Below are positions 1 to 64,000 of a stretch of DNA of 64,000 nt, piece by piece. Position 1 is the stretch's first letter, and the number at the start of each line of letters is the position of its first letter. The DNA comes from Farysia itapuensis (taxonomy: Eukaryota > Basidiomycota > Ustilaginomycetes > Ustilaginales > Ustilaginaceae): NCBI GenBank assembly GCA_023212645.1, contig JALBYC010000005.1, positions 434,001 to 498,000 of the forward strand, written 5' to 3'. Made by a program: the position numbers and the translations under genes. Under the pieces are notes generated by a model. It saw only the letters and a program-made list of their open reading frames with translations, was not told the DNA's origin and searched no databases.

Positions 1-35
1 GCATGCATTTTGATCGTTGCAACGCGGTGTCAGCA

Positions 36-1982
36 CTAAGTCATAGAGTACTTGGGTCCGCCTCCGCCCTCGGGGACGTCCCATCGAATGCTTTGATCTG
101 GCGTCTTGATGCTGCAAGTGTAGCAGTGAATACAGTTTTGGCTGTTGATGATGAACTTTTTGCCCAGAGCATCCTCTTGTTCTGGCGAGTCAGCTTCGAC
201 GTATTCATACACTCCAGCAGGGCAGCAACGACCCAGAGGTCCGTCGTATGTGCCCACATTTCGCTCGACGTGTCCTTTGTAGTCGCCGTCCTTGACTACC
301 AGATGCACTGGCTGGTCTTCTGCGTGGTTGGTGCCCGTTCGTGAGACCGATGTGAGAATGTCAAAGGAAAGCTTGCCGTCCGGCTTGGGATACTCGATTG
401 CCTCGCACTGTGCGGCGGGCTTGGTCTGTGCATAGTCTTCACCAGGGTGATGGAACGTCCAAGGTACACGGCCTTTGAGAATCATGGAGTCTAGACCAGA
501 GTACATGAGACCTCCCCAGAAACCAAGTGGGCCGTGGAAAGAAGGTCGCAAGTTTCGAACCTCGTACAGCTCCTTCATCACATATGAATTGTCTAGCTTC
601 TCCTTGTAGTCGGACAGCTCAAGCTGTTCCTCGGATCCAGACTCCTTGCGCTTTCCAAGTGCCTCGACGATCGATTCAGCTGCCAACATGCCAGACTTCA
701 TGGCGTTGTGCGTGCCTTTGATCTTGGGCACGTTCAAGAATCCCGCGGCACAGCCAACGAGTGCACCTCCTGGGAAAGTGAGTTTGGGAATCGATTGGTA
801 TCCGCCTTCGTTCAGAGTGCGGGCACCGTAGGCGAGGCATTCGCCGCCTTCTAAAAGGTCCTTGAAGAAAGGGTGGTGCTTCATCTTTTGGAATTCTCGG
901 AATGGGCTGAGATGCGGATTCGGGTAGTCCAGTCCAACGACTAGGCCAATCGAGACCATGTTATCTTCCATGTGATAGACCCAGCTTCCTCCGTAGGTGT
1001 CGGACTTCAAAGGCCAGCCCATGGTGTGGGTCACAAGTCCTGCCTGGTGTTTCTCGGGCTTGACTCGCCATACTTCCTTGACACCCAGACCGTACGTCTG
1101 GGGGTCGGCGTCGACGGCCTCGCGCAACTTGAACTGCTTGATCATCTTCTGCGTCATGGAGCCGTGAGCACCCTCGGCAAAAAGAGTGATGGGAGCGTGG
1201 AATTCCATACCGGCTTCGAACGAGTCCTTGGGCTTGCGCGACTTGTCGAGGCCAATCTCGTTCGTGATGACGCCCTTGATACCGGTAGGGTTTCCACTTG
1301 CGTCGTAGTCGTAGATTGCTTGGGCTGCAGCGAATCCTGGGTAGATTTCGACTCCTGCTGCTTCAGCCTGCTCTCCGAGCCAGGCAACGACACGGGACAG
1401 GGAGACGATGTAGTTGCCCTTGTTGGACATCTGGGGAGGATGCGGCATTGGGAAAGATCCCGTTTCGGTCAAAAAGCGCATCTGATCCTCGAGGGCAGGC
1501 TGATTGAGGGGAGCGTCAAGTTCCTTCCAGTTGGGTAACAGTTCCTCGAGCGCATTGACCTGAATCACAGCACCTGACAGGATGTGGTTTCCGACCTCTG
1601 GACCTTTTTCCAGCACCACGACTCGGATTTCTTCACCCTTTTCTTCTGCCAACTGCTTGATCTTGATGGCCGCGCTGAGACCGGCGGGACCGCCACCGAC
1701 AATGATGACATCAACCTCATCCGAGACTCTTTCGACAGTGTTGATGTCAAACGGCTCGCCGTTTTCGACCGGTGTAGCCCGCTTAGCAATGGTAGATGTC
1801 GAAAACGCACGAGCGGACGACGTAGAGGGAAGGCGGCCTGCAGCAGCAGCGCCGGGAAGCGAAGACAGAGCTCTGAGAGGTGCGGTACGGACGGGGACAA
1901 TAGCGGCTCGTCGCTGAGCCGTGCTTCGTAAAGCACTTGCTAGACGAGCCGGTGTGGCTTGACCAGCTCGAGTTGCAAACAT
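36..1982 (-). CDS. CIR2: Electron transfer flavoprotein-ubiquinone oxidoreductase
   Basis: A single uninterrupted 648-residue frame. It passes electrons from reduced ETF (fatty-acid and amino-acid dehydrogenases) to ubiquinone at the matrix face of the mitochondrial inner membrane. Residues 1-70 form an Arg/Ser/Ala-rich, acid-free presequence containing an RAF-STS type processing motif. The FAD dinucleotide-binding motif GGGPAG is at 96-101. The C-terminus has the ferredoxin-like 4Fe-4S cluster region (CPAGVYEY, then NCIHCYTC) and ends GGGGPKYSMT, typical of the family. Length matches the usual 600-650 residues. The start ATG at 1980-1982 is the first in frame and leads straight into the presequence. 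Named by homology to yeast CIR2 and human ETFDH. No lesion seen. Confidence 0.96.
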   Translation of the reverse strand: MFATRAGQATPARLASALRSTAQRRAAIVPVRTAPLRALSSLPGAAAAGRLPSTSSARAFSTSTIAKRATPVENGEPFDINTVERVSDEVDVIIVGGGPAGLSAAIKIKQLAEEKGEEIRVVVLEKGPEVGNHILSGAVIQVNALEELLPNWKELDAPLNQPALEDQMRFLTETGSFPMPHPPQMSNKGNYIVSLSRVVAWLGEQAEAAGVEIYPGFAAAQAIYDYDASGNPTGIKGVITNEIGLDKSRKPKDSFEAGMEFHAPITLFAEGAHGSMTQKMIKQFKLREAVDADPQTYGLGVKEVWRVKPEKHQAGLVTHTMGWPLKSDTYGGSWVYHMEDNMVSIGLVVGLDYPNPHLSPFREFQKMKHHPFFKDLLEGGECLAYGARTLNEGGYQSIPKLTFPGGALVGCAAGFLNVPKIKGTHNAMKSGMLAAESIVEALGKRKESGSEEQLELSDYKEKLDNSYVMKELYEVRNLRPSFHGPLGFWGGLMYSGLDSMILKGRVPWTFHHPGEDYAQTKPAAQCEAIEYPKPDGKLSFDILTSVSRTGTNHAEDQPVHLVVKDGDYKGHVERNVGTYDGPLGRCCPAGVYEYVEADSPEQEDALGKKFIINSQNCIHCYTCSIKTPDQSIRWDVPEGGGGPKYSMT

Positions 1983-2603
1983 GATGCGCTGTATATGGTG
2001 AAGATGACAGTAAAGAGCCTAGCAATCGACGTCAAACATCGAGCTTCCGGCCTGGGTACCTATTGGATCCGGACCGCTTTCAACAGGCCAAGGTTACGCT
2101 TCCGTAACAAGCGCGCTTTTCGACTTTTCAAATTTTAAAATGCTGAAAAGCATTTTAATCCAATCGCAACGCCGCAATTTCAATTACCGCGGTCTAACAG
2201 ACCAACAACGCGAATTTTCATTTTTGTTATTTTGTGCACATGCACATAACCACCCAGAAACGTCAAACAAGCTAGTTCTCACACTGCAAGCATAGACAAA
2301 GAAAGGTAAGGAGGCAGATATGCCAAATTTCTATTTCTATCTTGAAAGAAATGACTCCCGTGGTGACAGTAGTGTTACAATGGGTTTTGTTGGGCTCGTG
2401 TACACGAATGGTCCCTTCCTTGGGCTCCTACCTTGCGGTGGGCCCGAAAGAGAAGAGAAGACATCGGCGAGCATGTGTATGGTAAAAGGGAAGTGCAAAA
2501 GAAAACTAAATGTAGGCCCGTAAGAGATCGGAAGGAAGAAACGAAAGGAGACGAAAGGTGCTGTCAAAGCAGCTCGAAATGCGCAGTGGAGACGAGAAGC
2601 TTT
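1983..2603. other. Intergenic: ETF-QO promoter and 3' flank of the barrel-protein gene
   Basis: No gene is recognisable in this 620-bp gap. It holds the upstream region of the ETF-QO gene, including an AT-rich block around 2120-2240, and the 3' flank of the secreted protein gene at 2604. The one structured element is a perfect inverted repeat at 2135-2158, listed separately. Confidence 0.6.
2135..2158. repeat. Perfect 10-bp inverted repeat with GAAA loop
   Basis: The left arm TTAAAATGCT (2135-2144) is exactly complementary to the right arm AGCATTTTAA (2149-2158), separated by GAAA. It lies about 150 bp upstream of the ETF-QO start codon. It could be a palindromic factor-binding site, or a GNRA-capped hairpin if it falls within the transcript. 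The function is unknown. Confidence 0.7.
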
Positions 2604-3503
2604 TTACATGCCCTGGCCGTCAATGAAGCCCCAGGTGAGGGAGTTGATGGACTGGGGAGCATCGCCGTTCATGGTGGCAATGCGCTTGTAAGCATCGGCG
2701 AGAGCGATGTCACCGTCAGCACCGTTCCAGTAGTTAGTAACCTGGACAGAGAGCTCCTTGCCGTTGTCGTTGTTCTTGATCTGGATCCACTTGCCGCAAG
2801 CCTGGGCGAGGTTGTCAGCCGAGAGGAGCGAAGAGCCCGAGATGGCGACGGGGAGCGAAGCAGCGTCAGGGGTGAAACCGCACGAGTTTCCGATGTCAGC
2901 CCACCACTCAGGGGTAGAGACGACGGTCTTGGTGTTGGAGGCGCTCGAAGGCTGGGGAGCAGCAGAGTAGGTGCTGGTAGGAGCGGGCTGCTGGTAGGCA
3001 ACGCTGGTGGGGGTAGGGGTGTAAGTCGAAGCAGCGGCCGACTTGGTGTAGACAGCCTCGGGGGTGTAGGTCGAGGTAGCCTGCTGTTGCTGCTGCTGTT
3101 GCTTCTGCTGCTGGTTGTTGTTGGAAGCCGACGAGCCGGAGCCGAAAGACCACGAGATGGGGAAGACACCGGCGTCCATGTTGCCGTTGTTGAGGGCAGA
3201 GAAGAGGCCAGTCGACATGTCGAGGGAGCCGTACGAGCATCCGGGGCACAGGTCAGCGACAGTGGCAGTCTGGGTGTTGCCGTTGCCGTTGTTGGTGATG
3301 GTAACGGTCTGGCCACAGTGGGATCCACCGGACCATTCGGGGGCGTTCATGGCAACAATGAAGTCGGAGCCAGAGTTGGTCCATCCACAGGCACCGAGAC
3401 CAGCGGCGTAGTAGGTAGCCTGGCCACTGGATCGCTTAGCGATGGGGGCAGCGGCAGCGCCAGCAACGGCGAGAGCGAGAGCGAGAGCGTTGGCAGCAAT
3501 CAT
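2604..3503 (-). CDS. Secreted protein with two double-psi beta-barrel-like domains
   Basis: 299 residues. Residues 1-19 are a clear signal peptide, ending in an Ala-rich region before PIAKRSS. Residues about 28-118 are an RlpA/expansin/barwin-like double-psi beta-barrel: the QATYYAAGLGACG start, a CGQTVTI segment and the ADLCPGC motif are characteristic. A Gln-rich run (about 128-140) and a Ser/Thr/Pro/Tyr-rich linker follow. Residues about 195-297 (WWADIGNSCGF through SLTWGFIDG) look like a second, more diverged barrel. Single-barrel relatives are common in basidiomycetes as small secreted or plant-induced proteins; expansin-like wall loosening is inference. A TATA box sits about 95 bp upstream, suggesting strong expression. 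The ATG at 3501-3503 is well supported by the signal peptide. Confidence 0.88.
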   Translation of the reverse strand: MIAANALALALAVAGAAAAPIAKRSSGQATYYAAGLGACGWTNSGSDFIVAMNAPEWSGGSHCGQTVTITNNGNGNTQTATVADLCPGCSYGSLDMSTGLFSALNNGNMDAGVFPISWSFGSGSSASNNNQQQKQQQQQQQATSTYTPEAVYTKSAAASTYTPTPTSVAYQQPAPTSTYSAAPQPSSASNTKTVVSTPEWWADIGNSCGFTPDAASLPVAISGSSLLSADNLAQACGKWIQIKNNDNGKELSVQVTNYWNGADGDIALADAYKRIATMNGDAPQSINSLTWGFIDGQGM

Positions 3504-3594
3504 TGTGATGAGGTGGGCAGATCTAAGTGAGGAGGTGCGAGAGAGAGAGGAGGGTTTGTTGGAGGAAACAAGAATGGTCTTTCCCCTTGAGCCT

Positions 3595-3603
3595 CCTTAT
3601 ATG
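3595..3603 (-). promoter_or_regulatory. TATA box of the secreted barrel-protein gene
   Basis: On the minus strand this reads CATATAAGG, about 92-100 bp upstream of the ATG at 3503. The distance and sequence fit a TATA-driven promoter of a strongly expressed gene. Confidence 0.5.
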
Positions 3604-5633
3604 GAGCAAGCATAGATGCTCGACCGGCGCTGTGTTCCTCCCAGGTTCCTTGCATCCTGGCAGTGAGAAACTAGGGTTGGACACGGCGAGCAAGGCGAAT
3701 TGGCACTGTCAACGGTGTCGGACAAAGGAAGGGTCGATCTCAAAATGCCGGTAGACACTGGTCTGGCGCAGCTTGGCGGCTGCGAACCAGGTCGCTGCCG
3801 ACCCAAAGCGGGGGGAAGCGCTGGAAGAAAAAAATTGTCGAGGGCACCCTGGAAAAGAGGGGGACACACGGTGACGGACGGGATATGCAAGGTAGAGCTT
3901 GCACTATAGGGGGAGGTGCAGCCATCACCCTGGAAATTGGTGGCCAGGGGGGCCACGAGGTGGAAGGAAATGCGGCATAAATTCAAGCGAGGCGATCATC
4001 GAGAAGAGGAACACTTCAGACCGAAGCTCAATTGAAATCCCGCCCAAGGCTGGGCAATTGCGCCCTTGCCATGCAGCGCCCGGCTGGCTAAATGGGCGCT
4101 GAGAAGGAAATCCCAGCCGGAAGATCGTCTGCTCGCCAGACGGAATCCCGCATCTCGCTTCACTATAATCTCGCTTTTGACACAATCGAGGGTACACTTT
4201 TTCAACATCAAACCTCAGCGAGCCCATCCCACCCACTGACCCCGATGCGGCTGGCACAGCTTGCCATCTGCATCGTAGACTGTCAACCAAGCTCGCGATC
4301 CTACAGACACGCCGCCGATGAGCGCAAGCAATACCCCTATGCGTGCCTATCAAGATGCCGCCGCATCCTTCGGCGTTCAAGGAACCTCGTAAATGCTTCC
4401 CGTGGGAGTAGCCGTGATTCCTCGTGCTAGCTTGGTGCCGTTTAGCGTTCCCGTCTGTCAAATTCGATAAGGGGTCACAGAGCTCAAAAACTGGGAAATT
4501 CTGGTTGAATTAAAGAATTTTCAGGGTGCATGATTCTGAAATGTTTGCATGATATTCCAAACAAACTTTTTTGTAGTTCCCATGGGAATCTTGTACAAGT
4601 CGACGGGAAGATCTGCATTAGTGTCAATTCCCATCTGATTAACAAACGCTTTCAAGCTAACATGTCCTTTGTCGTCAGATCGCGTGCGAATGCTGCTTCG
4701 ACGCTGAGCCAAATTGGCTTTCAGCAAGTGGCTGGCGCATGCAATGTGATAATCAAGACGGACCTTGGCCAGCCGAGGACGGAGAAAGCGTGCGACGAGT
4801 GCATCGGCTATCTGTTAAGCTTGCTCTCAGCTCCGCAGACCGACAACTCAGTCGACCAAATTGCTTTCGGGTTGCCGCCAGCTCACGTGGAGCCGCTGAA
4901 CCGGCCACTTTTTCACTCGCCGGCGATCTGGTCGTGTGGCTCGTGGACGCTATAGACTTTCGGAATAGACGCAAAACACAGCGCGCAGAGCGTGATAAGT
5001 TGATCTCGCGCTTCATTAATCGAGACAGCCTGGTCGAGATATCGAGGGGGCACTGGTAGCATTGCGACAAAGTGGCGCAGCTGCTGCCGAAGGAGTCGGG
5101 TGGATCGAGCGGATGGGCGGCACCGCCATGAACTTCTAGACGAAACCGCCAAGCATCAGCGGCCGGTCCTCGGACCGCTCGATCGATTGGCATTGTGCAG
5201 AAGCCAGTCTAAAACAGCCTCGGTCAGCCTCGGTCGAGCATTCGAGGGCCATCAGGTTGACCCGAATCGGTACCACGCACAGCTGAGGTTCCACAGCGGC
5301 GGTTTGAGTCGGCTTCTTTTCCCACGACCCAAGTCCGACTTTGTCGGCTCTTAGTACGCTTTCGGGCAAACAAAAAGAAAGGGGGCCACTGATCGCCGAC
5401 ACTCATCGGCGGAGTGGCTAGCGTCTGCGTCTCAGCTGCGAGTGCTCAAGCGAGTCGGTCCTGCAGCTGCTATTTCCAGGGTGGTACACACATTTCTTCT
5501 TCCAAAATCAAATTGCGACCCCTTCGATTTTTCTTGCTTAGATAGTAATGACTCAGCAGGAACGCATCCCACGTGAGCTTGCACCATTTTGCCGAGTCGT
5601 TAAGCAAGTCCGTACTACATATCACATAGGTAT
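3604..5633. other. 2-kb stretch without a recognisable gene
   Basis: Only short frames occur on both strands. None shows a family motif, a convincing chain of exons, a signal peptide or tRNA structure. The part near 3600 is the promoter of the barrel-protein gene, and 4480-4660 is noticeably AT-rich. The region is unusually long for this gene-dense window, where gaps are typically 200-900 bp. A lost gene, an unannotated non-coding RNA, or simply a long promoter are all possible. Confidence 0.5.
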
Positions 5634-7985
5634 CTACTTTCCCTGGCCTTTGACAACGAGGCGTCGCTGTATCCGCAGGATCTCTTTGCAAAGCTCTTCG
5701 TGACTCTTTTTCAGCGTGCGTGCGTCGTCAAATTTCCTCGCCTTGGCTGCGCTCTCGACGTAATCGGCAACCAACTTTTCCTGCTCCAGCAGTACTTTGA
5801 GTTGTTCGCGCAGCTCTGTAGGATCGGTATTGTCTTGTGAAGCCTCTTCGTCATCAATGTCAGTGACAGTCTTAGAAGAGACACGTCTGCCTCCACCGAA
5901 GAGGGAGCGAAAGGATCCAGCAGAGCCAGCATTGTCTCCATTCGCGCTTCGACGCGTGCCTTGTTGAGGAGAGCTTGCGCGAGGAGATGCAGAGACGCTA
6001 ACGGAAGAGTCTGAAGCATCGTCCGCCGTGCTTGTCTTACTTCCCGGCTTAGGCAAACTCTGCAAAGGCAGCATGTTCTGCTGTAGGAAAAGATTCGCTC
6101 GTGTAAAGATGGCGTGTTGGATGCGCTCCTGCGCTGCGTCGCCAACCTCCACGTCTGCATTTCCCGAAGAGTCATTGTCACTGGGCAGCTTTCGAATGCG
6201 TTTTGCAAGCTCGTCGTATGTGGCGAAATTGGAAAGCAGCTGTTTGCGTGCCTGTATGGCATCTCTTTGCAGCTCTAGATTTGCCTTGATGCTTGAGCCC
6301 AGTGCAGCGTTCTGATCGTGCTTTTGCAGTCCCAGCACCATCTCCTGAAACTCGGGCAAGGACTGCTCGATCTCTCGTTGCACCCGCATAAGAGCCTCAT
6401 ACAATTTGATAAAGACAGGAAATGGCTTGTCGTCCAGCATGTATTGACGCTTGCGAACAATGCTCTTGCAGTCTCGACATATACGCACGCCTTTGTGCGG
6501 AATAGCGCCGTTGCTGCCTTGCGTCGAAGCACCTTCTGTGACATCGTCAATTTTCCCACTTATCGGATCCGCAATGATGTTGCTGGAGCACCTGTTTTCG
6601 AGGGCGAGTCGCTGTTGTGAGCTAGATGGCTTCTCCGGGCTTGCGTTCATCTGTTCCGTCCACGTGAGTCTCGCCAGATGTGGTGACGCGCAGACGACGC
6701 GACCACAAAGCCGGCAGTGATGTTTACGCACACTTAGGCTGAAAGGGGTATCGCAGATCGGACACGCTTTCGCTTCGCCATCGTCCTGCCACATTACAAT
6801 GTTTTGTTCTGCAGCTCGGATGGCCGGATCTTCGCCTCGTCCACGCGCTCGAAAAGAGGTCCACAAATCGGTCCCGCTTTTCCTGAGTAATGCGCTTGGA
6901 TCGCGCTTCAGCTCGTCCAGATCGAAATCGACAAAGGAAGACAACTTTGCTTCTTTAGCCTTGTCTGACTCTGAGATCGGTGCAAAGTGGATCGCGAGGA
7001 GCTTTTCCAGCCGGCGGTCCATGCGCTGTTCTTCCATCTCGCCTTGACTGCGGCGTTGACGCCGTGACTCTGTGAATTCGTCGGTTCTGACACGCAATAC
7101 GCCTTTTGGTTGAAAGCCGGGCCGGTACGCGGTCGCGCGTCCATCCGTTGGCTGCTTGATGGGGTCTGCACCGGTTGCATTGGTCAGTGCGACACCTTGT
7201 GGAACAGGTATCGGGCCTAATTTTGACTGAGCAGCGAGCAGGGCTGCGTAGGAGTTTACGTGGGCCGGAACAGATATGCCCATCACGGGAGTTGATGAGC
7301 CGCTGTTCTGCGGACTCGTAGCACTGGACGAGGACCGGCTCGGTTCCCCACCATGTGCACTACTTCGGGCTTGAGTGCGGTCAGTTTGAGGCTGGGCCGA
7401 ACGCGTAGATCCATCGCGCGGATCCTGAGTGCTGCCATTGGTACGAGCAGCGATCTGCGGAGACCGTGTGACGTCAGACGCACGCTTCAGTATCGATGTG
7501 CTGCCGCCGCTGGGCTGGCGGAGTGGCGTCGGTCTCTCCACAGGCTTGCTCAGTGGAGACGCCTGTGCTACCTGCGGGTCGACACTCTTCAACTTGGAAG
7601 CGACACGCAATGGTGGGGGTGGGGTGTCGAGCTCTCGATGTGAACGAACGAGACCCACGCCGAGCGGAGCTGGTGAGGAAGGAGTCATACCAGACCGAGT
7701 AAGGCCAGAGGGACTCCTCGTCGGGGTCTGTGTCGGAGCAGACTGTCTCAGCCTCGATGGGCCGACGCTGCTGCTCATGGCCACTGGCGTAGAAGCACGG
7801 AGATCCGAGCCATGCGCTCCAGCTGCTGCTCCTAACGCTGGTCCTTCAGCGGAAACATCACTGCCTACAGATGCAATGCTGGCATATGATACGTTGCGCG
7901 AATGACTCTTTCGTTGATAGGGAATGTACGACAGTCGCCTCGATGAATTCTCCCCAGCATCATGGGGTGATGCATTCCCTTCCAT
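5634..7985 (-). CDS. VAC1: FYVE-domain endosomal tether, Vac1/Pep7/rabenosyn-5 family
   Basis: 783 residues from the ATG at 7983-7985; the frame is open further upstream but only from a TTG. The family binds PI3P on endosomes and links Rab5, the SM protein Vps45 and the fusion machinery. Residues 1-290 are Ser/Pro-rich and probably disordered. The FYVE finger spans about 398-513: CPIC, then the PI3P-binding RKHHCRLCG, and after a long insertion RICRDC. The large insertion between the Cys pairs is typical of Pep7-type fingers. The segment after the finger (KLYEALMRVQREIEQ) matches the family. The C-terminal helix (about 740-783, LKVLLEQEKLVADYV) resembles the Rab-binding coiled coil of rabenosyn. 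No break seen. Confidence 0.9.
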   Translation of the reverse strand: MEGNASPHDAGENSSRRLSYIPYQRKSHSRNVSYASIASVGSDVSAEGPALGAAAGAHGSDLRASTPVAMSSSVGPSRLRQSAPTQTPTRSPSGLTRSGMTPSSPAPLGVGLVRSHRELDTPPPPLRVASKLKSVDPQVAQASPLSKPVERPTPLRQPSGGSTSILKRASDVTRSPQIAARTNGSTQDPRDGSTRSAQPQTDRTQARSSAHGGEPSRSSSSATSPQNSGSSTPVMGISVPAHVNSYAALLAAQSKLGPIPVPQGVALTNATGADPIKQPTDGRATAYRPGFQPKGVLRVRTDEFTESRRQRRSQGEMEEQRMDRRLEKLLAIHFAPISESDKAKEAKLSSFVDFDLDELKRDPSALLRKSGTDLWTSFRARGRGEDPAIRAAEQNIVMWQDDGEAKACPICDTPFSLSVRKHHCRLCGRVVCASPHLARLTWTEQMNASPEKPSSSQQRLALENRCSSNIIADPISGKIDDVTEGASTQGSNGAIPHKGVRICRDCKSIVRKRQYMLDDKPFPVFIKLYEALMRVQREIEQSLPEFQEMVLGLQKHDQNAALGSSIKANLELQRDAIQARKQLLSNFATYDELAKRIRKLPSDNDSSGNADVEVGDAAQERIQHAIFTRANLFLQQNMLPLQSLPKPGSKTSTADDASDSSVSVSASPRASSPQQGTRRSANGDNAGSAGSFRSLFGGGRRVSSKTVTDIDDEEASQDNTDPTELREQLKVLLEQEKLVADYVESAAKARKFDDARTLKKSHEELCKEILRIQRRLVVKGQGK

Positions 7986-8450
7986 CGCGGGGATTGCCCT
8001 GAACAAGCGTGCCCAGAAGTATCGCTGTCGATCGCTTGGCCTGGTGCTTCCGTTGCGTTACGGAAATTCGCCCATGTGCCCGCCGCGCTGTTCCTCCGAG
8101 CAGGGGAATGCACTTTGCTGCTTGGGGATGGCGTTGTCGGCAAGACATGACGCCGTTGTGGAGCCAAAATCACATCGATGTAATCTCAACGCGACTCTAA
8201 CATTGAACCCTTTCCATTTTTAACGCGCTCTAACGCATTTTTGTTTTTCCGCTTTCGCGGTATAGCCGATTTCGCACAGGCTGAGCTTTGATCAATTCGG
8301 TGACAATTGCGGTGATGCTATGAAAGGCGACGAGACAGATTAGAGTACAACCATCCAGTGGCTTACGTCGAAACCGATGGCTGAAGGCAGGATGCGAGAA
8401 CCCGTAGCAAAGGAATGTCTAGTCAAAAAGGGGAGGGCCGAAGCGAATAC
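7986..8450. other. Intergenic: Vac1 promoter
   Basis: Contains the upstream region of the Vac1-like gene and the 3' flank of the gene ending at 8451. No RNA gene or repeat was recognised. Confidence 0.5.
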
Positions 8451-11192
8451 TTAGGTGCGACGAAGAGCGATGACTTGAACTTCGAGCTCGCACTGCGCGA
8501 TGGGACAAGGCTCCTGATCATCGATCCTGGACTGCAGCACGTCCCAGAGCGAGTCCAGAACAAACTCAACTGCACCTTTACTGAGCTTGCCCTTTTCTCG
8601 AAGGATGACGCGGAAGTGCGACTCGTAGAGATTCTTGAAGAGCTGGATCATGTGTTCAGCAAACGCTACACGCGACAGTGTGCCCGCCTGAAGCGCCTTC
8701 CAAGCCGGATGCGGAAGTCGCAAAGGCTCTGCCTCGCTCACGAGTTGGCCTTGCCAGTCTGAGGAGGTGTCAGAAGAGACAGCTTCATCGCCAAGCCCAC
8801 AGCTCCATTCCACTTTCCAGAGGTGTCTGACGGACTTGAGCACGTTGCGTGTTTGACGTGGCGTACGTGCATGCATTGGTAGGCTGAGAAGATGTCGGGC
8901 AACGTCGCTTTTGAGCATGCCGCACGAGACCAAGCGCTGAAGACAGGGAGCCAATGTGTTGGTCATGGTAGTCCAGATATCAGAGACGCCAGGATCCACG
9001 CCAGAAGCCAGGTCAGGTCGGCTGGGCGACGAATTGGATCGTGTTCGCTGCTTGCGCAACTGCGAGACAGGTGCCGGCAGAGCTTCTGAGGAGCCAGCCG
9101 TGACTTGTCCCTCGCCAATGGCGTTGGTTGCTTCGACAGGACTGGTAGTGTATAGAGTTGACTTCGGTCGGTCAGGCAGAACCACATTGTGATCCTCAGC
9201 TCGGGCAATAAATGCCATGACGAGAACGCCATCCTTGCGGAACTCGTGAGCCCGAGCGGTCAAGAACGCTGTCAGCTCTGCATGTGCCGAGGTAGACAAC
9301 GAGACGGCGGAATTTCGAGGAGTGTGCGACCAGTGCAAGTCCATGAGACTGAGGCCGAGATGAATGCTCGAAGGTGGTGCGATGCGCGAAGCAAAAGGTC
9401 TTGCCACGAAACGCGGAAAGACAAGATTCTGCAAGGATGGCTGATGAGTGGCCTGCCACTGCGGGTTGAGATAGGACTCGGAGCTCGAGTCAAGCATTTG
9501 CGAAAGTGGCCGGAAGTCAGCCTGCGGGGAGTCCTCGTGAATAACGGAAAAGTTGATTGTACAGTGCTCTTCCGAGGTCGAATGGACGCCCAAGAGATTG
9601 AGAAGCGACGTCGTTGTGTCGAGGGCCGGCGTATCGCCAAATTCGTCATGCTCGTCTGTGTCTGCTGGCTTTGCAGTGTCAGTATGCGCCTGATCCACAA
9701 TGGACGAGATGATGGGCTGCATGAGGTTGATGGCTCGAGTGTTGAGGCTTCCATATTCGGCGATGTTCACCGTTTCTCCCACTTGTCCAGAGAGTGGTAC
9801 GCTGGAAACAAGATAGGGAAGAACCTGAGATACTTTGGCACGCACGCCCGGTCCGAAATGACTGCCTCCACCAAGTCCGAGCAAGGCTACTTGCGCAGGA
9901 CCATTGGTCACGCCTGCTCTTCTCTTTCGAGTAGCCTTCCAGCTGGCTTGCTCTCCTTGAAGGCCAGTGGTATTGAATGCAAAAGGATGGTTGAGCTGTG
10001 AGTCAGAAGACAGTTCTGGCTTGTCACCCATGGATGGCGTCGCCGGAGTCATACTTCCGACATGAGCACCTGTGCTGCTCTGACCGCCGATGGATGAATT
10101 GCGACCGAGACTGACGGTAGCGGACGGGGGCTCGTCCGTCGCATGTGTCATGGGAAGGTTGGCTGTCAGTATTTTTGGGTCGTTGCGCAAGGCGAGGTAA
10201 TTGTTCTGAATGTATTGTTGCTTTTCGAGCTCTGCTGCGGTGCTTGCCGTGGATAAGATATGGTCGTGAGTGTCTGCACGTTGGTGTCTGGCCCCACGAG
10301 CAGGCTCGAAGCGCGTTTTGGGCAGTCTCATACCAGTGGTACGCCGTCGATACAACTCCGAATCGATGCTCTCGGGAATGGAGCCTTGCGGGATTTCATC
10401 GACACTCTGTGCAGAGCGAACCGAGGATTCTGGAGAGTGCGGTTCCCGCGCATAGCGTACCTCGTATGAGCCAAGGAGCGGACGGGAGAAGCGTGGTTCC
10501 GTCAAGCCTGTCATAGCAGAGCCAGCGCCCGGCCCTTGACTTCGTAAAGCCGAGGTTGCCAGGCTTACGCCTAAGCCCATTTCAAGGCCGGTAGCCACAA
10601 CGCTATTTAGAGGCGACAGCTCTGTCGTGTCTTGTATAGGCGGGGGTGTGATACCTTCGACAAGGCCGATATGATATAGAGCCGCGTTGGTAAAAGCATG
10701 CGGGGGTGAGACTTTCTCGGCGCCTGCGTACGAGGTAGCACTCCGGGGCGATGCATACACAGGAGGCGGAGGACAATTTTCTTTGTGCATGAGGCCGTTT
10801 GTCTCCATGGTTGGCGGGTATTTGTATGTTTCTGTCTGGACGCTGGCAAAACTTTGGGTAAAGTGAGGAGTGCGGTCGAAGTCCGCTTCACTTGGTTGGT
10901 CGTGCGAGATGATGGAAAGACTGTGACCACTGTCACAGCTGTCAGACGATGCGGTTGGCGATGAAGACCGTCGAGGTTGTGGTCGGGGTGTGAGCGGTCC
11001 GTCGTTTGCAGTGAGACTTGTGGCCAGACCGCGAGGACCCAACGAGATGGCAGACGGAGGAAGCCGATTCAGAGGGTCACGCCGAATGGCAGACTGGCGT
11101 TTCAAGCCAACGTGCTCGCTGGAAGTCTGATCGTTGCTGCACGGCTGTTGAGCGGAATGCGGCTGCGATGTGCGGCCAGAAGCAGATTGCAT
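8451..11192 (-). CDS. Divergent SABATH-like SAM-dependent methyltransferase-fold protein
   Basis: 913 residues, one exon, ATG at 11190-11192. Residues 1-430 are Ser/Pro-rich and look disordered. The C-terminal half carries, in the right order, segments resembling the SABATH carboxyl-methyltransferase family (PF03492): NIAEYGSLNTRAINLM (about 476-491, motif I/SAM region), SVIHEDSPQADF (about 549-560, the NDLPxNDF-type segment), SSIHLGLSLMDLHWSH (about 608-623, the SLHW-type segment), FLTARAHEF...GVLVMAF (about 643-660), and a C-terminal FAEHMIQLFKNLYESHF (about 844-860). SABATH enzymes methylate carboxyl groups of small acids. Motif I here lacks the usual acidic-Gly-Cys pattern, so activity is uncertain. 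The substrate is unknown. The assignment rests on motif order only. Confidence 0.6.
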   Translation of the reverse strand: MQSASGRTSQPHSAQQPCSNDQTSSEHVGLKRQSAIRRDPLNRLPPSAISLGPRGLATSLTANDGPLTPRPQPRRSSSPTASSDSCDSGHSLSIISHDQPSEADFDRTPHFTQSFASVQTETYKYPPTMETNGLMHKENCPPPPVYASPRSATSYAGAEKVSPPHAFTNAALYHIGLVEGITPPPIQDTTELSPLNSVVATGLEMGLGVSLATSALRSQGPGAGSAMTGLTEPRFSRPLLGSYEVRYAREPHSPESSVRSAQSVDEIPQGSIPESIDSELYRRRTTGMRLPKTRFEPARGARHQRADTHDHILSTASTAAELEKQQYIQNNYLALRNDPKILTANLPMTHATDEPPSATVSLGRNSSIGGQSSTGAHVGSMTPATPSMGDKPELSSDSQLNHPFAFNTTGLQGEQASWKATRKRRAGVTNGPAQVALLGLGGGSHFGPGVRAKVSQVLPYLVSSVPLSGQVGETVNIAEYGSLNTRAINLMQPIISSIVDQAHTDTAKPADTDEHDEFGDTPALDTTTSLLNLLGVHSTSEEHCTINFSVIHEDSPQADFRPLSQMLDSSSESYLNPQWQATHQPSLQNLVFPRFVARPFASRIAPPSSIHLGLSLMDLHWSHTPRNSAVSLSTSAHAELTAFLTARAHEFRKDGVLVMAFIARAEDHNVVLPDRPKSTLYTTSPVEATNAIGEGQVTAGSSEALPAPVSQLRKQRTRSNSSPSRPDLASGVDPGVSDIWTTMTNTLAPCLQRLVSCGMLKSDVARHLLSLPMHARTPRQTRNVLKSVRHLWKVEWSCGLGDEAVSSDTSSDWQGQLVSEAEPLRLPHPAWKALQAGTLSRVAFAEHMIQLFKNLYESHFRVILREKGKLSKGAVEFVLDSLWDVLQSRIDDQEPCPIAQCELEVQVIALRRT

Positions 11193-12031
11193 AGCCTACA
11201 GCAGTGCAATGTAGCCGCACAACGTTGGACAGTCGGTCATAAACAAATGCAGATGGGATGACACGATGGTAGCAGCACGCGGGAAAACGCTAAAAGTCGA
11301 GCTCGGCGGGATTTTTAGCCAGTCGGCGTTTGGAGGAAATACGTGTGGGAGACTGGCGATGGGTGCCCTATGCTGAAAATTTCGCCAAGGTGTCGATGTT
11401 TAAGGAAAGTGAGCGCAAGTTTGCAGATGTTGGGTGGGATGCAGATGTTGCCATACGATGCCCGAAGGTAGTGAGGAGGATATCGAGGCAGGGAGTAAAG
11501 GTCAAAAGCAGGAGCGGAGATTCGATAGATTCCAGGGTCATGTCCGCCCGCCTGGACCCCGTTTGCGACTTGTGGTCACTCGGCTGGCGCAGTTCAGGTG
11601 CGCAAAAGGGCGGTTTAGCGATTTCCACGGACTAAGGGCAAATCTGACATGTCGGCTCTGCGTGCGTTCGTGCGTTTCGCCGCCTCACACACGCCTGTCC
11701 CCAAAGTTTTCTGACTGACTCGATTGCCAATCAACTCGCTTGTGCTCCAACAAGCAGGCATGTGCGCGATCTACAAACCGCTGCGAGCAAGCGAGCCAAA
11801 ATAATGTTGCAAGCTTGCGCTTTTCATCTGCACAAGGCACCCACGCATCCCCCCGCCCACGTCGTTTTTGTATGCACACTGTGAGTCTCAGCGTTGCTCA
11901 ACCTTGTTCCGGGCGGCTGCGGGCTGGCGCCGACAAGTCACCGGAATACGGCGATTCTGCGCGCACGCTGCAATCTACACACATGCCAGCCATCTCTCGC
12001 CCACCTGCGTGTTGTAAGAATTAGTGTGGGA
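11193..12031. other. Intergenic region, no gene seen
   Basis: 840 bp holding the promoter of the SABATH-like gene (start at 11192) and the 3' flank of the DnaJ gene. Short frames on both strands show no family features. No tRNA-like box A/box B pair was found. Confidence 0.5.
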
Positions 12032-13330
12032 TTACATGTTGATGCCAAACTGTTTGAGCTTCTCACAGCTGTCGTACACTTCTGCAAGGATCTTCTGTGC
12101 GGCCTGCTCATCGCTCTGCATAGTGGAAGAATCAAAGTCAACAAGTGCCTCCATGCCATGTCCGCGCAATGTACTTACACCTATGCCCAAAAAGCCCCGA
12201 GTGGCTTGTAAGCGTCTTTCCTGATACTCGCGCTGTCTTTCGCAGCTTGTGTACATTGCTTGCCGGTAGGCATTCTCTACACGGCTCTCGAAACCGCTAA
12301 TGTCGGATTGGCTCTTTTCCCCCGTAACAAAGGGGTGACTGTTGAATTGATTCTCGTTGACGTAGTAGGGTACTTGATGTTTGGTCGTCATTCGTTGTGT
12401 GCGGTACATGGTCGATGGTGACCATGTAAAGCTTGGATCGGGAGTCGTGAACAAAGACGGAGCGTAGCTCAGCAGACTGAACAGACCAAGCACCAGCAGT
12501 GGCAGCAGTTGAAGCAAAATGTTGGCGTTCTGAGGGTCTCCTGTCTGCGCTCGTGCTCCCGGCCGTCTTTGCTGTCGGAATTGCTGAGTCCTCATTCCAG
12601 GACCTCCGAAGGTGAATGTAGTCCCTCCAAACTGTGCGCCACCCATTCCGCCGCCGCCGCCAAAGAACATGTTGAACAGGTCCTGAGGATCGATTTCGTC
12701 TCCGTACATGCCTCCCCCTCGTGCCCGCATGCCGCCAAAGGAACCCGCTCCTGCCGCAGCTGCACCGGCTGCAGACCGCGCATTGTCAGGGTCTCCGCCA
12801 TATCGATCATATGCCGCGCGCTTGTCGGCATCGGTCAATATCGTAAAAGCTTTCGACACGATCTTGAATGCCTCGTCCGCCCCGGGTGCTCCATTCTTGT
12901 CTGGATGTAGTTGCAGAGCCAGCTTCTTGTATGCCTTCTTGATACCACTCTCCTCTACAGACTTTTCCACTCCCAGCACCTTGTAGAAATCGCCGCCGGC
13001 CGTGCGCACTTTCTTGACAATTTCCATCTGAGCTGCCGTGTATTCACGCTTTGGCGGTGTTGGAATTGCTCGAGCAGAGCCATTGCTCGTCGGCGCAGGA
13101 CGGGCTCTTAGGCCTGCAGAAGAGCTGCCAGCACCACTAGACGACGAAGATGCCGCTGCTGCGCTCCCTGACGCACCACTCCGCTCTAAGCGGATAAGCA
13201 GCGCTTCTGCTGACGGAGTCTTGTATATGGCGATGCTCTTCTTGGTCCACTTGATAGCCGATGCCGTATCGCCGTTGCCATCATACTTCAGAGCAAGCTG
13301 AAGCGCCTTCTGCGCCTCCTCTGACTCCAT
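12032..13330 (-). CDS. ER-membrane J-domain protein (DNAJB12/14, HLJ1-like)
   Basis: 432 residues. The first 50 residues ([16 protein letters not shown]...) match the N-terminal helical motif of DNAJB12/DNAJB14. The J domain spans about 113-178 with the Hsp70-stimulating HPD at 142-144. A Gly/Phe-rich stretch (about 195-262) follows. One membrane segment lies at about 271-292 ([17 protein letters not shown]). The C-terminal portion ([16 protein letters not shown] onward) corresponds to the DUF1977 domain of this family. These proteins recruit Hsp70 to the ER surface for quality control and ERAD. The J domain should face the cytosol. The ATG at 13328-13330 is the natural start. Confidence 0.92.
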
Positions 13331-13507
13331 CGCACAAAATGGTGTCTTGCTACAGGAGCTGTCGACAAGAAGTAATCTGTGAATGCCCGAAGATTGAGAA
13401 TTTCAGCCGACGTGGCCGTCTCAAATGCGACCAACTTTCGCGTTCAAAAAACGGAGCAGAAACAACCCAAACCAATACATATGCAGTAATTGGTTCTCTA
13501 GACATCT

Positions 13508-13603
13508 GGTTGCTTGGCGTAGTGGTATCGCGCTTGCTTTGGGAGACACCTGGGCGTTTTCGAAATATGCAAGAGGTCACGAGTTCGATCCTCGTAGCGA
13601 CCC
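13508..13603 (+). tRNA. tRNA-Pro(UGG) with a 24-nt intron
   Basis: The acceptor stem GGTTGCT (13508-13514) pairs with AGCGACC (13596-13602), one G-T wobble. The D stem is GCG/CGC (13517-13519 with 13529-13531). The anticodon stem CTTGC (13533-13537) pairs with GCAAG (13569-13573). The T arm is ACGAG-TTCGATC-CTCGT. The loop gives anticodon TGG at 13540-13542. The canonical intron position after base 37 yields an intron at 13544-13567. A run of six T (13609-13614) is the pol III terminator. Confidence 0.93.
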
Positions 13604-13907
13604 TCTTATTTTTTGAATCTGACATTTTTTTACTTAGTCTAACATCTTTTTGTGGAAAAAAACCGCTCTGGTCCATACCACAAGATAGCTACGAAGCTCC
13701 TTAGACCAGTTCGTTTCACTTTCGTGTAATACGTATGAGCAGCCGTTGCATTGATCACGTTGTACTCTGAACAAGACTGAGGTTGCTGAGATTTTGAGAT
13801 ACATCTATACGATTTTGAAAGGGGAGGAGAGGGCAAGCGGCGTTTAGGTCAGTGATTGTGCCACTCCTCCACACGATGTGTATCTTTGTCCCAACACACC
13901 ACCAATC

Positions 13908-15577
13908 ATGATTATCAGAACCACTCGAAGTAGGCTAGCCTCTGCGCAGCTACCTCGCCCATTGGCAAGACGCACATTGGCTGTCCCGGTCAATCCTTCA
14001 AGTTCTGTCGACGCTCTTCTCGGCACGTCGCTGCCACCTTCTCCACGCGAGGGAGACGAATATGGCCAAAGATATACCCACCGACCCAATAACCCTAATG
14101 ATCTATCCGAGTTCTTGAGACCTCAACGTCATGATCCGTTCGGGAAGGGCAAGGAGCGTAGCAACGGTACCCATGCGGAGCTGCAGCGCGTCAGAGGAAC
14201 CGCCATAGGCGCGGAACGCAAAGGGATCCCCATTCCATCACGCGACGAGATGCTAGACGACATGTTCAAGAGATCCGAGACTACGATAGATCGCGAGCAT
14301 CCACATCCCATTGACGCGCTCAATGGGCGCAACGAGCTGGACGAGCGGATCTTGACGGCTGCTCGTGCGTTGCACTCAGCATCAACGTCATCAGCTACAT
14401 TTAAAGCGGCAAACATTCGTCAGCTTCTGGAACGTTTTGAGCAGAAGGCCGACTATCAGCTCTCCATTGAGCTCCCATACGAGCCCACGCCGACAACAGA
14501 CCGCAAGGTGCCTCTCACTTCCGCAGCAAGCTCAGAGGAGGAGCTACAAGGCGCAAAAGACGATGGGGTGTTGCTCATTGCCTATGTTACAAACTTCAAA
14601 GCTGGACGCGGACAGGAGCGCATCAGCGTTTGCTCTGGCTTTGCCATCCAAGGCGGTCAGAATATCTCGGCGGAGGATGGCGACGGTAAGGGGCACTTGC
14701 TTGTGACCTGTGCACATACACTTCGCGCTTCTGGTTCCAAGGCTGTTTCGCAACCAGCAGACGCTCAGGACAGCATTGCGATGGCTATCACAAGGACAGG
14801 ATCCATATATCCGATCAGAAATCTGATCAGCAGTTTGCCCAACTTCGATGTCGTCTTGATGCAGCTGGGCGAGGAGCCTCTGCCGCTCAAAGACGGCTCG
14901 CCCGCACAGCCCATTCGAACTCTACCGGTATCGCCGTACCCGGCTCAGGTCAACACGGAGCTATGCGTCTCCTCATTCTGGGGCTGGGAGGACGATTCTG
15001 GTGCTATTTTGCCACCGTATGCATTCGACAACCACAAGCTCAGAGTCACAAATTCCCCGTCGTCCCCACCAGGACGCGAGAAGGAGACTGTGGCTCTCGA
15101 ACGCGATGACGCCAGTCGAAGCCGATGGGGACGAGCGCGTCTGGTCGAATACAAGGACCCCATGGGCGCAGCTGCCATGGTCGGCACCTACGACGAGTTG
15201 GCGCAGCTAGATTATAAGCTGCTCATCTCGTCTCCGGCCAATCCGCCTGCACTACAGGGCGACTCCGCATTGCGTATGTCCTCGCCCGCTTCCAACGGTG
15301 TGAACGTGTCGAGCAAGACCCGCCAACCTCTACCCAATTTTCCCCCTCCTGGTTCGTCTGGTGGGCCAGTGGTCGATGTCGAGACTGGTAGCGTTGTCGG
15401 CATCGTCCGAGGTCACAAGATGAGTCCATTGGAGGGTCGAAGAGGTGACGCCATTCCTGCTGAGAAAGTATTCGAATGTAAGTGACAAATCTCGAGTCGC
15501 TCTGCGTTTCTCAAACCACTAACATATCTGGCCGTCACACAGTCTTCGCTCTTCCAGGTCTGGGTAGAAAGAATTGA
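13908..15577 (+). CDS. Mitochondrial-type trypsin-like serine protease
   Basis: Two exons: 13908-15477 and 15543-15577. The intron of 65 nt runs from GTAAGTGAC to CACACAG and has a CTAAC branch site. The spliced protein is 534 residues and ends ...FEFFALPGLGRKN; without splicing it would end at 15485. The N-terminus (MIIRTTRSRLASAQ, Arg-rich, acid-free) predicts mitochondrial import. Chymotrypsin-fold catalytic residues are visible: His270 in TCAHTL, Asp314 in FDVVLM and Ser484 in GSSGGP. Roughly 200 residues precede the protease domain. I take the ATG at 13908 because the frame upstream opens only at a GTG. The family is widespread in fungi but poorly characterised; substrates are unknown. 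Confidence 0.85.
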
Positions 15578-15650
15578 CCAGACATGAATTATAGATGCTA
15601 GTATAGCATTCCGGTCTAATCATACACAGTGCGGAATGTGTGTGGCCGAA

Positions 15651-17585
15651 CTACCACAGCAGTCGTCGTTCTTCGCGTTCAGCGCGAATGGTGCGCTTGT
15701 TGAGACCCCATGAGTGCTTCTCAGCCTCGTGCTGCGCATGCTTGCCAGCCTTGACGGCCTTGTCTAGGGGCGCAACGATGGACACAAATACTGGGCTGCA
15801 CTTGAACTGCTTGGCCAGTACTGTTTTGGTGTACTTGAAAGGATCCTGTTTCCGCAATCGTTGGATCTGGGCAATGTCTTCCGCGCTGATCATGTTGCCC
15901 TCAGTTCGGGCTTTCAGAGATGGGGGAAGCAAAGCCTCGTCGGAGGTCGCCAGAGGTTGCGCAGTGAGCAGAGGTTGAGGCTGGTGGGTCGTGGAGGAGG
16001 CCGATTCTGTGGAAGGAGGTGGACGGACGATAAATGTCTCGCCTGTAGGTAGACTGTGCTTGACAGCTTCGGTGCTCATCTCCAAAGGGTCTTTGGGACG
16101 TCGAGCTGGCGTGTTGCGATGAGCTGAAACAGATGTTGACAAGTGTCTTACACCAACACGAGCAGATGCAGTGGAAAAGGCTCGCTTGCCCGCAGCAGCT
16201 TCAGGTTTGATGGGCGCCGCGCCGAAGGACCATCCTTTCGGTCCTCCCCAAGTGCCCTTGACATACGAATTGTAGTATACCCATGGGAAAAAGTCCTTCT
16301 TGAGGTGATAAAACGCAGTTCGAGGTGTTCCTTGATCGATGCCAAACAACTCGCCGAATGTCTCTTTAGGCTTGCCTCCGTACTGAAATTCGGCCAGCAT
16401 TACCTTGCCATACTCTGTCAAGAGCGGGCACGACGTGTAGCCATCATAGATTGCATCCGGCTGCTTGCCCTCGAGCGTCTGACCTAGGTTTCGCACCAAT
16501 ACAGGGGCTTCGGCAGTAATGGCTGCAGCGGTCTTTGATGTGGGCAGAGAAGATGCGTCGCCGATAGACCAAACGTTGTCGTAACGCTTGTGTCTCGTTG
16601 TGCCTTGGTCAACTTCTACAAATCCGGCACCATCGGCGAGGGGACTATTCTTGATCGTAGCCAGCGGTCCCATCTTGGGAGTGACGTGGAGCAAATCGAA
16701 GCGCTTCTTCACCTGTTCCTGCCCTCCGGGTCGTGCAAACACAGCTGTGTCGCCGTTCTCGATTGCCACCAAATCGTGTTCGAACAAGCCGCCGACGCCT
16801 CGCTCTTGACGAAGCTCATTGAGTCGTTCACTGTATTTAGGGACGCCAAACATGACGGGAAGACCGGTGGCAAAGTCGATCTGGATCGCTCCATCACCAC
16901 TGTTGTTGTATAGCCCCTCCTTTTTCCAGTGATCCAACGCAAGCCACATTGCCTTTTGAGGAGCACCTGCGCATTTGATCACACCCGCAGGCTGCGTGAA
17001 GATGGCCTTGCCAGACTTGAGCTTGGAGATAGTGTCAAAGACCTTGTCGCAAGTGTCATAGCCGTAGATAGTTGAGACGAGACTTTGAGGATCCGCAAGG
17101 GCCTCAGGCAGACCCTTGATGGCGTCGTAGTTAATGCTGAGACCCGGCACGACGACCAGCTGTTCATAAGAGACCTTGCTGCCGTCTTGAAGTGTGATTG
17201 AGTTCTGCTCGGGTGAGAAAGAGTCGACGTTGGAGGCGTAATGCTTCAGGTTGACATCGAGCAGCGAAGAGAGTGGCCTGCGAAGCTCTTGCTTATCTTT
17301 GAGGCCCCCACCAACAAGTGTCCAGCCAGGCTGATAGTGGTGCCACTCTGATGCGTCGACGATCGCAACATCGTCCTTGGCAAAACCGCCAGAACGCATC
17401 AATTGGTGACTGACAGCCATGCCGGCTGAGCCACCTCCAATAATGACTACTCTGTGGTTACCAGAGCCCGAGGCGCCATGACTGGTGGGGATACTGCTGG
17501 CGACAGTTGCCAGTGACCGCGCATATTGGGGTCTTGGCAAGCATCTTGCCGCTTTGCTTAGATTCGCGCTCAGGACAGTCTTCAT
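15651..17585 (-). CDS. Sulfide:quinone oxidoreductase fused to mitoribosomal protein mL58 (MRPL20)
   Basis: One uninterrupted 644-residue frame. Residues 1-30 are a mitochondrial presequence. Residues about 44-455 are sulfide:quinone oxidoreductase: FAD motif GGGSAG at 50-55, redox Cys205 (VIKCAGAPQK) and Cys386 (TSCPLLTEYG), and an end (KGTWGGPKGW) where the enzyme normally stops. SQR oxidises sulfide and reduces ubiquinone. Residues about 505-644 match fungal mitoribosomal large-subunit protein L20/mL58: HSLPTGETFIVRPPPS, LPPSLKAR, SAEDIAQIQRLRKQDPFKYT, CSPVFVSIVAPL, then a basic tail. The junction (463-498) is acid-free and Arg/Ser-rich, with two sites resembling presequence cleavage motifs (RAF-STA, RHL-STS). 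Both products work in mitochondria, so matrix processing of a polyprotein is plausible but unproven. I found no credible frame-preserving intron at the junction. Confidence 0.9.
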   Translation of the reverse strand: MKTVLSANLSKAARCLPRPQYARSLATVASSIPTSHGASGSGNHRVVIIGGGSAGMAVSHQLMRSGGFAKDDVAIVDASEWHHYQPGWTLVGGGLKDKQELRRPLSSLLDVNLKHYASNVDSFSPEQNSITLQDGSKVSYEQLVVVPGLSINYDAIKGLPEALADPQSLVSTIYGYDTCDKVFDTISKLKSGKAIFTQPAGVIKCAGAPQKAMWLALDHWKKEGLYNNSGDGAIQIDFATGLPVMFGVPKYSERLNELRQERGVGGLFEHDLVAIENGDTAVFARPGGQEQVKKRFDLLHVTPKMGPLATIKNSPLADGAGFVEVDQGTTRHKRYDNVWSIGDASSLPTSKTAAAITAEAPVLVRNLGQTLEGKQPDAIYDGYTSCPLLTEYGKVMLAEFQYGGKPKETFGELFGIDQGTPRTAFYHLKKDFFPWVYYNSYVKGTWGGPKGWSFGAAPIKPEAAAGKRAFSTASARVGVRHLSTSVSAHRNTPARRPKDPLEMSTEAVKHSLPTGETFIVRPPPSTESASSTTHQPQPLLTAQPLATSDEALLPPSLKARTEGNMISAEDIAQIQRLRKQDPFKYTKTVLAKQFKCSPVFVSIVAPLDKAVKAGKHAQHEAEKHSWGLNKRTIRAEREERRLLW

Positions 17586-17761
17586 GACAGCAACGAATGA
17601 TGAGAGAGAGGAAAATGGAAGAAATGCTCATAAAGCACGGAAGTAGCAATCGCGCTTAAAAATTGAAGATCACGCAATTCCTTTTCGGACATCTGAGAGA
17701 TTGCTTCTATTCAATTTGTAATCTACGTAACCCACAATCCTGTAATACGATACCCACTGCA

Positions 17762-20700
17762 TCACCAATTGTACTCGCCGGGAAGACGATTCGATCCTTG
17801 ACGGGGCTGGGAAGGGGTTTCGGTGTTGGAGTAAGTTCCTGGAGATTCCACTGAGATATCTTGAAAGCTTTGCGAGAGGCTGCTGGCTGTCCGAGCTGGT
17901 ACCTGCAAGTTGGGTAAGACCGGTGCAGTGGAAGAAGACTGCGAACGCGATCCAGGACTGTACGGGTCGTAGTCGCTCGTAAAGCTGGACGCACTCGCCG
18001 TTCGAGCGGGTCTTAGGAGCGGTCGCACCATTTCGACAAACAAAGGCAGCATTTCGGGCAGGACTTTGAGTTCTGGGGCCGTTGGTGGTGGAATTTTGCC
18101 GCGCCGTTTTGGTGCTTTGTTCGTCTCTTCCTGCATCCGATGAACTTCTGGAAGAGGAGGTAGGGACTTTTCTGTGGTCGGGGTCAATCCGCCAGCGTTC
18201 AAAAGCGTGAGTGTCGATTGTCGAGACGGCGTAGGTCTCCATCGCTTGGTGTCCTCTTCCTCTGTGTCGCTATCATTCTGGCTTTGCATTTTTGACATCT
18301 TTGGACGAGCAGCGGATTCGGCAGACTCGTCTTTCACGAGATCGTCTTCGTCTTCGTCGGATGTCTCCTCATCCTCATCTTCTTCTGCCTCGGCATCGGC
18401 AACCTCGCCTGTGAAGATATCACCCACGCCAAGGTTGTCTACCATAGCACCAAGAAAGGCAGTGTCATCATCATCGTTGTAGATACCGTCAAGTCGTTTT
18501 CTCTTATCGGCACCGAGCAATTTTCCGGCAACGCCTGCCACTTCGCGGTCTGCCAGCTTCCGACGAAGTTTAAGCTCGCGAAGAAACTTGAGGCGGTAGG
18601 CATACAGGACCAGCGAATCAATTTCTTCTAGTGCCTTCTTGCGGTCCTCGCCGCCCGCCGGCATACTGATCTCTAAATCGACTTGGCCGATGCCGCCCAT
18701 CCTGCCAGGCTGGCTCACGATAGCTGTCAGGTTCTCATCGTCTTTGGCAGAGCGGTCATTGCCACGCACAAAATTGATGAAGAGCTCGATCCAGTGCATC
18801 AGGCCGTCGAAAAGCCCTGAGCCCTTTGAGTGCACCTGGTGCACGAAGCTGTAGAAGCGCCCCTCGTGCCGCTCCACGAGATCGATGAAGACTTGAACCG
18901 TCTGGGTAGGATCGGTGTAGCTGAGTTGCTCATTCGCCTCTACTGTCTTTATTAGATCCGTGATGAAAGCTTGCAGATCAGACAGGCTGTCGGCGATGTT
19001 GGCTAACTTGTACACCTGTGCTAATGGCGAGTAGAATATGGTGACCATGTCCTTGAGCAATTCGGCGGTGACGCCTTCAAAGATGAGTGAAATCATCTGT
19101 TCTTTATCCCTCTTTCGCGTCATCATCTTCATCAAGACGTGCAGATCTTCATATAGCCAAGCGTCGTCATCCTGTGGACCCTCGTCTTCCAGCTCAGGGT
19201 TTTTGAGACCTCGTCTGTACTCTTTGTAGGCTTCGTACGCTCGACTTGCCCGGACGACGCGCGAGATTTGTGCACGATCCAAGACCGGGGCTTCGGATGA
19301 CCTTAGGATGGTCGTTAGTAGATCAAGACGTTCCTGCTCTGCTTCCTTTCGATATACAGCTTGAACTTCAGGGGCGGCGTGAACGAACGCGCGGACCTTT
19401 TCACAAATGGCAGGGTCTTCAACCTTGGCAGCGACTGCAGCGCAAACTTCCTCGAGCTCGCGGACTTCGTCCTGCAAACTGCTAGAGAACATTCTTTGCA
19501 AAAGACTCCTTTGCCCAAACGGTTGCGCCAAGAAGATGTCGAGGACTCCACGCACCATAGCCATGGGATTTGAGATCCGCAGCATGCCACGCAGCATGAA
19601 GTATGGCATCATGCCGTGCATACGCTTCATTTGTGAAAAGACCTCTGAGGAATTGTCGCTTCCCATGAAAATCTGAAAGATGGTCGAAGCGAGACTGATC
19701 CTTCCCCATTTCAGTAAGGCTTTGTACTTTTCCGGCAGATCCTCGATACGAGGAGTCGTTCGTATCGTGGCAAAAATCCGGGTGAGACCATCGTGCTGAA
19801 CAAGATCTTGCTTGAACTCCTTCAGATGGGATTGCAGCTCCTGTGCTCGCTTGGCGGCTTCGTCAGAAAAGCGTTTGTGCTCTTCCTCCCGAACATGATC
19901 GAGCCCCTCTCGAACAGCAGCATCCTCCTCTTCGGCGCGGGTTAGAGTTGTGGGATCAGCGGTCAGAAAGTCCATAAAAAGAGCGCTGTCAGCTACCGCG
20001 GGACTTGCGAGTAGAGACCGCAAATAGGCTCTGAGAGTAAGGCGATTTTTCTCCCTGGCCAATGGACCAGTGGGTAGCGGTATGTGCGAGACGGAATCCA
20101 AGGAGTTATTGGATTCCGTCGATAATCGAGGAGATGCCGATGGCGACGCTGTGGCGCTTTGTCTGCGATAAGGGTCCGAGACATCTGTATTACTACGGTC
20201 TTTGGGAGGTGGTGGACGTATGTCCTCTTCGGGAAATTCGACTCGTAAGGTATTGGCAAGACGGTCGAAATCGCCGTATCGCCGCGAGACATAGATATCG
20301 GGATGGTCAAATCCGCTTCTGGTACGGATCAAGAACTCTTCATGAGTACGATTGCGCAGTCTGCCCTTCAGTATGACCGTGCGGACAGAGATAACGTTGA
20401 TGTCGAATGTGGAATCTTTGTTGGAATGGGATGAGGACGGGCGTGACTCGTCCTCGTAGGCAGCTGCTCGGCCTAGAGCGGCCTTGCGACGTGCTTCTAC
20501 CGCACTCATCTTAAGTCGATCAAGATCAGAGATACGGACAACATCTTCTCCGATGCCCTTGACTTTGATCGCTGCGCCCATAAGCAGAACCAAGTACTTT
20601 TCCAGCTTGTTGGTCAACTTTCGTCGCTTGGTTGACTCATCGCGGTCGTCCGTGCCACTGATGTTCTTCTCCAGGAATCTCTCGAAGAATACTTGGACTT

Positions 20701-21076
20701 TGTCTGCAAAGAAGTTGGGCGGTGCGGATCGAAGAAAGGGGAATGTGAGCACAAAGTGCTGGAACATGAAGCGTAGCAGAGGCAAATCGGTGCTACGGGC
20801 AGTGGACGATGGCCTGAACGGCGGACCAAAAGTGGACAGAGCATCCTTAGTACTAAGCTGTGCGACTTCTCTCTCAAGCTGCAAGCGGATGAGCGTCTTC
20901 TTCAGGTAATGCGCCCGTAGGGGAGTGAGAGCTTTCGGGTCGGATGCATTCTCTAACCCAGGGATAGCGGCTCGCGCAGCCTTGCTTTTAGCGCTTGCAG
21001 ATGTATCGGAGGTCTGCAGCGGTGCCAGCGACGTACCCGCCGACGCAAAGGCTGGGTCGTAGGCAAAGAGACTCAT
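17762..21076 (-). CDS. PX/PXB-domain lipid-binding protein (Lec1/YPR097W-like)
   Basis: 1104 residues from the ATG at 21074-21076; the frame extends upstream only to a TTG. Residues about 48-170 are the PX-associated helical domain (PXB), beginning LTPLRAHYLKKTLIRLQLE. Residues about 225-385 are the PX domain with the phosphoinositide-pocket motif RRYGDFDRL and a long Pro/Ser insertion. The central region to about 850 is the helical DUF3818-type domain of the same family. The C-terminal 250 residues are acidic, then Ser/Pro-rich and probably disordered. The yeast relative binds phosphoinositides and affects lipid distribution among organelles. The role here is inferred. Confidence 0.88.
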   Translation of the reverse strand: MSLFAYDPAFASAGTSLAPLQTSDTSASAKSKAARAAIPGLENASDPKALTPLRAHYLKKTLIRLQLEREVAQLSTKDALSTFGPPFRPSSTARSTDLPLLRFMFQHFVLTFPFLRSAPPNFFADKVQVFFERFLEKNISGTDDRDESTKRRKLTNKLEKYLVLLMGAAIKVKGIGEDVVRISDLDRLKMSAVEARRKAALGRAAAYEDESRPSSSHSNKDSTFDINVISVRTVILKGRLRNRTHEEFLIRTRSGFDHPDIYVSRRYGDFDRLANTLRVEFPEEDIRPPPPKDRSNTDVSDPYRRQSATASPSASPRLSTESNNSLDSVSHIPLPTGPLAREKNRLTLRAYLRSLLASPAVADSALFMDFLTADPTTLTRAEEEDAAVREGLDHVREEEHKRFSDEAAKRAQELQSHLKEFKQDLVQHDGLTRIFATIRTTPRIEDLPEKYKALLKWGRISLASTIFQIFMGSDNSSEVFSQMKRMHGMMPYFMLRGMLRISNPMAMVRGVLDIFLAQPFGQRSLLQRMFSSSLQDEVRELEEVCAAVAAKVEDPAICEKVRAFVHAAPEVQAVYRKEAEQERLDLLTTILRSSEAPVLDRAQISRVVRASRAYEAYKEYRRGLKNPELEDEGPQDDDAWLYEDLHVLMKMMTRKRDKEQMISLIFEGVTAELLKDMVTIFYSPLAQVYKLANIADSLSDLQAFITDLIKTVEANEQLSYTDPTQTVQVFIDLVERHEGRFYSFVHQVHSKGSGLFDGLMHWIELFINFVRGNDRSAKDDENLTAIVSQPGRMGGIGQVDLEISMPAGGEDRKKALEEIDSLVLYAYRLKFLRELKLRRKLADREVAGVAGKLLGADKRKRLDGIYNDDDDTAFLGAMVDNLGVGDIFTGEVADAEAEEDEDEETSDEDEDDLVKDESAESAARPKMSKMQSQNDSDTEEEDTKRWRPTPSRQSTLTLLNAGGLTPTTEKSLPPLPEVHRMQEETNKAPKRRGKIPPPTAPELKVLPEMLPLFVEMVRPLLRPARTASASSFTSDYDPYSPGSRSQSSSTAPVLPNLQVPARTASSLSQSFQDISVESPGTYSNTETPSQPRQGSNRLPGEYNW

Positions 21077-21557
21077 TGCAATATCCGTTGTTGGATGATG
21101 GACGTAGTAAGCTGCTCTCTTTGCTCGTATTCGCAACGCTATTCACAGATTGTTGGCGTGTGGAGGAATACCGGTCAGATGGCGAATACAGACTCATCTC
21201 ACTCAGCCTGAGCACCGGCATAATCGAGACGTTTCGTGCAAGTTGGAGCAACAGACTTGGATGCGCTTCTTCTCGGCATGCCATCAGTGGCTGCTGGTAC
21301 TAGTGCCAGGTACCTCACAAACACGATGCTCAGCCCGAAGTCACAGTGGTACAGTGGTCAGTGATCAGTGGCCTATCAGTGGTCCATGGTCAGGAGCCGG
21401 TCTAACAGGGTCTGCACGATGACAGGTTCAGCTGTTCAGCTCTTCAGTCTTCACGGCGTCGCGGTGTTGAAGTGCGGGCGGGCGGCGTATCGACAGAATT
21501 TTCAAGTCGAGTTTGTGCGTTCCTGTTTCCTGTTCTTCCACTCCACCATATACCATC
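21077..21557. other. Divergent promoter region between PX/PXB and TOM20 genes
   Basis: 481 bp between divergent start codons. A cluster of four CAGTGG hexamers (21344-21382) is listed separately. No RNA gene seen. Confidence 0.5.
21344..21382. repeat. Cluster of four CAGTGG hexamers
   Basis: CAGTGG occurs at 21344, 21352, 21366 and 21377, with a fifth near-copy (CAGTGA) at 21359. It lies in the divergent promoter between the PX/PXB and TOM20 genes and could be a repeated factor-binding site or a degenerate tandem repeat. Confidence 0.55.
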
Positions 21558-22385
21558 ATGAAGACGTCTCAAGTAGTGGTAACGTCCTTGTCTATCCTCG
21601 GCGTCGCCGGACTCGGATATGCGGTATACTTTGACTACCGTCGTAGAAATGATGTCACTTTCCGCAAAAATCTGATCAAAGACAAGAAAAGGACTAGAAA
21701 GGAGGCTGCAAAAAAGTCGAACGAAGAAGAGGTCTTCATTCAGGATCTGCTGAAAGAGCTCAGAGCACCTGGCGCTATGCCGCGTCTCCCTCAAGAGCAA
21801 GAGCAGTACTTCCTGAAAAACGTCACGCTCGGTGAGCAGCTCTCTGCCATGGGCTCTGATAAGCGTCTTGAAGCAGCTGCCGCTTTCTTCCGTGCACTCA
21901 AAGCATATCCCCAGCCCACGGAGCTCATTATGATTCTGCAGAAAGCTTCTCCCCCTGAGGTGTTCGACACCATCATGCGCATCGTTAGCAAGGACATTGC
22001 ATCTGGCGGAGGAGGCAGTTTCGGTGGAGATCTCGATGAAGTCGACGATGACGGTCCATCGGGATCCAAAATCGAGGAAGTTCAGAGCGAACAGCCGGCT
22101 ACGTCTTCAGCAGAGACCGTAGCTCAGCACCATGGTACCGACAGCGGCACGACGTCGAGTCAAGAGTGGGACACCTTATCCGCCACAAGTTTGACAGACA
22201 CGGGCGTCGTTGTGACACCGGGCAACAACACCACCACGGGAGACAACACCAGCGTCGCAGGAGTTCTGTCCGAGGCAGATCCCCCGGAAGCCCCTGTATC
22301 AAGCGCAAATGCCACATCTACTTTGGATTCTCAGTCCTCCGATTGGTCACCCGCCCCTGTCTTCGGAAGCTCCCAAAAGGATTAG
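21558..22385 (+). CDS. TOM20: Mitochondrial import receptor Tom20
   Basis: 275 residues from the ATG at 21558; the open frame upstream starts at a GTG. An N-terminal anchor (about residues 4-24, VVVTSLSILGVAGLGYAVYF) is followed by the basic DYRRRNDVTFRKNL segment diagnostic of Tom20, and then the single TPR-like receptor domain that binds presequences (FFRALKAYPQPTELIMILQK, about 110-140). The C-terminal third is Ser/Thr/Asp-rich and longer than in yeast, with no recognisable motif. It sits in the outer membrane with the domain in the cytosol. Confidence 0.95.
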   Translation: MKTSQVVVTSLSILGVAGLGYAVYFDYRRRNDVTFRKNLIKDKKRTRKEAAKKSNEEEVFIQDLLKELRAPGAMPRLPQEQEQYFLKNVTLGEQLSAMGSDKRLEAAAAFFRALKAYPQPTELIMILQKASPPEVFDTIMRIVSKDIASGGGGSFGGDLDEVDDDGPSGSKIEEVQSEQPATSSAETVAQHHGTDSGTTSSQEWDTLSATSLTDTGVVVTPGNNTTTGDNTSVAGVLSEADPPEAPVSSANATSTLDSQSSDWSPAPVFGSSQKD

Positions 22386-22586
22386 TCGCAACTAGCAGTC
22401 TCACAACCAGCAGAATTCAGCGCATCTTGTCTCTACTCTGTATCCTATCCCTTCACACGTTCTCACCCTTTTCTCTCTACGTCAAGCGAAAATTGTGCAT
22501 GCTTCCACGGCGAATTGACCGCAGAAAATGAGAACTTTTTGGGATCGGTATATGTATGCAACGCGGAACTCTCGCCCGAAAAGGCT

Positions 22587-22709
22587 GCCCCTTTGGCCAA
22601 GTTGGATTAAGGCATGTGGCTTATGTTTCTCAGGCACAATTTCGCACCTCGAGATCATGAGGTTTTTACGGAAACCGCGAGATCGTGGGTTCGAGTCCCA
22701 CAAGGGGCA
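22587..22709 (+). tRNA. tRNA, probably Ile(UAU), with a 48-nt intron
   Basis: The acceptor stem GCCCCTT (22587-22593) pairs perfectly with AAGGGGC (22702-22708). The D stem is GCC/GGC. The T arm is GTGGG-TTCGAGT-CCCAC (22685-22701). The anticodon stem TGTGG (22615-22619) pairs with CCGCG (22675-22679) using two G-T wobbles. The loop then reads C-T-TAT-G, giving anticodon TAT at 22622-22624 and an intron at about 22626-22673. The body (TTGGCC...GTTGG...TTAAGGCA) resembles eukaryotic tRNA-Ile, and Ile(UAU) genes generally carry introns. Base 37 reads G instead of the expected A, so the isotype is less certain than the tRNA call. A T7 run follows as terminator. Confidence 0.8.
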
Positions 22710-23485
22710 TATTTTTTTCACGGTTGCTGAACACGTCTCAGCCCTGGCTGTTTCGTGCCTTCGAAGCTGCGCACACTTTTTAATCTTCCCAGTGATGGAG
22801 GAGCTTCACAGATAAGTATTGTCTAGGAAGTATACAAGACATCTAAACGACCAAAATAACTGTCCAATAATTATGACAACAAAATTGTAATGAAAATGGG
22901 GCAGATCAGGCGGGATAGATCTTAGACGCCTGTAGCAGCCACAACCTCAGCAGCTGCTCGACACGAAGAGCAGAGACTGAGGCAAATGGAGCAGACACTG
23001 GCATAGTCAGATCGTCTCCGCCCCTGGACTGCCGTGCTGGCACGTTCACACGGCCACACATGCCAGACGGCCGACGGCGCGACGGCACAAAGAGGGAATC
23101 CGATCTAACAGTACCCCCTGCGAAAAGAAAGATACAGAATCACACAGAAGATTATGATTACATAAGATTTAATTGGCTACCAAACAACAGTGCAACTGAC
23201 CATACTCAAGGAGGCTGAGCAGAATGTTTAGATGTAGCAGAGACACCTTGGGCACACCATTGCTAACTGGAGAAAGCTCTAGAACAAAGCACGGCTTCTT
23301 GGCGGAATGGGCGTGCAGCCCGGTCCATGCCGGGTAAAGTGGGACGTGGCTGAGCTGAACTTGGATTTCTTCCAGCCTTTTCGATTTTCTCCACCGGCAG
23401 TTTTTTTTCTCCTCGTTCTTCGTCACCGTCGCACGATCTCTTCTCACCACATCCTTCTTCACATACACCCCATCACCGAACCGCC
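22710..23485. other. Intergenic: SSC1 promoter region
   Basis: 776 bp without a recognisable gene on either strand. The last 100 bp before the Hsp70 ATG are pyrimidine-rich and look like a 5' UTR. A heat-shock-element-like array is listed separately. Confidence 0.5.
23271..23285 (+). promoter_or_regulatory. Candidate heat-shock element upstream of mtHsp70
   Basis: AGAAAGCTCTAGAAC is three contiguous 5-bp units of the nGAAn/nTTCn type with one mismatch in the middle unit. It is about 200 bp upstream of the start codon of a heat-inducible gene family. Confidence 0.45.
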
Positions 23486-25573
23486 ATGTTTTCTCGTGGT
23501 CTTCGATCAGCCGCTCCTGCGACTCGACTATTGAATCAGTCGGCCCGACCCAGCGTTGCTGTAAGTTTGAAGTGGCAGTTGACCTCACTCCTCGCAAGTG
23601 CTGACAATAGATTCACTCCACAGCGATTGGCACCCCTTGGAGCACGATTCAACTCTGGAAAGGTCTCAGGTCCCGTCATCGGAATTGACCTGGGAACCAC
23701 CAACTCATGTGTTTCCGTAATGGAAGGCCAGCAGGCCCGTGTTATCGAAAACTCTGAGGGTGGACGAACTACACCCTCCGTAGTGGCTTTCACCAAGGAT
23801 GGCGAGCGTTTGGTAGGTTTGCCTGCAAAGCGTCAGGCCGTTGTAAACCCCGAGGCTACACTTTTCGCCACAAAGCGACTCATTGGCCGAAAGTTCCAGG
23901 ACAAGGAGGTTCAGAAGGATCTGAACAACGTTCCTTTCAAGATTGTTCCCCACTCCAACGGTGATGCTTGGCTTGAAGCTCGTGGCCAGAAGTACTCTCC
24001 CTCGCAGATCGGTGCATTCGTGGTTGGAAAGATGAAGGAGACCGCCGCTGGCTACCTTGGCAAGACCGTGAAGCACGCCGTCATCACAGTCCCTGCGTAC
24101 TTCAACGATTCTCAGCGACAGGCTACCAAGGATGCCGGTGCCATCGCCGGTCTTGACGTTCTTCGAGTCATTAACGAGCCGACTGCTGCTGCCTTGGCAT
24201 ACGGTCTGGACCGAAATGATTCCTCCGTCATTGCCGTTTTCGATCTGGGAGGAGGTACTTTCGATATCTCGATTTTGGAGATGCAGAAGGGCGTGTTCGA
24301 AGTCAAATCGACCAACGGTGACACACACCTTGGTGGCGAGGACTTCGACATTGTTCTCGTCGAGCATCTCGTCAACGAGTTCAAGAAGGAGTCTGGAATC
24401 GATCTCGGCAAGGACCGTATGGCCATTCAGCGAATTCGCGAAGCTGCCGAGAAGGCCAAGATTGAGCTCTCCAGCACCCAACAGACCGACATCAGCTTGC
24501 CATACATCACTGCCGACTCATCTGGACCTAAGCACATCAACACAAAGATGACAAGAGCACAGCTCGAAGGACTCGTCGGCAAGCTCGTCGACCGAACCGT
24601 CGAGCCTTGCAAGAAAGCACTATCCGACGCCGCTTGCAAGCCCTCAGACATTCAAGAAGTCATCATGGTCGGAGGCATGAGCCGAATGCCCAAGGTACTC
24701 GAGACAGTCAAGAACATCTTCAAGCGCGACCCCAGCAAGGGTGTCAACCCCGATGAGGCTGTCGCTATTGGTGCTTCCATCCAGGGAGGTGTTCTCTCTG
24801 GTCAGGTCACCGACATTCTGCTCCTCGACGTCACGCCACTGTCGCTTGGTATTCAGACACTGGGTGGTGTATTCACCCGACTCATCAACCGCAACACCAC
24901 GATCCCTACCAAGAAGAGCCAAGTCTTCTCGACTGCCGCCGATGGTCAGACTGCTGTCGACATCCAGGTCTACCAGGGTGAACGAGAACTTGTGCGAGAC
25001 AACAAGCTGCTGGGTAACTTCCAGCTTACCGGCCTCCCACCGGCAGCCAAGGGTATCCCACAAGTCGAAGTCACCTTTGACATTGACGCTGATGGCATCA
25101 TGCACGTTTCTGCCCTCGACAAGGCCACTAACAAGGATCAGTCTATGACCATCTCTGCTGGCTCTGGTCTCAGCGACTCTGAGATTGAGAAGATGGTAAA
25201 CGACGCCGAGCAGTTTGCGGAGGCAGACAAGGCTCGTCGTCTCGTCATCGAAGAGGCCAACCGCGCTCACTCCGTTTGCGGAGAGACTGCTAAGGCCATG
25301 CAAGAGTTCAGCGACCAGCTCCCAGCTGACGAGAAGGAGAAGCTCAACGTCCTTATCAAGGAGACTGAGGAGCTTGCTTCGAAAGGTCTTAACGGCGATG
25401 CCGACATCACCGCCCAGACGATCCGTGAGAAGATTGACTCCACCCAGCAGGCTTCGCTGCAGCTCTTCAAGTTGGTATACGAGAAGAAGGGCCAGCAGGG
25501 CGGTGCCGCTTCCGGCAGCGAGGGCTCCGAATCCAAGCCTGAGGGCGAGGGCGAGGGCGAGAAGAAGCAGTAA
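23486..25573 (+). CDS. SSC1: Mitochondrial Hsp70 (Ssc1)
   Basis: Exons 23486-23560 and 23624-25573. The intron (23561-23623, GTAAGT...CTGAC...CCACAG) is 63 nt, phase 0 and stop-free, so an unspliced reading gives 695 residues and the spliced one 674. The intron splits the presequence after PSVA; the spliced form reads on into [13 protein letters not shown]. Hsp70 signatures are present: [37 protein letters not shown], and substrate-binding-domain landmarks ([12 protein letters not shown]). The acidic Gly/Glu C-terminus ([11 protein letters not shown]) is typical of the mitochondrial class and is encoded by a short GAGGGC tandem repeat. It drives matrix protein import and folding. The ATG has a good context (ccgccATG). 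Confidence 0.97.
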
Positions 25574-25932
25574 AAGCATATCACCTTTCTTCCCCCTTGC
25601 TTTCCTCTCTGTGATACCACTTTACCTTTCAAAAACGAAACTGACGATATCGTCACAGTGCTGACGGTCCAGTCACTCACTCGAACCATCACGTATGGCT
25701 TTCGCACGCCTTGACAGCGTCTATATATCGCGTTTGCAATCTTCGAATAAAACACCACCACTTTCCGTGTACTTTTCACAGCCAATATCTGCGAACGTGC
25801 CGCGCCGTGAAACGTGAGAGAGACTTGCAAGATCATAGAAATAGAGACTGTGAGGGACAGCGAGAGACGAAAAATGCGATGAAAAAGTAGTAGTCTAAGT
25901 GATGTTGTCAGACAATTTTGCCGGCACAGCAA
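25574..25932. other. Convergent 3' flanks of SSC1 and RAD6
   Basis: 359 bp between the two stop codons. It holds the 3' UTRs of both genes. No additional gene seen. Confidence 0.5.
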
Positions 25933-26535
25933 CTATGTCGTTGTTGGGGCTGGCTGCGAGCTGAACGATGTCTGATCTTCGTCATCCTCTGGGATAGAGT
26001 CAGGCATCTCCCCATCGTCCATCCAGCTCGCCTCGACGGTCGCCTTGACCCTTCGAACGTATTCCTTCATGTTTTCTCGGTACAGATTTGCGGCTTCTGC
26101 GTTGGCTGGCGAGTTGGGGTTGGGGTCGTGCAAGAGACTCTGAACACTGGTAAGGATAGCAGCTACATCGTATGTAGGGCTCCAGCGGTTTTGCAAGATG
26201 TCGAGACAGAGCTCGCCGTTGGCATAAACGTTGGGGTGAAACATTTTGGACAAAAACTTGACAGTGGGCGGCTTGTTCGGGTAGGACTCATCAAATGTCA
26301 GAACTAGCTTGAAGGTTCCGTCTTCAAAGGGAGTGTCTGCTGGACCAAAGATGACGGCGTTCCAGATCATCAAGTTGTCCGCACATGGCGCACCAGAAAT
26401 TCCACCTGGGGGGTCCGTGGACAATCGCTTGAAGTCACGAATGAGCCGTTTCTTTGACGGAGTCGACTGGTCGGTAGCAGCAAGGGGCCATCAGCATATT
26501 TGCCCTATTCAGTCATTGTAGCAGCAACTTACCAT
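25933..26535 (-). CDS. RAD6: Ubiquitin-conjugating enzyme E2, Rad6/Ubc2
   Basis: The first exon is only the ATG (26533-26535). A 66-nt intron (26467-26532, GTAAGTTGC...CCGACCAG) follows, then exon 2 at 26466-25933. The spliced protein has 178 residues and begins [16 protein letters not shown], essentially the canonical Rad6 start. The catalytic Cys is Cys88 (NGELCLDIL), preceded by FHPNVYA. The C-terminal tail is moderately acidic ([15 protein letters not shown]) and Ser/Thr-rich. It monoubiquitinates histone H2B with Bre1, and PCNA with Rad18. Without the intron the frame lacks an ATG, which supports the splice model. Confidence 0.95.
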
Positions 26536-26989
26536 CTTTGCTACTTGCTTTCAGTCGTGTAAAGGATAGAACAGATTGACGGCAGTCGATGACGAACCAA
26601 TCGAGTGGCTCAAGTGGAGAATTGGAGAACGCGCAGCAGTCTCTCGATGCCTCGACTCCTCAGAGAGAATCTCGGCCACTGGTTTCGCGATCCAATTAGA
26701 TATTTTCTCGGAACGCGGACTATGCAAACGCGCGGAAAAGCTCAGCAAGCTCATCATGCTCATGGTTCAATCAAGCTCAGCTAGCTAGCTAATCTAGTGG
26801 AGTTGCTCATTCGCAAACGATCAAAGAACGTGGTCCGAATGTACTTTTATATCTAGACGGTCACGATCCGATAAGCGGACAATCTTCCTTCCAATGCACG
26901 GAGACAGACCGTGAGTTGAGCCGTGAGTTGAGCAAATGTAGCGGATCACGGGCGACCAACAAAGTTTTGCGGTCTCTCGAGCATCTGGC
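26536..26989. other. RAD6 upstream region and 3' flank of the paraoxonase-like gene
   Basis: No gene recognised. It includes a tandem 12-bp duplication at 26909-26932. Confidence 0.45.
26909..26932. repeat. Tandem 12-bp duplication
   Basis: CCGTGAGTTGAG occurs twice in direct succession just downstream of the paraoxonase-like stop codon, within the likely 3' UTR. Confidence 0.7.
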
Positions 26990-28269
26990 TCAGAGTTTAC
27001 AGAAGACTGCATCAGGGCTTGCGACACCTGCAAATTAGTGATAGTGATTGAACTGATTAGCAAGACTTTTAGCGCAAAGTTAGGATCAGTGTACTCACCA
27101 GACAGCCATAGTTGTTGAGCGCCGCTGTCCCATAGTGCAGTTGTAGCTCCAGACATGGTCGTTCCGTCATCCTCGAAGATCTTCTCAACGTTGTACTTCT
27201 TACCAAAGAAGCGGTCTTTGTCAGTATTGTGGCTGACTTTAAGGACAGTCGTAGGGGCATGCAGATTGTGGGGATCCTTGAATTTTTTGAGCAATTTGAT
27301 GACGTTGGGGAAGCAAGCACCGTAGATGTTGTCGTCCTCATCAACAGTAAGATTGTCAGTGGGATAGCCGACTGGGATGACATCGATCAAAGTAAGAGAG
27401 TTGTCGGCTTGCAGCTCAAAGACTCTCCAGTTGGGATCTGCACTCGAAGGAACATAGAAGTGTCGGGGATTCTTCTTGCTCTGCACGATGCCGTTGGGGT
27501 AAAAGTACGGCCCAGGTGCAGCCAGCTTACAGCCTTTGGGGTCGCAAAATCCGAGACTTCCCGCAGCGAAGAAGAACTCGAGCGTTCGAGCAGCTCCGAC
27601 TTTGCGGCCGTGATCGTTGGTGAAGACAAAGCTGTCTGGACCGACAGCGGCAGGCCGATTGGGCGTGTGAATGGCCTCGTCAGCATACGTACGAATGTGT
27701 CGCATCCGCGATTCGCCCAGAGTTGTCTCAAAGAGCTCGACTGTCGAATTGGCACCGACCTTGGTAGCGTCTAGTACCGTCTTGCTTTTGGAATCAAGAG
27801 GAGGTCGATGATTATTGAGGAAGATTCGGAGCGTGGGCTTCAATTCTCGTGACTGGGACGGTACCTCGTAAACGCTGATGCCATGCAGATTCAGCGTACC
27901 AGTATACGAAGCCGGCTTGACCTTGGTGATTCGAGATGCAGGGGGGCCCGAGCCTTTGGTGTCAAAAATGGCGACGTAGTCCGTGTTTGGCCGTTTGGAG
28001 ACATCGAGATTGTCAATAGCCGGCGTCCACGCCATGCGGCCGTCGATGTCAGAACAGGCCAGGTAGATCAAGCCGGAGGACTTGTGTTGCCACATATCTT
28101 CGCATGCTGCCAGTTCGGGAATCTTTGTGCAAGGTCCATGCGAAGTGTAGGAAAGCTCCCTACCAATTCCAAAGACATCGTGCAGCTTGGACCCGGGCCC
28201 ACTGAGAAACGAATAGGCCAAGGCGACGCCCAGAATAGGTAGTCCGAGCAAGGGCAACAATCGCGGCAT
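26990..28269 (-). CDS. Paraoxonase/arylesterase-like beta-propeller, membrane-anchored
   Basis: Exons 28269-27099 and 27027-26990. The intron of 71 nt runs from GTGAGTAC to TTTGCAG. The spliced protein has 402 residues and ends GVASPDAVFCKL, a normal paraoxonase-type end. The start is the ATG at 28267-28269; the frame upstream opens only at a TTG. Residues about 1-22 are an uncleaved signal/anchor. Propeller landmarks of the PON family are visible: NLHGISVYE (the active-site His region), FVFTNDHG and PNGIVQSKK (calcium-ligand regions), and PTDNLTVDEDDNIY. The family hydrolyses lactones and aryl esters, and the propeller would lie in the ER lumen or outside. The substrate is unknown. Confidence 0.88.
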
Positions 28270-28573
28270 TTTGACTGAAGTCAAGATGGTGAAGTTAGCG
28301 ATGAAGCTAGGATCGATTGCATGCTGTTGTAGTTGTTACCCCGCAGTGTCAGTGTCGTTGTCTCGTGCGCACAGACTTCATCGTCGAACGAAATCAATCG
28401 GGCATAAAGCGAGCCCGATGGTGCACGATGATGCAATCATTGCAGCTCGTGGTGGCTATATTGGAAGTGTTGAGTGACTTTGTGCCGAGGTACTGCCGTA
28501 TTGCCGTCAAAAAGCTGTCACAAAGTTGTTGCTTCGCCTTGACTTCTAACCACAACTTTGATGCCTTGCGACC
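28270..28573. other. Divergent promoter, paraoxonase-like and DUF3292 genes
   Basis: 304 bp between the two start codons. No further feature recognised. Confidence 0.45.
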
Positions 28574-30790
28574 ATGTCTTCTTCCTCTGAGTCTCAGGTC
28601 GTTCCAGAGCCTGTCCCGGACCCAGATCAGGTAGCAGCGGGTGCTAAAGCACCCACTACAGCTGAAGAGAAAGATCCTACTCACGAGGCTGGTATTGCCG
28701 CTGATAAGGAGAAAGTCTCAAAGCCTGCCGCTGTACTCGATCACAAAGCACACCTCGATGAGGTACCCAAGGCCAAAATTGCGCCAGATAATGTCACGAG
28801 AGCTGTCGGAACGGACAACAATATGCCGGCTCCCTCTGCGGGAGATTCTGACCGAGCCATCGAACCGGACATCACCGACCTGGGCTGGAGCGAAGACCCC
28901 TCTTTGCCTGTGCCCGTCTTGCACGGTATGTTGAACGAATCGCTTTGGATGCTTGTGCGACGTTTCAACAAGCAGACTTATCGAGTCAGGGCGATGGAAG
29001 AAGCCCCGAGTAAAGACCTTGACATGTATGTGTCCAACAAGGAGCAATTCTCACCTGATAAGCTCAAGGCGACCTTTGAGCGATTCTACGTAAACGTGGT
29101 TGTTGGAGTAGTCGCTTTCATCAAACACGTAGCCCGCCTTCGTTCTTGGAGCGAGCCCATCCGTACCAGCTTATTCATGGTCGTTTATACCGTCGCATGG
29201 ATCTTTGATCTCCTGGTTCCGGCGTCTCTCACGCTCATCATTGTCTTGATCATGTCTCCACGCCTCCGTGTGCACCTGTTTCCCTCTGCACCGCTTGCTG
29301 CCATCGATGCTAAGTCTGGTCAAGCACAGGTGCCTATGGCTGGCCACCTCGGTAGCGCAGACAGTCTTACCGGGGCCGCCGAGGGCTTCAAGGGCGAGGC
29401 TGTCGAGCAGGAAGCTTCTAACTTCGTCGGTGCTTTGGGGAGTGTAGCCCTTAGCACTGCAGCTGGCAAGGGATCTCCAGAAGCTCGTGCATCGACAGAT
29501 AGTGACGACGACGATGCATCAAGCACAAAGTCTCAGAAAAATCCGGAGGATAAGATCCCTGACCCTACCAACATTGCCGTTATTTCGCAGGACTCGCAGA
29601 GCAAAGCTGCTGGTGAGAAGGCCCCGGCAAGCGACCATACGAAGAAGCCGATGGAGGACGCTATCTTCTCAAAGCTAGCTCCCTTCATGCATATCCTTAA
29701 TAACGTCTGCGATGATTACGAACGCTTCTGCAACGCGCTTTCTCCCACGCCTCCATTTTCCCGTTGGATGCCCCGATCGCGGCTTGCCAGCGCCATAGTT
29801 CCTGTTCTTCTTGCGTCCTTCTTTATCAACGAGACCATGATCTACAAAGGAGCTACTTTCGGCTTGGGTTTTGGCCTCTTCGGACAGCCACTGATCGACC
29901 GAGTCAAATTCCCAGCGGTGCTTGCTTGGCTCGACAAGAATGTCCCCGACTGGCGAAAGTATGCCGAGCTCCGCTACATGCTCCTTCGAGGCGTGCCCAC
30001 CAACGCACAGCTCACTGTCACCCTGCTTCGAATCGGCGAGGCCAACAAAGCGCCTCTCCCTCCCCCGCCGCCTGCTTCTGCTGCTCCAAAGCCTTCCGCT
30101 CTGCATGGATCTGATATGGCCGAGCACCCCGACCTTCCCCCAGAGTACGTTAAGCAGATGAAGGATGCCCAAGCGGACGACGTTCAGGCACGACCCCCTG
30201 GCGAGCACGAGTCAACTGTCGACCCCAAGAAGGGCAAGAAGACAGCTTCAGCCAGGATTGTGGGAGTACTCAAGGGTTTCACTGCCGCTGGAGTCGAGAC
30301 CGCACTTGGTGTGAACCGAGTGAAGGCCAAGACCGTGGGAAGTGTGCAAGCTCAAGCACGACTGGGGGTGGTGCAGTCTGGGAAGCAAGCCAAGAAAGCC
30401 ATTTCGGATGGGCCAACCTGCTTCAAGGCAAGATACAACGGCAAAAAGGGAAACGTATATGTCGTCACTACTGCTGCGAGTCCCCTAGTTGCCTTCTCGC
30501 GGGATGGCGAACCCAACGAAGAGCCCACCGAAAAGGTCTCTAAAGTGACTCCAAAGAAGGCCGCCAAATTCTCAGTCGCGATCGAAGACATTAAAGAGAT
30601 TCGCAAAGTCGGTGGCCTAGGGTGGAAGGGCAAATTGATTGTTGGCTGGGCTTTGGGAAGTGAAGTGGCGGACGGGCTCGAGATTGTTGATTCCATTGGG
30701 CACGTCTACAAGGTGACCGCCATGGGTCGTCGAGACGAAGTCTTCAATCGTCTCATTGCTCTCGGAAATCAAAGATGGGAGTCGTACTAG
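28574..30790 (+). CDS. DUF3292/GRAM-like membrane protein
   Basis: 738 residues, one exon, ATG with good context. Residues 1-100 are acidic/Ala-rich and disordered. A hydrophobic pair follows at about 173-186 and 200-227 (FMVVYTVAWIFDLLVPASLT). A second hydrophobic region is at about 405-440 (ASAIVPVLLASFFINETMIY, then GLGFGLFGQPLIDR). The C-terminal 120 residues (FKARYNGKKGNVYVVTTAAS through EVFNRLIALGNQRW) form a GRAM/PH-like beta domain. The architecture matches the fungal family DUF3292. The function is not established; a role at an organelle membrane is inference only. Confidence 0.78.
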   Translation: MSSSSESQVVPEPVPDPDQVAAGAKAPTTAEEKDPTHEAGIAADKEKVSKPAAVLDHKAHLDEVPKAKIAPDNVTRAVGTDNNMPAPSAGDSDRAIEPDITDLGWSEDPSLPVPVLHGMLNESLWMLVRRFNKQTYRVRAMEEAPSKDLDMYVSNKEQFSPDKLKATFERFYVNVVVGVVAFIKHVARLRSWSEPIRTSLFMVVYTVAWIFDLLVPASLTLIIVLIMSPRLRVHLFPSAPLAAIDAKSGQAQVPMAGHLGSADSLTGAAEGFKGEAVEQEASNFVGALGSVALSTAAGKGSPEARASTDSDDDDASSTKSQKNPEDKIPDPTNIAVISQDSQSKAAGEKAPASDHTKKPMEDAIFSKLAPFMHILNNVCDDYERFCNALSPTPPFSRWMPRSRLASAIVPVLLASFFINETMIYKGATFGLGFGLFGQPLIDRVKFPAVLAWLDKNVPDWRKYAELRYMLLRGVPTNAQLTVTLLRIGEANKAPLPPPPPASAAPKPSALHGSDMAEHPDLPPEYVKQMKDAQADDVQARPPGEHESTVDPKKGKKTASARIVGVLKGFTAAGVETALGVNRVKAKTVGSVQAQARLGVVQSGKQAKKAISDGPTCFKARYNGKKGNVYVVTTAASPLVAFSRDGEPNEEPTEKVSKVTPKKAAKFSVAIEDIKEIRKVGGLGWKGKLIVGWALGSEVADGLEIVDSIGHVYKVTAMGRRDEVFNRLIALGNQRWESY

Positions 30791-30859
30791 GAAGATCATG
30801 AATTCTTAGCCTTTCAGACCGCAATGTATGTAAACGCTAGTGAGTGGAACTAAAGGACA

Positions 30860-32728
30860 TTATGTAGTATTTCCCCCGCCTGATCCCCAATCCCAGAGCC
30901 ATTCATCGAGGTCAAATTTGACCCGCTTAGCCAGTACCGCGGCAACATTGTATCCAACGTTTGTGCGAAAGTTGATACTTGTTCCCAACTTGTCCTGAGC
31001 GGAAGTTCTGACGAGCATTCTTCGAGCCACGAGATTGTTGATCTGTGAGTATACAGACAGAGATTTGCTTCGGTACTCCCAGAGCGTGGTCCGATCGGTG
31101 TCGGAGCCGACAAGAGAGGCGTAGACCATGTTGATTTCTGGCGCAGATTCTGTGATGAGCGCCTGAAAGATGGACAGGAGTCGGTCTATAGGAAAGGGTT
31201 TTGGTCCAAGAAGCTGCTGTCGGTTCAAGTTCTCTGCTTGTCCGTCCTCATTGGTCACGCGCAGTGCTGATTTGGAAGGACGACCACGCTTCGGTCCCGC
31301 CTTGCGTCCCCTTCCTGGGCCTAGTTTCCTACCGCCCTTGCGACCTTTGGCAGACCCACTGGACAAGGAGAGTAGGGAATCATCGCGCAAGAAATAACGA
31401 ACGTCTAACCTGGAAGGGTTGTACGAGGCCATGAAGGATGCCAGGACTATAAATGTGGGGATGAGGGCCAACGAAGGCAAGAGCGAAACGGTCGCAAGAG
31501 AAGACGTGGATCTTTGGCGGGTTAGTCTCTGCAGCTGATGCTCGAGCCATTCTTCCTCATCCAACTTTTGCTCTTCATCGGTAGTGATCAAGGCCAGTTG
31601 CTCTGCGTCTTCCATCTCAACGTCTTGCTCAGTGTCTGCGGGAAGTTGAGAAGCGTTCTGCAATCGAGTCTTGCTTGCTTGAATGCTCGTCATTCTTGAT
31701 CCTTGTGTCCATTCCCGGGGCCCAATCTCTCTGGTTTGCAGACGTACAATCACATCTCGGAAGAGGCTCGACGAGGCAAGCAGCAACTGTTGGATGTCAT
31801 GGGCTGAGCACTCCCGTGTCTGAACGGGAACGACAAAGGAGTGCCATACTGCCGCATTCATGGTCCGCAGCTCTTCGATATCTTTGACGTTGGACCTGAT
31901 CGAATCGTAGAACAGACTTTTGAACTGGTCATATAAGTGACGAAGCGCTGATTCAGAGATGGTATCGCCCGAGGCAGCTTTCTTGAGCTTGAGGGAGGTG
32001 AAACGGGAGCACAGGCCTGGAGACGTGCCAGCGTTGATCTGAGCGGCCCTGACAGAGCTCTGATACGACTGCCATAACGAAGAAAAGTCTAGCGACAGGA
32101 TCGAGAGCACGTCTCGCGGTTGCAGTCTCGGAAACGGTATCGTGAGAGGCTGATGTGCAATTGTAAGCCCACTCGGTGTCCTATACTGCGACCATGGCAG
32201 CGAAGAGACAAAGACAACACTCAGCCGACCTGGGGTGCCAGTGAGGGTGCCTAGTCGGCAAAAGGCTGTCCAGACGTGTTCCGGCCACAAGTCGCGGATA
32301 CGTTCGGCATCATTGACGGCTATTACAAGACTCGCCTTGGTACTGTTAAGCAAGGACGAAAGCTTCCAGAGGAAATAGTCAAGCGAAGAGTCCGGTCTCC
32401 GCTTGCGCTCGAGAGGGTTGGTAGACGGACCAGCTACCTCGGCAGAGACTTGGCTCTCAACAGATTCGAGAATGGTGCGAAAGAGCGTTGTGGAATTGAT
32501 GGACGTCAACGGAGATACCGCTGTCCAGAGCAAAGGTGAGACGCCTGAATGTTGCTCAACAGCGGAGCTCGCGAGTAAATCGTGGAGGAGGCGGCTGGTG
32601 GTGTTGGGACTGCATGCATCGTGAAGCACAACAGCCGAGGGCAACGACTGGCCAGGCTGACAGAACAGAGCGGTAAGAGCGTCGATCTGTTCAGACCTGC
32701 CCGGGTGGTTAAAGGCGAGCAGATCCAT
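30860..32728 (-). CDS. ORC5: Origin recognition complex subunit 5
   Basis: 622 residues from the ATG at 32726-32728; upstream the frame opens only at a TTG. ORC5 is an AAA-type subunit of the six-protein complex that marks replication origins. Matching landmarks are NHPGRSEQIDALTALF at the N-terminus, NDAERIRDLWPEHVW (Walker B/sensor region), a LSVVFVSSLPWSQYRTPSG segment, FPRLQPRDVLSIL, ASYNPSRLDVRYF, and a C-terminal winged-helix part (PFPIDRLLSIFQAL). The Walker A position reads HDACSPNTTSR instead of GxxGxGKT, so the nucleotide-binding Lys is absent. It is divergent from the DNA ligase gene with about 106 bp between starts. Confidence 0.87.
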   Translation of the reverse strand: MDLLAFNHPGRSEQIDALTALFCQPGQSLPSAVVLHDACSPNTTSRLLHDLLASSAVEQHSGVSPLLWTAVSPLTSINSTTLFRTILESVESQVSAEVAGPSTNPLERKRRPDSSLDYFLWKLSSLLNSTKASLVIAVNDAERIRDLWPEHVWTAFCRLGTLTGTPGRLSVVFVSSLPWSQYRTPSGLTIAHQPLTIPFPRLQPRDVLSILSLDFSSLWQSYQSSVRAAQINAGTSPGLCSRFTSLKLKKAASGDTISESALRHLYDQFKSLFYDSIRSNVKDIEELRTMNAAVWHSFVVPVQTRECSAHDIQQLLLASSSLFRDVIVRLQTREIGPREWTQGSRMTSIQASKTRLQNASQLPADTEQDVEMEDAEQLALITTDEEQKLDEEEWLEHQLQRLTRQRSTSSLATVSLLPSLALIPTFIVLASFMASYNPSRLDVRYFLRDDSLLSLSSGSAKGRKGGRKLGPGRGRKAGPKRGRPSKSALRVTNEDGQAENLNRQQLLGPKPFPIDRLLSIFQALITESAPEINMVYASLVGSDTDRTTLWEYRSKSLSVYSQINNLVARRMLVRTSAQDKLGTSINFRTNVGYNVAAVLAKRVKFDLDEWLWDWGSGGGNTT

Positions 32729-32834
32729 AACGGCGTTGGGACCGCTTTCGAGCAGGGTTGAGAGACTTGGTGGACAGAAGATGAGAAATGTCAAACGTCG
32801 ATACCCTCGCTTAAATTCTCACACCTCGATCAAG

Positions 32835-34853
32835 ATGCTTTCAGCAGCGACAGCCAGCCGATTTGCAGTGAGGCTGCTGACAGACGCCTCTTGCTCTTGT
32901 GTGCGGCTGCGGTGCGCAAGGATCTCGGCCTTCAGATCTCGGAAACACAAGATTGGAAGCCTGCTGCCGCATCCGATTGCTGTGCGTTTGCTTCACACCG
33001 AAAGGACTCCGCTTGATGAGATCACACGGCTTCGAGAACTTCTCAACCGTGCCAACGCAAACAACTCCAAGTTGAGCAAGGAGAGGATTCTGGCAGAATA
33101 TGGAGACCTTCGGCCGCTTTTGTCATACATACTAAGTCCGTACTGTCGTCTGCATATCACCTCGAGCACCGTCAAAAAGTACTTGGCTCAGCGTGAAGAC
33201 GACCAGGAATGGGAGGCTAACGAAGCTCCTCGTCTCAGCACGACGACAATCGCTGCACGAAAGAGGTCAAAGGCAGCAGCCATGCGCTTTGAGCAAGAGG
33301 ACAGGGCACCGCTCCCCTCCTCACTGCTCGAAATGTTTCAGCTACTGGGCTCACAAGAGGTGACAGGCGGGGATGCTTTGGCCACCGTCAGAAAGTTCTT
33401 GTATCATCACGGAATCATTCAGCAACACAAATATGCGCTCAGTGGGTTCAACGAGCCCAACATCTCAACGTCGGAGCTGATCCGACAAGGTCTCTTACGT
33501 CCAACGGCTCTAGACCTCTTTTCCCGCTGCCTGGATCGAAACCTGAGAGCCGGTTTCAACGAAAAGATGTTGCGCGTCGCTTTCGCCGGAACGGATCAAG
33601 ATGAGTTACAGAATTCGCGAGATAGCGATGATCGAGATCCTCGTGCGAGCGTAGACAAGCACACTCAGCCTTCAGACTGGTCCCAGATATTCCAGGGTTC
33701 ATTTGAAGCAGCTCTGGGCAAGTCAGTGAGCCGAACTGAGCTGCCGGCGCTGCTGGGTCAGTCAAACGGCAACGGCTGGTTCGCAAGTCGTAAGCTTGAT
33801 GGCGTCAGATGCATCTTGGTACTGCGAGGCACCATGTCTTGCTCTGACGGTCAAGTCAAACTTGTCGTGGCAAATGTCGAAGCTCTCTCCAGAAGTGGGA
33901 GGCAGTTCACGAGCTTGTCAGTGATCGAGCAGGAGCTTAGTCAACTGCTCCCTTCATGCGAAGCTGTCAAAACTCTCCTCTCCTCTATATATGCCATCAG
34001 GGAGGGAGACAAACCGAAACCAGTGCGTTTCGTACTAGATGGAGAAGTGTGCGTTTTAGCCCCACCAGAGACAGCCTCCACGCGAGCTGAGCTGGTCGTT
34101 GACGGGGAAGGTCAAGAAATGCAGTCATCCGCGCAGCACTCGGAGCTGCCGAAAGAGGCGTTCGTGGAAGACTTTACAGCCATTGTCTCCCTTGTTCGAC
34201 GCAAGTCGTTTACCGTCTCTAACCCAGCATATTTCCCTTTTGACCTGCTGACTTTTGACGAGTTTGTCAATTGGCGGACGCAAGCCAGTCGGCCCTTTTC
34301 AGAACGCATAAAGGTCGTCGAAGCGGTGACCTCGCACTTTCAACAACATTCGAGGGCAGTCAATGGCCAAAGCGTCATTCGTGATCTGCAGCAACAGCGC
34401 GTCGTTCACCCTGCCCAGGTGGAAGAGATGATGGCCACTGCTTCGCAAAGGGGCTGGGAAGGACTGATCCTGCGACGAGATGTCCCCTATGAGGGAAAAC
34501 GTTCGTCAGCTATCCGCAAGTTCAAGGAATGGAAAGACGAAGAGTACAACGTTAACGGGATCAAGCTCAGTACAATGAGGCTGCCCATATCGGGCGTCTA
34601 TACGGAACAAAAAGCTCTGGCCACCATTCAGATCACGCATAAAGGCTCAAGTGTCTCGGTCGGATCCGGTTTCTCGCCGGACGAGAGAGTCTACTATGCA
34701 CAACACCCCGAGGAGATCGTAGGCAAGACAGTCACCGTCCAGTACTTCGAGGAGACAACCACCGGTCTTGAGAATTCCACAAATAACCCGATCACTTACA
34801 GCTTGCGGTTCCCACGCATCAAACAGATCTGGACAAATGGGAGGGATGTCTGA
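32835..34853 (+). CDS. ATP-dependent DNA ligase family protein, probably mitochondrial
   Basis: 672 residues from the ATG at 32835. An in-frame ATG also exists at 32781, but 32835 starts directly with a presequence-like MLSAATASRFAVRLL and leaves room for a promoter. Nucleotidyltransferase motifs are in order: motif I KLDGVR (the adenylated Lys), motif III FVLDGEV, motif IV GWEGLILRRD, and motif V IRKFKEWKD, followed by an OB-fold-like region (GVYTEQKALATIQITHKG...VGKTVTVQYFEETT). The N-terminal 250 residues are not the Cdc9/Lig1 domain set; instead there is a segment about a protein kept in few-exon fungal ligase-like genes. It is distinct from LIG1 and LIG4. Nick sealing in mitochondria is inferred from the presequence. 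Confidence 0.8.
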   Translation: MLSAATASRFAVRLLTDASCSCVRLRCARISAFRSRKHKIGSLLPHPIAVRLLHTERTPLDEITRLRELLNRANANNSKLSKERILAEYGDLRPLLSYILSPYCRLHITSSTVKKYLAQREDDQEWEANEAPRLSTTTIAARKRSKAAAMRFEQEDRAPLPSSLLEMFQLLGSQEVTGGDALATVRKFLYHHGIIQQHKYALSGFNEPNISTSELIRQGLLRPTALDLFSRCLDRNLRAGFNEKMLRVAFAGTDQDELQNSRDSDDRDPRASVDKHTQPSDWSQIFQGSFEAALGKSVSRTELPALLGQSNGNGWFASRKLDGVRCILVLRGTMSCSDGQVKLVVANVEALSRSGRQFTSLSVIEQELSQLLPSCEAVKTLLSSIYAIREGDKPKPVRFVLDGEVCVLAPPETASTRAELVVDGEGQEMQSSAQHSELPKEAFVEDFTAIVSLVRRKSFTVSNPAYFPFDLLTFDEFVNWRTQASRPFSERIKVVEAVTSHFQQHSRAVNGQSVIRDLQQQRVVHPAQVEEMMATASQRGWEGLILRRDVPYEGKRSSAIRKFKEWKDEEYNVNGIKLSTMRLPISGVYTEQKALATIQITHKGSSVSVGSGFSPDERVYYAQHPEEIVGKTVTVQYFEETTTGLENSTNNPITYSLRFPRIKQIWTNGRDV

Positions 34854-34935
34854 CAACGCAATCGCATGTATCATGCTTCAAATGCTTTAGTGTGCACTTT
34901 TAACGCATCAACATCGTGATCGAATAATGTGCTGT

Positions 34936-36576
34936 TCAACGTCGAGACTTTGTCTTAGAGGCGGAAGAATTTGAGGAGGCCACCTTGGACTTTTTGGCCT
35001 TGAAGCGGCCATTGCCAGCTCGTCGTTCGAGACACGCTTCACAATACCACGTGCCTTGTGGTGGTTTGGTGAGACCGACGCAGCCCAGATGGAACCACTC
35101 TCGCTCGCAGTCATCGTCATCACAACCGATCATGTCGCCGTAGCTGACGTTGTTGCAGAAGCAGTACCGTGCTTCATCGGCATCATCGCCAGCAGCACCC
35201 TCGTTGGACATGGGAGACTCAGCGCGACTAGCTGATGTTGATCCTCCGATGTGCGGCGAATGATTGGCCATGGCCGTTCCTCGGCCGCGTGCTGAGTTGG
35301 CGGCTACTCCGGCACGACCCATTCTAGCTCTAGACTTGGCAGATATACCATGAGGGCTGTTGTCGTCATCATCACCGTCACCATCGTCGTCGTCATCCTC
35401 ATCGTCACTGCGATGACCTCCTCGCGCTGGCCTGCTGCTGCGTGATCGCCCTCCGTCGTCGGTATCCGTAAGCACACCCGCCCTTCGAGCGGCATTGCGT
35501 GCTGCAGCATCGTCTTCATCTTCTGCATAGATGCCTTGTGCATGAGCGGCTCGAGGCAGTCGAGTGTTGCTGTTACTTTGTTGTGCTGATCTGCTTCCGT
35601 TGCTGTGGTCGACAATTTTCTTCTTGTGAGAAGTGCCGTTGGTAGCGATCTTGACGTCCTCATCCATCCTGCCCATCGAAGATCCTGTTCGTGCGACTTT
35701 GCTGCTAGAGACACCTGCCAGCCCTCCACCTGTGGCAGCCAAAGGATTGGCCTTCCGCTTCTTGCTACTTGATGATGCGCCCGTTGCTGTAGACGGTCCA
35801 CCCCCTGCAGAGCCGGTAACGGACATGCTTTCACCCAGTACTTTCTGACCTCTGGTAGCACCGCTGCCGGAAGCCAGGTTGGCAGACACCTTTTTCTTCT
35901 TGGATCCTCCTTGCTCGGCCGCGGAAGCGGCATTCGCAAGCGCCAGCGAGCCGTCAAGAACGGCAAGAAGCTCGCGGTTCTTGAGTCCACCACCCCTAGC
36001 ATAATACTGATCAAGATTGAGATGCTTCTTTGGGTTAAGAAGCTGCGAAATGTCGGGGAAATGGTCGAGCTGATCGACGAGGGCGTCAATGTAGTCAGTA
36101 TGACTGATGATGGTCTCGGCCGTGTTGAGCGCTACTCGTATCTTGTCCTCGCCGCCCATCTTGTAGGCTCTGGCTTCTTCTGCTACCTCCTTCAAGGCCA
36201 GAAGACGCTGACCCTGATCGATCTGCGGATCTTCGATAAGCGCGGTAAGGTGATGAAGACGCGCCGTCAAGCTGTTGAGGTGTGAGCCGAGAACCGCATC
36301 CAGCTCTCGCAGATCCGAGAAGCTGCGTGTGAGATCGAGTGGCAGGGCATCGAGAGCGTCAGCATACGCAGCCAGTGTTACGAAGAAATGTTCTGGACCT
36401 GATGGGTCCAGACCAGCTGCTTCGGGACCTACAACCCCGCCGGGAAGACCGCCCAATCCGGGAGCATTACGATGAGAGCCCAACTGGGACCCTGAAGGGC
36501 CGTAAAGTGAGGCATGAGGAATTTGCTGCCTCATGACACTCATCTGGTTGGACCGTTGAGCTGGTATAGATGACAT
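34936..36576 (-). CDS. ING-family PHD protein (Yng2/Pho23-like histone-reader subunit)
   Basis: 546 residues. The N-terminal ING helical domain spans about 60-200 (HFFVTLAAYADALDALPLDL, then HTDYIDALVDQLDHF). The middle is Ser/Ala/Asp-rich and disordered, with an acidic run near 390-400. The PHD finger at about 471-517 (YCFCNNVSYGDMIGCDDDDC, EREWFHLGCVGLTKPP, GTWYCEAC) is the ING type, including the Tyr and Trp that cage H3K4me3. Such proteins are subunits of NuA4/NuA3 acetyltransferase or Rpd3L deacetylase. Which complex cannot be decided from sequence. It is divergent from the eEF1B gene. Confidence 0.92.
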   Translation of the reverse strand: MSSIPAQRSNQMSVMRQQIPHASLYGPSGSQLGSHRNAPGLGGLPGGVVGPEAAGLDPSGPEHFFVTLAAYADALDALPLDLTRSFSDLRELDAVLGSHLNSLTARLHHLTALIEDPQIDQGQRLLALKEVAEEARAYKMGGEDKIRVALNTAETIISHTDYIDALVDQLDHFPDISQLLNPKKHLNLDQYYARGGGLKNRELLAVLDGSLALANAASAAEQGGSKKKKVSANLASGSGATRGQKVLGESMSVTGSAGGGPSTATGASSSSKKRKANPLAATGGGLAGVSSSKVARTGSSMGRMDEDVKIATNGTSHKKKIVDHSNGSRSAQQSNSNTRLPRAAHAQGIYAEDEDDAAARNAARRAGVLTDTDDGGRSRSSRPARGGHRSDDEDDDDDGDGDDDDNSPHGISAKSRARMGRAGVAANSARGRGTAMANHSPHIGGSTSASRAESPMSNEGAAGDDADEARYCFCNNVSYGDMIGCDDDDCEREWFHLGCVGLTKPPQGTWYCEACLERRAGNGRFKAKKSKVASSNSSASKTKSRR

Positions 36577-36916
36577 AGCACGCGATATTGTGACGAGGGT
36601 CAGAGCCCGGGGTCAGAATCTCTCCAAACCACGACCCTGTTCGCGGCGTCTCTCGAGTCTCGGCAACGGAAGTCGGGCGAGATTGTGATTTGATTGTGAA
36701 TTCGCCACTTGTGAGTCTAACAACAGAACGGCCCGCACGTGCCGCCGTGCCGCCTGTGTGATCGACTGCCATTCTGACCTCAAAGCTCAAATTGGCGTGC
36801 ACAAGCCCTTTTGGAAATTTCGGCGAAAGAGCTCCAAGGAAGAAACCGAAAAAAACTGGCACACTCACATCAACCTTTTTCTCACCTTCACAACACACAC
36901 TCATACACATACCACA
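36577..36916. other. Divergent promoter, ING and eEF1B genes
   Basis: 340 bp. The last 60 bp before the eEF1B ATG are CA/CT-rich, as in highly expressed translation genes. No other feature seen. Confidence 0.45.
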
Positions 36917-37899
36917 ATGTCGCTGCCCGATTTCTCCAGCTCCGACGCACTCACCAAGCTTGACAGCTTCTTGGCCGACAGATCTTACGTTGATGGGTAA
37001 GTTCCATCTTGACCAGCCATGCCATGCGATGCCAAGCCAAGCTCCAGCTCCAGCGCAACAATACAACCGCTGTCCAGGAGCGACTCTATGATGAATATTT
37101 TGCTTTGGTCCGTGTTTCCGAGCCCAGCGGCGTAAGACCCCGCGAACCATTATTGCGTTGACGAAACCTAACTTTTTCCAAGCCTTCTGATCCTTTCTGG
37201 CCTCAATGCAAGCTGTCCCTGGATTGCCGGAGCTTGGCGTGGCATTTGGTCTCAGCCAATTCGTGAGCTCGACTGACCCCTCCGCTGTCTTTTTCTAGTC
37301 ACTCTCCTTCGCAGGCTGATGTTGCTGTCTACGAGAGCCTCGGTAAGGCTCCCGATGCCGACAAGCACTCCCACGCTGCTCGATGGTACGAGCACATCAC
37401 CTCGTATGAGGCCGAGCACAAGGACTTGACCGGTGACAAGAAGAAGGCCGCCGACCTCCTGGCCCCTGTCTTTGCCTCGTCTGGTGCTGGTGCCGCTGCT
37501 GCCGACGATGACGATGATGTTGACCTCTTCGGCTCAGACGACGAAGTTGACGAGGAGGCCGAGCGAATCAAGGCCGAGCGTGTCGCCGAGTACAACAAGA
37601 AGAAGGCTGCCAAGGGCCCTGGTGCTGCCGCCAAGTCACTTGTCACCCTTGACGTCAAGCCTTGGGACGACGAGACTGACATGAAGGCTCTCGAGGAGGC
37701 TGTCCGAGCCATCACCATGGACGGTCTTGTTTGGGGCTCCTCCAAACTCGTCGCAATCGGCTACGGTGTCAGCAAGCTGCAGGTTTCCCTTGTCGTCGAG
37801 GACCTCAAGGTCTCGCTCGACGAGCTCCAAGAGCGAATCGCCGACGAGTGCGAGGATTACGTTCAATCCACTGACGTCGCTGCCATGGCTAAGATCTAA
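36917..37899 (+). CDS. EFB1: Translation elongation factor 1-beta (eEF1B alpha, GDP/GTP exchange factor)
   Basis: Exons 36917-36996 and 37299-37899. The 302-nt intron (GTAAGTTCC...TTTTTCTAG) splits the glycine codon in [16 protein letters not shown]. The spliced protein has 226 residues. It consists of an N-terminal GST-C-like helical part, the acidic linker [20 protein letters not shown], and the C-terminal exchange domain ([39 protein letters not shown]) ending ...VAAMAKI. It recharges eEF1A with GTP. The intron is far longer than others in the window and holds a snoRNA-like element. Confidence 0.97.
37083..37194 (+). ncRNA. Intronic C/D-box snoRNA targeting LSU rRNA
   Basis: It lies inside the eEF1B intron. 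C box ATGATGA is at 37088-37094 and D box CTGA at 37187-37190. CCAGGA (37074-37079) and TTCTGG (37195-37200) can pair as an external stem. At 37105-37118 the sequence TTGGTCCGTGTTTC is an exact 14-nt complement of the universally conserved LSU rRNA stretch GAAACACGGACCAA (rRNA sequence from memory), followed by a D'-like CGAG. A C'-like TTGACGA is at 37158-37164. With D' at 37119, the +5 rule points to the C of GAAAC. I recall yeast snR58 acting in this helix; the orthology should be checked. Confidence 0.75.
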
Positions 37900-37993
37900 A
37901 GCTCTCACCCTGCCACGTTCTCGCTATGTCGTGCAATTCAATCGTATATAGGGTAATGTCTAGACTACTTCAGGAGAGAGTGCGACCATATAA

Positions 37994-40705
37994 TTATTGA
38001 ACACCGAGACGTTTCTTGCTCTGCTCGTAGACGACGTAGCTGATGCTGACGGCAGGGACAACTTTGGCAAGCGTAGGGACGAGTCCTCGATAGAAGCCTT
38101 TGACGCCCTCGGCGCGGTACGTTTTCCGAGTTGCGTGCCAGAACCCATCGTAAGTGGCAGGGTGCGCTGGCGTGCCTGCTGCTTGAAGACGGGTTCTGAT
38201 TAAGTTGAGAGGATACACGGTCGTTGCTCCCACGGAACCAGAAACACTGCCAAAGGACAGTAACGCCAGCACGCCCGGTTCCTCTTTGCCTGTGTATTTG
38301 ATCCAGAACAATTTGATGCCCTCGAACGTCGACATGTCGATGGCCGAGTATGGGAACACTCCAATAAGGCCGGCCGTCAAACCTCGATAGTAGGTACGAA
38401 GTCCTCCAGCTTGCCACATGTCTCGTGCTGTAGCGGCCAGCAAAGCGTTGCCCTGTAATGCAGTCTTGTTGTTCTGCGACGACATGAGACGGGTCTTCAG
38501 CGTCTCGACAGGATAGATCGCTAGCTGCGAGGTGATACCACCAAAGCCTCCAGACAGGAAGCGCGAAGTTCCGGAAATGTCGCGACTGTCGCTGACATTG
38601 TCTACATACTTGGCAAACGCCCTTTTAGCCGTTTCATAAGACAGAAACTTGATAGCAGATTCAGGAAAGATTTTGAGGCAGTTGAGCCCATTCCCAACCC
38701 AGAAAGCACGCAATCCGCCGCCTTCTCTATACAAGTTTGTGACAGCTTCTCGCAACATGCCGACTCCTTGCCCTGCTGCCTTGACGGTGGTGGCGCCTTC
38801 TTTTCCGGCAAGCGCCGCTTTCGCTGTCTCGGCAGCCATCGATGCTTGGCCTGTCGTAATCAGATAAATCTTGAGACGATCAAACGGTGCGGTGGCGGTT
38901 CGCGACACTGCACCGGCAATACCTCCAGCCACCAGAAATTTGACGGCAACCGCACCGCGAATCATGTCGTTGTCGTCTTCCTCATCTTCTTCTTCCACCA
39001 CCGCATCGGATCCACCTTGCTGCTTTTGGGCGTTTTCGTCTTTCGTGGCGTCTGCGAGGCCCGATTTACTTTCCTTATCAGCTGCTGCTGCGGCCGCAGC
39101 TTCTTGACGTTGAACGGCTTTTCCGGCTTTCTTGGCTTCTTTCTCGGCAGGGGTTTCCCTTTTCTTCTCTTCTCCTGCTAAGCTGACCTCGCCATCAAAG
39201 TTGACTGCCGTCGCACCTCGTTCGGTGCGTCCCCATCCGACAGCGAGCTCGGCAAAAATGCCTCCCATGCCAAAGAGACCGAAAGCTTTCCTCACTTGGT
39301 AGAAGCGGAAGATTTCCGTCACAGACGGTTTTCTCGGGAGTAGCAGAAGGTAGTCTCGGAAATCGGGAAAGGTGACGTAAAGTCGTCCTTCAGCGCCATG
39401 ACCAGACGTTCGCGTACTGGTCAGACTGGCGATGAAGTCGTCAAGGGACAGCTGCGGCACGCTGATGCCAGCGCGATCGAGTGCGCCCCGAATCTCTTGC
39501 AAGTCTAGTTTCATGTCGCCGTTCTTGTCCAGATCGACAAAGATCTTGTACAGCTCGCGTTCTTTGTTTTCAGCATAGGCAAGAAACCCTTCCCATTCGA
39601 TCTGCAGCTTTCGAGCGCCGCCGTCGTCTTCGACCTGATGACCTTTACGTACCTGCTCGTCCCTCCGGCGACCTTGTTCTCGCTTCTTGTGACCGACAGC
39701 GGAAAGGCCCCACACACCGGATCCTGTCCAGCCTGCTTCGTGTTCCATGTCCGGAGGGGTGTGACCCGGCTCCGGGAGAGGTGTTTCGGGCTGAGACGAG
39801 GATCCGTAACCCAGCAAGGAGGCCAACGACGAGCTGTATGTCGATGCGGTGGGCGCAGACTGTGCAGTAGTTTCCTTGCTTGACGAGAAGAGCAGCTTTT
39901 CTTTGACTGTTGTCAGTGTACTCTTGTTTTCTGCTTGAGTCTGCGTCTCGGACGCAACAGAATCTTTGTCGGCTGAAGACCAGCTGGGCCAGTATGAGGA
40001 CCACGAGGACGAGTCTTGGGGCTCCTTGGACTGATCTTGGGCGGCTTTGGCTCGCTGCTGTTCGAGCTCATCCCTACATTGACGACACTGATTGAGCAGC
40101 TCTTTAGCATAAGATTGCCGAGGTGGTGGTGGAGGAGCAGGCAGTTGTTGTTCAACCTCAGAGTCTGTTTGTGCCGAAGGTGGCTGCGTTGCCGAGGCAG
40201 CAGGCGGTTCTGGGCGGGTACAAGCTTCAAAGCCAACGGTTGAGTTGCGGATATCGGACGGTGCAAGGCTGCCCCGGGCGAGGCTGCCACCAGCACCATA
40301 TCTTGCTCTTCGCGCTGACTTTATCCATTCTTCTCTGGCTCGACCGCCAGCGAGGGCCTGCTCGTTGTCCTCGTCGAGAAGAGTGTCAAAGAGGCCGCGG
40401 AGACGAATGAGTCTGGCTTGGGGAGGCTCTTGAGCCCTAAACTCCTCAAAGGAAGGTCTGCGTGGCTTGCTACGCTTCTCCATTGCCGAAGAGGCTGCTA
40501 CCGCCGACGAGGACGAAGGCGAGATCCAAGAAGACCAAAAGGTGGAGCCCAGACGAGAGTGAGACTGCTCAGATGAATTGCTCTTGGAGGTCGTCGTTGT
40601 CGAAGCAGGCTCTTTGCTTTCTTGCGGCAGAGTCTGACGGCTTGGGCCTGGTACAGACGACGGATGAGCAGAACTGGCTGAAGAGGTATTGGTCGTGGTG
40701 CTCAT
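37994..40705 (-). CDS. Calcium-regulated mitochondrial carrier (SCaMC/Sal1-like ATP-Mg/Pi carrier)
   Basis: 903 residues from the ATG at 40703-40705; the frame runs upstream to a GTG. An EF-hand with loop DLDKNGDMKLDL is at about 391-404, with a weaker second calcium-hand-like region after it. Three mitochondrial-carrier repeats follow (about 585-705, 715-805, 810-903), with signatures PFDRLK, PVETLK and PLNLIR. SCaMC carriers exchange ATP-Mg for phosphate across the inner membrane, gated by cytosolic calcium. The N-terminal 350 residues are low-complexity Ser/Gln/Pro and make this nearly twice the usual length (about 480-540). An acidic segment (VVEEEDEEDDND) precedes the carrier domain. No break seen. 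Confidence 0.9.
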   Translation of the reverse strand: MSTTTNTSSASSAHPSSVPGPSRQTLPQESKEPASTTTTSKSNSSEQSHSRLGSTFWSSWISPSSSSAVAASSAMEKRSKPRRPSFEEFRAQEPPQARLIRLRGLFDTLLDEDNEQALAGGRAREEWIKSARRARYGAGGSLARGSLAPSDIRNSTVGFEACTRPEPPAASATQPPSAQTDSEVEQQLPAPPPPPRQSYAKELLNQCRQCRDELEQQRAKAAQDQSKEPQDSSSWSSYWPSWSSADKDSVASETQTQAENKSTLTTVKEKLLFSSSKETTAQSAPTASTYSSSLASLLGYGSSSQPETPLPEPGHTPPDMEHEAGWTGSGVWGLSAVGHKKREQGRRRDEQVRKGHQVEDDGGARKLQIEWEGFLAYAENKERELYKIFVDLDKNGDMKLDLQEIRGALDRAGISVPQLSLDDFIASLTSTRTSGHGAEGRLYVTFPDFRDYLLLLPRKPSVTEIFRFYQVRKAFGLFGMGGIFAELAVGWGRTERGATAVNFDGEVSLAGEEKKRETPAEKEAKKAGKAVQRQEAAAAAAADKESKSGLADATKDENAQKQQGGSDAVVEEEDEEDDNDMIRGAVAVKFLVAGGIAGAVSRTATAPFDRLKIYLITTGQASMAAETAKAALAGKEGATTVKAAGQGVGMLREAVTNLYREGGGLRAFWVGNGLNCLKIFPESAIKFLSYETAKRAFAKYVDNVSDSRDISGTSRFLSGGFGGITSQLAIYPVETLKTRLMSSQNNKTALQGNALLAATARDMWQAGGLRTYYRGLTAGLIGVFPYSAIDMSTFEGIKLFWIKYTGKEEPGVLALLSFGSVSGSVGATTVYPLNLIRTRLQAAGTPAHPATYDGFWHATRKTYRAEGVKGFYRGLVPTLAKVVPAVSISYVVYEQSKKRLGVQ

Positions 40706-41641
40706 CTTGGGTCTGTGCGACCGTCTCAACACCTCTTGAGCCACACTCTAGTTTCGAGCAAGTCTAGCAGCCTAGCATGTATAGGGAGCTGCGCAAGAGA
40801 GGGCGTGAAGACTGTGACGAAAGATAGTCCGTGGTGTTGCAATATGAATGCTGCAAATCGCGAATCTCAATCTCCACCCAACGGGCCAAAATATGGAATT
40901 GTACAGGTGCTTGGGCCCTAGCTTTCTCTCTGCCATCGAATTTTTCTCACAGCCAACCACAGGACTGCAATTTATCAATCTCCTTGTAGAGAGGAAAAAG
41001 TGCGCCTCAACATAGTCGTGCCGACACTCTGTCACCATAGCTGTGAGCGGACACTTGGGAGACAGAGCTCTGAGGCAGAGGAGCGCAAGTGTGCTGCACG
41101 TGATCTGAGAGACTTCTCCCTTGTTTCCGTGCGAGAAACGCGAAAATCCGATGCTTGAGTGCGCGTGTCTGGATGATCGACAGTTGAATTCAAACTGAGA
41201 GGATCTAATTCGATTTAGGACGTGTTACTTTGGAGTGTTATTTTGTGAATACGCAGAGGCAGTGGATCAGTGTCGTTATCGCGGTGAGATGAAAACAAAA
41301 AAAAAAAGAAACACACGCTGGCTGGCTGGCGGACGAGGTTGGCCAGCTTGAATTTGTGCTGGCCCCGACTCTGCCGACTGCCAAACAGCAGCGCGCGTTG
41401 ACCGTACTCCCGCCCCCCCGAATCCAACACTTTTGCGCCGCGCTTTCACCTTTACCAAACCTCTCTTCTCCTTCTCGTCACCACCATCCACTTCGCTCGA
41501 TACCCGTCCGGAGCGTACCTTCACTAGCGCTCTTTCTTCCCTATCACCTCTTGTAAGTGTCTCGCTTTCCTGCTACACGCTCGGCGCATCGTCTGACCCT
41601 CTTGACCTCCTTAGTCTCTTCCGTCAAGTGTAGTCAACAAG
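40706..41641. other. Divergent promoter region, carrier and alpha-tubulin genes
   Basis: 936 bp with no gene. It includes a poly(A) tract near 41290-41306, a CT-rich leader and a probable 5'-UTR intron of the tubulin gene, listed separately. Confidence 0.5.
41553..41614 (+). other. Probable 5'-UTR intron of the alpha-tubulin gene
   Basis: 62 nt from GTAAGTGTC to CTCCTTAG with CTGAC and TTGAC branch candidates, ending 27 bp before the tubulin ATG. The size and signals match the coding introns in this window. Confidence 0.55.
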
Positions 41642-42988
41642 ATGCGTGAGGTTCTGTCGCTTCACGTCGGTCAGGCCGGTATCCAGATCGGTAACGCCTG
41701 TTGGGAGCTTTACCTCGCCGAACACGGTCTCAGCCCTGATGGCCGCATCCTCGAAGGCAGCCCTTCTGAGAATGACGATGGCTTCTCTACCTTCTTTAGC
41801 GAGACGGGCAGTGGCAAGTATGTGCCCCGATCCATCTATGTCGACTTGGAACCCAATGTTGTCGACGAGGTCCGCACCGGCACGTTCCGATCCCTTTTCC
41901 ACCCCGAGACCCTCGTCACCGGCAAGGAGGATGCTGCCAACAACTACGCCCGAGGTCATTACACAGTCGGCAAGGAGCTTATTGACCAGACCCTCGACCG
42001 TGTTCGCAAGCTCGCTGACGCCTGTTCCGGTCTCCAAGGCTTCTTCGTTTTCCACTCGTTCGGTGGTGGTACTGGTTCCGGTTTCGGATCGCTCCTCCTC
42101 GAGCGACTCGCCCAGGACTTCGGCAAGAAGGCTAAACTCGAATTCTCTGTCTATCCGTCTCCCAAGATGAGCTCGTCAGTCGTCGAGCCATACAACTCCG
42201 TCTTGACTACTCACACCACGCTGGAGAATTCGGACTGTTCGTTCATGGTTGACAACGAGGCAATCTACGACATCTGCCGAACCAAGCTTGGCATCGCCTC
42301 GCCCGGGTTCAACAACCTCAATCGATTGATTGCCCAGGTCGTCTCATCCATCACTGCCTCGCTCCGATTCGACGGATCGCTCAATGTCGATCTGAACGAA
42401 TTCCAAGTCAACCTTGTTCCCTTCCCACGTATCCACTTCCCCCTCGCCACATACGCTCCCATCCTTTCTGCTGCCAAGGCTGGTCACGAGCAGAACTCGG
42501 TCGCCGAGATGACCATCTCTTCCTTTGAGAAAGGAAACCAGATGGTCAAGGCCGACCCTCGAGACGGCAAATTCATGGCTTGCTGTCTCTTGTACCGAGG
42601 TGATGTTGGTCCCAAGGACACCAACTCTGCAGTGGCTACCATCAAGACCAAGCGAACTATCCAATTCGTCGACTGGTGCCCTACAGGTTTCAAGATTGGT
42701 ATCTGCAACGAGCCACCTACCACTGTGCCCGGAGGCGATCTCGCCAAGGTTTCGCGATCGCTCTGCATGCTTGCCAACACTACGGCCATTGCTGGTGCTT
42801 GGGGACGCCTCGACAACAAGTTCGATCTTCTCTACTCCAAGCGCGCCTTTGTGCACTGGTATGTCGGAGAAGGCATGGAGGAAGGCGAATTCTCCGAGGC
42901 CCGAGAGGACCTTGCCGCCCTCGAAAAGGATTACGAAGAGGTCGGACTCGACTCGGTCGACGTCGGTGAGGAGGACCTCGAGTACTAG
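41642..42988 (+). CDS. TUB1: Alpha-tubulin
   Basis: 448 residues with no coding intron. The N-terminal autoregulatory [16 protein letters not shown], the GTP-binding GGGTGSG and the C-terminal EEDLEY are all present; the terminal Tyr is retained. It has the alpha-type insert, and [15 protein letters not shown] is diagnostic of alpha. The residue-40 loop ([15 protein letters not shown]) lacks the acetylated Lys of animals, as in many fungi. Some positions differ from the usual fungal consensus, for example [14 protein letters not shown] and [12 protein letters not shown]. It polymerises with beta-tubulin into microtubules. The ATG at 41642 is the only credible start. Confidence 0.98.
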
Positions 42989-43180
42989 GTGTCTCATTAG
43001 GCTTCTCACACCTTACCTTCACACTCTCTTCTCCATATATCTTGTATCGTACCTTGAGCCAACATCTCGCCCACTCAAAATGGTCTAGATCATGACTCGG
43101 TCAATTTCAACGCTTGCTGATATCTCTGATGGCTTTGTGCAACAGTTCTATTACCCACCATTGCCGTTCTGAGAAGACTG

Positions 43181-43951
43181 CTATGTCTTGCGCAGAAGGT
43201 ATTCAACCATGTCTATTTTATCGTTCGACAAAAAAGGAAAGACAGCGTTCCAATTGTCGTCAAAGATCGAGGGGTAGATCTGGTAGATCACCTCGGTTTT
43301 CTGCTGTTCCTGGATCTTCAACAGGGCGAGTCGAAGCAGCTGCGGGTAAGTGACTTGGTGTGCGTGTGGAGATTTGCCGACATTGTCAAATGAGGACTCT
43401 AGAAAGGCGCGAAGTCTCACATTTTCCACGGGATCATGGAATGGCGTTTGCTCCAAGCTGGTGGTAGTCGAAACCTTGCGAAGACCTTTCTGAACCAGGT
43501 GGAGCAGCAGAGCTTGTTTGGCGTCGAAAAGGTACTGCTGACCTGCGCTGCCTAGAACCACGTGAACCTGTTCGCCATTCCGACCCAAGTAATTCTTGTT
43601 GACCTGCTGATGAACCCATTCAACGTACTGTTGTGCGTAGGTCACGTCCGGTCGGGAGGGCATGAAGCTACCGCTTGCTCTGCGGTAGCTCGCAGGCAGT
43701 GAGTAGTCAAATTGATAGATGTCGTGGTGCGTTTCCGGGGGTATCGGAACGCGGGATGTTGCTCGAAGCGGTATGTTGTCAATGCCCCACTCGGGTTCAC
43801 GCGTCAGAGGAGCAGGCGTAAGCAGGAAGAGTCTGTCTCCAGGCGACAGAAGCACTGAGGGCTTTTGTGATGCCGATGGCTCTCGTCCCGTTGCAAACAC
43901 TGAAAGAGTGGTTACCAAAAGGATCGCAGCAATAGACCCGATGACGGCCAT
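43181..43951 (-). CDS. Predicted secreted protein, effector-like (paralogue of the gene at 45897)
   Basis: 256 residues from the ATG at 43949-43951. An N-terminal hydrophobic signal (AVIGSIAAILLVTTLSVFATG) predicts secretion. There is no recognised domain and almost no cysteine. It aligns along its length with the protein at 45897-46688: FDYSLPASYR against YDYSLPARYR, a shared helical middle (VENVRLRAFLESS against IEAKVMRSRLDGA), and a shared C-terminus (FPFLSNDKIDMVEYLLRK against FPFLVNTDVDMTHYLLRY). The two genes face opposite directions. Secretion, lineage-restricted appearance and clustering fit a smut effector family; the target is unknown. Confidence 0.78.
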   Translation of the reverse strand: MAVIGSIAAILLVTTLSVFATGREPSASQKPSVLLSPGDRLFLLTPAPLTREPEWGIDNIPLRATSRVPIPPETHHDIYQFDYSLPASYRRASGSFMPSRPDVTYAQQYVEWVHQQVNKNYLGRNGEQVHVVLGSAGQQYLFDAKQALLLHLVQKGLRKVSTTTSLEQTPFHDPVENVRLRAFLESSFDNVGKSPHAHQVTYPQLLRLALLKIQEQQKTEVIYQIYPSIFDDNWNAVFPFLSNDKIDMVEYLLRKT

Positions 43952-44426
43952 CGTTGCGAAACTAAAATTCGGCAAGTCTCAAGCAGCATCAAAAATACTC
44001 AGGCGAGGACAAAGAACCTCAGGTTCAAGGAGGGGCCACAGGTATGTCTCATCATCAACCTTATTTTCGTCAGATGGTGGCTTCTGCTTCACCTCCATCT
44101 CCTACGTGCCACCAGGTGGATTATTTTTCTTGATGAAGTGATGGTGCCACTGCTTGATGCGCAACGCCACGAGAACAAATAGACCAGGCCTACTTTTCAA
44201 TACTGTCAGTATGGAAATGCTTAGGGAAAGGAAGCCCATCTTTCTAGTGACTCTCCAGGAGGAAGTGCCTACCACAATGTTTTATACTGCCTCGGACGAA
44301 AGACTTAGATCGATTGTCTGGCTTCGCAGGCAGACCGAGGCAACGAGCCAGCGGGAAGGTGTGCAACATCATGGAGCAATACATTCGCTCTGATGAAAAT
44401 TATTCCGACCTTCATAGCCTGTCGCT

Positions 44427-44543
44427 ATGCGACTATCCCAAATCGCTATGTTGATCTGCCTTCACTGTTTCAGCGCGGATGTAATTTCGCCTAAAGCGAC
44501 TGTACAGGCTGTTCCCACTGCAGACACGCATGTCGCTCTTTGA
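44427..44543 (+). pseudogene. Signal-peptide-like 38-codon frame, possible effector relic
   Basis: The frame begins MRLSQIAMLICLHCFSADVI, similar in style to the signal peptide of the 45897 protein (MRFVSPFGIICLLLSATS), and stops after 38 codons. It could be the 5' remnant of a lost family member, or chance. Confidence 0.3.
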
Positions 44544-44653
44544 TGAAACTCCAAGGGAAGTCTCACGGCCGATTCTGTTTCTTGTAGCACGATCACGAGG
44601 GGTAAGACTCGTAAGAGTTTCCCGGCTAATTAATTCCGTCCCATATCAACCGT

Positions 44654-44779
44654 ATGTCGACAACTCAAGCTAACTTCTCACCATCCTTCGCTCTCGCTCG
44701 GCTATTCATGGCGCTTCTTGTAGTATTCGTTATTACAACGCTCGCAATATTAGAACTCAGACCGGCATGGCGCATATGA
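44654..44779 (+). pseudogene. Second signal-peptide-like 41-codon frame, possible effector relic
   Basis: A 41-residue frame with a hydrophobic core (LFMALLVVFVITTLAIL) resembling the signal of the 43951 protein (AILLVTTLSVF). It stops soon after. It may be a relic, a first exon whose continuation I cannot identify, or chance. Confidence 0.27.
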
Positions 44780-45128
44780 AAAGCAATCCGTTGAGTGGCA
44801 CATTCGTTGTTGTCTCCTGTGACTAGACAGGAGGACCTCAAATGGTGTAGTCCTCACGATCAGCCGATTACTTCTGGCATTGCCGCGAACTCGCTGTCCA
44901 CTTGGTCCGACGTAGTTTCATACAGCTGTCACACTCAAGTCAATGCCATTGTCCCCTTGTCTTGCTTTACGTCCGCTGAAGCGTCTCAGGCGTTGAATTC
45001 TGGAAGTCAGAGGTATAAGTATGGCTCCAGTACTGATTTTTTTGGGCATCCATCCTACTGATATCTTTCTCCTTGGCCGTTCAGCAAATTTGTTCACTCG
45101 ATCTTCATCCTCCTTCGCTTACCAAAAG

Positions 45129-45506
45129 ATGCGTTTTGCTGTCCTCGCTGTACTAATCTTTGCTGTACTTGCATGGGCCATTGATCTACCCTATCTGGCA
45201 ATGAACGACGGCATGTCATCCGAGGCCCGTACTCTATGGGAGCAGGTTAATTCGGGTCACAAGATTCGATTTGACTCAGACAACTCGTGGGCTAGCTTTG
45301 TCAGAGCTTACGGTGACGATTATCTGACCTCTGGTATTGACAAAATTCATCGATTTGGTCATTTGGACACAAGAACGAAAGACGCGATTCGAACCAACTT
45401 TCAGTACTACCTCACTGCTCCACCTGGCGAGCATTCGGTGCATGACGAGACCAACCGCTTCCTTCTGAAGCATCTGGTCAATGCTTACGACCTGACTAAG
45501 GCCTAA
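45129..45506 (+). CDS. Small predicted secreted protein
   Basis: 125 residues from the ATG at 45129; an in-frame upstream ATG at 45021 would bury the signal peptide. Residues 1-18 (MRFAVLAVLIFAVLAWAI) are a strong signal peptide. The mature part is about 107 residues, without cysteine and without a recognised domain; it is helical and ends FLLKHLVNAYDLTKA. It lies between two larger secreted paralogues, and similarity to them is limited to the MRF-type start and a C-terminal helix. It is a candidate effector on size, secretion and context only. Confidence 0.68.
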   Translation: MRFAVLAVLIFAVLAWAIDLPYLAMNDGMSSEARTLWEQVNSGHKIRFDSDNSWASFVRAYGDDYLTSGIDKIHRFGHLDTRTKDAIRTNFQYYLTAPPGEHSVHDETNRFLLKHLVNAYDLTKA

Positions 45507-45896
45507 ATGCCGGTTCGCGCTTTCATTTACCAAGTCGAGCTACCAAGGTGACACATCTTACTCTCTCATCAGTATGTTGAGCTGTGAACGAGCGATTGAA
45601 TCCTTGAAAGACTTTTTGTGGACACGTACAGCAAAGGGTTGCTGTGAGAGTTCAACATAATTGGCGAGCGTATGAGTTTTGTCTCCACGCTTATCAGGAG
45701 AAATATCAATAGGGGTCGTTTGGACCCGTCCGTTGTCTCCGGAGTGAGTGGGCAGTCCAGTCAGGTTCATTTACGGACGACCGCAATGATAGCAGGGAAA
45801 ACTGTCCTGGACTGCACTGATTGATAAAAAGCGCTCAGTGCAATTTAAGCTGAATCCTGCCTCAGAATACTACTGACACAAGTGACCTTCGCCATC
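45507..45896. other. Promoter of the second effector-like paralogue
   Basis: 390 bp. No gene or repeat recognised. Confidence 0.4.
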
Positions 45897-46688
45897 ATGC
45901 GCTTCGTCTCGCCCTTCGGCATAATTTGCCTTCTTCTTTCTGCTACAAGCACTGTAAGAGCTCCAACAGCGTCAGAAAGCGAGGCATCCCTCGTTGTGGC
46001 AGCTCCCATCTTGCGTCTCCCTCCTCTGGACGCTGAAGGGATCGCGACGCTTCCAAGCCCAACGCAGACGTTCACCGTCCTGGAAGCACGATCTTTGTTG
46101 GCCAGGTACGATTATTCGCTTCCTGCAAGATATAGGATCGGTATGTCAAGACACACTCCGGAACAGCAGCCTGGCATCTTGCAAGACATGTACCATTACC
46201 ACAGTCAACAATTAGCCAACACCCAGGTACCGCGACCAATGGAGCCCAATTTCCCTCGCATCATCGACTTGCAGAGCGAGACCGAAGATTGGGGACCAGC
46301 CCGTGAGCGTGCCTTCCAGTCCCAGGAGGAGATGCGACACAATGCATGGCTGCTATCCGGGAAGCAAATTATCATGCTCAACAATGTTCAGCACCGCATA
46401 AGAAAGTTGACTACACAACGGCTAGTGTCAGCGAGCGAAGATCCGATCGAGGCCAAGGTCATGCGTTCGAGACTCGATGGAGCCCTCCGTAGGGCACGTC
46501 AAGATCCTCGCAGCAGTAAAATGTTCCCAGATGTGCTCAAAGAGGCGCTGGAACAGACTCGGGCAGAGCAGCTAGAGTACCTCGCTGAGCGCGGAAGCGG
46601 TCAGAGCGAACAAGTGCTCTGGAACATCGAATTCCCCTTTCTCGTCAACACCGACGTAGATATGACCCACTATCTGCTCCGATACTAG
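45897..46688 (+). CDS. Predicted secreted protein, effector-like (paralogue of the gene at 43181)
   Basis: 263 residues from the ATG at 45897; the frame upstream opens at a GTG. The signal peptide is about residues 1-22 (MRFVSPFGIICLLLSATSTV). The mature protein is mostly helical, rich in Arg/Gln/Glu and lacks cysteine pairs. The YDYSLPARYR motif and the C-terminal FPFLVNTDVDMTHYLLRY are shared with the 43951 protein. No enzyme motif was seen. The paired but inverted arrangement suggests a local duplication with inversion, followed by strong divergence. Confidence 0.78.
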   Translation: MRFVSPFGIICLLLSATSTVRAPTASESEASLVVAAPILRLPPLDAEGIATLPSPTQTFTVLEARSLLARYDYSLPARYRIGMSRHTPEQQPGILQDMYHYHSQQLANTQVPRPMEPNFPRIIDLQSETEDWGPARERAFQSQEEMRHNAWLLSGKQIIMLNNVQHRIRKLTTQRLVSASEDPIEAKVMRSRLDGALRRARQDPRSSKMFPDVLKEALEQTRAEQLEYLAERGSGQSEQVLWNIEFPFLVNTDVDMTHYLLRY

Positions 46689-46926
46689 CGCACTTGTCAC
46701 CATGCAGTAAGAAACGTCCTATCAACAGCATTTTCCGCAAAAACAAGTCCGAAGCAAGTTGCAAAGTCTGAGCACTTTGGGAAGTACGGGAAGTCTCAAA
46801 TTCTGTGAGAATGTGAGACTGTCGAAGCTGTGCTTTTCCCAGCGCATCCCAGCCTTCCGAGATACGATCGCGTAGCTGCAGATGTCGTCTATGTTTCTGT
46901 ATCGAGGTGACATTGACGAAGAAAAG

Positions 46927-47428
46927 CTAGACGATGGGCAAAGGTGTCTGTAGCTTCTCTTGCGCTTCTTGAAGGGCATGACTGGCGGCGACATATTCTT
47001 CTGTCTGCTTAATGGACTCGTCACTGCTCAAGCCGTCCTGCGGAAGATGTAAGCGAAGTCAGTGGGTCTGCAGCGCAGCGACGTGGTCAGCCTCGAACTT
47101 ACAAGAAAGGTCATGAGATCATCGGCTGAGGCTTCTAGACGTTTGCGGCAGTCTGGAATCATTTTGAGACTGTCTTGCAGGACCTCGCGCTGCTTTTTCA
47201 CGTCATGTTCACCTCTGCTCTCATCCTCGATGAACTTCTGGATCCGGGCTTGCTGATCCTTGGCTTCTTGGACGTAGGACGCCTCTTCCTTTGTCAGGCT
47301 GCAAGCGGCAACGAGAGCTGAGAGGTCAGAAAGACGGGCACACGATTGCGGTCTGTCAGAACTACTTACCGCTTGACGCTACCCGTCTTGATCTGAAGCG
47401 TGCGCTTGGTGGTGGGGTCAATCGACAT
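46927..47428 (-). CDS. TBCA: Tubulin-binding cofactor A (Rbl2/TBCA)
   Basis: Three short exons: 47428-47370, 47298-47103 and 47037-46927. Introns of 71 and 65 nt have GTAAGT donors and CTTGCAG / TTCCGCAG acceptors. The joined frame gives 121 residues: MSIDPTTKRTLQIKTGSVKR, then LTKEEASYVQEAKDQQARI, then KMIPDCRKRLEASADDL, ending ...LQTPLPIV. This is the three-helix fold of cofactor A, which captures beta-tubulin during folding and release; the LxIKTGxVKRLxKE and MIPDCRxRLE motifs are diagnostic. Because of the introns no single long frame reveals it. It lies about 4 kb from alpha-tubulin, with the secreted-protein cluster between. Confidence 0.93.
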
Positions 47429-47650
47429 GATGTTGCGTTGCAGAGCTATCGACGTTGACGGATCGGAAAAATTTGACGGATTTTGAAGACCAACACCAGT
47501 GGGCATACGCGTTCTGGAAATCAAAAACGAGCGACTTTCCGTTAAAGCTGAAAGTGCACATGCTGCATGTTGGAGTAGATCCTTCTATTAAATTGGGAAC
47601 AACTGAGACATGCAAGTATTGATGCGATATATATTGATGATAGTTGCTCG

Positions 47651-50080
47651 TTACGGTCTAGGTTTCATCTTGCTGGCAAAGCTCCCCCCGGTGAACGACA
47701 TGCGTGAACCTTTGGTCTTAGCTTTCGTATGAGGTGATGCCGCGAACGCGTTGGCATATGGAGAAGAAGGAACACCTCGTCCACTTTTGCCTGGCTTGAC
47801 TGCCCTCGCAGCCTTCTTTTGCCGTCGTCTTTCCTTTTTAGACAAGGACGAGGAGGAGGCAGAAGACCGCAGAGACACGTCTGGATCATCGGAAGCGTCG
47901 TCGCCATCGAATTCCGGAGTCTGTCCTCGGGCTCCCTTTATGAGAGGTGGTGGTCGACTGTCCACAAGCGACTCATACTCTTCTCTCTCCACCGCGATAC
48001 CAAGCTCTTCCGAGTCATCTCGATCTGGCATGCTTGTAGCGGGACCCTTTCGGTCGGTGCTCTTACTGCCATAGAAACTGGCGGTCGATGTGGGTTTGGA
48101 AGACAGCAAACGATCGAGTTTCTGACTTGTGCCGTTCATTGCCTTTCGAAGCGGCGGCGGAGGAGAGCTGTCTTCTTGGCTCTGATGGCCGTCGCTGTCG
48201 CTGCCGAGTGCCGAGCCGTTCATGCGGAGCGCAGATGAGGGATTGTGCGTTGATATGGCTGACTGTACAGAGCGAGGCGTTTGACCCTGTCCCAAGCGGG
48301 GGGTTTTGGCTGCCTTTGTGGGAGACGAAAGGTCCGAGTCGCTCGCCGCCGACACCTCGTCTTCCGAATCCTGTGAAGACGGGGCTTTGCGTTTCTTGGA
48401 CTTGAAGGGACTGCCGTTCACCAGTCCGTTCAAGCCCGACTTGACAAACCCCGACAGCTTGGACGAGTTGGTCGAGGTGGAAGCAATTGCTTTCTCCAAT
48501 GCTTCGTCCTTCTCACGTAGGTAAAAGAGGAGGTACGCACTTGAATCGTTGACGGGTCCTGACTTTGGCATATCGGAGACGTAGCTGTCGTCCATCTTGG
48601 TCCATTTGCCCGACGGAGAGCGCACGCTGGCGACATAATGACCGCTGTTCGGTCCAGAGCCAAAATGATGGACGACCGCGTAAAGTCTATAGCGAGCAGG
48701 CTCTTTGTTCGCGGACAGGTAGGGCGCTATGTTGATGCTTTCGTCAAAAGAAATGGCGCGGGAAATCTTGCCACCAAAGGCGGTGAATCGTTTCAGGTGG
48801 ATGGTGAGGGCGGGTGGAGGAGTTTCTATGGTGAATTGTTTGGTTGCATCGACCTTTCGCTTGCACTTGTCGCACTTGTACTTTTCCGAGCCGGATAGTC
48901 TATCCTTGGCAACAAAAGTGCGAAAGGCATCCGTGAGGGTGTTGATGCCTTTACGAACGTCCAGGCTTAAATCCATAAAGGGGTCAAAGGTATCCGAGTT
49001 GTGACCACAATGGTGACAAGTGACACGACTTCGAAGTTTGCCTCCAAAAATCTTTTGCACAAAGGTAGACCGACGCAGGGGGTCGTCCGACTTGAGGGAC
49101 TTGGGTGCTCGTGCGAGACAACTTTGCTGCATTGCTTCGAGTAAGAAGCGCAAGTACTCGTGTGCATCCTCTTGACGTCCTTGGCGGAGTGGCTTGGCAA
49201 ACGCCTTGAGATTGCGGTTGAACTCTTGCGGTACATTGGTAGAACGACTGCCTTGCAAAGAACGTTGAGTAAAAGCTTGCATGGCGGTGACAGCATCAAA
49301 GTTGGCACCGGGTCTGCCTCCCAACTCCCCGTGCAGCGCTTCGAGGTCGTTCGTCAGCAACGCGAACGTGAGCGGTGGGGTATGTACGAGGGACTGCATG
49401 ACGCTGTTCATATAACAAGTATTTCCGTAGTTGGACAAACCTGTGGCAACAGGTCGCACTTTGCCCGGAAAGCGAAGCGAGATCTTGAATGGGAACAAAT
49501 CTTGCGAGAGAGCTTTCGACTTTCCTGCTTTCGTTGGAGAAGCAAACCCGCTGTCGGCAGTACCAACATCCTTTGTAAGGAGGGAGTGCTGTTGTTGCTC
49601 TCGTTTGCGCTGTTGTTTGACAGCAAATTCAGGATCGTTGACCGGCGTGATATGCAAGGAGGTATAGTCTTGACTTTGCTTGTCGTTGGACTTGACAAAT
49701 CTGACGGGGTCAGCTAGCAGTGCATGGAGCATGCCTTTTTGTTTGAGCGTCTCCTGTAGCTGATCCGACGATCCATTGCTCAAAATCTGCCTTTGCAGCT
49801 CCTTCTGGTCTAGTGGTGAAGATGGCAGTGAAGTAGAAACAGGTGCTAGGGATGTGTCCTTTGTCGTTACCAGAGAGCCTGAGCTGGCGGATCTCTCGTG
49901 TTTCGGAAGCGACCGGGTGTTCGATTGCGATGAAGCACGGTGATGGCGATTCTTCTGGGGCGAATGTGGATACGAGCGTGCATTTGAGGACGAAGATGGC
50001 GATGGTGGCCTTCGCGCAACCTCTGCCATGATGTTGGACACGCACGGCTCTAAATGAGGCAGTCGAGTGATGGACATCAT
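47651..50080 (-). CDS. Ubiquitin-specific protease, USP36/42 (Ubp10) type
   Basis: 809 residues; the ATG at 50078-50080 starts the frame (a second Met at codon 18 is possible). Residues 1-200 are Ser/Pro/Gln-rich. The catalytic domain spans about 210-525: the Cys box GLSNYGNTCYMNSV with Cys222, two zinc CxxC pairs (TCHHCG, KCDKCK), LTIHLKRF, the His box GSGPNSGHYVAS with His481, and an Asp in KMDDSYVSD. The C-terminal 280 residues are Ser/Asp/Lys-rich, as in USP36/Ubp10, which act on histones and nucleolar substrates. Divergent from VAC14 with 216 bp between starts. Confidence 0.92.
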   Translation of the reverse strand: MMSITRLPHLEPCVSNIMAEVARRPPSPSSSSNARSYPHSPQKNRHHRASSQSNTRSLPKHERSASSGSLVTTKDTSLAPVSTSLPSSPLDQKELQRQILSNGSSDQLQETLKQKGMLHALLADPVRFVKSNDKQSQDYTSLHITPVNDPEFAVKQQRKREQQQHSLLTKDVGTADSGFASPTKAGKSKALSQDLFPFKISLRFPGKVRPVATGLSNYGNTCYMNSVMQSLVHTPPLTFALLTNDLEALHGELGGRPGANFDAVTAMQAFTQRSLQGSRSTNVPQEFNRNLKAFAKPLRQGRQEDAHEYLRFLLEAMQQSCLARAPKSLKSDDPLRRSTFVQKIFGGKLRSRVTCHHCGHNSDTFDPFMDLSLDVRKGINTLTDAFRTFVAKDRLSGSEKYKCDKCKRKVDATKQFTIETPPPALTIHLKRFTAFGGKISRAISFDESINIAPYLSANKEPARYRLYAVVHHFGSGPNSGHYVASVRSPSGKWTKMDDSYVSDMPKSGPVNDSSAYLLFYLREKDEALEKAIASTSTNSSKLSGFVKSGLNGLVNGSPFKSKKRKAPSSQDSEDEVSAASDSDLSSPTKAAKTPRLGQGQTPRSVQSAISTHNPSSALRMNGSALGSDSDGHQSQEDSSPPPPLRKAMNGTSQKLDRLLSSKPTSTASFYGSKSTDRKGPATSMPDRDDSEELGIAVEREEYESLVDSRPPPLIKGARGQTPEFDGDDASDDPDVSLRSSASSSSLSKKERRRQKKAARAVKPGKSGRGVPSSPYANAFAASPHTKAKTKGSRMSFTGGSFASKMKPRP

Positions 50081-50296
50081 CCATCAACACCATAGACACG
50101 ACTTTTCCTTGAATTTTTTTTTGAATCGCGAACTTTTGTCACCCATCAAAGCGCGATTTTGCCTCCACGTCAAAAAGCAGACGTGTTAGAGGCGCACTTT
50201 TCTCTGTTTCCTCGCGTGCAGCGTGAGTGGAGAAAGCAACACTCACACTTGACAACCCGTTGTGCAGCATAAGGCGGGTGTGCTTGGCGTACAGAC

Positions 50297-53200
50297 ATGG
50301 ACGCTACGCTCCAGAAAGCGCTTCTGGATCGTGTGTACGACAAGAGAAAAGCTGCGACACTCGACCTCGAACGGCAAGTCCGGGAATGTCTGGCAAAGGG
50401 CGATCGAGCTCGCGTACATCTCATCGTCCAGCAGCTCTGCTCCTTTCTCACCGTTTCACCGCAGAATGTCAACGCTCGCAACGGAGGCCTCATTGGCTTG
50501 GCAGGTATCGCCATTGCTCTCGGCGTTGAGATTGCGCCGTTTCTTGAACAGATTGCCAAGCCGGTCCTCGCTTGCTTCAACGATCCAGACAGCAAGATTC
50601 GCTACTTTGCCTGCGAAAGCTTCTACAACATCGCCAAAGTGTGCAAGGGAGAGATTTTGGTCTACTTCAACGAAACCTTTGATGCTCTGTCCAAGCTTGC
50701 TGCCGACTCGGAACTCAGTGTCAAAAACGGAGCCGAGCTTCTGGATCGTCTGCTCAAAGACATCGTTTGCGAAGCAGCTCCTCACTACGTCTCTCAGTTC
50801 CAGGACATTGGTGTTATCAGAGCTCACCAGGATGCCACTGAGGGCGTTATGGGCGGTGCGGCTGAGCTTGACGTTGCTCGAGAGAAAGCTCATCAGATAG
50901 ATGTAGATGGAACGGCTGCCAACAAGGTCTTCTCTCTGGCCCGGTTCATACCTCTCCTGTCGGAACGTATGTACGTACTCAGTCCATTTACGCGCAACTA
51001 TCTTGTCAGTTGGATCACTGTCCTTGGCTCAGTTCCCGAACTGGAGCTGGTCAGCTACCTGCCGTCATTCTTGGACGGCCTGCTCAAATATCTTAGCGAC
51101 CCCAACTCCGACGTTCGCGTTGCCACCGCCAATGTGTTGGCGGATTTTCTGCGGGAAATTCAACAGGCAGCTGAGCTCGGCACTCGCAGACATGCCTTTG
51201 AATCACGTCAAGCAGATCGCCAGCACACCGAACGGAAGGGCAAAGGTCAGGAGCGCACAATGGAAATGTCTGATCAAAGTGAAGCGTCTCAGGCGCCAGA
51301 CACAGCTAACACACTCCCAAGAAGTGCAAGTCCAGTGCGGACAACAGAGACGGGGACTTCGGTCGGCTCTTCTAAGTCTGTTCAGGCGAGTGAGCCCGTT
51401 CCAGAACAAGATAAGGCGGAAGTCGAAGGCGAGGACATCTGGGTGGACGGGACAGAAGTCCGAATCGACTATGCTGCCATAATGGAAATTCTCATCACGC
51501 ATATTGGCTTTCCCGATGAAGAGATCCAAGCAACCACACTGCAATGGATCGCTGAATTCCTTCTTGTGGTCAAGGATGTTGTAGTGCCCTTCACCCCGCG
51601 CCTTCTCTCCGCCATCTTGCCAAGTCTCGCACATCACAGTCCAGCTATTGCCAGTGCTGCTCACGCTACCAACATCAACCTCTACCGCGTCATACAAGAT
51701 ATTCCAGTTCCAGCACAGCCGTCTGCACCACCAAATAAAGGCACAGCAAACACTAACAACGCGAACCGAGTCGTCTCCGTGTCCCGCTCGTCCACAAGCG
51801 GTCCAGTGCCTGCGACGCCAGTATCGAATCTGGTGTCTTCTCGACCCCGTACGCTTACATCAACCACTGAGCTGACTGCCGCGGCCTCAACCTTACATTT
51901 GGACGACAACATCAAAGATGTGCACTCTTCTGGACTCGATGAGAGCGCCACTTCGCAACAAGATCCGTTTGATTATCAGATGACCGTCCATGCTCTGACC
52001 CTTCAGCTCGTGGACGAGCATGAAGAAACTCGAGTGACTGCGCTTGAATGGCTCTTGATGCTCCATCACAAAAGTCCGCGCAAAATCCTGTCCATGGACG
52101 ATGGCACTTTTCCCGCACTGCTCAAAACCTTGTCCGACACCTCAGACGACGTCATTCGCTGCGACTTGCGACTGCTCGCTCAGATCAGTTCGGCTTCCGA
52201 GGACTCGTATTTTCACGCTTTCATGGCCAATCTGCTTAATTTGTTCAGCACAGATCGGAGATTGCTCGAGACACGCGGGTCACTGATCATCCGACAGCTG
52301 TGTGCATCCTTGCATACCGAACGTATCTTGCGAACCCTGGCCGAGATTTTGGAAAAGGAGGAGGATCTGGAATTTGCCTCCATCATGGTACAGAATCTCA
52401 ACGTGATTCTCATTACATCGCCTGAGCTCGCCGATTTCCGCAAGAAGCTGCGAAATCTCGATTCACGAGACGGTCAAACGCTATTCGCCAGCATCTATCG
52501 CTCTTGGTGTCACAATGCTGTGGCCGCCTTCAGTCTGTGCCTGTTGGCGCAGGCGTATGAGCATGCCAGTAACCTGCTGACCATCTTTGCCGAACTCGAG
52601 ATCACTGTGTCTCTATTGATCCAGATCGACAAGCTGGTCCAGCTACTCGAGTCGCCCATCTTCACCGCCCTCCGGCTCCAATTGCTCGAGCCGGAGCGGC
52701 ATCCGTACCTGTTCAAGTGTCTGTATGGGATCCTTATGCTGTTGCCACAGAGCTCGGCCTTTGTCACGCTACGTAATAGGCTCAACGCAGTCAACGGACT
52801 CGGCTTCCTTCACTCTGTGCCAAGATCCATCTACGCCCCAAGAAGTACAAGCAAAGTCTCTGCGGCAGCCGGAGCGGTCACAGCCGCTGGAAGCGCAGGA
52901 GCGACGTCAACTACATCGGCACCCCTTTCTGTGCCCGAACTGAAATGGGGTGACTTGCTCAATCATTTCCGTAATCTTCAAAACAAGCACGAACGCGCAC
53001 GCCGACAGTCCACGAGCGGACCAAATGGCACAGTCTCGTCTGACGGTGCAAACTCACGAGAGTCCAACTCTGCACCATCCTTGTCTGCTACAAGGACCGG
53101 TGTGGCTCGAATTCGATCTAGTCAGACTGCAGCCGCCTCGACTGGATCTTTGACCCCCTCCAATTCTACCACTGGACGCTTTGGCCTCGGCGTGAGTACC

Positions 53201-53413
53201 GGCACGGCCACGGGTAATCGTGCTCCCAGCGGAAGCTCGATACCGTCAAGCACAAGCAGCTTCTTTGGCATGAACTTGCCGTCCGTCTCGTCAGCTACCG
53301 GCATCGCCAACATGCGTTCAGCCAGTCCTTCTGCAGCGAGACGGCAAGTCCCCGGTCCAGCTTTGTCAACATCCGGATCACGGAATGTCAGTAAAGGATC
53401 AAACCTGCGCTAG
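50297..53413 (+). CDS. VAC14: PI(3,5)P2 synthesis scaffold Vac14
   Basis: 1038 residues, one exon. Vac14 is the HEAT-repeat scaffold that joins the Fab1 kinase and Fig4 phosphatase on the vacuole/endosome. The N-terminus (LQKALLDRVYDKRKAATLDLE, then LIGLAGIAIALG and CFNDPDSKIRYFACESFYNI) is characteristic. HEAT repeats run to about 440, interrupted by an acidic/Ser-rich insert (about 300-370). The C-terminal Fig4-binding domain lies at about 560-840 (LTLQLVDEHEETRVTALEWL, LEFASIMVQNLNVILITS). The last 180 residues are Ser/Thr/Ala-rich and longer than in yeast. The ATG at 50297 is the first in frame. Confidence 0.95.
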   Translation: MDATLQKALLDRVYDKRKAATLDLERQVRECLAKGDRARVHLIVQQLCSFLTVSPQNVNARNGGLIGLAGIAIALGVEIAPFLEQIAKPVLACFNDPDSKIRYFACESFYNIAKVCKGEILVYFNETFDALSKLAADSELSVKNGAELLDRLLKDIVCEAAPHYVSQFQDIGVIRAHQDATEGVMGGAAELDVAREKAHQIDVDGTAANKVFSLARFIPLLSERMYVLSPFTRNYLVSWITVLGSVPELELVSYLPSFLDGLLKYLSDPNSDVRVATANVLADFLREIQQAAELGTRRHAFESRQADRQHTERKGKGQERTMEMSDQSEASQAPDTANTLPRSASPVRTTETGTSVGSSKSVQASEPVPEQDKAEVEGEDIWVDGTEVRIDYAAIMEILITHIGFPDEEIQATTLQWIAEFLLVVKDVVVPFTPRLLSAILPSLAHHSPAIASAAHATNINLYRVIQDIPVPAQPSAPPNKGTANTNNANRVVSVSRSSTSGPVPATPVSNLVSSRPRTLTSTTELTAAASTLHLDDNIKDVHSSGLDESATSQQDPFDYQMTVHALTLQLVDEHEETRVTALEWLLMLHHKSPRKILSMDDGTFPALLKTLSDTSDDVIRCDLRLLAQISSASEDSYFHAFMANLLNLFSTDRRLLETRGSLIIRQLCASLHTERILRTLAEILEKEEDLEFASIMVQNLNVILITSPELADFRKKLRNLDSRDGQTLFASIYRSWCHNAVAAFSLCLLAQAYEHASNLLTIFAELEITVSLLIQIDKLVQLLESPIFTALRLQLLEPERHPYLFKCLYGILMLLPQSSAFVTLRNRLNAVNGLGFLHSVPRSIYAPRSTSKVSAAAGAVTAAGSAGATSTTSAPLSVPELKWGDLLNHFRNLQNKHERARRQSTSGPNGTVSSDGANSRESNSAPSLSATRTGVARIRSSQTAAASTGSLTPSNSTTGRFGLGVSTGTATGNRAPSGSSIPSSTSSFFGMNLPSVSSATGIANMRSASPSAARRQVPGPALSTSGSRNVSKGSNLR

Positions 53414-53473
53414 TTGCCTGGCGGTAACGTGGTAGACTTGCACAAGCACGACTAATTGGGGATCAAAATTTTA

Positions 53474-54214
53474 TTAGACGATCTTGTCTGCAAGTTCAGG
53501 TAATTGATCGCCGGGAATGAAATGGCGCTCGACGCCATCTTCTGTGATGTCAACCATGCGAATTGTGCCTCCTGAAGAGCCGTCTCTCCTCATAGCCAAT
53601 GACAATGCTGCGTGAGAAAGAGGCAAGACTAAAGTCAGTCACAGCGTGCGATAAAGAGCAAGTGCTCGAAGACACATACCATTTTTGACGAATTCTAGGG
53701 TCTCAGCCTTGCCCCAACCTGTCTTCCAAGTGGCATCACAGTAACCGTAGATATAGGTACTGCCGGAACCGCCGATGGCCCATGGTTGTTCAAAGATCCC
53801 GCCGCCGAGGGGAATGTTGTAGACTTTGCCACCGTCTTGCTTGTCCCAGCCGGCAACAATCAGGCCCGCAGAGAGAGCGTCCTTGTTCTGGTATACTAGT
53901 TCTTGGAAGAGGTTGGCTGCGACTTTTGTTTGCGGTGCTTGGCCCATTTGAGTCCCGTACATATCGAGATAGTAGGTAACAATGTCTGCCAATGCCTGCG
54001 TGTCTGCTGCTGAGCCACTGCGACAGCAGTAGATACGATCAGAGAGGTGTGTGAGCTTGTCGGTTACTCGATTGGCTATGTAGGAACCCATCGTTGTACG
54101 GGAATCGGCACCCATGATGACACCCTTGTCGTAAGCGACAGCCATGATCGAAGTGCCCAGGTCCACCTCCCCCTTTTTGAGGTGGCCGGTGATGTCCATG
54201 CCGTTGATCGCCAT
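53474..54214 (-). CDS. PRE3: 20S proteasome subunit beta-1 (caspase-like)
   Basis: Exons 54214-53680 and 53607-53474. The 72-nt intron (GTATGTGTC...CTCACGCAG) splits the Ala codon in FVKNALSLAMRRDG. The spliced protein has 222 residues. A short propeptide precedes the autocatalytic Gly20-Thr21 (VDLGTSIM). Counting from Thr21 as Thr1, the active-site set Asp17, Arg19 and Lys33 is present (GADSRTT, RVTDK). It ends ...GVERHFIPGDQLPELADKIV. Without exon 2 the protein would be truncated. The longer upstream frame opens at a GTG and is not needed. Divergent from calcineurin B with about 217 bp between starts. Confidence 0.96.
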
Positions 54215-54431
54215 GGCTTTGGTCTTGCGATGGATGGTAGAGCGCAGTTGGAAGGGAAGGTGTTGTGTGGAGTAAAGGGCCGCGTCCTCACGATCACCAA
54301 AGTCTCGTCCGGTTGACGCGCGTGTCCCAATCTGACACGCACCGCCAAAGTCCAACACTTTCGACACTTTCGACGACCACAGACAGCCCCTCCTTCCTGC
54401 CTCTTATCCTCAACCCAATCAGCTCGTCAAG

Positions 54432-54959
54432 ATGGGTCAACAAGGATCACAGCTCCTGTCCGAGATCGAGCAAAACTCAAACTTTTCCTCAAAGGAAATT
54501 CAAAGGCTCAAGAAGCGTTTCATGAAACTCGACCGTGATGGTTCTGGCAGCATTGACAAAGACGAGTTCCTCCAAATCCCACAGATCGCCAACAACCCAC
54601 TGGCGTTGCGTCTGATTGCCATTTTCGACGAGGACGGCGGCGGAACGGTGGACTTCCAGGAGTTTGTCGCTGGACTCAGCGCCTTTTCCAACCAGGGCAG
54701 TCGGGAAGAGAAGCTGCGATTTGCATTCAAGGTCTACGACATGGACCGTGACGGTCTCATCAGCAATGGCGAACTCTTCCTCGTGCTCAAAATGATGGTG
54801 GGCAACAATCTCAAGGACCAACAATTACAACAGATCGTAGACAAGACAATCATGGAGGCCGACACCAATGGAGATGGCAAACTCGACTTTGAAGAGTTTC
54901 AGGCCATGGTCGCAAACACCGACGTCGCAAAACAACTTACTCTCGAAGACCTCTTCTGA
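54432..54959 (+). CDS. CNB1: Calcineurin regulatory subunit B
   Basis: 175 residues. It starts MGQQGSQLL, an N-myristoylation signal of the calcineurin B type. Four EF-hand loops are complete: [36 protein letters not shown] and [12 protein letters not shown]. The linker KVYDMDRDG and the end [12 protein letters not shown] are family-specific and separate it from calmodulin. It activates the calcineurin phosphatase, which controls calcium signalling, stress response and virulence in fungi. No intron. Confidence 0.97.
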
Positions 54960-55081
54960 CCTCAACGCACCGCCTCTCTGCCATCCACGTCCATCTTCGT
55001 GTCTGTTACCCAATGTATTATTTTTCTCGAGCTTTGCGTGCAGGTAGGCTTTCGTGTCGGCACAGCCAAGGCCGTGCACAT

Positions 55082-55811
55082 CTATGAGGAGGCGAATCGC
55101 ACCTTGGCTAACGGAGCCAGCAGCTCCGATAGTGACATCGGTGTTGATGCGATCTGTGGCGCCGTAGACCTTGATGACGTCGAAAAACCTTTGCGCTCGA
55201 GTCGGTTGAGCTTTTTAGCAGTGCGGGCGTTCGCCTGTGTTTGTTGGCCACGAACAGGCAAGTGAGCGGCATGTCTTCGACCAACGTAGGTACCTATCAC
55301 ACGGTGGTGGTTGATATTGGCACGCAAGACACGACGCAGATCTTCTTCGAGCTTGATCTGGCGCAGAGGGTCTTTGTTGACATCTCGCTGCATGCTTGCT
55401 GGCAGCTTTTCGAGTGGCGTTTGCTCGACCTCCTTCATCACTGACGAGACAGTCGTGGGAGAAAACAGGGAGGCCGGGATCGCGACGGTGGGTTGCGCCT
55501 TTCGTGGCGGAATGCTTGCTGGTGAAGATAGGTACGCGGAAAGCTCGGTGATTTGAGCTTCTGTGATTGACGACACAAGCGCTCGATCATGCAGCAACAA
55601 TCGAGCACACAACAGCTTGGCTGTATGGTAACTGATCCCATAGAACGAGGTCAAAGCAATCTGATGACGACGCAAGGGAGGACAGAAAGGAGTCAGTAAG
55701 GTCCTGTCTCGTCAGAGGTCCTTCCGGCAATGCCCACTGGGTGAGTGGACAAATCAAGAGACATACCTTGACCATCTCATGCTCGGGTAAGTGAACACCT
55801 AGCAAAAACAT
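55082..55811 (-). CDS. SWS2: Mitochondrial small-subunit ribosomal protein uS13m
   Basis: Exons 55811-55767 and 55660-55082. The 106-nt intron runs from GTATGTCTC to CGTCATCAG. The spliced protein has 207 residues, beginning [15 protein letters not shown] and continuing [18 protein letters not shown]. uS13 motifs follow: [20 protein letters not shown], which contacts the 16S-like rRNA head region. A central insertion (about 45-95) separates the N-terminal and rRNA-binding parts, as in fungal mitoribosomes. An in-frame ATG at 55964 would add a basic Arg/Ser-rich leader; I prefer 55811 because fungal homologues start near FxLGV. Confidence 0.9.
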
Positions 55812-56317
55812 CTTGGCAAATCCTCTGGAAGCCTGTACGGCGCTACGTCGATGCGAGCGGACCGATCTGGCAGGCTCCTTGTGAGGACTTTGACTGATTA
55901 GGCTGTACGTAGGTCGAGGAGGCCGACCCGACACTGTGACTCTCAAAATCTTCCCAAAGATCATTACCGGCACGTGACCTCACAAGTCTAACACTTCCCT
56001 AGCGTTTTTTTTGATTTTGTCGATATCGTCGATCTCGGCGACCGATCGGCGATTCCGGCTAATTCGGCCTCTAAACTCAATTTCAGTCAATTCTCTCTCT
56101 TGGGCGTCGGAACGGCACCTCGGGCAAATCGGTCTACTGTTACTACTACAACAATGACAGCAAGAAAACACAGGAGAGGGACGAGACAGAAGTGGAGAGA
56201 ACGACGGCAGAAGCGTGAGATGAAAAAGTGAGGAAATGGTGGGGATATAAATAGAGAGGTATCACGCGCAAGGCAGCAATGTGAGGATGATCGCTAGGGT
56301 ATGTGCGTGGTTCAGAG
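55812..56317. other. uS13m upstream region and 3' flank of the LisH gene
   Basis: 506 bp. It holds the possible N-terminal extension of uS13m (to 55964) and the 3' UTR of the LisH gene. No RNA gene seen. Confidence 0.4.
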
Positions 56318-59278
56318 CTAGCTACCGCCAGACATGCCATCGCCTTGTCCTGATGCTGAGCCGGAGAACAGATTGCCAAAGTTGCTATCCCACGTGTCAC
56401 CGCCGAGGCCTTGAGCACCTACGGCGTCCGTAGAAAGGTCAAAGTCAAAAATGTCGTTCATAGAACCGCCGAAGCCGTACATGAAGTCATCGCTCGCTGC
56501 TCCGGCTGCGCCTGTGCCTGCATCATGAGCGGCTACCTCCTGACCCTCTGTTGCACCACTCAAGGCATCGTTGGCGTTCGAAAGCGGCCCAGACGGAGGA
56601 GGCATGCTTGCTTCAAGAGGCTGTGATATCGGCTCCGCCTGTGACTGAGATGCTGGCTGTGAAGTGTCTTGCTTTGCCTCCCGACCCGGGGTAGCTGCGT
56701 TGGCGCTGACAGGCGTAGCAGCGTTAGTTGCAGCGGGCGTCGATGCCGCTCCTCCTCCCCCGTTGCTGTTGCTACCACCAGCAGCAGCGGATCCGGCAGT
56801 ACTAGCTGGAACTGCTGCTGCTGTGAGAGTTGGTGTTTTGGTGTTGTTCGCTTTGGAATTTTTGCGTTGTCGAGCAGTGGCTTTTTTCGTCTTTTCTGCG
56901 GAACCCAGCTTTGGCGTACTACCCACTGCCGCTGGCGAGCCGCCTGGCTGAGTCTGTGAGTTGTTTGCTTGCAGCCGCGGTGAGTTGGACGACAATGAAG
57001 TCGGCCCGGGAGGACCCATACCGCCGGAAGCACCGGCGAGCTGGGAGGAAGCTGAGCGCTGCATGCCTGGTCGAATGGCTGGTGATGAGCCCATCTGTAC
57101 AGAAGAAAAGTGCGCCAAGTGCGGGTCATCAGGTCGCCCTTGTGCGGAGGCAGGACGGGGACCTTGTTGACCAAAGTGATTCTGCTGAGGTCCGCCCTGA
57201 TTGACAAGCATGCCACCGGGCCCGCCTTGATGGTCAGGACCGCCCTGTGGACCGCCCGGATGCTGCGCGTTAGGAGCACGCGGTCCAGCGCCGTTGGGGC
57301 CCATCATGGTTGCCATCAAACCGGGATCATGGGTTGCCATAGCCGGCGTCATACGGCCTGCTGCAGCCTGAGCATTGGCGATCTGAGCAGCGCGCTGCTG
57401 CGGGGTCATGTTATTGAGGACAGCAGGACTCCCGGAGCCGGGATTAGCACCTGCGCCCATCATCAAGTGTGGGGGTCGTGGCTGACCGGGCTGACCGCCG
57501 GGCATCATTGGCCCAGGCTGGCCACCTTGCATACCTTGAGGTGGTGCATTTGGGTCGTTGTTGCCTTGGTAGTTGCCTTGCGCACGCAAAAGATTCTGCA
57601 AACCTTGTGCCTTTGCCTGGTAGGCCTGAACATTGGCGAAAAATTCGGCTGCCGATGTCTGGTTTGGCGCGGACTGGGCTTTCATCCATTCTTCTCGCAT
57701 GGCGGCTTGAACGCTTTGGTATTGGTTCATGACAAGTTGCTGCTGCTGAGGATTGAGTTGCGGATGTGGCTGTCCAGGTTGTGGAGCGCCCTGAGGTCCG
57801 GTCTGACCAAGTTGTCCGCCAGGCTGCTGCATTCCGGGAGGGATGCCTTGCATGTGCTCTGGGCGGCCTGATTCGGGACCTTGACCGGGTGGTCCGACTG
57901 ACCTCCTGCCGTCCTGTACGCCACCGGGAGTGGGCGGTGCTGGAGAGCCGGCAGTCCCGGGCATACCTTGCTGAGGCCCAGGAGGACGGACCTGCATAGG
58001 CCCACCTAGCTGCGGCCCGCCAGCGAGCCCGGGTGATGGCATCGGGCCACCATGGCCACTGACCTGCCGCTGTTGCTGCTGCATCATCCGATGCAGGTTC
58101 TGCTGCTGTTGCAGTCTCGCTTGCAGCTGCTGCTCCATTGATTGGTTGCCCATCGGTGGCCGTACAAGTTGTCCATTGATGGGGTTGTTTGGGTTCATTG
58201 AGTTGATCAGGGCCATGCGAGACGCAGGAGAGAGGTTTTTGATTTCGTGCAGCGGTATGTTTTGGCGCTGCGCTGCTGTGACGAGAAGCTGCTGCTGCTG
58301 ACCCGGAGGAAGAGCAGCCGGATTCCAGGCTCCTTGTACATTGGGTGGTCGGCCGTTGGATTGCATATCGCCAGGATGATTTTGAGCAACAATGTTGGGA
58401 AAGCGACTGCTGTTGTCCACGGGCTGGTAACTTGCTTCGAGCATTTCGACCTTCCGGTTGGCTTCAGCGAGACGCTGCATATTGCGCGATTCCTGGTATT
58501 CAAAATAGGCCGCCGCTTCTGGCCCTCCTCTCCCGGAACGGGCGGCAAACACGTCCCAAAAGATAGCCCAATACTCGAACAAAAGGCCTTGCGGAGTCTT
58601 GAGCGGTACTTCTGGTGGTTCTGTCATGCCAGCCTCGCTCATCAAAGCCTTGGCCGAAGAGCTGAAGCCGCGGCGCGTGAGATAGTCCCAGACGTAGACG
58701 TCGAGCTTGGTGGCTTCCTCGCCCCACACGCGAGCATCGGCTGGTTTCGAGTCTGGCTTTGCATCAGCACCGCCAAAGTCGGGTCTCAATCGCTTGTCCT
58801 TTGCGTCAAAGTCGGGGCTGTTACTGGCGGTGCGCTTTTTGGACATGGCAATGGCCGACATGTTGGGGGTAGGCGATGTGGTTGAGTGGGTCGAGGTAGA
58901 AAAGGCAGAGGAGTTGGCATACGGCTGAGGAGGGTAGGAGGTAGCGCTCTGCGACGACTGCGCTGGCTGATGTTGGGGAGGATGTTGCTGTGCCTGTTGC
59001 AAGGACTGCGGCTGCTGTGGAGAAGGATTGTACATGCTGCTGGGCGATGCGGAAATTGCAGAGAAGCGCGGGGTAGCAGGTTTGCTCGGCTGGGCGACGA
59101 CAGAAGGGGGCTGGTTGAATCCAGACGGCCAGCCCCAAGCGTTTACCTGACCGCGGGGAGTCGAAGCTGAGGCAAAGTGGTCAGAAGGGGTGCTTATGGC
59201 GTTGGCAGGGTCAGATGGCTGTAGATGATTGGCGATCAAGTTGGATTGAGACGGAGTAGCTGTCGCTGGACCGCTCAT
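56318..59278 (-). CDS. LisH-domain transcriptional regulator, Gln/Pro/Gly-rich (Flo8/Som1-like)
   Basis: 986 residues from the ATG at 59276-59278; upstream the frame opens only at a TTG. Residues 1-160 are Ser/Pro/Gln-rich. A basic stretch SKKRTASNSPDFDAKDKRLR precedes the LisH motif at about 191-217 (KLDVYVWDYLTRRGFSSSAK), followed by the SSDP/Flo8-type continuation (TPQGLLFEYWAIFWDVFAAR). The rest is very rich in Gln, Pro and Gly with an Ala/Ser/Thr segment near 800-900, and an acidic aromatic C-terminus (DDFMYGFGGSMNDIFDFDL) that resembles an activation domain. Relatives (Flo8, Som1, Adn2/3) act with cAMP-PKA signalling in adhesion and morphogenesis. The exact orthologue is undecided. Confidence 0.83.
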   Translation of the reverse strand: MSGPATATPSQSNLIANHLQPSDPANAISTPSDHFASASTPRGQVNAWGWPSGFNQPPSVVAQPSKPATPRFSAISASPSSMYNPSPQQPQSLQQAQQHPPQHQPAQSSQSATSYPPQPYANSSAFSTSTHSTTSPTPNMSAIAMSKKRTASNSPDFDAKDKRLRPDFGGADAKPDSKPADARVWGEEATKLDVYVWDYLTRRGFSSSAKALMSEAGMTEPPEVPLKTPQGLLFEYWAIFWDVFAARSGRGGPEAAAYFEYQESRNMQRLAEANRKVEMLEASYQPVDNSSRFPNIVAQNHPGDMQSNGRPPNVQGAWNPAALPPGQQQQLLVTAAQRQNIPLHEIKNLSPASRMALINSMNPNNPINGQLVRPPMGNQSMEQQLQARLQQQQNLHRMMQQQQRQVSGHGGPMPSPGLAGGPQLGGPMQVRPPGPQQGMPGTAGSPAPPTPGGVQDGRRSVGPPGQGPESGRPEHMQGIPPGMQQPGGQLGQTGPQGAPQPGQPHPQLNPQQQQLVMNQYQSVQAAMREEWMKAQSAPNQTSAAEFFANVQAYQAKAQGLQNLLRAQGNYQGNNDPNAPPQGMQGGQPGPMMPGGQPGQPRPPHLMMGAGANPGSGSPAVLNNMTPQQRAAQIANAQAAAGRMTPAMATHDPGLMATMMGPNGAGPRAPNAQHPGGPQGGPDHQGGPGGMLVNQGGPQQNHFGQQGPRPASAQGRPDDPHLAHFSSVQMGSSPAIRPGMQRSASSQLAGASGGMGPPGPTSLSSNSPRLQANNSQTQPGGSPAAVGSTPKLGSAEKTKKATARQRKNSKANNTKTPTLTAAAVPASTAGSAAAGGSNSNGGGGAASTPAATNAATPVSANAATPGREAKQDTSQPASQSQAEPISQPLEASMPPPSGPLSNANDALSGATEGQEVAAHDAGTGAAGAASDDFMYGFGGSMNDIFDFDLSTDAVGAQGLGGDTWDSNFGNLFSGSASGQGDGMSGGS

Positions 59279-59755
59279 GCTAAAGGGGGGGCAAATAAGC
59301 AAGACCAAAGACGTGTCATGAGCAAGAGCGAGAGCCAAGGAAAAGCAGTGTCTGGCTTTTCAATCCAGCTCAACGAGAGCAGAACGGGGTAGGAAGAAGG
59401 AAGGGAGCGAGGGGGAATACGGATATGTGCAAGAGGGGAAGCGAGCCCTGGCCGCGAGCACCTTGAACTCTGTCCAGATCGGGTTTAGTTGCACAGTCCA
59501 AGTCCACCTCCAGAATTAAAAGCAAAGCGTCTGTCTTAATTCCACGGTTTCAGATCTCATCAAGGTTTGAAATGGCACCTGTGGAAGTCGAAACACGTCC
59601 ATCCAGCAGCGAGATTCCAGCTTCCAAATTCCAAGTCACAGTGTGAGTTCTCATGTTCTCAAATTTTGGGCCAAAATCTGTTAGACTGCTATTGCGGCAA
59701 GAAGAAGCTTAGAGAAGAGCTTGCAGATTTGCGCCTTCTCGCAACCAGCAGCACC
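59279..59755. other. Divergent promoter, LisH and CCT1 genes
   Basis: 477 bp between start codons. It contains a short upstream frame for CCT1 (59572-59646). Confidence 0.45.
59572..59646 (+). other. 24-codon upstream open reading frame of CCT1
   Basis: ATGGCACCTGTGG begins a 24-residue frame ([18 protein letters not shown]...) ending at TGA, 109 bp before the CCT1 ATG. A GTGAGT at the stop could be a donor, with CTGTTAG at about 59685 as acceptor; that splice would extend the small frame to about 32 codons without joining CCT1. Whether it is translated is unknown. Confidence 0.4.
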
Positions 59756-61432
59756 ATGGCGCAACTCTTTCAGAAAGATCCGCGCAATGCCGGCCTCTTC
59801 ATCGGCGGAGAGCGTCTGTCTGGCGCAGAGATTCGCAATCAGAATGTCTTGGCCGCACAGTCCATTGCCAACATTGTCAAGTCTTCCCTGGGCCCAGTCG
59901 GGCTGGACAAGATGATGGTGGATGATATTGGCGACGTGACCATTTCCAACGACGGAGCGACGATTCTTTCCTTGCTCGAGGTTGACCAGCCTGCAGGTCG
60001 TATCCTTGTCGAGCTGGCCCAGCAACAGGACAAAGAGGTGGGCGATGGCACCACATCAGTCGTGCTCATTGCCGCCGAGCTTCTACGCCGGGCAAACGAG
60101 CTGGTCAAGAACAAGATTCACCCAACCACGATCATCACTGGCTACCGTCTGGCATGCCGTGAGGCATGCAAGTACCTGCAGGAACAGCTCTCCACCAAGG
60201 TTGACAGCCTCGGCAAAGACTCGCTCATCAACGTTGCCAAGACCAGCATGTCGAGCAAAATTATTGGTGCTGATGATGACTTTTTCGCCAAATTGGCTGT
60301 CGATGCGATGCTGGCTGTAAAGACAATCAACCCTCGCGGCGAAGTCAAATATCCAGTCAAGGCTGTCAACGTTCTCAAAGCTCATGGCAAATCTGCGCGT
60401 GAATCGTTGTTCATCAATGGCTACGCTCTCAATTGCACCGTCGCCTCCCAGGCGATGAAGACACGCATCAAAGGGGCCAAGATTGCTTTGCTCGACATCA
60501 ATCTCGTCAAGCAGCGCATGCATCTCGGCGTTCACATCACCATTGACGACCCTGATCAGCTCGAAAAGATTCGGGCTCGCGAGAGCGAAATCGTTCTCGA
60601 ACGAGTGCGCAAAATCCTCGCTACGGGCGCCAATGTCGTGCTTACCACAAAGGGCATCGACGATCTGTGTCTCAAAGAATTTGTCGAAGCCGGCGCCATG
60701 GCTGTACGCAGATGTCGCAAAGAGGATCTGCGCAGGATTGCGAAAGCTACCGGTGGTCAACTGGTTAGCAGCCTGAGCAACTTGGACGGCGAAGAGACTT
60801 TTGAAGCCAGTAGTCTCGGCTCAGCGGAAGAAGTTGCACAGGAGCGCATCAGTGATGATGAGCTCATCCTCGTTCGCGGCACAAAGACGGTCAGCTCGAG
60901 CTCGATTGTTCTGCGTGGCGCCAACGACTATCTGCTGGACGAAATGGAGCGAGCCCTGCACGACAGTCTTTGCGTTATCAAGCGAACGCTTGAGAGTGGT
61001 TCGGTCGTGCCCGGTGGAGGTGCCGTTGAGTCGGCCCTCAGCATCTACTTAGAGAATTTTGCAACCACGCTAGGCAGTCGAGAGCAGCTAGCCATTGCAG
61101 AGTTTGCGCAGGCACTTCTCGTCATTCCCAAAACGCTAGCCGTCAATGCTGCCAAAGACAGTACCGACTTGGTTGCCAAGCTGCGTGCCTACCACAACGC
61201 CGCTCAGAATGCAAACGCGGGCGACCCGAAAAAGGCACTTCGCTTTTACGGCCTGGATTTGCTCAACGGCGAAGTTCGGGACAACCTGAAAGCAGGTGTT
61301 TTGGAGCCTACCATCAGCAAAGTGCGCAGCCTCAAAAGTGCTCTGGAAGCTGCCACGAGTCTGCTACGTATCGACGATGCTATCACCATCGCCCCGGAGC
61401 AGCCAGCGGAAGATCCACATGCAGGCATGTAA
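59756..61432 (+). CDS. TCP1: CCT/TRiC chaperonin subunit alpha
   Basis: 558 residues from the ATG at 59756 ([20 protein letters not shown]). The frame is open further upstream but only from a TTG, and that extension is unlike the family. Group II chaperonin motifs are present: [36 protein letters not shown], the ATP-site GDGTTSVV, and the C-terminal [13 protein letters not shown] and LAVNAAKDS. The sequence around [16 protein letters not shown] and the tail are specific for the alpha subunit. It folds actin and tubulin in the cytosol as one of eight subunits. No intron. Confidence 0.97.
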
Positions 61433-61566
61433 AAAAACCCCCCTCTGTCGCCACCTCCCTGAATTCGCCGCAAATTACTTCTGTGTTGCACGCGAGAATA
61501 CAAGTACACTTTGTGGGGCCTTGATCCCTTTTCTAGATTGTCGGGCTTGATGAGATTGCGACGCAG

Positions 61567-61875
61567 CTAGGTGGATTCGTCTGAGAGTTCACGGAGATAA
61601 AGAACGTTGTTACATCGAATAAAGACTTCGCCAAGCATGCCGTTCGACTTGCCGTCTTGGAACTCTTCGGTGTTGGCCAGCTGAAGGTTCATGTAGCTGT
61701 CTGTACTGACGAGGAACCCTTTGTATTCCATGCCCCATTTGAGTCTGACCAGCACTGGCTTGCCTGTTTGCAACTGCAAGAAAGGCTTGGGATTGACTGG
61801 CTGAAACTGTGATGCAGACCTGTGGTCAGCTACGCCCGCGTACCTCTGATAACGAAGGTCACTTACAGTCGACAT
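61567..61875 (-). CDS. SMX3: Sm-like spliceosomal protein F
   Basis: Exon 1 is nine bases (61875-61867, MST). A 60-nt intron (61866-61807, GTAAGTGAC...GCTGAC...ATCACAG) follows, then exon 2 at 61806-61567. The spliced protein has 82 residues and begins [14 protein letters not shown], matching SmF. The intron is in frame and free of stops, so an unspliced reading gives a 102-residue protein with 20 unrelated residues after MST. Sm1 and Sm2 motifs are complete: [19 protein letters not shown] and [12 protein letters not shown]. It is part of the heptameric ring on U1, U2, U4 and U5 snRNAs. Confidence 0.95.
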
Positions 61876-62178
61876 GCTAGCTCCAGGTCGGCTTGTCGAG
61901 AAGGGCCAGAATATGGGGGATCAGGCGCTATAGACAGTACATGTGGTGGTGACTGGACAAGCTGAGACGAAAGATTTACGTTTGCGGTTAATCGTGAGTT
62001 CAGCTTCTGGCAATCTTACATAAATCGCGATTTTCCGAAATTCGCGAAATTCGGAAAGGCCCAGTGGGGCAGCATGCGTAATAGGTTTCAAGGTTGCCCG
62101 GTCGTGTACGTGTTGGTCTGCTAACCAACACCAACTCGACACAGCTCGAGCTGTGGTGATTGCGCGCCCACAGCTATC
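61876..62178. promoter_or_regulatory. Divergent promoter, SmF and sugar-transporter genes
   Basis: 303 bp between start codons. Its only notable element is the palindromic/tandem CGAAATTCG block at 62032-62057. Confidence 0.45.
62032..62057. repeat. Inverted repeat with tandem CGAAATTCG core
   Basis: Arms TTTCCGAA (62032-62039) and TTCGGAAA (62050-62057) are exact complements. Between and overlapping them CGAAATTCG occurs twice in tandem (62036-62044, 62045-62053). It lies in the divergent promoter of SmF and the transporter and is a candidate dyad operator. Confidence 0.6.
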
Positions 62179-63963
62179 ATGGTGGGCGCTGGATCCGCAG
62201 CTGTGCGTAACTACCACGCGCATCAGCAATTCGCCGGTCAGGCCAGAGTGCATGCACCTCCCTGGCTGCGTCTGCCCTTGCTCTCCCTCGGTGTGCTGGG
62301 AGCCCAGACGGTGTGGTCAATGGACATGGTCTTTGCTCCCCCATATTTGCTTGACCTTGGTCTCTCAAAGTCTGCCATGGCAGCTGTATTTCTAGCCGGG
62401 CCCCTGTCGGGTCTTATCGTTCAACCTCTGATCGGCACACTAGCAGATAGTTGTACTTCGCGCTTTGGCCGACGCAAACCATACCTTGCCATTGCCGTTG
62501 CCATCTGCTCTATAAGCATACTCATACTCGGTTTTGCCCGCGAGCTAGCGACATGGCTGACGACATCCGGTACTTCGGCTCATCAAACGCTCGCCATAAT
62601 GGTTGGCATCCTGGCAGTCTTTCTCGTCGACTTTTCGGTCAACGCGGTCACTGCCCTCGATCGAGCTCTTATGGTCGATGTTGCCACTGTTCAAGAGCAA
62701 GCGGAAGCAAACGCATGGGCGGCACGTCTTTGTGGGCTTGGCGCGGTTCTGAGCTTCCTGATTGGCAATCTTGACCTTCCATCACTCTCACCGGCAATTT
62801 TGGGTACAACTCAAATTCAGATCGTCTCGGTCTTAGTCAGCCTGATTCTGCTGAGCACGCACGCCACTGTATTGTGGCTGGTCGAGGAACAGATTCTGCT
62901 ACCGCACTCGGACTTATTGCGGCCAAAGCAAGGTATCCTTGATGTTTTCCGAGATCTACTCCAGCAGGCCAAACAGCTACCAAAGCCAATCCTCGAGATT
63001 TTCAAGATACAGTTCTTTGCTCAAATTGGCTGGTTCCCAGTGCTGTTCTACAGTACTGTGTGGGTAGGCGAGATATACAAAGCCGGAGTCCGCGCAAATG
63101 GAGGCAAGCAGAGTGACCACGAACTCTTTGAAGAAGCAACGCGTGTGGGCAGTCGCGCGTTTTTGTGGCACGCGACATTGTCGCTCTTTACATCCATTGT
63201 TCTCCCCATGGTGGTGCCAAACCCTGTGCACGAGACTCCAGGAGCTGAATCGCGCTTTGCTGTCGTCAGACGACTCGAGAGACTGCGTGCTAACTGGCCG
63301 GAGTTGCCTTTCTGGTGGGTCTTCGCCCAATTTGTCTTCTTCATCGCCATGATGGGGACTTGGCTTGCTGGTCTAGCTCAAAGTGTCTTTCTTGCAACGG
63401 TCGTCATTGGCTCAGTAGGATTCTGCTTTGCCGTGCAGAATTGGGTTCCCTTCAGCATATTGGGTATTCTGATTCAAACTCAAGAAGTTCCTGATTCTAC
63501 TCATCATCGCACGCTTTCCGATGACGTAACGATGTCACTACTCAGAGCGGAACGGCATAGCCGTGTACGTAATTCGGGGTCATTCAGCCCTGTCAAACCA
63601 GCGTCCGACGGCCATGACACGGAAGACGCGCTGTCCTCTAGGCAAGAGTCAAGGCTTGAAGACGAGCTCGACTCTGCACCGCATTCTCCGGCTCTTGGAA
63701 CCTCTGGTCATGCTGGAACCGTTCTTGGCTTACACAATGTTGCTATCGTCGTTCCGCAGTTCTTAGTCACGGGTGTCTCGTCCCTCATTTTCGCTATAAT
63801 GGAGCCTGGTGAGGAACTGCCATCAAGCTCTCCCGGCGCCGCCGAGGCGAAGAACAGCGATGCACTAGGCATCATCTTTCGTTTGGGCGGCTGCTCTGCC
63901 TTTGTCGCCGGAATACTGGCCGTGCGATTTGTACGCAGGTATCGCGATACCTTGTCTGGCTAA
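62179..63963 (+). CDS. GPH/SLC45-type sucrose or alpha-glucoside transporter
   Basis: 594 residues, one exon. About 12 membrane segments can be traced, starting LRLPLLSLGVLGAQTVWSM. The loop RFGRRKPYL and the preceding GTLADS are the signature of the glycoside-pentoside-hexuronide/sucrose:proton symporter group, as is ALDRALMVD in the fourth segment region. A long hydrophilic loop (about 430-500, Ser/Arg/Glu-rich) lies between the late segments and is larger than in plant sucrose carriers. Fungal members take up sucrose or maltose-type sugars by proton symport. The substrate here is not decided. The ATG at 62179 precedes a plausible cytosolic N-terminus. Confidence 0.85.
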   Translation: MVGAGSAAVRNYHAHQQFAGQARVHAPPWLRLPLLSLGVLGAQTVWSMDMVFAPPYLLDLGLSKSAMAAVFLAGPLSGLIVQPLIGTLADSCTSRFGRRKPYLAIAVAICSISILILGFARELATWLTTSGTSAHQTLAIMVGILAVFLVDFSVNAVTALDRALMVDVATVQEQAEANAWAARLCGLGAVLSFLIGNLDLPSLSPAILGTTQIQIVSVLVSLILLSTHATVLWLVEEQILLPHSDLLRPKQGILDVFRDLLQQAKQLPKPILEIFKIQFFAQIGWFPVLFYSTVWVGEIYKAGVRANGGKQSDHELFEEATRVGSRAFLWHATLSLFTSIVLPMVVPNPVHETPGAESRFAVVRRLERLRANWPELPFWWVFAQFVFFIAMMGTWLAGLAQSVFLATVVIGSVGFCFAVQNWVPFSILGILIQTQEVPDSTHHRTLSDDVTMSLLRAERHSRVRNSGSFSPVKPASDGHDTEDALSSRQESRLEDELDSAPHSPALGTSGHAGTVLGLHNVAIVVPQFLVTGVSSLIFAIMEPGEELPSSSPGAAEAKNSDALGIIFRLGGCSAFVAGILAVRFVRRYRDTLSG

Positions 63964-64000
63964 TAGATACGCAGGGCCACACACACTGTCACGCATGATT

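What the first reader, a model, noticed from the sequence alone, without database searches (positions are those of the whole stretch)
15651..17585. In-frame fusion of sulfide:quinone oxidoreductase with mitoribosomal protein mL58 through a presequence-like linker
The sequence shows one stop-free 644-codon frame. It encodes a complete SQR (Cys205, Cys386, FAD motif) and then a complete fungal mL58/MRPL20. The junction (residues 463-498) has no acidic residue and carries RAF-STA and RHL-STS, both fitting the R-3 presequence cleavage pattern; the ETF-QO presequence in this window has the same RAF-STS. My inference is that the ribosomal protein's old presequence was kept as a matrix-processed linker, giving two mitochondrial proteins from one mRNA at fixed ratio. 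A sulfide-oxidation enzyme and a ribosomal protein would then share one promoter.
Basis: partly seen in the sequence, partly recalled or inferred. Interest (0 to 1): 0.85.

Follow-up and report, generated by a model that had tools for sequence, protein, structure and literature searches.

The report
Two-in-one mitochondrial protein precursor in smuts
In smut fungi and some relatives one gene encodes a sulfide-oxidising enzyme joined to a mitochondrial ribosomal protein, and the joint keeps what looks like the ribosomal protein's old import-cleavage site, so the chain is probably cut into two proteins inside mitochondria.

Summary
Confirmed: one uninterrupted 644-codon minus-strand ORF (15651-17585) encodes a complete mitochondrial SQR followed by fungal mL58/MRP-L20. 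It is no assembly error: 28 of 30 database proteins found with the mL58 half carry both domains. Only one mL58 match above the Pfam cut-off was found in this genome. The joint has two R-x-[FLIM] sites. The second lies 10 residues before the conserved mL58 start in 30 of 30 fusions (29 with S/A/T next, one with M) and in 12 of 13 anchored stand-alone mL58 proteins, including Exobasidium, Meira and Tilletia. The linker is therefore best read as the old mL58 presequence. Best explanation: the precursor is imported on the SQR presequence and cut by MPP (then Icp55) into SQR and mL58, as for yeast Arg5,6 and rice SDHB-RPS14. Cutting is inferred, not shown. A second tandem precursor (Neugrin-RsfS-AsnRS), conserved in smuts, lies in the same genome. 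Against a simple history, the mL58 tree puts fusions in three places (AU p 0.091 for one clade). Not excluded: an uncut fraction ties the mitoribosome's membrane protuberance to the inner membrane through SQR.

The parts
15651..17585 (-). whole SQR-mL58 ORF, 644 codons plus stop
17511..17585 (-). residues 1-25: SQR presequence ending R23-S-L | A26-T
   Evidence: motif at R23; R-x-L/I-A-T-type N-terminal motif in 29 of 30 fusions, P0028 lacks its N-terminus; cleavage inferred
16236..17459 (-). residues 43-450: sulfide:quinone oxidoreductase domain (Cys205, Cys386)
16119..16235 (-). residues 451-489: linker between SQR and mL58
   Evidence: mostly pLDDT below 40 in the model
16173..16184 (-). 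site 1: R468-A-F-S471
   Evidence: R in 23 of 24 rows, F/M/L/I in 24 of 24
16137..16148 (-). site 2: R480-H-L-S483, in register with the presequence site of stand-alone mL58
   Evidence: R 24 of 24, F/L 24 of 24; R at -10 from the anchor in 30 of 30 fusions and 12 of 13 stand-alone proteins
15654..16139 (-). residues 483-644: mL58 as it would be released (PF12824 at 497-644)
   Evidence: start inferred

Best explanation
The gene encodes a tandem mitochondrial precursor. The SQR presequence brings the whole chain into the matrix and is removed by MPP. MPP, then Icp55, also cuts at one or both conserved R-x-F/L sites in the linker, releasing SQR to the inner membrane and mL58 with the same N-terminus as its stand-alone relatives. 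The linker is the remnant of the mL58 presequence left when the two genes joined. Shown here: the fused ORF, its conservation, and the register of linker site 2 with the presequence site of stand-alone mL58. Inferred: import as one chain, cutting, the enzymes that cut, and that this gene is the only source of mL58.
For: Fusion found in 28 of 30 homologues. Two sites conserved in a linker that otherwise varies in sequence and length (29-48 residues): R468 23 of 24, R480 24 of 24. Motif density 44.9 per 1000 residues in linkers against 1.5 in the mature bodies. Site 2 in register with stand-alone mL58 presequences, 30 of 30 and 12 of 13. No in-frame Met to start a presequence-bearing mL58 in 26 of 30. 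Two PDB chains of yeast mL58 differ by an 18-residue offset at the N-terminus (5mrc_a 177 aa, 3j6b_a 195 aa), consistent with a removed presequence there. Precedents: Arg5,6 cut internally by MPP (PMC8847149, passages); rice S14-SDHB processed by MPP, and engineered dual RGGGRRAFHT linkers cut in yeast mitochondria (PMC10450427, passages).
Against: No N-terminal, RNA or cutting data. Site 1 is missing in P0025 and changed in P0015 (RTFLS); in P0030 the residue after site 2 is M and site 1 is RTM-T. The motif is common in R/S-rich sequence, and rows are related. The own-genome search is six-frame and may miss spliced genes, and the genome may be incomplete.
Confidence: 0.82

Rival explanations
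1. The fusion stays uncut, wholly or in part: SQR, an inner-membrane enzyme, anchors the membrane protuberance of the mitoribosome, where mL58 sits, to the inner membrane.
For: Yeast MrpL20/mL58 is named among the membrane protuberance proteins and an early assembly nucleus (PMC11345376, passages). [quoted passage not shown] The fusion point is just behind that end of SQR.
Against: Two conserved presequence-type cut sites in the linker have no obvious role in a permanent tether.
Confidence: 0.08
2. mL58 is supplied separately from the same locus, by alternative splicing, an internal promoter or a non-AUG start, and the fused chain is a by-product or only an SQR with a tail.
For: Rice RPS14 sits in an SDHB gene with alternative splicing (recalled). 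Non-AUG starts that make organelle isoforms are reported for fungal 6-phosphogluconate dehydrogenase in a paper with Ustilago among its terms (PMC7214817, listing and abstract start only). Frame-keeping GT..AG pairs exist near the joint, 34 in a simple count without a control.
Against: The ORF is continuous and the homologues align along its whole length without needing an intron here. 26 of 30 fusions have no Met between residue 397 and R490; M503 is in the window's protein only, among 30.
Confidence: 0.08
3. Assembly, frame or gene-model artefact.
For: Two variant models exist: P0031 (593 aa, U. hordei) lacks an mL58 match, and P0032 reads as a short protein with a shifted first stretch (by eye).
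Against: The same fusion in 28 of 30 homologues from many sources and a single ORF in the window.
Confidence: 0.01

Closest known systems
Arg5,6 of S. cerevisiae, tandem precursor cut internally by MPP (Friedl et al. 2020, not held; seen as cited in PMC8847149 and PMC10450427, passages)
   Same: one ORF, N-terminal presequence, internal presequence-like stretch with MPP-type site between two matrix proteins
   Different: there two enzymes of one pathway and cutting shown; here an inner-membrane enzyme and a ribosomal protein, cutting not shown, two conserved sites
Rice SDHB-RPS14 polyprotein (as cited in PMC10450427, passage)
   Same: a mitoribosomal protein fused behind part of an inner-membrane, quinone-linked enzyme and processed by MPP
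   Different: the rice locus also uses alternative splicing (recalled); here no intron is needed and the whole SQR is present
S. pombe Rsm22-Cox11 and yeast Atp25 (named in PMC8847149 as composite precursors with internal signals and MPP sites in silico)
   Same: mitoribosome-related part joined to another mitochondrial protein
   Different: unrelated domains
Engineered dual S10 (RGGGRRAFHT) MPP linkers in Nif polyproteins (PMC10450427, passages)
   Same: basic R-x-F-[H/S]-T sites in double copy between two proteins
   Different: man-made; here natural and in register with a presequence

Membership tests
Tandem mitochondrial precursors cut internally by MPP | one ORF for two proteins that are separate elsewhere | tested here: met
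   stand-alone mL58 in Exobasidium, Meira, Tilletia; stand-alone SQR seen only as PDB chains such as human SQOR, outgroup fungi not checked
Tandem mitochondrial precursors cut internally by MPP | N-terminal presequence | tested here: met
   acid-free residues 1-70 and R23-S-L-A-T, by sequence only
Tandem mitochondrial precursors cut internally by MPP | internal presequence-like stretch with MPP-type site | tested here: met
   by sequence only
Tandem mitochondrial precursors cut internally by MPP | MPP-dependent cutting into two mature proteins | not testable with these tools
   needs N-terminal proteomics or import assays
Sulfide:quinone oxidoreductase, mitochondrial type | full-length match with both redox cysteines and FAD-binding GGGSAG | tested here: met
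mL58 / MRP-L20 (PF12824) | match above curated cut-off over most of the profile | tested here: met
   94 bits against 30.4, profile 4-164 of 164
Rice RPS14-in-SDHB type with alternative splicing | intron that lets one locus make two mRNAs | tested here: inconclusive
   the ORF is continuous and needs no intron; alternative splicing cannot be excluded without RNA

The most novel reading that the evidence does not exclude
Part of the fusion escapes cutting, and SQR, anchored in the inner membrane, ties mL58 and thus the membrane protuberance of assembling mitoribosomes to the membrane: a built-in tether through which sulfide-quinone metabolism and local mitochondrial translation could be coupled.
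Probability: 0.07. Interest if true: 0.85.

Novelty: new member of a known kind. Interest (0 to 1): 0.52.

Why it matters
If cutting is confirmed, this adds a natural, clade-wide polyprotein to the short list of internally cut mitochondrial precursors. It also shows how such a joint can arise: a presequence kept in frame with its cut site fixed. With the Neugrin-RsfS-AsnRS case in the same genome, it suggests that smuts have more than once joined mitoribosome-related proteins to other mitochondrial proteins this way. It would put a structural ribosomal subunit and a sulfide enzyme under one promoter, and it offers natural dual-site linkers for mitochondrial metabolic engineering.

Tried and rejected
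Weak second PF12824 match (C6:265748-266122, 24.5 bits, under the cut-off): not a second mL58 but a Neugrin-RsfS-AsnRS ORF. P0032 (214 aa) looked like a stand-alone mL58 in a smut, but its first residues read as the SQR C-terminus in a shifted frame (by eye); left out of counts. P0031 has no mL58 Pfam match; left out of counts.

Single origin of the fusion: the mL58 tree (49 rows: 24 fused, 25 single) left out the near-copies P0017-P0021 and P0023, and P0031, P0032, P0047, P0050 and P0060. It puts fusions in three groups, one being P0030 beside Meira (91/73, not a starred branch). The AU test for one clade gives p 0.091. Neither one origin nor several is shown.

Structure model: mean pLDDT 59, useful only for confirming the SQR fold and a poorly structured linker. 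I spent the last protein search on the AsnRS fusion rather than on outgroup SQR, so stand-alone SQR and gene order in Exobasidium, Meira or Tilletia were not checked. Own-genome searches for Pfam PF04442 (Cox11), PF09243 (Rsm22) and PF02410 (RsfS) did not complete. Literature: paper searches listed no title that names this fusion, and one search listed nothing; of these, 18 and 57 were aimed at it. That is no proof of absence, since only open-licence papers are held and I saw listings.

Full report
What is there. The window (G000:C45:434001-498000) holds on its minus strand one uninterrupted ORF, 15651-17585, 644 codons from ATG, with an in-frame TGA at the 15th codon upstream. Residues 43-450 are mitochondrial SQR (human SQOR 6mp5, E 7.5e-95), with Cys205 and Cys386 invariant in a 24-row alignment. 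Residues 497-644 match PF12824 over nearly the whole profile (94 bits, cut-off 30.4). Foldseek of a moderate model (mean pLDDT 59) puts human SQOR first. Residues 382-504 and 506-560 are modelled below pLDDT 50. For 382-450 that is a weakness of the model, since this part belongs to SQR; for the linker it fits disorder.

Is it real and conserved? A search with residues 463-644, among proteins of 354-1127 aa, gave 30 proteins; 28 of 30 carry both PF12824 and PF07992. Named ones include Ustilago, Sporisorium, Moesziomyces, Testicularia, Melanopsichium, Thecaphora frezii and Tilletiaria anomala. The other two are P0028, a 466-aa model whose aligned part includes the SQR C-terminus, and P0031, a U. 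hordei model without an mL58 match. Below, '30 fusions' means the window's protein and 29 of these 30 hits, P0031 left out. Many are close relatives, so counts are not independent events. In the window's own genome PF12824 gives one match above cut-off, and the fusion protein finds only itself. The six-frame search may miss spliced genes, and the genome may be incomplete.

The joint. Between residue 450 and the mL58 anchor lie 29-48 residues, with no acidic residue in 7 of 30 and one in 23 of 30; that one lies before site 1. 28 of 30 carry at least two R-x-[FLYIM]-[SAHT]-[STA] motifs and 30 of 30 at least one: 58 in all against a mean of 3.3 (maximum 11) in 2000 composition shuffles. The density is 44.9 per 1000 residues in linkers against 1.5 in the mature bodies. 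After six near-copies were left out, R468 is conserved in 23 of 24 and R480 in 24 of 24, with F/M/L/I at 470 and F/L at 482 in 24 of 24, while the residue between R and F and the spacer vary. Exceptions: P0025 has lost site 1, P0015 has RTFLS at site 1, and P0030 has RTM-T at site 1 and RTF-M at site 2.

Where the linker comes from. A profile search with the mL58 half, among shorter proteins, found 29 proteins (only the 7996 best candidates were scored). Among them are annotated stand-alone mL58 proteins of Exobasidium rhododendri, Meira miltonrushii and Tilletia species, each starting with Met and a presequence-like stretch. Of the 29, 13 (P0033-P0045) hold the anchor R[ND][TSIL]P[AV]RR and count as single proteins; P0032 was set aside and the others lack the anchor. 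In 12 of the 13 an R-x-[FLIM]-[S/T] site lies exactly 10 residues before the anchor (the thirteenth, P0044, has K). The same holds in 30 of 30 fusions, with S/A/T after the hydrophobic residue in 29 and M in one. So site 2 is in register with the old presequence site, kept in frame.

How it most likely works. MPP cuts with the arginine at position -2 (R-x|F), and Icp55 then removes F/L/Y before S/A, giving the -3R pattern (PMC8847149, passages). Three sites of this precursor (R23-S-L, R468-A-F, R480-H-L) have this form. A fourth match, R103-P-L inside SQR, is also found by the pattern. The ETF-QO presequence in the window has the form too, but the Hsp70 presequence-like N-terminus does not. 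Expected products are SQR from residue 26 to 469, a spacer of about 12 residues, and mL58 from 483. In 26 of 30 fusions no Met lies between residue 397 and R490, so an ordinary internal start would not give mL58 a presequence there; P0008, P0012, P0025 and P0030 do have a Met. A double copy of RGGGRRAFHT gave the strongest signal among engineered internal MPP sites in yeast mitochondria, and a version ending FST was also made (PMC10450427, passages). The natural linker resembles it. Nothing here shows cutting.

The tether rival. Yeast mL58 is named among the membrane protuberance proteins of the mitoribosome and in an early assembly nucleus (PMC11345376, passages). [quoted passage not shown] An uncut fraction would therefore place the ribosome at the membrane. 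Conserved cut sites argue against this as the main state; partial cutting is not excluded.

History. The mL58 tree (49 rows) puts fusions in three places: the main smut group with Thecaphora (21 rows, support 85/89), Tilletiaria with P0028, and P0030 near Meira. Starred branches force at least two changes, yet the AU test does not reject one clade (p 0.091). One old fusion with later splits, or repeated joining of neighbouring genes, both remain open.

A second case. The weak PF12824 match elsewhere in the genome is a 1043-codon ORF (L004:1616-4747) with Neugrin, RsfS (last third of the profile) and Asn-type tRNA synthetase domains. A search with its joint found 16 proteins; 14 of 16 carry Neugrin, RsfS and tRNA-synt_2 together (exceptions P0073 and P0077), including UMAG_04607 of Mycosarcoma maydis and PFL1_01350 of Pseudozyma flocculosa. 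Of the window genome's own row and 15 hits that have a joint (P0077 has none), 16 of 16 have at least one R-x-[FLY]-[SAT] site between RsfS and AsnRS: 18 sites in 1185 joint residues against 30 in 14192 elsewhere. In P0061 and P0072 the site is not in the common alignment column. So tandem precursors with presequence-type joints are not limited to SQR-mL58 in these fungi.

Novelty. As a mechanism this is a new member of the kind represented by Arg5,6, with Atp25, Etp1, Rsm22-Cox11, SPAC22A12.08c and rice RPS14 named as further composite precursors (PMC8847149, passages; Friedl et al. 2020 itself is not held). Paper searches, aimed at the fusion, listed no title that names it.

Noticed in passing
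L004:1616-4747 (+), = G000:C6:265115-268246, outside the window: A second tandem mitochondrial ORF, Neugrin-RsfS-AsnRS (1043 codons), conserved in smuts (14 of 16 hits carry the three domains) with an R-x-[FLY]-[SAT] site at the RsfS-AsnRS joint in 16 of 16 rows that have a joint.
   Followed up: partly
L004:1616-4747, residues 266-449: Neugrin and RsfS lie together in one protein, with only the last third of the RsfS profile matched behind Neugrin; whether the first part of RsfS is degenerate or split by Neugrin was not tested.
   Followed up: no
window 36-1982 (-), 23486-25573 (+), 15651-17585 (-): ETF-QO, an Hsp70 with a presequence-like N-terminus, and SQR-mL58 lie within 26 kb: two quinone-linked flavoenzymes in one neighbourhood.
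   Followed up: no
   Followed up: partly
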